A model generated the notes under the pieces. The model saw only the letters and a list, made by a program, of their open reading frames with translations. It had not been told where the DNA came from and made no database searches. Shown piece by piece: positions 1-64,000 of a DNA stretch of 64,000 bases (positions are counted from its first letter, which is position 1; each line of letters begins with the position of its first letter). Made by a program: the position numbers and the translations under genes. Source of the stretch: Urechis unicinctus (Eukaryota > Annelida > Polychaeta > Xenopneusta > Urechidae); the NCBI GenBank assembly GCA_034190875.2, contig CM067354.1, forward strand, positions 41,414,982 through 41,478,981. The letters are read 5' to 3'.

Positions 1-234
1 GCACTTCACATGTAAGGTACCTATTATTTACACAAACCCAAGATCATGTGATAAATCACCAGCGTTTACAGCTAGGAGACACTGCATATCACTCACTACC
101 CGTCCATTATCAGACAACATGATATGGGTGTGCTTTCACCGAGCGACTCAATTTCATTATCGAATTCATCCGCCCATTGACATTCAAACACGTCATTTCT
201 ATAGCAAAGCGTCCAAAAGGAATCACAATTCATC

Positions 235-594
235 AACCACTGACAGTGGTAAATCAACCCCCTTTAACACAAACAACCTGACCTTGACATTGGTGAATCA
301 ACCCTTTATCACTAACAACCTGACCTTGACAGTGGTGAATCAACCCCCTTTAACACTAACAACCTGACCTTGACAGTGGTGAATCAAACCCCTTTAACAA
401 TAACAACCTGACCTTGACAGAGGTGAATCAACCCCCTTTAACACTAACAACCTGACCTTGACAGTGGTAAATCAACTCCCTTTTACACTCACAACCTGAC
501 CTTGACAGTGGTAAATCAACCCCCTTTTACACTCACAACCTGACCTTGACAGTGGTAAATCAACCCCCTTTTACACTCGCAACCTGACCTTGAT
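235..594. repeat. 44-bp minisatellite, about 8 copies
   Basis: The word cctgacctt recurs at about 277, 319, 363, 407, 451, 495, 539 and 583, giving a period of 42-44 bp. Each unit carries 'gacagtggt(g/a)aatcaa' and a run of C and T. Copies differ by a few substitutions. No coding function is apparent, and the short open frames across it are by-products of the repeat. Confidence 0.95.
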
Positions 595-3194
595 GCCTTT
601 CTTATCATAAACTGATGCATTGCTAGATGACAACTTTGATTGTGATCCAACCAACCATCTTCATATGCCTCGGGTGACATGGGATATAGTCGTCGTATTT
701 GCATCAACTCTGACTGCAAAATGTACAACTTTTATTTACATTCGATTCAGCTAAATGTAATTATTTGAAATATGACGTCAAACATCTATCTGACACATAG
801 TGTAATTGTCTCTGTTTGTTGCCGCGCCGTCGTAATCCAGCGCTCATTTCATGTCGTTATTGCGTCTTCCAAAATGGGGTACATTAAGGTACGCAAAGAC
901 AATATGAGGGTGAGTCATCATTTATTTCACCATCAAGGCGAGCAGCGACACAAGATGACGTCATGCGTCTATCATCGTCCGACCTGTCATGGTACAAAAC
1001 ACCATAGTAGTTAGATGAACTTATTGTAACAGCCTAAACCTGTTGACGCTGGATGTTCCAGCAGTGGCTAGCCAGGCAATTAAACACAGGTAGCGGTGCG
1101 AATACAAATAGCGACATTGCCCGGAAACACGGACATCTGCTGAGTGTGATGAGCGTGTAATGAGCGTCAATCTAAGCTGCCCTGGTTTATCGCTTGGCTA
1201 CTCACTCATTGTTGACAGAAGAGTCATTTTATCGCCATTTAAAAAGTCCACCGCTCAGCAGGAGCAGTAGTAAATTAAAACCAGTAACCGTTATCTTAAG
1301 ATTAATTATGTGTCTTTGTATTCTTGACCATGTATAAAACGTATTGCATCTTGAAGTGAAACTCATCTTGAAGTGCTGCGGGAATAACAACCAAACAACG
1401 TCATTAGACTTACTGTCTGCTGAACCACTTTCATCAGTCACTTTACACATGTTACTCGGCGGCGTCCTGAGATCAGAACACGGTGTATGTTCAATGTGAG
1501 TATATTCTCAGGACGAATAAGCTGGGTTGGGACGCATTCTTCACGTACTGCCCCAAGGCTTTGGTCGGAGGTGTATATTTGCGTATTTGCTGACCGACAG
1601 ACGTTGTATTTGGAGTGGAGCCCTGTTGTCAACAACGTAACCGCCATGCCGCGTCACACGATCGCGCTCCACGGGATCTCGTTCTCTTCCAGCGTCCAAC
1701 GGATTTCGTAAAAGATCATTATCGCTATGCTACCAATGCGGTCATTTTCGCTTTTAAGTCTTTATTTTGCACAGCGCTGACACATAACCAACCTCATTTC
1801 ACCAAGTCCTCCCTAAATCATGTTTGGTCGCATGTAAATTGACATCACTCTTCTAAGACACCCATTAAAAAGTCATGCCTCATCATAGTTTCTCGACGGC
1901 TATACTCGCTAATGCCACACCAATCATCTTTAAGGTTAGAAAACTTATTGAAGAAACAACGAACAGCCCCAGCAGTCTGTTTCAGAATGCCGCAGAGAAC
2001 CTGTCATGGGATATTCCACACTATTCACTATCCTCCAACTTGAGTAGGCATGGCAAGTGTTCATCTAAGTCAAAGGTAGTGAGTTCAACACAACAGCACA
2101 GATTACAAAGCATATTAATTAATTCGGAGATATGCTTACAACAAGCCAGCTATCACTCCCATACAGACGGAGACCTACAGCTGATGCTGCTATTGAAAAC
2201 AGGGACTGTTTTGTCATCCATTCTGCTTTGGGTCTGTACTATATGATGCAGTTGGATTGACGCCAGCGTGTCATTACGACAACGTGGTCCTATTCTGCAT
2301 TCATTATTCAAAAGCAGAAAAATGAATACCACGGCATAAGTACAAATGACAAATAAAAGCAGGACTTTTAAAGAAAAAAACTTAGATGACCCTCAAGAAT
2401 AAGCCTCCTTTGCTATGAATGACAACCACGCCTGGCCAGTTATTTGGGATCATTGTGTAGTGGTGCAGTTTTCTATCATCAGACATCTGCAATAAAATCA
2501 TAAATGTAAGTTATGGCTTGTCATGCATACGCCATCTTTAGGAAGTGGTTTCATTTGTGACTCTTCATATCTCAGACATGTTGTGAGCTAAAAATACCAG
2601 AAGCGTCTTGATTTGTTAACGTCACGTATATATCATCTCTAGAGAGAAATGTTCAAGCTTTTGAAAAATGAAAATGCAATTGAAAACTGTCTTGTCATGG
2701 CGTGGCGTTTACTCACCATGGGTGGCATTTCAACAGTCTCTCACGAGAAACTCTTGGACCGTCAAGGAGCAGTCACATGTCTGCTTCGTTGATGTGAAAT
2801 ATACGCGCTGGTGCATGACATGCAAGATCCATCAACTATTTAACTCTTACTGTCGTTCATTTCTAATGCAAACACATAAATATAATTCACAGAGGGTTGC
2901 CATGATTCGCTGTCAATCACCTGACCTGAATACAGAGTAGGAATTTATCACTTGACATGGCGCTCTTAAGTATTAAGGAAATAAATTGCAATTGCTTCCA
3001 AAAGGTATCCGGTGAAGAATGGGCAATTTGTTCATGTGAAAAACATTGCATTCATAAAGGAACTGAGATACACCTCAAGCGTTTATCATGCCAGGCATAA
3101 ACAATACAATTGATTGAGGCAACTCGCAGAAATTTAAGCTGGCCTCATTGGTACTATAGTAGTATCACAAATACAAACTGGTGTCAGGGGATTT
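595..3194. other. Gene-free stretch, nothing recognised
   Basis: I see no conserved protein, RNA gene or long repeat here. The longest open frame (about 1875-2246, plus strand, 123 codons) has no recognisable domain, no composition bias and no splice context that would make it convincing. Confidence 0.5.
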
Positions 3195-4515
3195 TACATC
3201 ATTGGAATTACAACAGTATCACTCATACATAGCGGGGCGGGGGAGGCTACATCATTGGAAATAAAGCAGATTCACTCATACATAGTGGGGCGGGGGAGGC
3301 TACATCATTAGAAATACAACAGATTCACTCATACATAGCGGGGCGGGGGAGGCTACATCATTGGAAATACAACAGTATCACTCATATATAGCAGATTTGA
3401 AATACAACAGTATAACTCATACATAGCGGGGCGGGGAGGCTACATCATTGGAAATACAACAGATTCACTCATACATAGCGGGACGGGGGAGGCTACATCA
3501 TTGGAAATACAACAGTATCACTCATATATAGCGGGGTGGGGCGGGGGAGGCTACTTCATTTGAAATACAACAGTATCACTCATACATAGCGGGGCGGGGA
3601 GGCTACATCATTGGAAAAACAACAGTATCACTCATACATAGCGGGGCGGGGGAGGCTACATCATTGGAAATACAACAGTATCACTCATACATAGTGGGGC
3701 GGGGCGGGGGAGGCTACATCATTGGAAAAACAACAGTATCACTCATACATAGTGGGGCGGGGGAGGCTACTTCATTGGAAATACAACAGTATCACTCATA
3801 CATAGCGGGGCGGAGGAGGCTACTTCATTGGAAACACAACAGATTCACTCATACATAGCGGGGCGGGGGAGGCTACATCATTGGAAAAACAACAGATTCA
3901 CTCATACATAGCAGGACGGGGGGTGAGGCTACATCATTGGAAAAAGAACAGTATCACTCATACATAGCAGGGCGGGGCAGGGAGGCTACACCATTGGAAA
4001 AAAACAGTAACACTCATACATAGTGGGGTGGGGAGGCTACATCATTGGAAATAAAGCAGATTCACTCATGCAGCAGGGGAGGCTACATTTGGAAATACAA
4101 CTCACTCATACATAGTGGGGCGGGGGAGGCTACATCATACAACAGTATCAATACATACAAGGTTACAGTACAACAGTATCACTCATACATAGCGGGGTGG
4201 GGCGGGGGAGGCTACATCATTGGAAATACAACAGCATACTCAACATAGTGGGGCGGGGATCATCATCAACAGCATCACTCATACATAGTGGGGCGGGGGA
4301 GGCTACATCATTGGAAATACAACAGTATCACTCATACATAGCGGGGTGGGGCGGGGGAGGCTACATCATTGGAAATAAAGCAGATTCACTCATACATAGT
4401 GGGGCAGGGGAGGCTACATCTTTGGAAATACAACAGATTCACTCATACATAGCGGGGCGGAGCAGGGGAGGCTACATCATTGGAAATACAACAGTATCAC
4501 TCATACATAGCGGGG
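3195..4515 (+). repeat. G-rich ~53-bp minisatellite
   Basis: The unit contains 'actcatacatag', a G-rich core such as ggggcgggggagg, then 'ctacatcattggaaatacaacag'-type sequence. There are roughly two dozen copies, some truncated or with an enlarged core (ggggcggggcgggggagg). The G-runs are all on the plus strand, so each unit could contribute to G-quadruplex formation. Open frames with GRGGGGYIIGN-like repeats are by-products of the array and I do not call them genes. Confidence 0.95.
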
Positions 4516-4650
4516 TTTTTTTTAAAAAAATACAGCCATATAACCAGTTATAACCTTTTTTGCTTATAGAATAAGTCTGGAAACGATGTGAGTGAAACGT
4601 GGTTGTTGACTCACCATTTTCCCATCCTAACGAGAATGCCGATAGAACAA

Positions 4651-5800
4651 ATCCCGTCTACCCGACATGTCTCTCACATCCCGCCTACTCAACACGTCTC
4701 TCACATCCCACCTACCCGCCAACATGTCTCTCACATCCCACCTACCCGATATGTCTCTAATATCCCGCCTACTCAACACGTCTCTCACATCCCACCTACC
4801 CGATATGTCTCTCATATTCCGCCTACCCGACATGTCTCTAATATCACGCCTACTCAGCATGTCCCTCACATCCCGCCTACCCGACATGTCTCTCATATTC
4901 CGCCTACCCGACATGTCTCTCCCGCCTACTCAACACGTCTCTCACATCCCACCTACCCGATATGTCTCTCATATTCCGCCTACCCGACATGTCTCTTACA
5001 TCCCGCATGTCTCTTACATCCCGCCTACTCAACATGTCTCTCCCGCCTACCCGACCGACATGTCTCTCATATCTCATATTCCGCCTACCCGGCATGTCTC
5101 TACATCCCGCCTACTCAACATGTCTCTCACATCCACCCGACATGTCCTCTCACATCCCACCTACCCATCCCACCTACTCGACATGTCTCATGACATGTCT
5201 CTAATATCCCGCCTACTCCACATTTCTCTCACATCCCGCCTACCCGACATGTCTCTTACATCCCGCCTACCCGACATGTCTCTCACATCCCGCCTACCCG
5301 ATATGTCTCTCATATCCCGCCTACCCGACATGTCTCTCATGTCTCTCACATCCCGCCTACCCGACATGTCTCATATCCCGCCTACCCGACATGTCTCTAA
5401 TATCCCGCCTACTCAACATGTCTCTCACATCCCGCCTACCCGACATGTCTCTCACATCCCACCCACTCGACATGTCTCATATCCCGCCTACCCGACATGT
5501 CTCTAATATCCCGCCTACTCCACATGTCTCTCACATCCTGCCTACCCGACATGTCTCTCACATCCCACCTACTCGACATGTCTCTTACATCCCGCCTACC
5601 CGATATGTCTCTCTCACATCCCAATCACTCGACATGTCCGCCTACCCGACATGTCTCTAATATCCCGCCTACTCAACATGTCTCTCACATCCTGCCTACC
5701 CGACATGTCTCTCACATCCCACCTACTCGACATGTCTCATATCCCGCCTACCCGACAAGTCTCTCACATTCCTAATCAACACGTCTCTCATATCCCGCCA
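4651..5800. repeat. 27-bp minisatellite, about 40 copies
   Basis: The basic unit is cccgacatgtctctcacatc followed by 'ccgccta', with variants (atatgtctct, aacacgtctct, short deletions). Because 27 is a multiple of three, reading frames stay open over long distances on both strands, with repeating MSLTSRLPD-type plus and MSGRRDVRD-type minus peptides. Nothing beyond the repeat supports translation. Confidence 0.95.
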
Positions 5801-8729
5801 TAAAATGAAAGAGTCCGTTTTCTCATAAATATCACTATTTCTGCAACAACTGATGGAGCTGGATGGTCAGATTTGAATATTTGTGTATGAAAACGGCCAA
5901 CAGTGACCTCACAACAGGAATGCCGGCCTGACATATGGGGGCGTTGAAGAGATCATTTTCAGCACCGGCATACTGGGTTTGACAGACCGAGAGAGAGAGA
6001 GCAGAATCAGTTGGTTTTTACACGAGTACTTGCCGCTGTTCCATTGTTGTGTCCACGTCGACACACTGCTATAAGATAACGATTACATTTGTACCCATTC
6101 GCAGGTGATTCGCCTCAGCATTGTTCCTTGGTACATGGATTGAAATGAATGCGATTCATAAGATACCCCCCTTGCCGTGCTGCACAATATGACGAGCTCT
6201 CATTATGTGCATGGACATTATTGAGAGTTATAATTGAGTCACTTTTTTATTGGTACAATATTGTGGAATGAATACATTCAAAAGGCATATCCATATGCAT
6301 CTACTCGCCAAAATAATCTCTGAAGCATAAACGGGTCAAAATCCTAACGAGGTAGAGCGCATCCTTGATCATGTAACACCTGAGTTTACGACCTGTAGGA
6401 TGCCTGAATTGGTTGTGTATATGTACATGTCGAGTGGAAACAGTTTATGCCCATCACAGAGATAGTTAACTCAACGCTTGTAAGGTGGCGTCATTCATCG
6501 ACATTGATAACTTGTACTAAACAGTTGCGGAGTGACCAAGTGTTGCACGTATCCAAGTCTTGTCAAGCTCCAGACAACGCTTAGTAACAACTGTCTTGGC
6601 CGTATAACACCTACCGTCAAGCAGCTTAATTAGGCCATGAAAGCCTACATCAACAATAGCTTCTTAGCAACCGGCGGAAGTGAGATCACAACAAACACGG
6701 GCTGTACCCATAAATAATTGAATGGGGGGTTAAGAACTTTGGAATAGGATTGAAGTAGTTGTCGAAGCCAAAATAAATCATCCATTACTTTCATTTACCA
6801 CGGACAGGATGATAATCCGCCTCAGACATATGTTCCTGACAGACTGATTTACGAGGAATGGAGCGCATGGTTGAGCGTATCAAACTAGGTGCAATATTTG
6901 CAATTGCGATGTTCTGTACACGTGGACTGACGTGTATCAATTCTAACTACATCGACATTAAGTTTGCGGATTCTTGCCATATAAGTCATGAAGACTTTTT
7001 GTCTCAAATTGAAATAATACAATTTTCTACCAACGTTATACATCAGTGTGATGTTAGCAAATCTATATATCGCTTCATATATCTATGTATGATGCAGCAT
7101 ATATCTTGTGGTGGTTTCTCCTCATTCACGGTTCTGCTGTGTTAGTCATGAAGTCATTAAGTCTGTTAAGAACGAATTGAATAACTAACATATTGATGCA
7201 TATGTAGTTTAAATGCTATTAAAGCATATACTGCCCATACACCAATGTTTGTTGTGCTCCACAGTGGTTTCTGCAAACAAAACGTTTTGGATCCACTACA
7301 TCCATCAGATACAATTGTGCCTGCTTAGCACGAATACACCATAAGGAATTGTTCCGATATATAAGCAAAACAACCTGTCAACAATTCTACAATTTTTCGA
7401 TGGGGATTTGTAAGGGTGCAAACAAAAAACCTATTTTATTACAAAACAAATTTCTCGATGAAATAAATCACATTGCTTTGTCTGATATTGTTATCGGCAT
7501 ACAACCCGTTGTCACTCGATTCACCTGACAGACAAGCTTAGAACATTTCAGTACAATATTAAAGTGATGCATCTAACATTGTCTCATGTCTACGGAGGCT
7601 TAGCTGTATAGTTTTAACTACTTCAACGTTCACGAGCGAAATCAAAAACGAACAATAAAATCGACCCAGATTTGTTGCCGCGAATGCTGGAACAGAATTC
7701 TTGCTACCAAAATAATTGCGCAGTTGATGACGTTGTCATTAAACATGCATTTCCGGTAATCTCGCGCAAGTTTCCTTTTACTTCCGTTTTTGGCTTGTTG
7801 CTGAAGCGAGTCGACCGCAGTCCCTTCTTAGTATTGGGACAACAAATCATCGTTAATCCATATATATCAGCGCCTTGAAGACAACCTCCACATCTATCTA
7901 CAATAATATGCCAGCGTGTGTGCACGCGCAGTTCAATTATTTAATCGGTAACATCGCCCCATCTTACCGTAATTAGTTTTGAATGTCGAATATTTCCCTA
8001 TATTTGGATGAACGATCACGTTCCTAAAAACTAAACAGTATTATTTAAGAATGAACATAAAACATTCGGGGTGAGCCCTATTGGCCACGACTTCACAGAT
8101 ATCATTATCAAATGTACAAGGGAATCGGCCAGTGAAGTGTTTTTCACGCACAGTTTGGATGATAACTGATAAAATGCACCTTTAAGCCCGATTGAAAATC
8201 GCCTGAAATAAGAACTGTCTTTTAGCTGCTAGCTTGTAGACCAGACTAACAAAAGCTGCCACCCTGGTTTAAGATTCTATATACGCTGCCAGTTACCAGC
8301 CTAGCTTTGCCAAACTGGCGTGTTGACCTTGTGGTTTACGCTACTGGTCAATGCTGAATAATGCCGGGGTTGCCAACACAAGCTGTGGTCTGGAGACAAC
8401 TGACCTCTGTGGCGAAGCATTTATGATTGGGGTGATTTATAACTGTAGATTATATCGTCAACAGCAGGAATTTTAGGATGATTTTCAAAAGTAATTCCCA
8501 ATCATTGACTATTTGGTTATCAACTCGTCCCATTTGAATGCGTCCCTCGACACCAGGACGTTGTCGATTTATCCAGTATACATTGCCTAAATCCTGGTGT
8601 GATTGATGTCTACATTGTACAGAACATTCCTAAAGCAATTCATTTAATAATATACTAACAACATTGTGTGTTAATGGATCCTTTCAAAAATCAGAGTTAT
8701 TTCCCCACGGTTTGTTTATACAATAGTCT
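5801..8729. other. Mostly unassigned sequence with one candidate ORF
   Basis: No known gene or array is visible apart from the small open frame at 6858-7145. Around 6560-6660 there is a diverged copy of the module seen at 9750-9830, 12300-12395, 22715-22810 and 26980-27075, with 'aagctccagacaa' and 'cagtaacaactgtctt' words. The higher-order repeat described further on therefore starts about here. Confidence 0.5.
6858..7145 (+). CDS. Candidate small secreted protein or first exon, 95 codons
   Basis: I do not recognise this protein. It begins with MERMVERIK, a basic segment, followed by a hydrophobic stretch LGAIFAIAMFC and a polar TRGLTC. That is the usual layout of a signal peptide. The remainder contains six cysteines and no transmembrane segment. 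The frame ends in TAG at 7143-7145. It could be a short gene, the first exon of a spliced gene (a possible GT lies in 'cttgtggtgg' near the end) or chance. It sits just downstream of one copy of the repeated block, so a link to a repeat-borne gene family is possible but unproven. Confidence 0.25.
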   Translation: MERMVERIKLGAIFAIAMFCTRGLTCINSNYIDIKFADSCHISHEDFLSQIEIIQFSTNVIHQCDVSKSIYRFIYLCMMQHISCGGFSSFTVLLC

Positions 8730-9915
8730 GGAATGCTTATTTTTCTAAACATGTCGATTGATCACAATCATTTCTATGTGCTTCTGTTGAGACACAGTAG
8801 AGTGGGAATCTACTTGATATTACATGATATATTCGGTCTGTGTCCGGCTTAAGTACCAGGCATATACTGAGACCAAGTGAGATTTTGTACCTGAGATAAT
8901 AGTCTAGGATGCTATTCGATATCAATGGTTTGTTTCGTGCCAAATACCTGGAGCCTGTTTGTCCGGACAGAAAGCAAACGGGTTGTTTACACGGACGGAA
9001 CACGATACCCACCGAACTAACGAATACCACATGGCCAAGCTATTTCACATTTACAAGACGTTTCATAGTTGTTCATTGAAGCCATTAAGCAAATTGTCAA
9101 GAAAAGCCCTGACTAGGATTTCTTTAACGGCACAAGACAATACTTCGGGTGTCACATTATAAAACATATCATGAACATCTGAAATATGTCAGATACAATC
9201 CTAGGTAACGCATAGAAAGGTACAAATCATATCAAATACGCACATTATCTGCAATAGCACGATTCATACACTGCTTAAAAACATGTAATGGCTGGACAAG
9301 GTCGGTAATGACATTCATCATGAATACTTGCCAGTAACTCGGTCAGGAAATATTGCTGTGTGTCTGGCGGAGCCCAAGACTGCTGTGACAACTCAAACAT
9401 AAACAGAAAACTGAGAGAAAATAGAGTGTACCAATGGAATACACAAATAAGCACAGAGCCCACTTACGCAGCACATATAAAGCACAGACAGTTACAGAGC
9501 CCTGAAACGTAGCACAAAACAAACACAGACAGAACACAAAGCATACTAATGCAACTCAACAAAACACAGACAGAACCCAGAGCACACTAGCGCAACACAC
9601 ACAAAAAAAGTGCCGAATAGCATGGCTATTCAATAAATAGGTTTATTCTTATGACAATTCAATTGCAGCCATTGACATTGATAACTTACCAGTTGCTGAG
9701 TGTATGTATAAACACCATGAGGTGTATGTAAACCGGTAATTGACAAGCTCCAGACAATCAACAGTAACAACTGTCTTAGTCGTAAAACACTCACCGACAA
9801 GCAGGTAATTGGGTCATGAACACCTGCGTTAATAGCATCGCCCCGTCTACAGATGGAATGCTATTCGACAAGGATCAAAGCTTATCGTTTGAAAGGGTTT
9901 GAGTTACAGGAGGAT
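8730..9915. repeat. Higher-order repeat block, copy with modules A-B-C-D
   Basis: Module A (gacagaaagcaaacggg... acggacggaacacgat, 8950-9020), module B (gcacgattcata... aatggctgg, 9258-9330), module C (agctccagacaa... cagtaacaactgtctt, 9750-9830) and module D (gatcaaagcttat..., 9870-9915) occur in this order. The same modules recur at 10.6-11.5, 12.2-12.4, 13.3-13.9, 20-22.9 and 25.7-27.15 kb. A degenerate acacagacagaacac tract lies between B and C. No protein could be identified in the block. Confidence 0.8.
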
Positions 9916-10066
9916 ACGTGTCTTCATTGCATATTCGCTGACTGCACATCTCACCAACAGCTGCATATTCAATTTATCATATGGACTCGTATCAAGCATA
10001 TAGACAGACAGCAGTTCTATCAATGATCTTTGACCAAAGCCTGGCACCATATTGCACACTAGTGTT

Positions 10067-10094
10067 GGTGTGCCGTTAAACCCTATACTTACCT
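10067..10094 (+). repeat. Short dispersed repeat, SINE-tail-like
   Basis: The motif ggtgtgccgttaaaccctat plus acttacct recurs in opposite orientation at 38906-38932 with about three mismatches over 27 bp. Words like gccgttaaaccc followed by ct-rich tails resemble 3' ends of dispersed SINE-type repeats in molluscan sequences. That family assignment is from memory and tentative. Confidence 0.45.
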
Positions 10095-10639
10095 CTTACT
10101 TACTTGCCAAAACCCATATACATATTTCTTGATGTAAATTGCTTGTTGTGTTAAGCTATGTGGCAATGACCTTTTTGCAGATTTACTAAGGTTCCATATG
10201 CTTTTATTGAATCACACGACGGGTTTTGCTTTGTTGGTTCACTTTCCTATAGGCGGAATGTCACTCGTAGCTTCAGCTTGTGCATTCGCCAGGTTAAATC
10301 ATTGATGGTCGAGATCATTTAGTTTCAAATCATTAATCCATATGTTTTTGTCAGTTATTCAAAGGATCTCTTAATATTTGTGCGATGAAACGTTTGTAAT
10401 GAAATCAATCAACAATCAGTTATGTTGCCTTAAAATTGTCAGCAGCCCCATTGTTTCCTATCAGAAAAGAAGTTCCGTTTACTATCCTGTTACGAACGAC
10501 TTGACAATGTCATGTCAAAATAATCAGAATGCTTAGTCTGAACATCGTGGGTCATTTTTATTATGGTACTTCACGCAGCGTTCTCGTATAGTTTATATGC
10601 AGATGATAGGTTCCTTGACTCAAGTGCTGAAAGTCAATG

Positions 10640-11520
10640 CTTCCCGAAGTTATCGTGTAAATATTGTAGTCAATAGTTGTTAACAACTTGCACTGGGCAA
10701 CGTATAGGCTTAATGGTCTTCGATGTCTTTCATTGTATATCACTGTAAATCCAATACCTAAAGCATGTTCGTCCAAACAGAAAGCAATCGAATTGTTTAG
10801 CTGATGGGAACATGATATCCTACACACAAACTAACAAGACACGGTGAGGCTATTTCACATTTACCAAACTATTACATTCTGTTACTTGAAGCCATTAAGC
10901 GGATTGGTTTGGTTAACTGCACTAAACAATACTAAGGGTGTCAAATTACAAAATAAATGGGGAACAATTGTTTTGATGTTAAGTTAGATCACAGGTAGTG
11001 CGTAGAAGATATGCACCGTTCCTTGAATAGCACGATTCATAAATTACTTACGATCTGGAATGGCTGGTCAATGGAAGAATTGCAATCCAATTTGAAAACT
11101 TGATATGGACAGTCACACTGCGCGCTCAGTAGAGACCTGTTTTTTTTTAAAAATCTAACTAAGCAAGAGTTTTCCGTGATGAATGGAACAGAACACGAAC
11201 AGAACACATGGTGAACACCCATAATACAAGAAATACGTAGAGCACACAAACACACTGTATGCACAACACTGACAAACATACATGGCACACTCACACAACA
11301 TATGACAAACAAAATGGCTGTGTTCCTTTGATATGTCTTTTGTTATGACATCGCAACTGCAGCCATCTGTAGTGTTAACGCATACCAGCTAGGTGCCCCA
11401 GGTTAGTTACGTCATAAAAACCCGCGTCAACGACAACTTATTGTTCACTGGTGGGTGACCGTTTAACAAGGATCAAAGCTAACTGCATGAAGTGGGGATC
11501 AATTACAGAAGAATGGGTGT
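10640..11520. repeat. Higher-order repeat block, second copy
   Basis: Module A is near 10755-10830 (cgtccaaacagaaagcaatc, gggaacatgatatcc), module B near 11030-11105 (gcacgattcataaattactt, caatccaatttgaaaacttg), a weak module C near 11390-11430 and module D near 11467-11520 (aacaaggatcaaagctaac). Between B and C lies an acacaacactgacaaac-type degenerate tract like those in the other copies. Confidence 0.75.
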
Positions 11521-11934
11521 GTACTTTTTATGCAATATGCTCCGACTACTGCAGATTATATTTCTGTTTGTTATTAAACACACTTATTGATATAAGTTCT
11601 ACCCATGATCTTTAACTAACTCCCGTTAGCATATTACTTCATTCTAAATGCTTGTTCAGCAGGTATATTTCGCATCTACAACTCATGCACCCGAATTGTC
11701 CGAGGCTCCATATGTTTTTATTGAATAAGTAAAGACCAAATATCGTTGTATATATGAATGTATATATGTATGTTTCAAAGCATCAATCATTCCTTCAGTC
11801 AGGAGACCAAAGCATCATATATCATTAGTGCAATTAAACATATTAAGTATGAAAACATAGAAAGGAAGGGCTTTAAAATCGTCGACAATTAAATTTTCAA
11901 CAAGACAGTTTGTTCGGTTTACTACAGAAACAAA

Positions 11935-12050
11935 TTACCATGTCACATAGATAATCAGAGCATGTCACACAATCATCGCATCTTACATAACCAGAGCATT
12001 TCACTTAATCAGAGCATGTCAAATAGGTAATCAGAGCTTTACGTAATCAA
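11935..12050. repeat. Short degenerate tandem repeat
   Basis: The phrase 'aatcagagcatgtcac' and variants repeat every 20-30 bp about five times. It is weakly conserved and I see no function. Confidence 0.6.
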
Positions 12051-12229
12051 CATCGTCATCGTTCATACCCTGCTACCTTGATACTACAAAACCCAGGTAA
12101 TGTCAAAGGTCAATCACCCTGCGAAATAAATAGACTCGATCCTCTGCCATCGACGAGTGCAGCTTGCTGCATCCGCTGAGATAGCTTGAATTGGGTAAAC
12201 TCCTGTTCACATCTGCAGAACGTATCATG

Positions 12230-12440
12230 GTTATAATACAAACAAGTCTTCATTAGAGTGCAACCGTCGACATTGCTTGCACGCACTCAGTCGTTGTTGA
12301 GTGATCGTGCGAAGTGTGACGTTCTCTAGTAACAGTGCACCACCTGCCAAGTAGCTTTACTGACCCAACAAAGACGAGGTCAACAACTGCTCCAGAGTAA
12401 CAGAGTGATGGCTGGTCGACATGGATCAAAGAACTAGGTC
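12230..12440. repeat. Higher-order repeat block, partial copy
   Basis: Only modules C and D are visible here: ctagtaacagtgcaccacct, gacccaaca and ggtcgacatggatcaaag. They align with 9750-9900 and 26980-27110 but are more diverged than the other copies. Confidence 0.55.
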
Positions 12441-13010
12441 AAAGCAATGCAAATGATCTCCCGAAGTCAAAATTATCTTCCGTGGAGGAATCAATTCGAG
12501 GTGTTGAATGACGTTTCGATTTGTTTGAATGATATCAAGAAAGAGCGAACGCTGAATGATACCAATTTATACATTTCAGAATGTTTATTGCTGACAATTA
12601 TTGTATAATTTATTTTGTTTATTGAGGTGAAGATACCAATACATTATTCGTTAATGTTTCACATCTGATCACAACTACTCTCGGTACAATTGCATTGACA
12701 AAAACTTCATCCAAGAAGAGCTTACACCATAAACAACCAAAGATCATTAGTCATATGGCTATTAGCATTACGTCTTACTGAAAACTCAACCAGATCACCA
12801 AGCCTGGTACCGTGATCTGCATGCAGCCATTGATCGAATCATAAATGGATTCGTTGTTGCAAAACCAAAACTCGAACGAATCATCTGAAAACAATTGATA
12901 GTAAATTACAGATGCTAATATGTGAACATGATCCTAGACACTAGGTCAATGCATATAACGGGACAGATGCGGACTTGCACATGGAAAAAATAGCGATGTA
13001 CGCTAACAGA

Positions 13011-13215
13011 CTGGTCGATTCCATCCATGAAGGCGGTTATCTTCTAGGCTGGTTGATTCCATCTACGAGATCAGGTATCTTCTAGGCTGGTTGATTCCAT
13101 CAATAAAGGTGGCTATCTTCCAGGGTGGTTGCTTTCAACCTTGAGACGGCAGTAATCACCTAGGCTGATTTATTCCATCCATGAAGGCATCTATCATCTA
13201 GTATGGTTACTTCCA
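13011..13215. repeat. 38-bp minisatellite, about 5 copies
   Basis: The unit 'ctaggctggttgattccatc' followed by a variable 'aaggtggctatctt' segment recurs with starts near 13044, 13082 and 13120, and with diverged flanking copies. It lies directly before another higher-order repeat copy. Confidence 0.8.
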
Positions 13216-13329
13216 ACGCCTTGTCGTATGGTTATATGTATATTGTGAGTTCATTGACTCATTAAATGTCATAATATCTTAATAAGTGTTGTATCCTCTT
13301 TATCAACAAAGAGTAACCCTTTGGTAACA

Positions 13330-13930
13330 TTTGCATGACGTCTAGTTTACGTCGAAAGCGGGCGTAGCGAATGGGGTGCCTATGAACCTTAATAACAATA
13401 GTTACATTAATATAGCCGATTTCATAATTATTAATGTTCTATTGAGAAGGAGGATGTTTTCATTAGATCACAACCAATTCTGGGTGCTTCAGTCGAGACA
13501 TCGTAGACGGGGAATACGCTTGATATTACGTCATATATTCGGTCTGTGGCCGGCTTATGTACCAGGCATAGACTGCTAAGATAGGAGATCATGTCCCTGA
13601 GAAAATAGCCCGGAATGCAAATCGGTATCAATGGTTGATTTCATGTCAAATACTTGGAGTGCGTTGATCCAGACAGAAAACAAACGGACAGTTTACACGG
13701 ACGGAACACGATATCCAATTAACAAACCAGCACAACGAGGCAAACCTCTTTCACATTTTCAAGACAACTCTTAGCCTTCAATTAACAACGCTAGTCAATA
13801 CTATGGATGTCACATCATGAACAACTGAATATATTCTAGGTAGCGCGAAGAAGCGTCAGCACATGATCTGCAATAGGATGATTCATGAATTATTTTAAAA
13901 CATGTTAGAGATTGCATGGTACTCGGTAGG
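13330..13930. repeat. Higher-order repeat block, fourth copy
   Basis: The stretch ttgatattacgtcatatatt with cggtctgtggccggctta at 13513-13570 matches 8812-8870. Module A is at about 13660-13730 (ccagacagaaaacaaacgg, acggacggaacacgatatcc) and a short module B near 13860-13910. The block then runs into an acacagac-rich tract and the 40-bp array. Confidence 0.75.
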
Positions 13931-14189
13931 GACGCGCTGCTGTTTATTTGATCAAGCAAGAATTTTCGGGTAAGACTGAGCTATAGAAAGAAAACCGAGA
14001 GAACCCAGAGTTTACAAAATAAATACACAGACAAACACAGATCCCTCTTATACATCATATACAAAACACAGACAGACACAGAGCACAATGACACACCACA
14101 TACAAAACAAAGAGAGCATTATGCAACACATCAAAAAGACAGACACGGACAAAACTAACACATTATATACTTAGCGCAGACACAAAGAA

Positions 14190-15802
14190 CGCTTAAACAG
14201 CACATTCAAATACATGGACAGACACAGATCACGCTAATACAACACATTCAAATACAGTCAGACACAGATCAAACTAATACAACACATTCAAATACAGCCA
14301 GACACAGATCACACTAATACAACACATCCAAATACAGCCAGACACAGATCACACTAATACAACACATTCAAATACAGTCAGACACAGAGCACACTAATAC
14401 AACACATTCAAATAAATACAGTCAGCACAGACACAGACAACACATTAAAATACAGTCAGACACATCATAATACAACATAAATACAGTCAGACACATAGCA
14501 CACAATACAACACATTCAAATACAGTCAGACAGTCAGACACACATTCAAATACAGTCAATACAGCACACTAATACAACACATTCAAATACAGTCAGACAC
14601 AGAGCACACTAATACAACACATTCAAATACAGTCAGACACATAGCACACTAATACAACACATTCAAATACAGTCAGACACAGAGCACACTAATACAACAC
14701 ATTCAAATACAGTCAGACACAGATCACACTAAATACAGTCAACACATTCAAACATTCAAACAGTCACACAGAGCACAGAATCAACACTAAAATACAACAC
14801 ATTCAAATACAGCCAGACACAGAGACACTAATACACACATTAAAATACAACACTAATACAACACATCCAAATACAGTACAGTCAGACACACATAGCACAC
14901 ACAGAATACAACACATTCAAATACAGTCAGACACATAGCACACTAATACAACACATTCAAATACAGTACAGACAGACACATAATACACACTAATACAACA
15001 CATTAAAACTAAGTCAGACACATAGCACACACAGATCACCCTAAACACATTCAAAATACAGTCAGACACACACTAGCACACTAATACAAGACATTCAAAC
15101 ACATACACTAATACAACACATTCAAATACAGTCAGACACAGATCACACTAATACAACACATTCAAATACAGTCAGACACAGATCACACTAACACAACACA
15201 TTCAAATACAGCCAGACACAGATCACACACATTAAAATACAGTCAGACACATAGCACACTAATACAACACATTCAAATACAGTCAGACACAGATCACACT
15301 AATACAACACATTCAAATACAGTCAGACACAGATCACACTAACCCAACACATTCAAATACAGTCAGACACAGATCACACTAATACAACACATTCAAATAC
15401 AGTCAGACACATAGCACACTAATCCAACACATTCAAATACAGTCAGACACAGATCACACTAACCCAACAACACATTCAAATACAGTCAGACACATAGCAC
15501 ACTAATACAACACATTAAAATACAGCCAGACACATAGCACACTAACCCAACACATTCAAATACAGTAAGACACATAACACACTAACCCAACACATTCAAA
15601 TACAGTCAGACACATAGCACACTAATACACAACACATTCAAATACAGTCAGACACAGATCAAACTAATACAACACATCCAAATACAGTCAGACACATAGC
15701 ACACTAATACAACACATTAAAATACAGTCAGACACAGATCAAACTAATACAACACATCCAAATACAGCCAGACACAGATCACACTAATACAACACATCAC
15801 AG
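14190..15802. repeat. 40-bp minisatellite, about 40 copies
   Basis: The unit is aacacattcaaatacagtca followed by gacacagatcacactaatac, with successive starts exactly 40 bp apart in the regular parts (for example 14361 and 14401). Many copies are deleted or scrambled, especially 14400-15100. It grows out of the acacagacagaacac-type tract that follows module B in other copies of the large repeat, which suggests local amplification of that tract. Confidence 0.95.
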
Positions 15803-16375
15803 TACACACATACATTGGGTTCATTAACTAAACGCATCAAAGACAGAGAGACAAAGACCTAACTAACGCCACATCAATAAGCAATCAGACAAACAGCACA
15901 TTAACACAACACATCAAAATACAGACACAGAGCATTAGAACTAAAACTGTTAAGCACGAAAAACTCAAACAACAATAATATATCGCTGTAAAGTAGTCGA
16001 CAATCATGTAACATAAGACACGACAATGTTATATTGAAACAATGATTATCATTGGCTTTTCAATACACGCCAGAGGGCTATATGCATACACGCCCACAAG
16101 CACATCTCTAAATGTAAGACCATTAACACAAAGCAGCCAGTCCCATACCCAATTATTCCTTTTGGGCCGCTTCAAAAGACTACATTTCCAGATGAAAACC
16201 TACAAGCTATTTGTTCATCAAATGTATCACTACTATTGAATATATCTTCAGAATACAGGGCGTGTCGTGTTAGTTGCACACAACAAACGCCGCATAAATA
16301 CCTCATTAAAACACAATAGCACAAACAAGTAAGTTGAAAATCAGCCAGTAACAGAGAGAGCAATGATCGAGAGGA

Positions 16376-17880
16376 CTGGATACAGCTACCACGCCGACGC
16401 CACACCATACGGAGCCTGGATACACCTACCACGCAGACACTTCCCCATACGTAGCCTGTATACAGCTACCACGCATACGCCACACTATACGTAGCCTGTA
16501 TACAGCTACCACACCATACGTAGCCTGTATACAGCTACCACACCATACGTAGCCTGTATACAGCTACCACGCAGCATCACACCATACGTAGCCTGTATAC
16601 AGCTACCACGCAGCATCACACCATACGTAGCCTGTATACAGCTACCACGCAGACACCACACCATACGTAGCCTGTATACAGCTACCACGCACGCCAGCCA
16701 TACACCTACCATACGTACCACGCAGACTGTATACAGCTACCACGCAGACGCCACACCATACGTAGCCTGTATACAGCTACCACGCAGACACACACCTACC
16801 CATACGTACCACGCAGATACCACACCATACGTATACAGCCACCACACAGACATACCATACGTAGCCTGTATACAGCTACCACGCAGCCACCACCATACGT
16901 AGCCTGTATACAGCTACCACGCAGACACACCATACGTACAGCTGTACGTACCTGTATACAGCTACCGCGCAGACCTGCAGCTACACCATACACCATACGT
17001 AGCATGTATACCAGACATGTATACAGCTACCACGCAGACGCCACACCATACGTAGCCTGTATTCAGCTACCACGCAGACACCACACCATACGTAGCCTGT
17101 ATACAGCTACCACGCAGATACCACACCATACGTAGCCTGTATACAGCCACAACACAGACATCACACCATACGTAGCCTGTATACAGATACCACGCAGACG
17201 CCACACCATACATAGCCTGTATACAGCTACAATACAGACACCACACCATACGTAGCCTGTATACATCTACAACACAGACACCTCCCCATACGTAGCCTGT
17301 ATACAGCTACCACACAGACACCACACCATACGTAACCTGTATATATCTACAACACACACACCACACCATACGTAGCCTGTATACAGCTACCACACCATAC
17401 GTAGCCTGATATACATCTACAACACACACACACACACCATACGTAGCCTGTATACAGCTACCATGCAGACGCCACACCATACATAGCTTGTATACAGCTA
17501 CCACGCAGACGCCACACCATACGTAGCCTGTATACAGCTACCACGCAGACACCTCCCAATAGGTAACTTGTATACAGCTACCACGCAGACGCCACACCAT
17601 ACATAGCCTGTATACAGCTACCACGCAGACACCACACCATACGTAGCCTGTATACAGCTACCACGCAGACACCTCCCCATACGTAACCTGTATACAGCTA
17701 CCACACCATACGTAGCCTGCATAATGCTACATCACAGACACTATACCATACATAGCTTGTATACAGCTACCATGCAGACTCAACACCATACATAGCTTGT
17801 ATACAGCTACAACACAGATACCACACCATACGTAGCCTGTATACAGCTACAACACAGACGCAACACCATACGTAGCCTTC
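16376..17880. repeat. 40-bp minisatellite, about 36 copies
   Basis: The unit is catacgtagcctgtatacag followed by ctaccacgcagacaccacac. Minus-strand open frames with VVAVYRLRMVW-type repeats run through it and are by-products of the array. The palindromic word ctgtatacag occurs in nearly every unit. Confidence 0.95.
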
Positions 17881-18067
17881 CTTACAGTACAGACACATAA
17901 TAGACTGTATTCGGCAACCAGACAGAGAGAAGGAAAACTCAACCCAGTGCACAGCCACAAATCAGATGGTGAAGTGGCTGTACATAGCCTGTACACCGCC
18001 TGTACAGAGACAGCGCATGGGCATCACAGCGACTGCACAAAGAAAGCATTGTGTTTGTAGATACGTC

Positions 18068-18845
18068 TGCTTTTTGAATAAGGTCAAAAGGAGTTAATGA
18101 AAATCACCAAACAATAAAACTCCATAATGCATTCTATGAATCAACTTTTTTCATTGTGGCGTCTTCAAATGCCCGTAACATATTTTATAAAACTGCCATA
18201 AAATTATCCACTGAGTAAATCTTCAAAATAATGGGCGTGTAATGTTAGTCGGAGAGAACCATTGTCACCTAACAACACAATAGCACAGGCAAGCAATCTG
18301 ACAATACCTCACACAGAACAATGGGTTTTTTTTTTTCCCGTGAATGAATAAATTTACCCAGCGAACCTCGGAGAGCCCGCACGGGGTTAACCAAAGGAGC
18401 TGTATTCACGGAACTACTCGGATTGTCTTAAAGTCTGCTTTTCAAATGTTGTCAAAGGAAGTTAATGAAAAGCACCAAACAACAAAGCTCCATGAAGAAC
18501 TCTCCACAAGACAACAATTCGATGAATCAACCTTTTCATTTTGGCGTCTTCTAATGTCTGTATCATAATTTATAAAACTGCCATAAAAATCACCACTGCT
18601 GAAGAGTAAATCTTCAGAATGATAGGCGTGTAACGTTAGTCGGAGAGAACCATTGTCACCTAACAACTGGACTCATTTCAACACAATAGCACATGCAAGC
18701 AATCTGACAATACCTTACACACAACAATGGTTTTTTTACGTGTATGAATAGGTCGAGTTTACCCCACAAACCCCAGAGAGCCCACACGGGGTTAACCAAA
18801 GGAGCTGTATTCACGACACCACTCAGATTGTCTTTAAGTCAATTG
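18068..18845. repeat. Direct tandem duplication, two ~0.37-0.41 kb units
   Basis: Unit 1 (about 18068-18433) and unit 2 (about 18434-18845) share long similar stretches: tcataaaac-like 'tttataaaactgccataaaa', gttagtcggagagaaccatt, agcaatctgacaatacct and cacggggttaaccaaaggag. A more diverged third relative begins near 24310 (ggcgtgtaacgtagtctgg). Confidence 0.85.
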
Positions 18846-19109
18846 ACCTGCCCGTGAGAGTGCGTAATGCTACATTTGTCAATGAATTCGTCTGTATCGT
18901 TAGGTTTATGTGCATAGCTATGAAGAACACATGAAAGTGCTTATCTGCAGACCGTTTGATGAAACTCGCATGTTTCGTTCATATCTTCGATACAACGAAT
19001 GGCTTTTAGGGGTAAGTAGGTCGATCACCAAACCCACTCGTTTAGGGCAAGACTCCAATAGAGACCTATCTACGAATGGACACGTCTTCACTGAGAGACT
19101 TAATTCCTT

Positions 19110-19380
19110 GAAAGGGATTTAGGTGTCATAATGGAACAGTCATTCCAATGCAGCAAACAATGCAGCGCAGCAGCAGTAAAGTCTAACAGAGTTCTCGGAA
19201 TAATCACACGGCTGTTCATTGGTCGCTCTATGGGAGATTTTATCGAGCTTTATAACACACGTGTTAGGTCCCATTTAGAACATGCAATCCAGGCGTGGTC
19301 CTACATTCAACGTTACGTAGACAAACTTGAGAAAGGGACAAAGGTGGGCTGCAAAGCATGTAACTGGTAAGTGTGAGTCG
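19110..19380 (+). mobile_element. Decayed non-LTR retrotransposon reverse-transcriptase fragment
   Basis: The translation reads ERDLGVIMEQSFQCSKQ, then SNRVLGIITRLF, then LYNTRVRSHLEHAIQAWS and YIQRYVDKLEK. This is the typical 3' part of LINE-type ORF2 reverse transcriptases (pattern DLGV.I... N..LG.I.R.F... LY...VR.HLEYA...W.PY....D.LEK.Q). A codon is missing at the usual WSPY and a frameshift follows LEK, where the expected QRRATK-like run continues in another frame. It is a short non-functional remnant inside a copy of the large repeat. The family (CR1/Jockey-like or other) is not decided. Confidence 0.8.
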
Positions 19381-20057
19381 AGTTACAAGCAAAGACAATA
19401 TAAGTGTTGATTTGTTGAGAACTCAAGACTCCGGGGACTAGGTACACTTAAGAAAAACCTTCACACAATTTAGAAGACAGCTTTATCAAGTTTATGAACA
19501 AATATAGTTTTACCGAGAGGTCCGTTCTCCTTAGGTGGCCATTTTAATATATCTTGTACTGGTCTTGATAAAACTCGCTGTGGTTGCGATATTATCTTGA
19601 AACACTTTCCTTTTACAACCTCACAACCCTGCTACTCTGACGTTGGTGCATTGTTTAGGGTCCTGGTTTTTTAGTGACATGACTTGGTAAACTTTCTATG
19701 CCCTAAACACAGACTACCTATCGTAAGCGTATCATCAATGAAGTTCTTTCCTCTGTGGGGTTTCAAGGAGTACATTTAATGAATTAGTTTCGAATTATTT
19801 GAAAGAGTGCTCCGTCAGAATAGGTTTGGTTTATATACCAAAGAGCTTGAAATATTTGTTATTCACGTGCTGAGAAAGAAAAGTGTCTCTCACATATTAC
19901 ACAATTACTGATGTTTATCTAATAAGACATCTGTCAGCGTGTATGCGATACTTCGGTCTGTACTCCTCATATTCTTTGGCGTTTGAAACTTTATATTAAG
20001 AACTCCATCCCCCCACCCCCGTCAATATGGAGTAGGTCATTTTGGGTGCAGCATTTT

Positions 20058-22575
20058 CACAGGATCCAACTAACGATGTATTGATGTGATTTGAGGTAGT
20101 GTGTCGTCTGGGTGGGATACCTATGAACCGCAAATATATCCGATGCGTTCGTATTCAAGTAGTTTCGTAAGTAGGGATGTAACTTGACCTTTCCAGATTC
20201 TCCAGTTGACACAGAAGGTGTTTGTTATAAACAGCAGCTATCCAAGCTACGGCAATACACTTTATGTTATATTATGTACTCTCTAAGTGCCCAGCCTAGG
20301 TATTAGGTACAAACAGAGTTTAAACGTCCGAGTCAATAACCCGGCTATTCAATATGCACGCCCACACAGGTATCGTGCTAAATGCATTGAGTGTGTTCGT
20401 CCTCACAGAAAGTAAACACCAAGTTGACGAAGTGGGAACATGATATCCAATACACACACTTACACGTTATGGATAAGTTAGTTCACGGTATCCAGACAGC
20501 TCATCCCCATTCATTAAAGCCATTAAGCAGAAAATCAAACAAACAAGTTTTTCGTTAACGGTTCCAGACAATGCTAAAGATAACGGTTTATGCAAACAAT
20601 CCTAAACCATAATGGAAGATGCACCAGATTACAGATGGCATGTAGAAACGCCACCATTATATTAAATCAGCATTTTATCTATTAGAGCACGATCGATGAA
20701 TTGCATAAAAACCTGCAATGGCGGATCAAAGGCAGCAATGACGTCCAATTTGAAAACGTGTTATAGATTGCTAGTAACTGGAAAGGTACGCGTTGCTGTG
20801 AATCCAATCAAGTAAGGGTTTTATGATGAATGGAACACAGAACACAGACCGAGTTTACATACAGAGTACACAGACAGAACACAGCAGTACACGAGCCGTA
20901 CTCGTTCATCCAGGAAACAAGACCAAATAAATGTGTTGATATTACATTTAATTAAAATATCTTCACTTACTGTTTTTTTCGTGCCAACATTTGCTGTGGC
21001 GGCGCAGACCATGATTCTTAATGGCAGACAGTAGAGTGGTGTCATTGTATCGGGGAATTTGCATGACTACTAGAAAACGTAGGGTGGTGTTCTTTGGGAT
21101 TTCCGTGCCTTCAACGTCATTACTGTTGACGCATCTGAATAGAATGCATATAGTCTCAATGATTATGACTGTGCATACATGTTCTTCACAATGACAGATG
21201 TCAGAACGTGTCTTCGATGGCTGATTGCATCACAAAAAGAATTAATGCAGCAGCCTTCTCCACACCCCGAATATTATCATCCTCCCTCTTGTTTTGTTTT
21301 CATTTGCCAGGATCCAACTAACGATGTATTGATGTGGTTTGAGGTGGTGTGTGTCGTCTGGGTGGGATGCCTATGAACCTTGACCACAAATATATCCGAT
21401 ACGTTCGTATTCAAGTAGTTTCGTAAGTAGGGATGTAACTTGACCTTTCCAGTATCTTCAGTTGACACAGATTGTGTTTGTTATAAACAGCATCTATCCA
21501 AGCTACGGCAATACACTTAATGTTGTATTATGTACTCCCTAAGTGCCCAGCCTAGGTATTAGGTACAAACAGAGTTCAAACGTCCGAGTCAATAACCCGG
21601 CTATTCAATATTCACGCCCACACAGGTATCGTGCTAAATGCATTGAATGTGTTCGTCCTCACAGAAAGTAAACACCAAGTTGACAAGGTGGAAACATGAT
21701 ATCCAATACACACACTTACACGTTATGGATAAGTTAGTTCACGGTATCCAGACAGCTCATCCCCCTTCATGTGAAGGCATTTAACAGATTGCCAAGAAAA
21801 TCAAACAAACAAGTGTTTCGTTAAGGTTCCAGACAATGCTAAAGATAACGGTTTATGTAAACAATCCAAAACCATAATGGGAGATGCATCAGATCATAGA
21901 TGGCATGTAGAAACGCCATCATCATATTAAATCAGCATTTTATCTGTTATAGCACGATCCATGAATTGCATAAAAACCTGCAATGGCGGATCAAAGGCAG
22001 CAATGACATCCAATTTGAAAAAAGTGTTATAGATTGCCAGGAACAGAGAAGGTACGCGTTGCTGTGAATCTAATCAAGTAAGGGTTTTGTGAAGAATGGA
22101 ACACAGAACATAGACGGAGTTTACATACAGAGAACACAGACAAAACACAAGCAGCACACGAGCAGGACTCGTTCATCCAGGAAACAAGATCATAAATGTG
22201 TTGATATTACATTTAATTAAAATATCTTCGCTTACTGGTTTTTTTAGCCAAGATTTGCTGTGGCTGCGCAGACCATGATTCTTAATGGCAGACGGTAAAG
22301 TGGTGTCACTGTATCGAGGAATTTGCATGCATGACTGCTAGAAAACGTAGAGTGGCGTTCTTTGGGATTTCCGTGCCTTCAACGGCATTACTATTAACGC
22401 ATCTGAATAGAATGCATATAGTCTCAATGATAATGGCTATGAATACTTGCTCTTCACAATAACAGTTGGCCGTAACGTGTCTTCAATGGCTGATTTTATC
22501 ACAAAAATAATTATTGCTTAACATTCTCCACACACCGAGTAATACCACCAATCCATCTGGTTTTGTTTTCGTTTG
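20058..22575. repeat. Recent ~1.25-kb tandem duplication
   Basis: Two head-to-tail units (about 20058-21307 and 21308-22575) are nearly identical. Both begin with caggatccaactaacgatgt, and share ggtgggat(a/g)cctatgaacc, ctcacagaaagtaaacacca, acacgttatggataagttag and catgattcttaatggcagac at a constant offset of about 1250 bp. They contain modules A and B of the higher-order repeat, with C and D following the second unit at 22715-22895. The high identity against the diverged older copies points to a recent duplication or gene-conversion event. Confidence 0.9.
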
Positions 22576-23565
22576 GCATCATCAGAAACAGCACGCACAC
22601 ACATTACCAATTATCTCAGTATGTCTATTCAAAAGGGCAAATTTATCATATGACATCATTATAACACCAGTTGGCTTGTAGTCACCGGTTGCACAGTAGA
22701 ACATATAACGATCATTGACAATTTTCAGTCATGCACCAGTGATAACTCTCTTGCCTGATAAGTACCCCACCGACAAGGTTGATTAAGTCATGAATATATG
22801 TCAACAAACAGCTTCCCCTTAACAGATGGAAGCCAGGCCGACAAGAATCAAAGTTAATGGCATGAGGGGGATCAGTTACAGCAGGATTTGTGCATAGTAG
22901 CTCAAAGCAAGGAATAGTGGTGTAGTATTGCTCGATTCTGAAGTACCTTGTCCATTAAATCCTTCATCAGGCTAGATTAGCAAATCCAACAAATATTGAA
23001 GTGGTAAGAAAATTAATGCAGTCGCTGAGTTATGTTGTCGATAAGACCTTGTCTACTCTTTACAAGTTGCTGATTACACGGATATATTTTCGTAATGAAA
23101 TATTAAATTGTTTATCTTTCACTTAAAATCGGAAATATACAGTCAATACCAAATATCTTTATGTATTACTGAGGAGCACACTGGAGATGAGTTTTCTAGT
23201 GTGTGGGGGTGTATTTCTTCAATATAATAATAACAATATTTATTTCATGCATTCCATTGCAAGTGAGACTCTTATACATGAAACCACCAAAATAAATTTT
23301 TTTGCAGAATACTCGAATATCACTATTTTTCATGCGCGTGTTAACCGCAACGGGAGTAAATCTTAAACCATATACTGACAGTGATGATGCATCTGCAACG
23401 TTCTCCATGGAAACGGAACAGCAAACACATTATTTAAACATTCTCCTGTTTTTTTCTGAAATGCTCTTGTTTATAAATCGAAACCAAACAATATGGTAAC
23501 GTAAATAAACTGGACCGTTATCACATACATTGAGAAAAGGCCATGCATAGCCACTACGGCAATGA

Positions 23566-24290
23566 ACTGACCATATACAACCTGTACTCAGTCACTTCAA
23601 AGACCGTTAACAGACCATATACAACATGTACTTAGTCATTACACAGACGGTTAAAAGTACATATACAGCCTGTACTCAGTGATTACACATATGGTTAACA
23701 GACCATATACAGCCTGTACTCAGTGATTACACGGACTGTTAACAGACCATATACAGCCTGTACTCAGTCACATCACAGACGGTTCACAGAACATATATAA
23801 CCTGTACTCATTCATTACACAGACGGTTAACAGACCATATACAGCCTGTACCCAGTCATTACACAGAGAGTTTACAGACCATATACAGTCTGTGCTCAGT
23901 CGGTACACAGACGATTAACAGATCATATACAGCCTATACTCAGTCATTACACAGACAGTTAACAGACCATTTACAGCCTGTACTATGTCACATCACAGAC
24001 GGTTAATAGACCATATACAGTCTGTACCCAGTCATTACGCAGACAGTTAACAACATCACAGACGGTTAACAGACCATATACAGCCTGTACTCAGTCACAT
24101 CACAGACGGTTCACAGAACATATATAACCTGTACTCAGTTATTACACAGACGGTTAACAGACCATATACACACCCAGTCACACTGTTTACAGGCCAATAT
24201 TATCATCATGCATAGTCTGTAAACAGTTACCACACAGACAGTGTTCAGACTATTCATGGCCTGAATACAGACTGTCCAAAGTCGACACAC
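23566..24290. repeat. 44-bp minisatellite, about 14 copies
   Basis: The unit is ttaacagaccatatacagcc followed by 'tgtactcagtcattacacagacgg'. It is preceded at 23335-23445 by a block (gcgtgttaaccgcaacggg, gatgatgcatctgcaacgtt) that also precedes the sister array at 27931. The two arrays are therefore paralogous parts of the large repeat. Confidence 0.95.
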
Positions 24291-24309
24291 TAAATTCCAC
24301 ACTACTGTT

Positions 24310-25210
24310 GAGTAAATCTTTCCGAATAATTGGCGTGTAACGTAGTCTGGTGAAATCAATTGTCACAGTAATAATGGCACTTATAACATCACAATAAGCC
24401 AGCATTCTGAAAATTGCCTATGCAAGAATGCCCTGCAGGTTGAGTGAACCCCATGAACCTCAGATACACCGAGTGGAGTTGACAAAAAGATCTGGGTTCA
24501 AGCACTTCCACTTAGGTTGGTAGTTGCTGAACTGACCTGCACATGCGCATGCGTAATGTAGCATTGGTCTCTACCGTTGTGTTTATGTTCCCACATTAAC
24601 AAGAACACCATATCAAAGGAATTACGTGGGAAGAAATTTATGTATATCGCATGTTTCTTTCACACATTTGATACATAAAGTGGCTATAGAGGGTAGGAAG
24701 ATCAATAAACCAGCCCATTCGGGACAAGATTCAATGGTCGACTTATCTACAAATAGAACAGTATCATGTCGGATCATATGATGTCTTTCCTTTCACAGTC
24801 TTAATAACTTCCTTCAATCGAACTGGTCTCCATAAAGCACGATGAGGTTAAGACGTTTCTGCAAAATAGATTTCCTTTCGTAAAATAAACCATTGACAAT
24901 TTCCTGGTGGATTGTCGACCTCAAAATACGACCTCTTTGGTGTTGTTGTTTTGCTTAGAGAGAGAACTACTTATAGAAATCCTTTGTGCCACGCACTTTC
25001 TACATTTTCTCTACTCTTAGGGAACGTGAGCGTGTCTTCATGGAAGTACTTTCCTCTCAGTGGGGTGCCAGTGCCAAGTGCAATGAGCATTCGTATTCAA
25101 TTTGTTTCGAATCGGTTGAAAAGAGTATCTATCACAACAACTTTGGTTGAAATGACAAATAGCCATGATCTTGTTTTGCTAGTGCTAGTGACAGATGAGT
25201 GTTTTGCAAA
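24310..25210. repeat. Diverged copy of the 18.6-19.8 kb segment
   Basis: Matching stretches include gacctgcacatgcgcatgcg with 'taatgtagcatt' (compare 18843-18880), gcatgtttctttcacac (compare 18970), gacttatctacaaat (compare 19064) and aagtactttcctctcagtgg (compare 19740). The LINE fragment of the 19.1-kb copy is not seen here. An open frame at 24912-25235 has no recognisable domain. Confidence 0.7.
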
Positions 25211-25699
25211 AGTCCATAATGATAAAATGACATAATAACACCGATGCATCAAATGTATCTATAGCCAGGATGGTTGTCATTTACACATTTGACATCAAAT
25301 AAAACACCGTTCTATCGTGTGTCAGTTCTGAATGAGGTACAGAATGTTGCTGTGTCGGCAAAAATGCGATCCAGGTGATCAATGGTACTTACCTGTAAAG
25401 TCGAACAAAATACTGGCATTTCCTATCATCTGAAGCATAATGTTCGATAAATAGTCAAAGTGATCATATAACATGTCACTCTATCATCTCTTGGACGTTA
25501 TGTAAGCAATATGCAACATAAGTGTGTTTTATGTATGTGTCAAACTAACTAATAAATATATAAGCAGATGGATACATTTCGAATTTCCATCAGTTATCTA
25601 ATCAGAAATCTGTCATTATGTTTGTTATATTTCGGTCTGTACTTCGTGACTTTTGACCTATATATTTAGTGCTTCACTCACTCAATGTGGAGACGGCCA

Positions 25700-27150
25700 T
25701 TGTGGCCCACGATGTATTTATGCTATTTGCGGTGGTGAGTGGTGCCAGGGATGATTGGCCAAGTACCTTTTGATCCCAATTTGGATTCACACTTACAGAG
25801 CCAGTATTAAAAATGTTTCGTGATTAGGGATGGTAACGTGACGTAACATTTCCAGTTATTTCAGTTCACATATAAGTTGTTACGTCATGAATAGCAGCTT
25901 TCCTATCTACTGGAATGTTCTTTATGCTGTTTCATATAATCTCTATCTGCCAGGCGTAGGTATCAGGTACAAACAGGGTCAATAGCCCGACATGCTATTC
26001 AGTATCCACACTCATATAGGTATCGTGAGCATGTTCGTCCTCACAGAAAGTAAACGTCAAGTTGACAAAATAGTATCCAATTTACAAACTACCTCAACAT
26101 GGCTGAGCTATTTAACATTATATACACTTTCTTGTCATTCCTCAAAGACATTCAAATGATAGCTAAGATGTAACAGACAGTGCAAAGGATGACGAATGAT
26201 AGAACACATCCTAGATCATTGATGGTGGGGAGGGTTGGGGTGCCATTCGATCACTGGTAGCGTCTATAAGCGCCAGCATCGTTTAGAATCAGCACCGGAT
26301 CTAGAAAAGCGCGTTGCAGGAATACCATCCAATTTGAAAACTTGTTTTAGATTACGAGGAACTGGGTCAGTAAGCATTGCAATGAATCAGATTAAGCAAG
26401 GTCATTGTGATGAATTAATCGCAGAACAAAGATCACATGGTACACCCTGGAAACAAGACGCAATTAATAACACGTTTTACTGAAATATCGTCTTCGCTAA
26501 TTGTTTTGTCAGCATATATTTTTTGTAGCTGGGTAGACCGTGGTTTGGGCTCAATGACATACGGCAGAGTGGTGTCATCGGGGGACATTGCACTCTAGTC
26601 ATCCTGAAGAATTCATTAAATAGAAGCGGTCGGTATCGCGACACGGAAGCACCGACCAAATATGATGGCGCATTTCGGGATCACTAAATCAAAGACGGCA
26701 TTGTTGAGAATGTATATAAGGCTCTCTGATAAACAGAGATTGCGCAATAGTTTTCGGGACATTGGAAAGGACATTGAATTGTTTCTGAATCCACGTTATA
26801 ACAGATAGTCATAACGGGTCTTCAATGGCGGATTTCACCACAATCGTCATTATTGCAACAGCATTATCGACACCCTTCGTCCCATTGGTGGGATGTATCA
26901 TCTGCTGTCAGCAGCATCATGTTCTTGTGTTTTAACAGCCATCGAACTGTAGTCACCAGCTACACATTTGAACGTATTCCGGTTGTTGACAATCTTTAGA
27001 CATACACATGACCGTAAATACCCCACCGAAAACAGGTTGATTAGGTCATGAATACCTAGGCAACAAACAGCGTCCCGTTTACACGTGGGAGGCAGGTCGA
27101 CAAGGATCAAAGTTAATGGCATGAGGGGGATCAGTTACAGCAGGATGTGT
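25700..27150. repeat. Higher-order repeat block, modules A-B-C-D
   Basis: Module A is at about 26030-26095 (cgtcctcacagaaagtaaac), a diverged B at about 26310-26350 (accatccaatttgaaaactt), C at 26980-27075 and D at 27095-27145 (gatcaaagttaatggcatga, gatcagttacagcaggatg). The D module is almost identical to 22845-22895, showing that the copies are not all of one age. Confidence 0.8.
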
Positions 27151-27930
27151 GTATAGTAGCTCAAAGCATGGAATAGAGGTGTTGTATTAATCGATGCTAA
27201 AATATCATCCATTGAATCCTACACCCAGTAAGATGAGCCAATCCAACTAATCCACCAACTGACGGTGACAATGCGTCTGCAACATTCTCTATGGAAACGG
27301 AATAACAAACCCATGGACGCATTATTGAAACATTCTCCAGTTTTTCTATGACGCTGTGGTTGATATAAGTCTAACAATGCGATCGCAAGGTTAGTTTTGT
27401 AGACAGATACTACACAAGCTGTGAATAGGATTATAACCGGTACACACCCACCACGACAATGAACATGTCATACACAGAAGCAACAAATCACTGACAATTT
27501 TTCAAAAACAAACTCAATACCGGCTGTGGACCAGGTTATAATGGAGATTCATCATGAGTTAGTAAGTTATTATAATTCGGCAAAAAGACCTAACAAAACT
27601 AACTTGCCATGCTTCAAAAACAGTCATGGTGTTATTCAGTGCAAAAATGTTATTTGCATTTAATATAGGACAACACAGGTTGTTTTGCGCGTGTTAACCG
27701 CAACGGGAGTAAATATTAAACCACATACTGACAGTGATGATGCATCTGCAACGTTCTCCATGGAAACGGAACAGCAAACACACTATTTAAACATTCTTCT
27801 GTCTTTCTTAAATGCTCTAGTTGATAAATCGAAAGCAACGATGTGACCACAACATTAGTTTTGTAGACAGCTATCACACACACACGATGAAAAAGCCATG
27901 CATAACGGGTACACAGCCACTACGGCAAGG

Positions 27931-28695
27931 ATCTGACCATACACAGCCTGTACTCAGTCACTTCACAGAGGGTTAACAGACCATATACAGCCTGTACTCA
28001 ATCATTACACAGACGGTTAACAGACCATATACAGCCTGTACTCAATCATTAAACAGACGGTACACAGACAATCATTACACAGACGGTTAACAGACCATAT
28101 ACAACCTGTACTCAGTCAGACCACATACAGCCTGTACTCAACCATTACACAGACGGTTAACAGACCATATACAGCCTGTACTCAATCATTACACAGACGG
28201 TTAACAGACCATATACAGCCTGTACTCAGTCATTACTCAGACGGTTAACAGACCATATACACCCTGTACTCAGTCATTAAACGGACGGTTAACAGACCAT
28301 ATACAGCCTGTACTCAGTCATTAAACAGACGGTTAACAGACCATATACAACCTGTACTCAGTCCATTACACAGTCTGTTAACAGACCATATACTGCCTGT
28401 ACTCAGTCATTAAACAGACGGTTAACAGACCATATACAACCTGTACTCAGTCATTAAACAGACGGTTAACAGACCATATACAACCTGTACTCAGTCACTG
28501 CACAGACTGTTAACAGACCATATACAGCCTGTACTCAGTCATTACACAGACGGTTAACAGACCACATACAGCCTGTACTCAGTCATTACACAGACGGTTA
28601 ACAGACCATATACAGTCTGTAATCAGTCACTTCACAGACTGTTAACAGACCATATACAGCCTGTACTCAGTCATTACAAAGACGTTTAACAGACT
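27931..28695. repeat. 44-bp minisatellite, about 17 copies
   Basis: The unit matches the array at 23566-24290 (acagaccatatacagcctgt, actcagtcattacacagacg). It is more regular than its sister and is preceded at 27689-27800 by the same 'gcgtgttaaccgcaacggg' block. Confidence 0.95.
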
Positions 28696-28724
28696 GCATG
28701 CCATCGATATATGGTCTGTGTATT

Positions 28725-29310
28725 GGCTGTGTGCCACCTACGTTAAAAACCTGTGCACTGGCTGTGTGCTGTCTGTGTTGGGTCGGTGCATTGGCTATGT
28801 GCTGTCTGTGTTGGGTCGGTGCACTGGCTGTGTGCTGTCTGTGTTGGGTCTGTGTACTAGATGTGAGCTATCAGTACACGGTCTGTGTACTGGTTGTGTG
28901 CTGTCTGTGTTGCGTCGGTGTACTGGTTGTGTGCTGTCTGTGTTGGGTCTGTGTACTGGCTGTGAGCTATAAGTATACGCTCTGTGAACTCGCTGTGTGT
29001 TGTCTGTGTTGGGTCTGTGTACCGGCTGTAAGCTTTCAGTATACGGTCTGTGTACTGGCTGTGTGCTGGGTGTGTTGGGTCGGTGTACTGTTTGTGTGCT
29101 GTCTGTGTTGGGTCTGTGTACTGGCTGTGAGCTATCAGTATACGGTCTGTGTACTGGCTGTGTGCTATTTGTGTTGAGTCTGTTTACTGGCTGTATGCTA
29201 TCTGTGTTGGGTCGGTGTACTGACTGTGTGCTGTCTGTGTTGGGTCTGTGTACTGGCTGTATGCTGTCTGTGTTTGGTCTATGTACTGGTTGTGTGCTGC
29301 TGGTGCATAG
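28725..29310. repeat. 33-bp minisatellite
   Basis: The unit gctgtctgtgttgggtctgt followed by 'gtactggctgtgt' repeats with insertions of 'gagctatcagtatacg'. With a period divisible by three, both strands carry open frames (about 28698-29177 plus, 28795-29328 minus). Their peptides are pure repeats (CVLSVLGLCTG, STQPVHRPNTD) and I do not regard them as genes. Confidence 0.9.
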
Positions 29311-29330
29311 TCCGTGTATTCCTCCCATAT

Positions 29331-31379
29331 TTCTTTATAACCACGGCAAATCACACTAATATGAGCCAAAAGGGCTGATTCCCAACACGGCTTATATATT
29401 TTACTTGAGAATCGAAGCCGACTTTAGCTTCAAACACAAGGCACGAATGATAGACAGCCAGCCAAACTAATCTTCGGAAAGCAATGGGTAAAGTTTGTAC
29501 CAATACGTGAATGATGTTCAAATAAAAACGTCCAGCGTAACATTGCATGTTATACTCAAAGAGAAGAGCATTTAACTTCTTTAATAGAACACAAAGCAAC
29601 CAGTTTATAATAAAACAAATTCTTTGGTCGCGACTTCAAAGGCTCGTAAAACAAGCAAAAATCATACCCAATTCACGACAACTGTTGAGTAAAACTTCAA
29701 TATTCCTGGCCGTATTACATTAACTGCAGACACCAATAATCACTGTAAAAGCACAAAAGCAAAATACTTCACAGTCAGGTATTTCCTATGAATGGATTCC
29801 CCACCGTGAAAGCTTACTCTACGAACCCTAGATAAGCTAGTGGTGTGGCGGCTAAGACAACTGTGTTCCCGGTTGGGCCGGGTTGTCGCTTGCCCAAATG
29901 TCCCACATGTGAGCATGTTCAATGTAACCTTTATCAACAATGCTTATGTGGCCAGCGCACCAACAACTGGAGTGCTCGTGGGGACCAGTATATCACCAAC
30001 TTATGCCAGCTTGTATCTAAATAGATAACTTCCTATGCTTTCAATGCAGGAGGTACTGTAAAGAAAAACATGTATATATATATATCTCATATAAAAATGC
30101 GACGGAATTTGTGTACGTACAAGCACCTCTTTTCTCAATCGAGTATGATTAAAGTACAATATCAGGATACGCTGTAAACTAAATAACCTATAAAGCAGCC
30201 CTCGTGCATTTCTTCAAATATCACATTGGTAATCTGCGATATACGTTCGGCAAGTTTGCCAGAGAGATCTCACGTATGTAACTGTGGAGGCGAGATATTC
30301 AAGTCACAAACACGTGACAATTCCTAGTAGCTCCTTGAAGCCATTTAACAGATTGTCAGCTAGTTAGCTGCAGTAGGCACTACAGCGGGTATCGTATAAA
30401 AAAATAACATCAACTCATCCATCAACCAGTGAGAGAAGATGCTAAAAATTATCTGATGTCATCGAATCGGGACATGGTTAGCGCGGCCATTTTCAGTGAA
30501 GCAATGTAGATTGGGCGAAAGGCGGAGAATGGATTCGTTTTGAAAACTTGCTGGTTGTTGAGATTGGCAAAACGCAGGTAGATTCTGGTTCAGTTCATTC
30601 AGTCGACCAAATTTTGTATGCAGTGTTGTCAATATATCGTGTAATGTTATGAATTGAATCTTCCTACCAAATAAACATCACTTTTTAACGCTTTTGTAGT
30701 ACGTGAATAGAAATCACATTTTTGTAATCACAAAGCGACCGGTATTTCATTGTGTGCGACTTCAAAGACGCTCTTGACTTTAAGTACGTTCATGAAAATC
30801 ACTTATTTATAAAACTCATTATAACTATCAAAACATCCTGCCTGTATCACCAAAACTTATGTCTGGAAATGAACTACACCCATTGTAACACAGCGTAACA
30901 TAATGCAACACATTGCATCAAATGTAACTCATTGTGGCACAATGCAACATAAAACTAACGCATTGTATCACACAAACAACACATAGCATTAAAAAGCATA
31001 AGTATCGAGTCAGCATGGCAATATATTGCCGGCACCACGTCGTCAACACAACCCATCGGGTGAAGCTAATCGTGGATCCATCGAGCGTGGTTGTAAACAA
31101 GGGTTGTATTCTATTAGCTGCCCGCGTTGTGGTTTGGTTTGCCATCATCATGAAAGCTCACCAATTTCATCAACAAATGATTGGGCTAATATACAAGCTA
31201 CAGGGAGAAAATATGTCATCCATGAATTCTCATCTCCCAGATCTGTTACATTAATGCTTCAATGTCGATCCATCCATTCATCAGGCATTTTCTGCATATT
31301 TGATATCTATCTCTCCTTCAAACGTATCTTTAGATTGTTTTAGACATCTTATGGGTAACCTACGGCGACATCTTTGTAA
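29331..31379. other. Unassigned sequence
   Basis: No gene recognised. There is a short (TA)n run near 30070 and a weak 'gtaacacaatgcaacacattg' type repeat around 30885-30975. Two overlapping plus-strand open frames of about 105 codons (30934-31254 and 31026-31343) have no recognisable features. Confidence 0.45.
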
Positions 31380-31670
31380 GTGAGGTTACACCGATGACGT
31401 CTCTGTTAGGAAGGCTGTCCCAATGGCGATGTTTGTGGGAATACGGCTGTCAAAATGGGAGTCTATTTAAAAACGGCTGTCTCAATGGCGAATTCTAAGT
31501 TAACACGGCTGTCCTTGTGTCGACGTCTTTTCAAATTCGCCAGTGCCAATGGCGATGCCTTTTGCAATAAAGCTGCTGCAAATGTTACGTCAATGTAAAT
31601 ATGGCTAACACAAATGTGACATTTATGTAAATATGGATGTCCTAGCGGCAGCTTCTGTATTATAAAGCCA
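31380..31670. repeat. Degenerate ~36-bp tandem repeat
   Basis: The phrase 'cggctgtcccaatggcgatg' and variants ('ggctgtctcaatggcgaatt', 'ccagtgccaatggcgatgcc', 'atggatgtcctagcggcagc') occur about seven times at roughly 33-40 bp spacing. Confidence 0.7.
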
Positions 31671-33241
<1,571 letters not shown>

Positions 33242-33334
33242 CCTCCCCCTCTCTCCCTGTCTATCTACCTGCCTACTGACTTTCCGACCCACCTACCGAC
33301 CTATCTACCTGCCTGTAAGCATATATATTTACAT

Positions 33335-33351
33335 ACCTACACACACACACA

Positions 33352-33407
<56 letters not shown>

Positions 33408-33484
33408 CTCTCTCTCTCTCCCACACACACACACATACATGCAAACGTACATACATACATACATACATACATACATACATACAT

Positions 33485-33566
<82 letters not shown>

Positions 33567-33855
33567 ACACACACACATACATCATACATACATACATACA
33601 TACATACATACATACATACATACATACATACATACATACATACATACATACATACATACATACATACATACATACATACATACATACATACATACATACA
33701 TACATACATACATACATACATACATACATACATACATACATACATACATACATACATACATACATACATACATACATACATACATACATACATACATACA
33801 TACATACATACATACATACATACATACATACATACATACATACATACATACACAC
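33335..33855. repeat. Compound (CA)n/(CT)n/(ACAT)n microsatellite
   Basis: CA and CT runs (33335-33440) are followed by ACAT repeats, a long CA run to about 33580 and then about 270 bp of almost perfect ACAT tetranucleotide repeat to 33851. Open frames of MYVC or THTYI repeats on both strands are artefacts of it. Confidence 0.98.
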
Positions 33856-36800
33856 AACTATTGTACCCAGTTATCGCCCCAACCTTCTGTTCTGTCTACG
33901 CCTCTCCTTGACACGTGCTGCACTGTCAAGCGTCTCAAGAGATTTTATTACCAAAGTATATAAGTTCCTTCATCAACAGATACTTATCTACAATTTTAAC
34001 AAGGTCTGAATGGATGTACAAAGTGGTTTTATCTGCAAAGGAATGTCTGCTGAACAAATGGCTGTCACTTGTAGATAATACCAAAAAAAATGAGAACATG
34101 TTATTCCAAATCCCTTTACTTGAAATTTAACAGTACTGCTTGGAATTTGATGTTCCTCTCCAACAGCGCCGCCTATTGGGCAGAGGGGTGTGTTACGCCG
34201 CCAACATACAGCTAACGCCTCCTTTCTGTGTCCTAAACTCTCAGAGTAAATCGCCTGATGTTGAAACACTATCGTGTTCATTTTATAGACAATTTTTTTT
34301 CTCAATGGGATGTATTACTGACTAAGCATTGTCAACTTCGTGACAATAAATAAACCAACGTTTTTCGTTGGCGTCACCCGACCAGTTTGGATGTGTCTAA
34401 GTCTACCCAATGGCACAACAAAGCGTCAAAAATAATCTGCTATTATTATCGTGAGCCAGCCCAGCAGATAACCTGAGGCAAGGGAGAGATGACGTCGTCT
34501 TCTCGTACGAGGTCAGACCCCTCCAGGTGAAGTCATCTGTGGCAACAACAACTCACCTCTGGGCGATCAACACGAGCTACAATGTCTTGATTGTTTGGGG
34601 CATCACTGGGGAAATAAGTGGCGTACCAACAATTGTGATATTAGCAACGCATATGATCTGATGGGTTAACATACCTACGTCACATTCGTCCTAGGAACAA
34701 CAGCATTTGGTGATTCGTGTGGGAAATGGATCAAACATTTGTAATCTTAAAACAGACAATTTATTTTAGATAATTTAACAATGCGCTTTGTGAATACACT
34801 TTGAGAGTGCTATATGAATCCTCTCCTTGCGTAACTACGAAAACCATGCGTTGTAAGAGCGGGTTGCGTATTCTGCATCGACCCATGGGCGCTAATTACT
34901 ATACGTCATTCTGCAACAATCAGCTTTATATTGTGAAACTAGTTAACGTAACAGGTGTCCGACCATTCATAGTGAAAAAGAACTGTTATTTTGTGCTCGA
35001 TTTATTAAGATGAATTTTAAATTTGATGGAGTACGTAATAGCACAGTCGACCGAAACTCTTGTTGTGACTTATGTTCATAAATACAGCCAAAGGAAGTGG
35101 TATTTTTTTTCAAAGACAAAGATAGGTGTTTGAGTACGAGGCAACTATAATCCATATCACCCGGGGATTATTGTTGGCTCAACAAACAATCAAGGCTTAA
35201 GTAGGCTAGGACAACCAAAACAGACAGACTGCATCACGATTCGGCAGCTGTTGTCGGGTGTATCAATTATCGCCCATTGAGCGCCTACACCAGCAGACAC
35301 AATGAGTTGACATCTGCTGCAAAGCATTGCGGTGTGAATCGACCGAAGACATTCCGCACAATTGGCTCGTGTTATAACCTTGATGCGAAGACAACTAACT
35401 AGGCTGAACATCGGAATGCACGGAACAGCAAAAACTATCATGGTCCGACAAAAATACAAATTTACGATGCAAGAATGTTTCATGCAGGACAGACAATCGT
35501 GAAAGAACGTCCGAATCGTGTCATTAACCTCTCTGCTTTGTAAGAATTCTTGGTTCGTCTTTCGTCGAAGGAGCCGTTACGTTACGCTTGGGGACTAGAG
35601 TGGGGGGTTGGGGGCGGTATTTTGGGGTGGGTGTGGTGATTATGGGCGTTAGGAGAGGTGTACGTGCTAGAGTGATAGAGCGTTAGGGAGGCTGGGGTTG
35701 AAATCGACCAAAAAAGCGTAAAGTAATTTGCGAACGGTCGCAAAGCATGCTGTCAAACAACCGTACAAACACAAGTACTGTAATAATGATCCAAACCTCA
35801 ACTTGTAGTTGGTGCCACAATTAATTTTTAACTAAATATCATTTGAATTCGCGATTACAAATATACACGCAAATACCACGAAAGTATATCTTTCATTATC
35901 CAAATAACATTACAAAGAGGAAAACTATTAATGCCACTACAAACAAGGCATCGCAGGCAAATTAATATTTTTGGAGGAGTGATGTTGTTATTACGACTGG
36001 GACACCTGCTGAAGCAGGTACCCATGGGACACTGTTAAGCTTGCTGTACGAAAGCTGTGCTAAGCAGGTGTCTTTCGGGATGGTCTTGGTTAAAAAAGGA
36101 TAGAGATTGATTCTGTGATAAGATGGAACGTATTTTTTTTATTTAGACATGTCTATTAATAGATTAACTTCTGCCTTCTCATCGAACGTCAGCCAACTGG
36201 CGGCAAGATTTTCTACAGTACGCCTTTCTGGTGGGTCTATTTTTCTGTCACACGTGCAGCACGTCACATTTTGTTGGCATCGTGATTGACTAACCGACGT
36301 TCCGTCCAGCTGGGAACACTGAGGCTTTTCATCAAATTAATTGGAAAAGGAAAACATTTAAGTACACTGGTGTTATAGCAAAATAGCTAATGATTTTATA
36401 AAGCGTCTTTAGGACCACAACGAAATGGGTATTCCCATGGGACATGTATGACGCCGGCTGATTGTGGTGAACAGCCCTAATTATCGCTCTTTCACTACTT
36501 CAACGGCGCACCCCCTTACCACCCCGCGAATTCTATCATTCCTGTAATGTCCATTTTACCTTCATGCAATAGTGATCTTCACTGAGTCGAGTCTATTTTA
36601 CCTACTGACACTATCGTTGGAGGCCACCTGCATATAACGGATCGTTGGCCAAATACCTTGAATTAGCCCAACAGACTAACAGTCGATCGGGTACTCCCAA
36701 GCTCCACTTGGTTCAAAAGAGCTACCTTGAATGTCCTCAAGTTGAAGGTAACTTTGCTGCCTCGACAAGTCACAGGTGAACAAATCAATACACGTTATGA

Positions 36801-37722
36801 TGCATTGAGTGATAAAACGACCCTGTCACAATCATTACGTCCTTCACCACGGTGCTGTTGTAATACATTGATCATAACGTACATATACCTCTTGCTGGAA
36901 CGCTATGACAGTACAATAAGGCCAGTGACAATGCTTCGAAAACCTTTTATCCAATAACAACAGGTAGATATCGTTTACAAAGTTGCAAAAATCACTCACT
37001 CTAATAAGCAGCGTTTTCTTTTTCACTTAGTAGCCAGCAACCCGAGAAGGGATAGTTTAAAATCAGCCACGTATATAAAGCTGGTTCCTTAATATCTAGT
37101 TCTTCGCCCCCAAAATCAACCCATCAATTTGTTAATGCCACAGGTGCTGTGCCCTGGTCTTTGGCCAAGATTTATAACCACCAAGACGCCAAATTTACTA
37201 AACATGGGTACCAAATGGTTGGCCCAGTGTTTCGTGCTTCCCTCATTTGTCTTCCACCCAGGACATCATACATAGTAAGTTTGCTGATGTTCATTAGTCA
37301 GACATCATGGGACCCCACATTCTATGTGGGGTGCTGCAGTATGTCACATCTAGTAGCAACCATATCTGTTGCTTAGCTGGAGTCCCACCAAGTGATTCAG
37401 GGGTCTGGTCAAGAAGTTTCCATGTCCATATTATCTAATTATGAGATCAGATCTGTAAACTTTAGAATTTGGAAGGAAATTGTAACCAATTATACTTTAC
37501 ATCAGTAATCTGGATGGAAGGGATGTAGGAGTTTTAAGTGAAAGCTAGATACAAATTGCCCTCTTTATGTTTACTCACTAAGACATGCATACAGCAAAGC
37601 TGGTGCACTTTCAATATATCCAAAAAGTGACACTCCCATCATGAATCAGGCCTTTCACATTTATTTTTTCCCCCGTGTTTCCAGCAGAGAAGGGACAAAC
37701 ACCGCCATAATGTCAGGACCTA
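33856..37722. other. Gene-free stretch with a G-rich patch
   Basis: No gene recognised. A G-rich tract at about 35585-35700 (ggggggttgggggcggtatt, ttggggtgggtgtggtg) could form quadruplex structure. Other open frames are short and have no recognisable domains. Confidence 0.45.
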
Positions 37723-37728
37723 TTTATT
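37723..37728 (-). terminator. RPS6: RPS6 poly(A) signal AATAAA
   Basis: The minus-strand hexamer AATAAA lies only 12 bases beyond the RPS6 stop codon, predicting a very short 3' UTR. A second AATAAA-like hexamer further downstream near 37660 is possible. Confidence 0.7.
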
Positions 37729-37740
37729 AGTTCACATTGA

Positions 37741-40401
<2,661 letters not shown>

Positions 40402-40436
40402 ATTCACCCCGTTGGTGCACTTCTCACAAGGGGTCC

Positions 40437-40444
40437 GGAAAGAG
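40437..40444 (-). promoter_or_regulatory. RPS6: 5'TOP-like transcription start of RPS6
   Basis: On the minus strand the sequence CTCTTTCC begins at 40444, 43 bases before the ATG. A cytosine followed by an uninterrupted pyrimidine run is the terminal oligopyrimidine signature of ribosomal-protein mRNAs, which couples their translation to growth signalling. The exact start is inferred from sequence only. Confidence 0.75.
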
Positions 40445-40954
40445 ACCGAAACCTCGTCTTTTCTCGCTTCATTACGAGCTCTCGTGGCACAGCCAATAGT
40501 CTGCTCCTAATGTAGGTCAATTTTTCGCGCACGATGTTTTGATGATATTTGCTTCGGAAGTTCTGTTTGCTGGTTTGCCGTAACAAGAAGTCATACTACT
40601 TTTGATAATTTGTGGGTGATAATTTTGTTGTCCAAATGTGTTAAATACCCAATATAGACTTTAAGCACAAGTTAAATCTAAGTGTCAAGCGTATCATTTG
40701 TAAACATTGCTATGTACGATGACAAGAGCCTGAAGAGATACACTAGGTACTGTTGACAGCACTGGATCAGTCACACTCCAGTCCATAACAGCATCAGCCG
40801 CAGTGGTGATACTGGATACCGAGTTTTAATTGCAGCATATGGTTATATTTGACAGCGCTAGGCTGTCGTGTAACTATCTTATACGATGAACCTCGATGGA
40901 GTGGGTGCCTGTGTCTTGCAGTTGCTGGTGTGAGACGGGTGTAGAAGTAGCTGC
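40445..40954. promoter_or_regulatory. Shared divergent promoter of RPS6 and TP53BP1
   Basis: The two genes start back to back with about 510 bp between the RPS6 start and the TP53BP1 initiator codon. A CCAAT box lies at 40493-40497 (agccaatag) and an ETS-like cttcggaagt near 40552-40561. No strong TATA box is visible on the TP53BP1 side. Bidirectional activity is inferred from layout. Confidence 0.6.
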
Positions 40955-41119
40955 ATGGCGATGGACAGTGACCTTCCATGGGGGGGACTGTTTAGTGAGC
41001 CTGACAGCAACTTCATGGTAGCAGACTCTCAACCATGTGATTCTCAACCATGTGACCTGGATCCACAAAACATGTTCTCTCATCTCAAGGCTTTATCAGA
41101 GCCAAGAACATCCACGAAG
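40955..41119 (+). CDS. TP53BP1: 53BP1 exon 1, N-terminus with SQ motifs
   Basis: Starts MAMDSDLPWGGLF and contains ADSQPCDSQPC and MFSHLKALSEP. These parallel the DSDFSQ...EDSQP...HFSML...LP order of the vertebrate N-terminus. Two SQ dipeptides offer ATM-type phosphorylation sites. The downstream donor is AAG|GTAGTC, phase 0. A second ATG two codons later is an alternative start. Confidence 0.85.
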
Positions 41120-44100
41120 GTAGTCATATGGTCATCTTTGCTGCCTCAGAACTAACAAAATAGTATTGGAATCAAATGTGAGCTGTACTGTACATATTAT
41201 GTATTCACTCTAATGCATTCTTATGACCCTGATTTAGTTGGCAATAGGTATCTATAATGGATGTTCATACCAAACATTTGGTATTGTGCCTAGTTAGGAT
41301 CAGCACCTAAGGTGCTATGTCTTTTCTCATATGCAGAGGTGGAAACTAATGGTTGCCCACCCAACAATGGTTACTGAAAACAATTTTGGGCGAATTCACC
41401 TAGCCACGCGGCCATTTGTGACGTTTGTCTTCAGTTTTTGTCGGCGCATGATACCAGTATCATAAAATATGTGTCAACAAGCTTTTGATCAGATAAGCGT
41501 AGTTTGTCTGCGATAGAATTACTGCGTGTCAATATAGGATAGGAGCAGATCACACGGATCAGCACCTGCAGAATCATTTATTGTCTAACACAAGTTATAA
41601 AACTGATAAAGTAACCCTAACCTTTTACGTGCCGCATTTAGTCCAAACTAGAAGAGAAACTATATCGTCGTTTTACAATGAATGGCTTTATACCACTGAC
41701 AGTCCAGAGGGAAAAAATCAACTTCCCCGCATCTTTTGAATTTTCCCAGCATTGCTTTTCATGGACAAAAATAATTTGTGCTATGAAGCGCGATATGCAC
41801 GTCTTTTAAATACTAGTGAATAAAGTTAATTAGTTACTGTAAGTCTAGTAAGCTGTTGGAAATGTTGCGCTTTACCAGTTGTGAACTGAAATAGGATAGA
41901 TTATCTTGTCTCTATGTATCATACATACTTGCACTGATCACAATAACTTGAGCTAAGTGAAGCATGCTAGCAGTCCTGCTGTTTTTGCAACCTCACCTCT
42001 GTCAGACTTCAAAGAGAAACAATGAAGGATGTGAGAAGGAAGTGGATTACAGGTATGAAGCTGACGCAGGTAAGAGAGCCTTCGATGTGATGGGCCAAAT
42101 GAAGAACTTGCTGTCCAGTTTATGCTACTCTACATCAGATGACCTCATCACTGTTCTTCTTCAGTCTCCTGATATTCACAACTTTGATCCATCGTAGGCA
42201 AAGATGACCCAGCTTTATGGAGTCAGAGAGTCTTTGTGAGGACATCACTGTCAATGACACAGAATCATTAGAGAGTGTATGTGCAGGTGCCGACAGACTG
42301 CTTGATTTCGCAAGCATAGACAAATGATGAGTGTTTGGACATACTTTTTGCAGTTAAGGCATGCTAAGTGTTCATTTCTATTTGTCTTTGTATATATTAT
42401 ATCTGTGAATTACTTGTATCTTAGGGGGTAATAAAGGTTTATATTTGGACATGGGCTTATGTTATTTTTTGGCCGGTGACTTTTGTAAGTTAACAGCCGT
42501 GAAGGTTGGTTGTTAATTTTGTTAGTTTCCACATCTGCATATGTTACCTTTTTAAGATAACCTTTAACATTTAGCAATCACTTCATACCCCATCATTTCA
42601 TTGAGTTGTATATCATAAGCGTTGTATTTTGCATGTGCTTAAAGTCAACCTACTTTACAATCAATCTTCAAGGTTTCAAATGCATTAATTATGATAAATT
42701 ATTTGTTACAGAACCTTGCATCAATACCTAATCCTGGGTACAGCTATGGCAGAATCTAGCCATGTACTCTGTGACCCACCACATGGAGGTACCATCTCTA
42801 AGAACCACGTTCAGGTGAGGAGCTCCATGACAGGTGGCAGCAGTGGTCGTGGTGATCCACCCTCACATGCAGGTGACCTTTATGACATCGCCAATATCAT
42901 GTTGGCCATTATTTTGTCGATTAAGCTTATTCATCACCATACACCATGTTTGATTGCAGTCCTTATATACTCATGTTGTTTCATATTATGGTATGTATGT
43001 AGGTTCATCTGGGGGTGGTCAAGGTGATGATCACCAAGGGAGTGACATGGGTGATCATGGCGACAGCAACCATGGCAACAATCCAGGTGGAAATAGTGGT
43101 GCAGGGGGTGATGGAAATGGTAACCGTGGAAACAACGATGATGAGGGACAGGATGAAGAAGAGGAGGATGAAGAGCATCAGGAGTCTGCACCAAGCTCGG
43201 GCCACTCCAGGTTCACCGATTATTCCATTGTCATTGTTACTCTTGTTATCCTAACCTCACTTGTCTGTGATATATTAATTATATTGTCACTGCTGTTTTT
43301 GATATGGCTGCAGTGGGTCTATGCCTGAGCTGGTGCCTCCACCTAGTGGCAATGGGACAGTGCTGCTGCCTCATCCAGACACAGAGCCTCCAGGTACTGC
43401 AATCACCAAGACCACTGACCAACAACTCACATGCTTATAGATATACGTATATTATCAGAGTGGCCTGACAGCATTATTTTCAGTAAACACTTTAACTGTT
43501 GTGGACCAACAAATAATTTTATCAGGGCACCAGCTTTCTTGGCCAGATTGGCCACATACAAAATATGTAAAGCTCAATCTCTGATTGTAAAATATATCAG
43601 CAAGCCTGAACATAGTCTTAGCCAGGATTTCCAACACGCCCGTCCACCCCCTGCCCCCACCCCATCGATATCCCCTTCCCCCGGCCAGCATCCTTGTCAT
43701 CGTCGCCACCCCCCCCCCCCCACTTTTTCATACAGTCAACACGGCACATCAACACAACCACTGGGGTGGAAACTAACAAAATTAGCTACCAGCCATCAGG
43801 GCCCAAATCATAACATAACCATATACCCAAATATTAATCTTTATTACCTACTACAATACCTATAATTCACAGATAACATATGTACGAAGACAAGTAGAAA
43901 TTAACACTTAGCACGCCTTAACTGCAAACACTCATCTCTTGTCTATGCTTGCAAAATCAAGCAGTTTGTCAGCACCCACACACACAGTATCTAATGATTC
44001 TGTCTTACTGTCAGGATCGAAGTTGTGAATATTATGAGGTTGACTAATGTGGAATGGCTTAAACTAGACCGCCAGTTACTCTTGGTTTTGCCCATCGCAT

Positions 44101-47100
44101 TGAAGCCTCTTTCCCATTCTGCCAAATAGATGAACAAATTGTTCGTATCAGGTCAAACAAAAACAAAGCACTCTTTCTCTAGAATACGATTCACTCAGGG
44201 CCAGCTCAAACTGCTCAGCCCTATCGAACCCTGTAATAAAACCTGAAGTAGGTCTTTTTGGCTACCTATCATATATTGACATTCGTGAATTTTTTCGTAG
44301 ACGAACTGCGCTTATCTGGGGCCGTATTCATAAAGGATCTTAACTTGAGTTGTCTCAATTTGAGTCTGCGATTACACTAACAACAGAGATTTCAGTTGAC
44401 CTGTCGACTTATTGTTTTTATGAATACGGCTGAGTGAGCCAACTCGGGTTACCTTATCAAAACCTGACTTTATGAATACCTGATCTAAAGCTGGTTGACA
44501 CACGTATTTTATGGTAGCATGCGCGGACAAAAACTGGAGACAAACGTCTCAAGCATGCTTTTGATGTTTGTCAATATCGCTGGAAAGTAATGAACCAAGA
44601 GAGAGCGCTAAAACTGACTCACCACCCAGGCGCTTTATTAGGCAATTTCAACTCGCCTGGAATCGTTTTCAGTCGCCATTGGCGAGTGGCTGACCGTTAG
44701 TTTCCACCCCTGCAACCATTGACCCCACCCGCCCCCCCCAACCTCCACCAGAGCGCCCCTGTCCCCGAGACGACAGTTTACACTGCAGCGCTTTCCTTTC
44801 ACAACACCCTTATCGCGATTTTGACAGTTTCTTACAAACCTCAAACAAATAGTGTTTCTTTTTGAGACGGTATAAAATCAACATGGCCCGGGACCTTATT
44901 TTGCGAACTGACGAAGCTGGTTGTCACTCCATTCGCTATCATTTAAGTATCATGACACTGATTAAACCACATCTGCCATAAAAAGTCAAATCAAACCGAG
45001 CAGTATCTATCTTGATGTAGATGAGCGGCCAGTGCGCTGCGTCCCAGGTTTTCTTTAAATAAGCTGTTTATACTAACTGGGCTTATTTTTGTATCCGGCC
45101 TGGGAGACGTGGACGGTCTTATGGGGAAAATTCCGAACTAATGGCCGGGTGGATGGGTCTCTGGCTAAGACCCAGAGCCTGAAGTAACATTTGTCATGGA
45201 TGTAAAAATTGTGAATCATATGAATAGCCCATAAGAAAGTTATTCCTGCATCCCCATGCTTGTCTAAAGCTGTGTATGTTTGGATCTCAGGTGGTGTGAG
45301 TGTGAATCTAATCGTATCGGAGAGGTCCAGCGGGAACAATGGCGTTCATGATGCTAGGTATTTGGCCAGTATTTGACAGCTTATGCTAACATCAGTTTAT
45401 GAAGAAATATTGGTCATGTGTTCTTCATTTGTTCGAGACATTAAGCCTGATGTGTGCTTAGCGATGGAGGTATCAGTGATGCCCCGACAGCTGTGGTCAG
45501 TGATACAGAGAGTCTAGCTGTGCAGCCCTGGCTCTCACCTCGTCCAGGTCCTATACACTCTCCAGGTGGGCTGACCTCGTTAATGTGTTGGACAGGACTG
45601 CATCACCGATATGTTTACTTTGCCAAAGATGATGTAGTCCTAGGCACCGAGAACAGTGTGGTGTTTGTTGATAGTTAATGGTTGTATCATGTATTCACGA
45701 AACAATGTGTATGATAATGTAAGATCTCATGTGGTTGTGGGTACAGTTGATTCCACTGGTGCTGGTGAACATCAAGGCCATACCAGTCACCCCTCACTGA
45801 GGTCACCTGCATCTGCCGCCACCTATAGTCCAGGTAAGTAACCACTGATGGCCAGTGCTGCACAGTGTGGATCATACCTGGCTACCTGGCTGGGTTCTTG
45901 ATTAGTCCTTTGGTTAAGAGTCATCTCCCAGCCATTTACTGATGAATCTCAGCATTTGCACTCGATCCATTGGTTGGTACATTGACCTTGGTTGTTGTGC
46001 ATGACCTGATCCCACCACGTTGTAAGTGAGCTGTGGTGTGTGTTAGTGAGGAGTGGGATGAGTCCTCGTGGAGAACTCAGCAGCGCTCTGAGTGCACTCA
46101 GCTCCTTCACCAGCAGCTCCAGCAGCGGTGCTGAGATCACCACTCCTGTCATGTGAGTTCATCTCAAGGATCATTGGTATGCTGTTATCATACAGTAAGG
46201 AGGTGTCCATTTCAAGCTGTTATCATACTCTAAAGTAATGAGGTGCCCATTTAAAGATGATATCATACACTAGAGTAATGAGGTGTCCATTTAAAGATGA
46301 TATCATACTCTAAAGTAATGAGGTGTCCATTTAAAGATGATATCATACACTAGAGTATTGAGATGTCCATTTAAAGATGATATCATACACTAGAGTAATG
46401 AGGTGTCCATTTAAAGATGATATCATACACTAGAGTAATGAGGTGTCCATTTAAAGATGATATCATACACTAGAGTAATGAGGTGTCCATGTAAAGCTAT
46501 TATCATAGACTAGAGTAATGAGGTGTCCATGTAAAGCTATTATCATACACTAGAGTAATGAGGTGTCCATGTAAAGCTGTTATCATAGACTACAGTAATG
46601 AGGTGTCCATTAAAATACTGTTATCATACACTAGAGTAGTGAGGTGTCCATGTAAATCTGTTATCATACACTAGAGTTATTGTGACTGTGTTAGCAGAGG
46701 TTCACGTAAGCGGGTTGTTATGAGGCGCCTTCCTGCTCCTCCTGCCAAGAAGAGGCGAGCAAATACATCATCAGAAACAGACACCACGACAGATGGCAGG
46801 ACAACATCAACGACCACCACCACAACCACTGACACTGATGCCCACAGCCCACCGCCACATGACCCGTCACATGATCCATCACATGATCCATCACATGACA
46901 CGTCTGGTGACCAATCAGAAAGCCACTCATGCCATGAGCCCCATGGTCATGGCGACGACAAACCAGAAGACACAGAAGCTGGCGGAGAGGGAGCAGATGT
47001 ACCGTGCTCTCAGAATGATATGTTTGAGGACAAGGATGGTGAATATATGGCATGTTCTCATTGGTTTATACTGTGAGTGGGATACTGTACATACAGTCAA

Positions 47101-50100
47101 GGTTTGGTGCAGTTATTATAGAAACTTTCCTTTCTTTTCTGGGATTGAAATTGCTTTTGAATGTGTTGAGAAGAAGTAGGATGCACCCCATCAGAGACTG
47201 TTGGGTCACTGTCCCTGTCTGCTCAGCCCATGCTGATCCCCGATGCACTAGACAGGTGGGTCTTTCTTACACAACAGACCAACACTTCGGACTTTGATAA
47301 TCCTGGATAGAAGCATTGCAATTTGTATAAATGCATCATCTTTGATACACATGATGCTTATTCCATGTGCAGTAGTGGCCATTGTTGTGTGTGATCAGGG
47401 AGTCTGTCACTGTGGTTCCCCCATCTCAGGATGTGTTCGATGTAGCCCCCCACATAGAACCCTGCTCACCGAGTGGCCCCCAGTCACAGGAGCAGATGGC
47501 GCCTTCTTCACCCTCCCACAGCAGCAGCAACAGCATGAAGCCAACCACAGTACCCTTCCAGGTTCACTCTATTGTTTACTCTCTTCTTACATAGACCATA
47601 AAAAGTATTTTCTGAGATTATTCTTGTGGAATAAAATGCCCCTTTATTTGTCCATGATCTCATGTAGGAACTTGTTCTTTTGTTACCAGCAATGGCAGCC
47701 ATCTTTTGCTAGTGTGAGTACTGCTGAGCAGTCTAGGACATCATCAGCCTCAACCAGTGCCAGCTCAGTTACCTCTGAGGGTAGAAGTACCAGGCAAAGA
47801 GGAGGCAGTGCCCTCAAGAGGAGGGACTTGCCTGTCTTTGAGGAGCCCCCCATGTCTGAGGTTGGTCACCCTGTTATAAAGTCAAGGTTATTTGAGACTG
47901 AATGCACGGATACAGCTGGTGCAGGGACCCAGCACCCCAGTTTATCACGGCTGACTTGTGACTGAGTAAGATGGGTTTCATGAGATGATTGGTCTATGAT
48001 GGCCAGATCAGTGTTATGTGCACATAATCGATCACACGCATAGGTGGGCATCACCGTCCGGCTCCTGCCATAGTTGTGCGTCTGAAACACCTGATGGGGT
48101 ATTGACATCCCCTGTGGCCACCATGCCTCATCGGCTCCTGCTTGCTGTGTTAACAGGACTTCAATGGTGTCAGTGTTGCGAGGAGCCCAGCAGCATCAGC
48201 CCGTCAACACGATCCTTTCCTGGCTTCTCAGTCACTACATCTCCAGTTCTCTGATTCTCAGCAGGTCTGCTACTTCATCAAACCTATCTTTATCTCTCTA
48301 TACAGTATCCACCTCTCAGTGTACATACTAATGCCTGGCCACACATCTTCTTGTCCAGCCTGAGTCAGTGGAGCCTGTTGATGATGACATTACCGTGTAC
48401 GTGGAGCCTACCCAGCCGGCCCCACCGATGGAAACTGTAGGCAAGGTGCATGAAGCAATCCAGAGTGAGGGGAGTGAATCATGTCCAGCCAGTGTCCAGT
48501 TTGTCTGTGAGACGAGCCAGAAGGAAGGTGTGTTATATGTTGGTGTGGAAATTACCTGGTCAACCAATTCAATAGATTGTGGTTTTGATGAGTGGGGTGT
48601 AACAATTGAGTGGTGGGGGGGGGGGGGGGACACAAAGGGCAGAGTTACTGGGATAAAGAGTGGGGGCAGTGCTAAGTGGATGGGGGAAATCAGATGGCAT
48701 TGAAAATGTAGGATGTGGGGATAACAATAGAATATGTGTTGATTGCAGGTGTTGCTCAGGTGATAGAAGTGGACGAGGAAAGTTCACAGAGCCTGGCTCT
48801 ACACATGACCTTAACTCAGGACACACAGGTCACAGGGACTCTAGGTCAAGGTGAGAGTGAACAAGTGTTGTTCTTGTCATGTGATAACCAATGCAAATAG
48901 TTTGGTCTGTAGAACGAGGTGTTGAGACAATAGGATGATTGTGGTGATAATATTGATGATGATGATAACAAATTATTATCTTAGAGAAAGTGACTATTGT
49001 TGTATGTATGTTACTGTTGTTTATCAGCTCTGCTGTTGAGCAGAGCTTATCATAGGCCTTTGATCTGGCGGCCATCCCGCTGTTCATAAACTTTGGATGG
49101 CACATTTTCTTATTATGTCTACCAACAAAAGATGGCAGACATATAGTTTAATTCAGTATTTTTTGTTCAGAAATTTTCTGACTCTATCTCTTCCAAAGTT
49201 AGGAAGGATGTTGTGCCATGGACAGTTCAATGCTTTGTGTGCATCATTTGGCGGCCATTTTGAACATTTTTGCGTTTTCTACACAGTTCCATATTAAATG
49301 CAACTAGCTAGATGAAACTTTGCACAATTGTTGGGTATGTTTACCTGACCAAGACCTTGACCTTATTTCAACTTGATAGCGACTAAAGCTTTCGTGACCA
49401 TATTGACATAACAATGCTGATGTAGTATGGTTGACCTTGAATTACAGCATCCATCAGTTGATTGAAAAAAATGCTGTTTTTTACTAACTAAGACTCAATA
49501 ATGACAAGAGTTTACATAATCATTGTGATATAAAAAAACTTTGAAGTAATAGGGTCCAAAAAATAATTTTCTGTGCAGTAAAATGTCTTTCCCCCATGAT
49601 ATCTTCGTCAAAATGGGTTCGATTTTTAGGTAGTGGATGATATTGGCAAATCTTTACACCCGCATGTCAGCATGTATTATGCTTAGTTTTCACTAGAGAA
49701 GCAGAATAAAAATTGGGCAAAACAGCGGAAATGGCATAACATTTTCAATCACTTACACAATTGTTGATATTTGTCCAATCGTCATCGAATTTGGATAGTA
49801 CCTTCATCATAACAAACTGAAACTAATTGCAAAATCAAGTATGTCAGTTCTGGCTGCGAATGCACCAAACATTGTTGAAATTACTACTTTTTTTGCGTTG
49901 TTGCCCGGTTTGTTGTGCCAGGTCAAAGACTTTATTTATTTATTATAGAATGATTAAGTGACTCGGTTCTGTGTAGCTAAGTATGGCAAGCTGGGGTAAT
50001 TCTAACGTCAAATTTAATTTTTGGCTTGTTGTATTTGTTGTTATGACCAATATTCTTATACAAGAATGTTTTTGAAATGACCCCTTGACCTTACTTCGAT

Positions 50101-53100
50101 AACGGCAAGGGCTTTCATGACCATGTTGACATCAGATACGACTGGTACTATAAACATGCTATGCTATGTTTAGAATTGAAGAAATTTATATATAAAGGTG
50201 AAACTAAGTTATAATATTATTCGTACGACTCAGTATCCATTTAACACTATCAAATGACTAGATATTCGCTCAAGGCATGTATTGTATAAGCGCCTGCAGC
50301 CTGTGACATCTATTGTGCAATTGTGCGCATTAGTGGCTCCTGTCGCTGACTTCTACTGTGAACTTGGGCAGCACATATGGTGCCTTAACAACAATCCTGC
50401 ATTATGTAAGCAAGGTGCTATCACAGTCCTGGTTGCTGAACGGCATATTTAGGTTTTTTCACATCTTGTTGCTAACATATTGTTAGTCTTTGAATTTCAC
50501 ATGGACCTCTCCCATGATGGTGGCTTCTTGCAAACCCAAATCCGCCCCACATGACCTCTGAACCCTGAGTTATTAAAGAGAAACTTTGAAGAATCACTTT
50601 TGATGATGGCATGTTTCCTGATAAAGCAAGCTAGCTGTCCCAAATGAACACACAGACCCTCGTGTTGATGGCTCCTTGCAATCCAAAAGTCACATGACCT
50701 TTGACTCTTGATTTATTTAAGAAAACCTTTACAAATCACTCTTACTATATTAAGCCAATGGAGAATAACTTTCGACGGCACTTTTCCTTATAAAACAAGC
50801 TAGCTGTCTCAAATGACATATGGCCCCTTTGATCTTGATGGCTCCTTTGATCCCTGTGACATCTTGTTAAAAAAAGTGTAAAATATGGCACGTTTCCTTA
50901 TAATAGAATCTTGCTGCCACAAATTACACATTTACGACCTTTAAGAGTTGTTTGAGAGAATTTTTTTAAAAATCTCTCATACTATGTAAACCAATGGCAA
51001 ATAAATTTTGATGGCACGCCTCAAATATCCTTGCAAACGGAAAATCGGCCCTGTATTCCTTTATTATTAGAGAAAAGTTACACAAAAATCATTGTTTACC
51101 CAGTAGGGAATTATGTTCAGCAAATCTTATCATATACCTATTCTCTGGTATCCTTCTGTATTCCTTTTCATCTTTTCTTATAAAGTGATCTACCTGCCCT
51201 AAATCAGACTTCTTATGATAATGGGTCTTTGCATACAAAAAAATAACAAATCGTGCCCTGTTCTATCAAGGGGAGGAAATGACTATAGAAACCAACCAGT
51301 CTGGGGTCGGTGGATACTCAAAAGACATCTATCCACAGACCGGGAACTCTGTTGTGTCTCCAGCTGAACGGGAGAGTCCTGGTATGACCTTACAGCCTCT
51401 GTCCTGATTGGTTTACTCATGCATGATCAATCCTATTTCATCTGCTAATCTAGTTTGATGTTTAAATCACTAAAGTTGTCTGTTTCCCTGTCTGCTTCTC
51501 CTTGTTGACTTCCATCCATTATCATTCTCAGTTCACCCCATGTAGCTGCTCTGTCCCTGCAGGTGGCTTCTGTTTGAGTATCCCTCATGACTCGGACCTC
51601 CTTCCAAAAGATCCTCCACCTCTTTCTGGACAAACTGAGACAACTGCTGTAGATGATGTACCCAAGTAAGTCATAATACAGTTTTTTTAATAGCCAAGGT
51701 CAGTCCCTAACAATAAATGTACTATAGCAGGGTTCAAAATTGACAGGAGCTTGGGGGCCCTGACATCCCAATTTTTTCTTGGGCCTCCTGATTTCTCCAG
51801 CAGGTATCTCTGTAGATCTCCACATGCTCATGAGTAATCCACTACCAATAATAGGATTAGATTGAGTCAACACTGCAACTATAGACGCCATTTTACTATA
51901 CTTTATGAAACCAGATCATTTTATGGACCACTAAATAATCCTTCGGGCCTCCCACTTTCATGGCCTGGTGGCCCCAACAAAATATATAAAGTTGACCCCT
52001 TCTGTATGAACTGAAGTCTTCTTCCATTACCATGAAACCATGTTATTAGTGCAGTACTATAATATCTCATTGAGATGGGTCAACTCTGCATTACTCTCTG
52101 TACGCTCCATGGCATCGTCAGCTGATACAGAGAATCTCATGTTTGAGTTACAGGCAGACCAGTCACACGAGTGGCCCCAGACTCACCCTGGATATGATCC
52201 ACATCGAGGCTAGGGATGAAGAAGATCAGCAACCTCCCGCTACATTCACACTCGACAGTATGTCCCTCTGACTTACGGCAAGTGGGAGACACTTGTTAAA
52301 TTTGCTATAAGTAATGACTAGGTGTAAGAGTGTTGATGTGAATGTATCAGGGCCCAGCGTCGAAACTCAGCAGCAGTATTCAGAGCAGTCTGAGGTGAAC
52401 GTATTCAACAAGGTGCGAGATATTCACGCTCAGCAGCTGGTGAACAAAGCACTGAAGAGACTGCAGCCTTCAGCCAAGGACAGGTAGATCTGTCACCTAG
52501 TTGGAATATATTGTCCTCTTAATTTCGTATCTTCTGTCAAACATATCATGTCAATTCAGTCAATTTACCTTCGTCAAGTTTACCTTTAATGAGCTGTGGT
52601 TATTTCAGTCAGTTTATGGACCCAGTGGTAGCAGAAGAAATTGAATTCCCTGAATCTAGAAGCAAACAACACCCTGTTGACTCGGGTCCGACGTCAACTC
52701 CAGGGGAAACCCCGGCCAGCCAAGCTGAGCTGCATGTTAGTGGTGATGTCATAATGGAGGACTCAGAGGTTGTCATCGTCCGTAGGAAGCCTAAGCCCAT
52801 AGACGAGGAGGAGGAGGGTGACCTGGTCACAGAGGTCACAGAGGTCAAGCTAACAGCAGCTACAGAGGATGGTTCTGAGAACAAAACAAGTACTCTATTG
52901 CAGGAGTCCCCATCAATGACCCAGGAGTATGATTACACCAGCATCCGCGTGGATACAGCTGCTCCTGTTGTTGAAGAACGTACCATCAAGCAGTTGAAAC
53001 AAACTGACAGTGTCAAGGTGAAGGGCTCAGATAAGAAGACCAGCACGCCAGATGATGGCATGAAAAGTCCAGCGGTGGCCAGCTCACAAAGGAAGCTGCC

Positions 53101-56100
53101 TCACAAGGATACCCCACGTTCTAGTCGCAGTAAGAAGCGACGGAGACCCACCCATCCCTCCACCCAACCAGCCCGCCCACCCAGCAGTAAACACAGAGAT
53201 GCTGAGAGAGACACCGCATCAGAACCTGCCCTGGCCCAGTATGAGTTCTCGTCGCAATCCCAGGATGACAAAGGAGCCTTGAAGACAATGTTAGCTTTAG
53301 GAAGAGAAGCTCGCTCCAGAGTCTCGAGATCCGATGAGGTCAGCATTTCCTTTCAGTGTGATAATGGTGTCAGTTGTGCTACTTTGATGCTGAGTGAGGT
53401 GCAGCGACTTGTTCTACGTCAGTGTTGTTTCACTTTGTTTTACTTTAACTAGATAAGATCTGTAGGGTGTCCATGTTAGATTCATGGTCACTAATTATCT
53501 AAATATTTGCACAAATGGTTATATTTTTCCGCCACAGCAAGTATTATATATACACTGATGTTAAGTTCTATGGCATTGTGTAAAATTCTGCTGGTAAAAG
53601 GGGTGCCGAGTCAACTAAAGTTAGCATGTTTTCTTATGCTACTAAGCTAGTAAATAATAGCCATCAACATAAGCGGGATCCATGAGTAATTTGGGGAAGG
53701 TAGCTTGCTTAATATTAGGAAAACATGCCACAACATTTTATAAACGGACCGACAGATGGATGGACAGACATAGGAGCACAGGTATATGGTAAGCGCAAGA
53801 ACAGAGCTAAAAACATTCGGTCATTCTGTTGCACCATAGCAAATGTCAGCGCATTTTGGGTTGGACCTTATTACATGGGTTTCATGTATGGGCTAGGCCA
53901 TGCAGGTTCGTTGGGGTGGGACATGGATTTCAGTATAGTGCCAAAACTGCCGTCTTTTACCCAACCAAAGTGAATGAAATACATCACTCTCAGTGTCACA
54001 TAAAGTTGCATCTAAACATTACTAATTCAAACCAATCGACCATTAAAATTTATTGGGCCAGTTCACTTTGAGTAGGGGTGGTAAATTTTGGTTTGTCAAT
54101 TCAATTTGTGTATACTTGTATACTAGTTATTCATTCAGTTTTCATCATGGTCTGCATTATAGAAGTCTGGAGGCCAGAAAGCTGCCCCTGCCCAGTCAAG
54201 TGCCTCATCTTCTGTGAGGGCAGCGGTCTCCAGCACGTCTGATAGAGGCGACGTTAGTATGGGGAACGGTGGCAACTGGGGACAGGTATATCATCCCCCG
54301 TGGCTCTTGTCTTACTCTCATCTGTCATTGTATCATGTGCCCCTGGTTATTGTCTTACTCTCAACTGTCATTGTATCATGTGCCCCTGGTTATTGTCTTA
54401 CTCTCACCTGTCATTGTATCATGTGCCCCTGGTTATTGTCTTACTCTCTCCTAGTCATTTTATCATGTGCCCCTGGTTATTGTCTGATGTATGTAGATTA
54501 TGATCCGTTTGTGTAGTTTTCATGTGGTAAACCTTGCATGTGTCAGCAGAAGTCATCGGGAGGGTCATCTGGAGGTCATAGGTCAGGTATTCACACTTTA
54601 CGTGTGACCAAGGTGATAACAACTTACAGGCAGACCATGACAATTGTAGAAGAACAAGTCGATGGCAAGACTGTCCGCACCGAGTTCAGTGAGGTGCGTT
54701 ATGGTGTATACATCTCTGGTGACAGTGCTGCAGAACTTATAGCTAAGCATTATCCTATTTACAGGCTCATTCAAGTGAATGGACAAACTTGTTTTAGTAA
54801 TGTCAGTTATGAATGTGGTAATTTAAGGAGGAACTACTTGCTTACTATGTGTTACGTTTGTTATTTGATAATACAGGATAAACTGGAGACTCTGAGTCGT
54901 ACTATGGACACGTCGGAGGAGATACTGAGTCCCCCATCCCCCTCACGCAGCATCCAAACCATGACAACAGGTGACCTAGCAGACATCAGTTCCATCTCAC
55001 ATGGGTCGAGTAAGCCTGGCAGCAGCTTTAACAGTCCCCGTAGCAGTCTGGGGGGTCTCATGCAGCACAATACCAACCTTCTCATGGCCCAGCTGCAACA
55101 CAGCGGTACCATGCACAGGGGTGTCAATGCCAGCTTGGTAACGTCCAACTCGACGCCTCCCTCCCTACAGACCTCCCTGTCGGACCCTGGCAGTGGTAAG
55201 TTTATGACGCCCTTACAAAAGGCTCCTGAGCATGTCCTGGGGCAGGATGGAGTTAGGATGCCTCCTCCTGTTTCTGCAGCTCTCACCGTTTCCTCATCAA
55301 CTCTGCCTCAGCAGTTACTCCGCAGCTCCACTCTTGAGAACGCCGTGCCAATACAACAAGCGGCTGGGGCGCGTGGTGAGTCAACGGGCAGCCACAAGCC
55401 GCTCCTGAAGCAGAAGTCAAGTACCAGTACTGTACACTCAGAGTCCCTCTTCAGCACAACAACAGAATCTGGTACAGCTAAATTGCTGGGTCGACAATCA
55501 ACTGACAGCTTGAAGCAATCAGCATCTCTGTTCAGTAATGCCGACTCTGACAGTGAGACAGACTCACACCAATCAACCATCTCAAAGTCATTACCTGCAC
55601 TGGTTCCTGCTCAGGTAAACCCTGTGGAGATGCCTGATCAAAGTGACAATGAGGATGACTCGGAGAATGTCATACCAGGCACAGACTGTGAGCGGCCAGG
55701 AGCTGTGAAGGGACTGAGTAGCTTCAGGCATGGAGATGGCCCCACTGTCACTGAGGAGAATCATAATGATGAGGATGGCAGAATCAGGTACGTTATGATG
55801 GGTACACTGGACCCTCTAGAGTATGGTTCAGCTGCAGTAGCTTCTCATTATTAGCAGCGTGGTAAAGATAGATGTACGTGGTCAGTGTTGTAGTTATTGT
55901 GTTATTGGGACAGAAGCAAACGATGTCGTGGTCAATGACTAACAGCCTTTCACTGGTAGCCCTGAGCTGCCTGTTGCAGGTGAAGAATATGACTCATTCA
56001 CCAGAATCCAGGTGGCACCACCTGCTCTGTCTGGGGACTCTGTGCTAGAAACAGGTGTGTGCATTGTGTGTGTCCTTGGATAGAGACGTAATGACTAAAC

Positions 56101-59100
56101 CTTCTTCCCCAGTACCATGAATTCACCCTGCTACTGAGTGCTCAAATTTCTCTGACATAAATATGGACTACTAAAGTGCAGGCAGCTTGAACACAGGCAC
56201 TCGAGTTCGGACATCATGTTCGGACTTTCTGTACACTAGCATTATGATATAATATATATATTATATCATAATGCAAGGGAGATAACAAATCATGATGTCA
56301 AAAATCGAGTGCCTTTGAGCTTGAACATGTGTATATTCAAAGCCTTTGCTGCATATAGAATAACCTGTTTCTTAACGTGATCTCCAGGTACAATGGTGCT
56401 GGCCATGTGGAAGGACAAGCATTATTACCCAGCGACGATCGTGACCAAGAAAAGGCAGCGTTATCAAGTGATGTTTGAAGACAAAAACGAATTCCTAGCG
56501 AAGGCTCAGCAGCTCATTGTGTGTGACATGGTGCCCGTCGGACAGGATGTGCTCGTGGAGAATGAGAATTCATGGTGCCAACCTGGACAGGTGCTGGCTC
56601 ACCTGGCTAACGAGGATGGCTCCAAGCACTATGTCATCAGTGTGGAGGCCCAACTGAAAATCACGTTAGATTTTTATTTGGTTGGGGTTCATTACGCTAG
56701 ATAAATCGGCTCACCACTTAAAAATATTGATGTGTGGCATCACATGTAATGGGCTTACATTAATGTACATGTTACAACTCAAACTGCTGTGTGTAGAATA
56801 TGTGTGTGAACTTAGACTGTGTTGTATTTAGACTTTGTTTTGCATACAGTCTGTGTTGTATATAGACTGTTTTGCATACAGACTGTGTTGTATCTAGACT
56901 TTGTTTTGAATACAGACTGACTTATACATTTTGTTTTGACAGGGTTTCAAGAAGCAAGGTCAATCTCAATGCCCAACAAGCAGCTGACTTGATCAAAGCC
57001 ATCAAAGCAGGTGATTATGAGAAGCCCACCTGTTCCACTGACGAGCTGGGGCAGGAGCCCGTAGCACCTGCAGGGTCAGTGGCTAACGATGGAGGACTTG
57101 GTGAGACGAAGGAGGCAGAAGCTGCAGGTAGTGTGGCCGTGGGTTTAGACATACAGGCATGTTGGCATTGTTTGGGTTCTGTGGGTTGATGTTTTATCTG
57201 TGTATGTTTTAACCTAGATGTAGAAGAGGACAGGAGTTATATACCAGATGACCCCTATGTGCCTCTACAGCCCATCGCTATAGGTGAGCTGCTCTTGCTT
57301 CCTCATTCATCCATCCATAGATCCATCTATCTTGGAATGTTCCTCGTGTGTGATTTGTCAGCTGAGCATGCTGTATGTTGACTGAGCCTCGTGGATGCAG
57401 GTACCCTGGTTCTGGCTCGGTGGCGAGACAACCACCTGTATCCCGGCAAGGTGACAGACACGGAGGGCAAGGACAAGAAGTGGACGGTGTCGTTTGATGA
57501 TGGCAGTGTCCACCAGGTGTCCAGTCACTGTGTGGTGGTGTGTGACCTATTGCCGATAGACTCCATGGTGATGGCTGAGAGGGAGGGGGGATGGAGTGAA
57601 GCAGCACGAGTGGTCAGTCACTTCCGACGCGGTCAAGGGGCCCAGCTACACTACAGTTACCGAGTGGAATTTAATGACGGCACCCAACAAAGGTAACTTG
57701 CCTTCATTTGTCATCTCATGTTGGAATAAATGTGAGTTTGTGATGTATATATTTTATTGGTATATTGTAGTGGTTCATCCCGTGGATGTTGTTTGTTAGA
57801 CTGTGTCGCCAGGGTGTTACACTGAGTGCTGAGCAGGCTTCACTCCTCTTCAGTAAACTTAAGAGCCATCTAGGCACCCCACTCCATACCGGCCTGGCTA
57901 TTGTCAGTTTGGGTATGTTCACTAACCCCAACCCTTCCTATCCACTCACTCTATATTTCTTATTGTTAATATTTATAAACAAGAAAACTAGTCAATAACT
58001 GAAGTCTTCTTTTTTTTCATGTTTATAGAGAATCTTGTTGATGGCAAGAGGCGGCGAGGAACACCCACCTCCTCTAGTAAACCTACCACCTCCTCTAGTA
58101 AACCTACCACCTCCTCTAGTAAACCTACCACCTCCCTCTCCACCTCCTCAACACGTGACACAGTCAAAGCAGCAACTGGCAAGTCGGTCAAGAGAAAACT
58201 GGACCCTACTACAACTTCCACACCCAAGAGACTTCTCAGTTCTGGTAACTAGGCATGATGCTTATTCCTCAACGCTTAATGCTTCAAATTTGGACATTTG
58301 CCAAAAAAATTGTCCACCTGTACAATTGTTGATATTCGGTGAAAATAAGAGATACCTCCCATCTTTAGTTATTGCCTTGAAACCAATGATTAAACTGTAT
58401 TCTGGTGAATTCATTCAGAGTGTAAGACACCAAGAACTCCTATTCTGACCCCTTTTGCCTCGCCCGCTTCAGAACGACGGTCACCCAGAGCTGCAAGAAC
58501 AAGTAATGTTACTATCCCAATGTTGGCACTGAAGGTCAACATTGTCACAAATTTGATTCTGCAGTGAATTGTTGTTTAATTGACAGTTGCTTTCCACAAT
58601 TCTATCGCATCAATTAATATTGCTGTGTTCTGCAGGCTTGTTCAGTAATTTGAAAGGCCCCATCCCACCGACAGGCTCGCGCCTATTCCATGACAAGGTG
58701 TTTCTCTTGACGCATGTCGAGAAGACTCAGGAACAGAAGAGACTGGAGAAAAAGTTGCTACGGCAGCACAAAGGATGTATCTCCATGGAAACATCGGACG
58801 AAGATAACTGTCTGGATGGTTAGTGGAGGCAGCATTAAGGCATACCACATGACTTTCAAGAAAGAGTGCATTTGTTACCATGCCAACTGCATCTGATTTC
58901 AGATGAAGATGAGATGCCTTTCGATAAGGATCATCTTTGTGCTCAACTCATTGCTGGAGGGGGCACTGTCCTAGATAAATTTGATTTTAATCAGGTTCAA
59001 AATCTCTCCCTACTTTCTATATGTTGGTCACATTGTATAAGTGAAAATAATGGTGATATTTAACCCTTATACCTTAAACACAATTTGTGTTTTAGCTCAA

Positions 59101-60015
59101 AAGTGGAAAGTGCTTTTTGATCTCCGACAGTTACCAAAGAACTCTGAAATATTTCTACTGCTTAGCAGCCAGCATACCATGTGTATCTCATGTGTGGGTG
59201 AGGGATTGTTGCAATACGGTGAGTATGTTTTACAGAAATTCTCCATTGTATTAGTCTCACGTATATCAAATGCATTCACATTAGTTAAACCATAACTATG
59301 CAAGTGACATGTTGTGCTGTAGAATGACCTGCAAGATTCCAAGAATTACCTGTTACCAGCCGGCATCAGTTTGGAGAGCAACAAACTTGTAGAATGGTAA
59401 GAGCCGCTCCGTATTGTGTACAACATTTAGGATATGTGGGTACTCATTGATGTTGGCTGGCATTTGGTTCCTACTGTTGTGTGTGTGTAGGCATGCGCGG
59501 GGCGGTGTTCTGAGTAAAATCAACATCTACCTTGGCTCCACCAATGACAAGTTTATCACGGCCTGGACAGGTGTATTACAAGTGGCTGGTTGTACACTCA
59601 AACATACCCTGCCTAAAACAGGTCACCACACCAAAAAAATACCAAACACACCAATCTGTGGAATTACCATGTCCTATAATATGAAATGTTAACTTATAAA
59701 TTGTTATTTGATGGCCCTTCATATGGTAACATAGCACATTCTCTGAGCATGTGTATTGCAGTAAGTATCTGAGTGTTCTGCATGATGGTAGCACCCCCAC
59801 ACTCACCATTCCTTATTGTATCTGCTCCAGGCGCTGGTGTGGATGTTGTCCTCACTGACCTCTACGCTCGGCAAGACGACCTTGACCTTGCTGATCATCT
59901 GGGAATCCCTGTGCTTTCCTCTGAGTGGATTATCCAGTCCTTGATAAGTGGGCGTCGCTTGGGCTACTACAGCCATCCCAAATTTAAAATAGACCCTGCT
60001 GAACTCAAGACATAA
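40955..60015 (+). CDS. TP53BP1: 53BP1 orthologue (DNA damage response scaffold), 36 coding exons resolved
   Basis: 53BP1 binds modified nucleosomes at DNA breaks and recruits end-protection factors. Exons: 40955-41119, 42712-42872, 43003-43210, 43314-43393, 45470-45565, 45747-45833, 46047-46152, 46698-47038, 47180-47255, 47399-47561, 47690-47860, 48157-48264, 48359-48527, 48749-48850, 51271-51381, 51563-51665, 52154-52257, 52351-52483, 52609-53338, 54163-54285, 54550-54693, 54877-55787, 55960-56054, 56388-56664, 56943-57127, 57218-57283, 57401-57692, 57800-57912, 58029-58244, 58473-58502, 58636-58818, 58903-58994, 59096-59218, 59323-59396, 59491-59621, 59831-60015. Phases agree from exon 3 to the TAA. 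Exon 1 to 2 does not join in frame as drawn. About 2,150 aa (human 1,972). Landmarks: SLHLQFSDSQ and LALHMTLTQDTQ (SQ/TQ-rich N-terminal half), FCLSIPHDSDLLPKDPPPLS, the oligomerisation segment, GDLADISSISHGSSKPGSS, two tandem Tudor units, ENLVDGKRRRG and BRCT domains. An RG-rich GAR motif was not found. Confidence 0.93.
41238..41247 (+). other. TP53BP1: Hypothetical 10-nt microexon of TP53BP1
   Basis: A stretch ttggcaatag flanked by 'gatttag' and 'gtatct' would convert the phase-0 end of exon 1 into phase 1. It could then join a shorter exon 2 starting at 42744 (acceptor gtacag), giving a continuous frame. This is one possible repair of the exon 1-2 mismatch and is speculative. Confidence 0.15.
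41334..42537 (+). mobile_element. DNA transposon copy 1 in TP53BP1 intron 1 (1.2 kb)
   Basis: The left end is cagaggtggaaactaa and the right end ttagtttccacatctg, its inverted match. The 6-bp target duplication CATATG lies at 41328-41333 and 42538-42543. It shares about 0.9 kb of diverged sequence with the inverted copy at 43761-44712. An open frame at 41964-42197 plus downstream remnants (RLLDFASIDK) hints at a decayed coding region, but no transposase motif is recognisable. The CAGGGGTGG-type termini recall hAT-like elements with unusual duplication length. The superfamily is undecided. Confidence 0.85.
43761..44712 (-). mobile_element. DNA transposon copy 2 in TP53BP1 intron 4, inverted to copy 1
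   Basis: Ends ctggggtggaaactaac and gttagtttccacccctg form terminal inverted repeats, flanked by the 6-bp duplication CAACCA at 43755-43760 and 44713-44718. On the minus strand it matches copy 1: attcacaacttcgatcc, agaatcattagatact, ctgcttgattttgcaagca and cgtttgtctccagtttttgt. It carries an extra insertion at 44318-44479. Confidence 0.85.
44318..44479. mobile_element. Nested ~160-bp insertion in transposon copy 2
   Basis: Copy 1 reads continuously 'gatcagataagcg' (41469), whereas copy 2 is interrupted at that point. The insert contains inverted words gccgtattcataaa (44321-44334) and tttatgaatacggc (44417-44430), and another tttatgaatac at its end. It is probably a miniature inverted-repeat element that landed in the older transposon. 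Confidence 0.65.
46170..46680. repeat. 40-bp intronic minisatellite in TP53BP1
   Basis: The unit taatgaggtgtccatttaaa followed by gatgatatcatacactagag repeats about 13 times and fills almost the whole intron between exons 7 and 8 (46153-46697). Confidence 0.95.
48851..51270. other. Large TP53BP1 intron with repeated phrases
   Basis: No exon is needed here, since exons 14 and 15 join in phase 1. The sequence 'aagctagctgtcccaaatga' with 'tgatggctcctt' recurs in diverged form around 50620-50850, and 'accttgaccttattt' type phrases occur near 49350 and 50085. It looks like old dispersed-repeat sequence. Confidence 0.5.
54297..54485. repeat. 43-bp intronic minisatellite in TP53BP1
   Basis: The unit contains tgtcttactctcatctgtca and ttgtatcatgtgcccctggt, repeated about four times between exon 20 (ends 54285) and exon 21 (starts 54550). 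Open frames across it are repeat artefacts. Confidence 0.9.
54550..54693 (+). CDS. TP53BP1: 53BP1 exon 21, oligomerisation-domain equivalent
   Basis: The exon encodes HTLRVTKVITTYRQTMTIVE and EEQVDGKTVRTEFSE. It aligns with the vertebrate segment REVRTLVTRVITDVYYVDG and the following EVERKV, which lies in the 53BP1 multimerisation region. It is phase 0 on both sides. The 911-nt exon after it starts with a predicted helix (DKLETLSRTMDTSEE) and includes GDLADISSIS, matching vertebrate GDLGDISSFS. That fixes the gene identity independently of the C-terminus. Confidence 0.85.
56196..56313. mobile_element. Foldback element with 36-bp perfect palindrome
   Basis: The outer arms ggcactcga (56196) and tcgagtgcc (to 56313), together with inner gacatcatg / catgatgtc, are inverted. 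The centre 56239-56274 is a perfect AT-rich palindrome beginning gcattatgatataat. Direct words gcttgaaca flank it on both sides (about 56184 and 56320), possibly from the insertion. It lies in the intron just before the first tandem Tudor exon. Confidence 0.75.
56388..57010 (+). CDS. TP53BP1: 53BP1 tandem Tudor unit 1 (exon 24 and start of exon 25)
   Basis: Exon 24 (56388-56664) encodes GTMVLAMWKDKHYYPATIV, YQVMFEDKNEF and CDMVPVGQDVLVENENSWCQ, then SKHYVISVEAQ. Exon 25 begins with VSRSKVNLNAQQAADLIKAI, the closing helix. This covers both Tudor folds of the 53BP1 module that reads H4K20me2. Relative to human numbering it keeps W1495, Y1502, F1519 and D1521, but has Asn in place of Tyr1523. 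Exon 24 is phase 1 in and phase 2 out. A second in-frame donor at 57010/57011 (phase 1) offers an alternative to the 57127 end. Confidence 0.85.
57401..57912 (+). CDS. TP53BP1: 53BP1 tandem Tudor unit 2 (exons 27-28)
   Basis: Exon 27 (57401-57692) encodes GTLVLARWRDNHLYPGKVTD, WTVSFDDGSVHQV and CDLLPIDSMVMAEREGGWSE, then HYSYRVEFNDGTQQR. Exon 28 (57800-57912) adds LCRQGVTLSAEQASLLFSKL. It is closer to the vertebrate module than unit 1 (FDDG, CDxxPxD). Trp1495, Tyr1502, Phe1519 and Asp1521 equivalents are kept, and Ser replaces Tyr1523. The exon phases (1, 2, 1) repeat those of unit 1. It is followed directly by the ubiquitin-recruitment motif, so this is probably the ancestral position. Confidence 0.9.
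58029..58244 (+). CDS. TP53BP1: 53BP1 ubiquitin-dependent recruitment motif and basic linker
   Basis: Across the exon 28-29 junction the protein reads AIVSLENLVDGKRRRGTPTS. The vertebrate equivalent, ISLDNLVEGKRKRRS, contacts H2AK15-ubiquitin nucleosomes. The rest of exon 29 is Ser/Thr/Lys-rich, includes three in-frame copies of a 21-bp repeat, and ends with a basic SVKRKLDP...PKRLLSS segment suited to a nuclear localisation signal. Confidence 0.9.
58067..58129 (+). repeat. In-frame 21-bp repeat, 3 copies (TSSSKPT)
   Basis: acctcctctagtaaacctac is repeated three times in exact register inside exon 29, immediately after the ubiquitin-recruitment motif. It encodes (TSSSKPT)3, and copy-number change would not disturb the frame. 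Confidence 0.95.
58636..60015 (+). CDS. TP53BP1: 53BP1 tandem BRCT domains (exons 31-36)
   Basis: BRCT1 reads GPIPPTGSRLFHDKVFLLTH, AQLIAGGGTVLDKFD, KCFLISDSYQRTLKYFYCLA and IPCVSHVWVRDCCNT. The linker is SKNYLLPAGISLESNKLVEW. BRCT2 reads LSKINIYLGSTNDKFITAW, VDVVLTDLYARQDDLDLAD, GIPVLSSEWIIQSLISGRRL and SHPKFKIDPAELKT before TAA. Each matches vertebrate 53BP1, where this pair binds p53 and gamma-H2AX. The conserved Trp of each C-terminal helix is present (HVWV, SEWI). Confidence 0.95.
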
Positions 60016-60177
60016 TGGCGCATTTTATGGGTACATGTTGTAATGTATGTCGGTTTGTATGTCGTGGTGTAATTGTGTAGTTGTACAGTTAGTCAAGTGT
60101 CCGATCTCTTGTGGAGAAAGCGACCAAAGCCTGTAGCGTTTGGCAGCTTTGTAGGGAGATATGTCTCCATAATGTGA

Positions 60178-60183
60178 AATAAA
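60178..60183 (+). terminator. TP53BP1: TP53BP1 poly(A) signal AATAAA
   Basis: gaaataaagctg lies 163 bases after the stop and is followed by a TGTG/TTTCC-containing stretch. This predicts a short 3' UTR ending near 60200. Confidence 0.75.
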
Positions 60184-62067
60184 GCTGAACTTGTGTCATT
60201 TCCAGCCATCTCTCTGTCTGCTTGTCCCCAGGCATGGTTTTCAACTTCTAAGGTATGCAGAACCTTCTTGTTATAAGCTATGGTTGTTTTGTCCTTGGGA
60301 GCAGCCCTGGTGTATAGTATACAGCAGACACACTCTTAAAATTCAAAGGTTCTGGATATGGCATAACAATCACCCTTGACCCAAATCTAGTCTTTAGTTT
60401 GGCACACTTGTCAAATTCTGTCCCTGCATTCACCTGAGGGTCATATTGAATCCCACAGTCACACACTTGTGACTATTTACCTTGTATATAGTCACAAAAT
60501 ATGGTTGGGGGGGGGGGAATTCAACAAAAGAAAGGTTGCAGAATTTGAATATTGAAATTGATTCTCATCAACACCATTGTTAGCAAGGCGGTGGCAATGT
60601 GAACAGTATGGAAAGTTCTTCCTCCCCACCCCCTTCAACTCGCCTTGATGTGAGAGGGTACTAGCACATGACTGCTACCTGGCTCATCTCTTACTCCACC
60701 CCTAACCCCTCCCCCATCCATTTGACCTCTTCATGTTGCCCTGAACTATTGATAGGATGCAACACTGCTACCGAGTCAAATTGGCCAATGTTGGCGTGTA
60801 GAAAGGCACACGAACCACCTTCAGCTTTAAGTGCAAGGTTTTGAAGGCTTTTTCCATGTAATTGACAATAATAAAATATTGGACCAAATCTTCCTACCAA
60901 ACAGGGATATTCAACTTGTTCACGTTTTACTTCTACATAACTAAATACGGTACATGGCTTCTCTTCGGATTGAGATGCACCCATGAAATAAGAACAATTT
61001 TATTTGTTTTGTGATCATCATTATGATGATCCATGATAAATGATGAACAGTATGAAGTCATCACTATGAATGAATGACCATGATTACTTGAGACCCACCA
61101 CACTCGACAACACAGAAAAGCCCTGGTTGTCCACCACAACATCCCTACATAACACAGCAGTGGTAATGGAGGGATGGAGATACCACGCGGGTGATTGTTC
61201 ATACGGAATTGATATTACAACCATAATTCAATAAGGTCCACTCACCAGATCATACACATTGACCAAATAATATATTGCATATCTAGGTTATAACCATCAC
61301 CCTACATGGCATGGGGAATTTGAACAAGTTCTTGCAGGATCTATTGTAAGACACACAATTTAAAAAGTTGCCAAATAAAACACTGCACAATTTCAGGGAT
61401 TTTTTTTTACGTTGATAACATGTGATGCTCGTGAATTAGTGATGAAACGTATGACATGATTTAAGTAGACTGAACAGAAAATGCAGTAGAAACAAGCACC
61501 ATAAGCAGGCCAGACCATACACCAAGCCGTGGATCAACGTCACACAATCATATACACACATACCCCATCCATTTCAAATGTAACTTGGCCCTACAATCGA
61601 TATTTGGGAGCAACAACATCTACGAGATGCAGACAAGCTGATGTCTGCTACATTTGTACATCACCTGAACAATAACATCAGTCTCAGGTACATAAATCAA
61701 ACATTGGTGCCAAACACAACAAACAAACAAAACACAGGCTAACAAGTGAAATAACAACTTAACCAAAGACACAGAACAGAAGTCCTTATTTAGTCCCAAC
61801 AGCGAGTTCTTTGATTCTCCATTCAAAGGAAGATGTATTTGATCTGGCTAACAGTCACACTATTCTTTTCTAGCCTGATAGTATCATTGATCTGGCATTG
61901 TATCCAGTCTAAACTCGGCGGTATATCCAAATGCCCTGCTTGCATGAACAGACTAGCAGTGGCTAGCCGAGGTTTCCGTCCAAGGATGGATAAGCTGCCT
62001 ACTGGCCAAAAAGAAGTCCTTATGCACTGTGATGTGAGCTGGCGGTCAACACAGGCACGACTTGGCC
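60184..62067. other. Convergent intergenic region and probable TENT2 3' UTR
   Basis: TP53BP1 (plus) and TENT2 (minus) end toward each other here. No further gene is seen. A minus-strand open frame at 61823-62071 continues beyond the TENT2 stop in another frame and is not conserved. A minus-strand AATAAA at 60999-61004 is a possible TENT2 poly(A) signal, which would imply a 3' UTR of about 1.1 kb. Confidence 0.5.
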
Positions 62068-63888
62068 TCAAAGGGGCTGGCTGATTATGTCATCGACGCT
62101 ACCAGTTCGTCGGATCGTAGCAAAACTCTTGCGTATAATCCTGAGGATGTTCTTGAAGGTGTATTCATCGTAGACGGAGCGAGCGGTGTTAGACAAATCA
62201 AAAGGCTCTGCACAGTAGGGAACATGTTTAATGGAACTGTAAATATTGGCGGTCACATTGACATGATGAACAATGAATGATCGATTGGACAATGTTATAT
62301 CCCACCCAACACACTGGCAGCAAAGCGAGTTAAGCACCCTACCAATTTAGCTAATGCAATTAGAAAACAGAGAAACAGCTGGAAAAACTATACAATAAGG
62401 AAATGACATGGTACTAAGAAGCTTTCATAACATATGTTTCAGGTTAGGGACTCACCCTCGATGCAGACACACTTCCACTGTGAGGGTGGGTTCCTCATGG
62501 GGTTCTGTCTGGCCACCACATCCCTCTTCAATCGACATCCCATACGCACAGATGCACAATCCTCGTCAAACCTAACAAAACACATCAAACATAGATCAGA
62601 TACAAGCAGTCTAGCACACTGTTCAAGTCTTGCATGTTATTGTGTACAGTGGTATTATTTCACATCTTTGACAGCTGGTGAGTAGAAGTGGATAATTACC
62701 GGAACACCTCAGAATAGTAGTGGAGGAAACCCACAAAGAGTTCTCCGACTGACTGAGTGTTCGGAGACGTGTACGATGGTAGCTTATCGTTCAGCGTCAA
62801 CAAACGAATGTCTACATTAGAGCTGAACTTGTGCTGTGGACAAAAAAAAAGATAACTATACTGGATTGACATAGATTTGGATAGCCTTTATTAGTTACAT
62901 TAAAGTTTAAACCTGTTCACAGAAAGACACTGTGATGATTCCAACTTACCTGGTACTTCTGTTGTAGACTTGGGAACACAGGTGGTGAGCATCCAACTGT
63001 CCCACAAGATCAAACACATACTTATATTTATATATATATTACAATTACAGAGATAAATAAAAAGTTGTGAACAGGTGGCATGGTAAATATATAGGTGTAG
63101 GACATATTGGCACGGTATACATGTATGATAATACATATGCAAGTGAATACAGCTGTTATGATTCATATACAGGTATATACAGGTGGGACCATTCATATAC
63201 AGGTGAGATGATTCACATAAAGTTGTGATGATTCACAACCAGGTATACACACTCACAGGTGGGAATGTACATACAGGTTGATAAAGGGAAAGACTTGATG
63301 GGGTCTACCTTGGAGGAAGTGGATGATCATGAGAACAAGTGAGTAACTGGACAAGGTGCCCTGACTAGCATCATTGATATTCTGTGACTTGGCCCAGTGC
63401 TTCACATAGAGAACGAGAGGTCCTAGGCGATTGTCCACTGCATTGACGCACACACAGTCAGAGGTTATTACATGCACCTAGAAACAAACTGATCATCGAG
63501 CACTCATCTCTCTACTAAATAAAGCGACTTTTGTCACGCATGGAATGATTATTTTAGCATGACCAAGAAAGCAAAGATAAGTAGACTCACTTTTGGAGTA
63601 GGCACTTAACAAGTGGGTATTGCGGATTCCCACCGAGTTGTTGATATTCAAATCACACTCTACATCACTGCAAACATAGCAGGCTACCGCTTGTAATGCA
63701 ATATTTTGTAACTAGGATATGCTCATAGACAAAGCATAATGAAAATGATAATGAAAAACAGACCGTCAAAGAAACGGACCTAAATGCAAGTTTGACTTCA
63801 GAAGGAGCAGTTTTTGCTCACCTAATTTTGTCTCGGAATTTTAATATAGGCACTTTAGCTCGTATCAAAGTCAGATCCTTCAAAAAGG
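62068..63888 (-). CDS. TENT2: GLD2-type cytoplasmic poly(A) polymerase, C-terminal seven exons (partial)
   Basis: GLD2/TENT2 adds adenosines to selected mRNAs and small RNAs. Minus-strand exons are 63888-63822, 63667-63591, 63437-63309, 62996-62950, 62833-62700, 62571-62456 and 62207-62068, with phases consistent throughout and a TGA at 62070-62068. The protein reads LIRAKVPILKFRDKIS, DVECDLNINNSVGIRNTHLL, NRLGPLVLYVKHWAKSQNIN, DASQGTLSSYSLVLMIIHFL, PPVFPSLQQKYQ, VGELFVGFLHYYSEVFR and EEPFDLSNTARSVYDEY, ending SVDDIISQPL. This covers the end of the catalytic palm, including the third catalytic Asp in CDLN, and the PAP-associated domain. The GS...DxD part of the active site lies upstream, outside the window. 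The SPNTQSVGELFVGFL and EEPFDxxNTAR segments favour GLD2 over TUT4/7 or PAPD5. Confidence 0.94.
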
Positions 63889-64000
63889 CTGAAACAAACC
63901 ATATCTTCTTCTTCACTTGTATACACATAAAGCAATAATATATCAGATTATCTAAGACAATGGACAGATTGTAAGTTATTGTTAAACATTCCATTAGTCC

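Follow-up and report, generated by a model that had tools for sequence, protein, structure and literature searches.

Introduction

The protein 53BP1 takes part in the choice between end-joining and homologous repair, with one reader module per chain and helped by oligomerisation. Crb2 of S. pombe and Rad9 of budding yeast have one module each, and we know of no UDR in either of them. Vertebrate 53BP1 (TP53BP1) has the domain order of the locus presented here, from tandem Tudor through UDR to tandem BRCT, and the sections of the literature available to us describe one tandem Tudor module in it (PMC12147562, PMC5974088). In the human protein the cage for methylated lysine is given as W1495, Y1502, F1519, D1521 and Y1523 in the excerpted text of PMC5974088, and for the foci of human cells a role of avidity through 53BP1 oligomers has been proposed (PMC12187134, in the part consulted). 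The C. elegans homologue HSR-9 likewise combines tandem Tudor with BRCT, and one Tudor region (residues 734-854) is described in the accessible portion of its source (PMC3648578). KDM4A/B, PHF20 and PHF20L1 are also methyl-lysine readers with Tudor pairs, according to the sections of PMC12147562 used here, in another protein context than that of 53BP1. In that survey, which covers the Tudor genes of Holozoa, TP53BP1 appears as a single tandem whose two Tudor domains are called first and second, and no 53BP1 with four Tudor domains was seen in the available part of its text (PMC12147562).

Here we describe a 53BP1 gene of Urechis unicinctus that encodes two tandem Tudor modules, in contrast to the single module described for vertebrate 53BP1 and for HSR-9. 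Among the matches listed in open-access full texts, no description of a 53BP1 with two such modules was found, and with respect to these papers we rate the protein as known and the variant as new. Sequence databases may already contain relatives that lack annotation.

Results

Gene model and identity

The window, that is, the whole stretch of 64,000 nucleotides of Urechis unicinctus DNA that was analysed, contains 16 exons on the plus strand (54550-60015) which join into a single frame whose only stop comes at its end, with AG before all 16 exons and GT after 15/15. They encode, in order, an oligomerisation-like segment, a long linker, the upstream tandem Tudor module (TTD1, exons A and B), a spacer, the downstream module (TTD2, exons D and E), a UDR motif, a basic stretch and a tandem BRCT. 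The features are as follows, with coordinates of the window.

54550..54693 (+): exon of the OD-like segment (..LRVTKVITTYRQ..VDGKTVRTEFSE), open exon of the 16-exon frame
54877..55787 (+): long linker exon between OD and Tudor region, from the 16-exon frame
55960..56054 (+): exon preceding TTD1, phase 1 out, from the 16-exon frame
56388..56664 (+): exon A, 277 nt, phase 1 to 2, both Tudor folds of TTD1, from PF09038 and PDB match
56943..57127 (+): exon B, 185 nt, phase 2 to 1, closing helix of TTD1 and then linker, from likeness of the helix to TTD2
57218..57283 (+): exon C, 66 nt, symmetric 1-1, spacer, from the 16-exon frame
57401..57692 (+): exon D, 292 nt, phase 1 to 2, both Tudor folds of TTD2, from PF09038 and PDB match
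57800..57912 (+): exon E, 113 nt, phase 2 to 1, closing helix of TTD2 and first half of the UDR (from about 57876), from alignment to 4cri, 1ssf and 5zcj
58029..58244 (+): exon F, second half of the UDR (NLVDGKRRRG, to about 58060) and a basic stretch rich in Ser and Thr
58473..58502 (+): exon G, short, basic, from the 16-exon frame
58636..60015 (+): exons H to M, tandem BRCT and stop codon, from BRCT chain matches and PF18428 (H 58636-58818, I 58903-58994, J 59096-59218, K 59323-59396, L 59491-59621, M 59831-60015)

The segment at 54550-54693 we take to resemble the oligomerisation domain (OD) of human 53BP1. A further exon at 40955 (+), beginning MAMDSDLPWGGLFSEPDSNFMVADSQPCDSQPCD.. and with DSQP repeats like those of the human N-terminus, is presumably the first coding exon of 53BP1, in which case the gene would probably span about 19 kb.

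That the gene is 53BP1, as the first-pass annotation had proposed, is supported by the presence of OD-like segment, tandem Tudor, UDR and BRCT in one open frame. The C-terminal tandem BRCT is of the 53BP1 type: the BRCT part matches the 53BP1 chain 1kzy with 160.3 bits (E 6.1e-46), the tail exons match all of the 53BP1 BRCT chains 1kzy, 5ecg and 1gzh with 157-160 bits, and the open stretch holding exon M matches PF18428 with 51.9 bits. The 53BP1 chains 4cri, 1ssf and 5zcj, which span Tudor and UDR, align with TTD2, its helix and the UDR at E of about 1e-13. No match in NCBIfam was obtained for any of three proteins. As to the clade, COX1 gave no match (8/14 control genomes, all from prokaryotes, did), and neither did molluscan haemocyanin, for which the controls were silent as well, so that the latter result does not imply absence. 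The genome also contains one match to Rif1_N (27.7 bits, cut-off 23, E 6.6e-4, 48/374 model positions), which makes it probable that this animal has a 53BP1 effector.

Several repeats were seen in the window. Two lie between 53BP1 exons, namely a tandem repeat of 40 bp (12 copies, 91% matches, 46194-46677, +) and one of 43 bp (4 copies, 96% matches, 54307-54485, +), and just past the UDR there are three SSSKPTT units in frame (58070-58132, +). Elsewhere there is an ACAT microsatellite of about 109 copies (33425-33856), and minisatellites with periods from 27 to 195 bp occupy 0.2-0.6, 3.2-5.8, 14.2-17.9 and 23.6-29.3 kb. Upstream of the 53BP1 gene and on the opposite strand, the coding sequence for the C-terminal part of ribosomal protein S6 (eS6) is found at 37744-38028 (-), the best solved match of which is eS6 (E 6.7e-21).

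Two tandem Tudor modules

The proposed doubling of the tandem Tudor module in the gene held, since both modules exceed the cut-off of PF09038 (53-BP1_Tudor) and all three parts of TTD1 match TTD2; the range claimed, 56388-57912, runs exactly from the first base of exon A to the last base of exon E. When the helix exons are included, PF09038 gives 28.2 bits for TTD1 (model positions 7-114 of 122) and 42.6 bits for TTD2 (positions 8-114), against a cut-off of 22; the open stretch of exon A (56381-56704) and that of exon D (57382-57696) by themselves reach 26.0 and 35.5 bits. The best PDB match is 53BP1 both for exon A (E 6.1e-6) and for exon D (E 5.6e-8). Matches to other Tudor pairs were far weaker (PHF20 E 0.0016, KDM4A 0.17), and SGF29, UHRF1 and SETDB1 were absent from the PDB match lists of the two exons. 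PDB matches of the TTD2 queries to unrelated proteins stood at chance level (E about 0.09 and above). The Pfam model Tudor_3, that of S. pombe Crb2, is matched above its cut-off by the first fold of each module.

The two modules are 33% identical over 89 positions of the fold exons (BLASTP, E 2e-19) and 31.7% identical over 120 positions when the helix is included, and the whole-module alignment scores 173 compared to a maximum of 44 among 1000 shuffles. When first fold, second fold and helix were compared separately between the modules, the observed score was reached by 0/5000 shuffles each time, and the same was true of both folds of both modules against human 53BP1 (four comparisons). The helix of TTD2 resembles that of human 53BP1 (8/5000 shuffles as good), whereas for the helix of TTD1 no likeness to the human protein was detectable (1313/5000 shuffles as good), and what identifies it is solely its resemblance to TTD2, together with the 2.2 bits that it adds to the PF09038 score (26.0 to 28.2). 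TTD1 is by sequence a tandem Tudor, with the helix as its weakest part.

The UDR directly follows TTD2 only, and TTD1 is without one; the motif reads TPLHTGLAIVSLENLVDGKRRR here and TPLTKAADISLDNLVEGKRKR in the vertebrate 53BP1 structure 4cri. Because TTD2 adjoins the UDR and is closer to human 53BP1 (35 vs 25 of 104 columns), it is best regarded as the canonical module.

Origin of the second module

A duplication of a two-exon cassette had been suggested from the exon phases, and the intron positions and phases do correspond between the modules. Exons A and D begin at the same residue in phase 1, both opening with G|GT(M/L)VLA(M/R)W as had been noticed earlier, the internal intron splits aligned codons of TTD1 and TTD2 in phase 2, and exons B and E exit in phase 1, as would be expected from the copying of a two-exon 1-1 cassette. 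Between the modules lie the two spacer parts of the original description, the end of exon B and exon C. In comparable fourfold codons for the same amino acid the third base is common to the modules in 7/17 cases, and the introns of the two cassettes have no detectable likeness (62/1000 and 143/1000 shuffles reach the observed scores), which indicates that the copies are old. As fourfold sites and introns have diverged and the protein motifs persist, TTD1 looks to have been maintained by selection. The comparison supports, at the level of sequence, a duplication of the tandem Tudor cassette of 53BP1 in place and long ago.

For the age of the event, 104 columns of three sequences were compared, after gapped columns and the columns after human residue 1599 had been dropped. 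Identical columns numbered 34 for TTD1-TTD2, 35 for TTD2-human and 25 for TTD1-human, and in 2000 bootstraps (ties counted for each) the closest pair was TTD1-TTD2 in 1589, TTD2-human in 410 and TTD1-human in 15. These three sequences are compatible with a duplication on either side of the divergence from the vertebrate lineage.

An artefact, either a duplication in the assembly or a chance resemblance, is extremely improbable and was rejected, as the proteins of the two copies share only about 32% of their residues, no likeness between the introns was detected, the shuffle tests put the resemblance far above chance and each module matches 53BP1 by itself. A retrocopy with joined exons, or a paralogue, was looked for as well: when the genome (1.19 Gb, 926 contigs) was searched with the 333-residue spliced peptide (E up to 10), no second copy was found, all six matches listed being these exons (only the best five candidates were scored). 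The genome-wide search with PF09038 gave one match, exon D, with exon A absent at E up to 0.001. Among contigs of prokaryote genomes no relative was found, as expected (214 stretches fit a pattern, 0 confirmed).

Each cassette, as well as exon C, is symmetric (1-1) and the joins are open, so the frame is compatible with skipping or with mutually exclusive use. The upstream cassette could accordingly be alternatively spliced, with A-B (with or without C) optional or mutually exclusive, in which case most molecules would have one module and splicing would set the number or specificity of readers. All seven joins tried were stop-free (skipping of A+B, of A+B+C, of D+E, of C to E and of C alone, and two hybrids), and the donor of exon A (CAC|GTTAGA) is weak, with a rough score of -2.4. 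However, a frame that permits skipping does not show skipping, and in the BRCT region exon I (-4.3) has a weaker and exon L (-1.1) a nearly as weak donor, although both exons are presumably constitutive. Exon C and the linker of exon B are also without counterpart in the second cassette, and forms with TTD1 only would be deprived of exon E and so of one half of the UDR, which argues against TTD1 as a plain substitute. We consider such splicing rather unlikely, and both modules in one chain remain the preferred reading.

Methyl-lysine cage, TIRR and ligand

The residue numbering is that of human 53BP1, and all 16 residues mapped from papers agree with the human letters at their numbers. At the cage positions TTD1 has W, Y, F, D and N and TTD2 has W, Y, F, D and S; each module thus keeps 4/5 of the H4K20me2-cage residues, and Tyr1523 is absent from both. 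Position 1500, Tyr in vertebrate 53BP1, is His in both modules, and position 1547 is Glu in both. In TTD1 the human Gly-Tyr at 1522-1523 is replaced by Lys-Asn, so its cage may differ.

In the human protein, according to the sections of PMC5974088 used, Y1523A weakens the binding of TIRR (Kd 28.5 vs 0.9 uM) and leaves the binding of H4K20me2 unaffected, binding of TIRR to Y1523S was not detected, and Y1500A weakens it. With Tyr1523 missing in both modules, these mutants lead us to predict two readers of H4K20me2 type that would be poorly bound by TIRR, that is, reading without the TIRR inhibitor.

It could also be that TTD1 has diverged and binds something else, either a protein or a different methylated lysine, in a histone or outside the histones, so that the two modules would provide two inputs and not avidity. 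Where human 53BP1 has Y1523, TTD1 carries N and TTD2 S; the preceding residue is K vs G and the one corresponding to K1505 is T vs K. On the nematode Hsr-9 Tudor model of Pfam TTD1 alone scores above TTD2 alone (26.6 vs 17.1 bits, cut-off 27); the joined protein reaches 37.7 bits on this model, with the best stretch within TTD1. As TTD1 is less like the human module (25/104) than TTD2 is (35/104), another function of TTD1 fits as well. In contrast, four cage residues including the Asp are identical in both modules, and a change of ligand is in our opinion unlikely.

The available portion of PMC10541411 reports that the human 53BP1 tandem Tudor forms a lowly populated closed dimer, and the two modules could in principle pair in cis as a built-in version of it, burying their methyl-lysine surfaces. 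Beside W1495, 6/7 of the closed-dimer contacts could be mapped (residue list from the part of PMC10541411 used; R1490 precedes the human letters used). Of these, E1549 and R1583 are conserved in TTD1 as well as in TTD2, and the two modules share a Trp in place of Y1552. However, in place of D1550 TTD1 has Asn and TTD2 has Gly, in place of L1518 they have Met and Ser, respectively, and K1505 is Thr in TTD1; the human variant E1549P/D1550N was built to block pairing (PMC10541411, same part). We consider pairing in cis very unlikely.

Discussion

The gene presented here departs from the described form of 53BP1, as it encodes two tandem Tudor modules. The reading that we favour, with moderate confidence, is that the cassette was duplicated, that TTD2 with the UDR is the ordinary reader and TTD1 a second methyl-lysine reader, and that both are present in one chain with a gain in avidity. 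TTD2 and the UDR would keep their ordinary job of reading H4K20me2 and ubiquitylated H2A on one nucleosome, and TTD1 would bind a second H4K20me2 tail, either the other H4 tail of the same nucleosome or that of a neighbouring nucleosome. The spacer between the modules is about 60 residues long (61 counted from the end of KAIKA). Each chain would then hold two readers and an oligomer twice the usual number. For this the two cassettes would have to occur in the same mRNA, TTD1 would have to fold and bind methyl-lysine, and the gain from the second reader would have to be avidity, all of which we infer. The first-pass annotation had proposed bivalent reading or a second ligand, and the retained cage residues may be said to fit this proposal.

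More tentatively, the four-Tudor 53BP1 could be the form of an animal lineage in which a UDR-coupled and a free reader engage two tails, so that the spacing of chromatin or two marks, and not one, would gate end-joining, free of control of the TIRR type.

A natural 53BP1 with two modules offers a ready test of how much the number of readers matters, and also of the role of a tandem Tudor that is untied from the UDR. For the protein itself, the gain from the second module would probably be a second grip on damaged chromatin.
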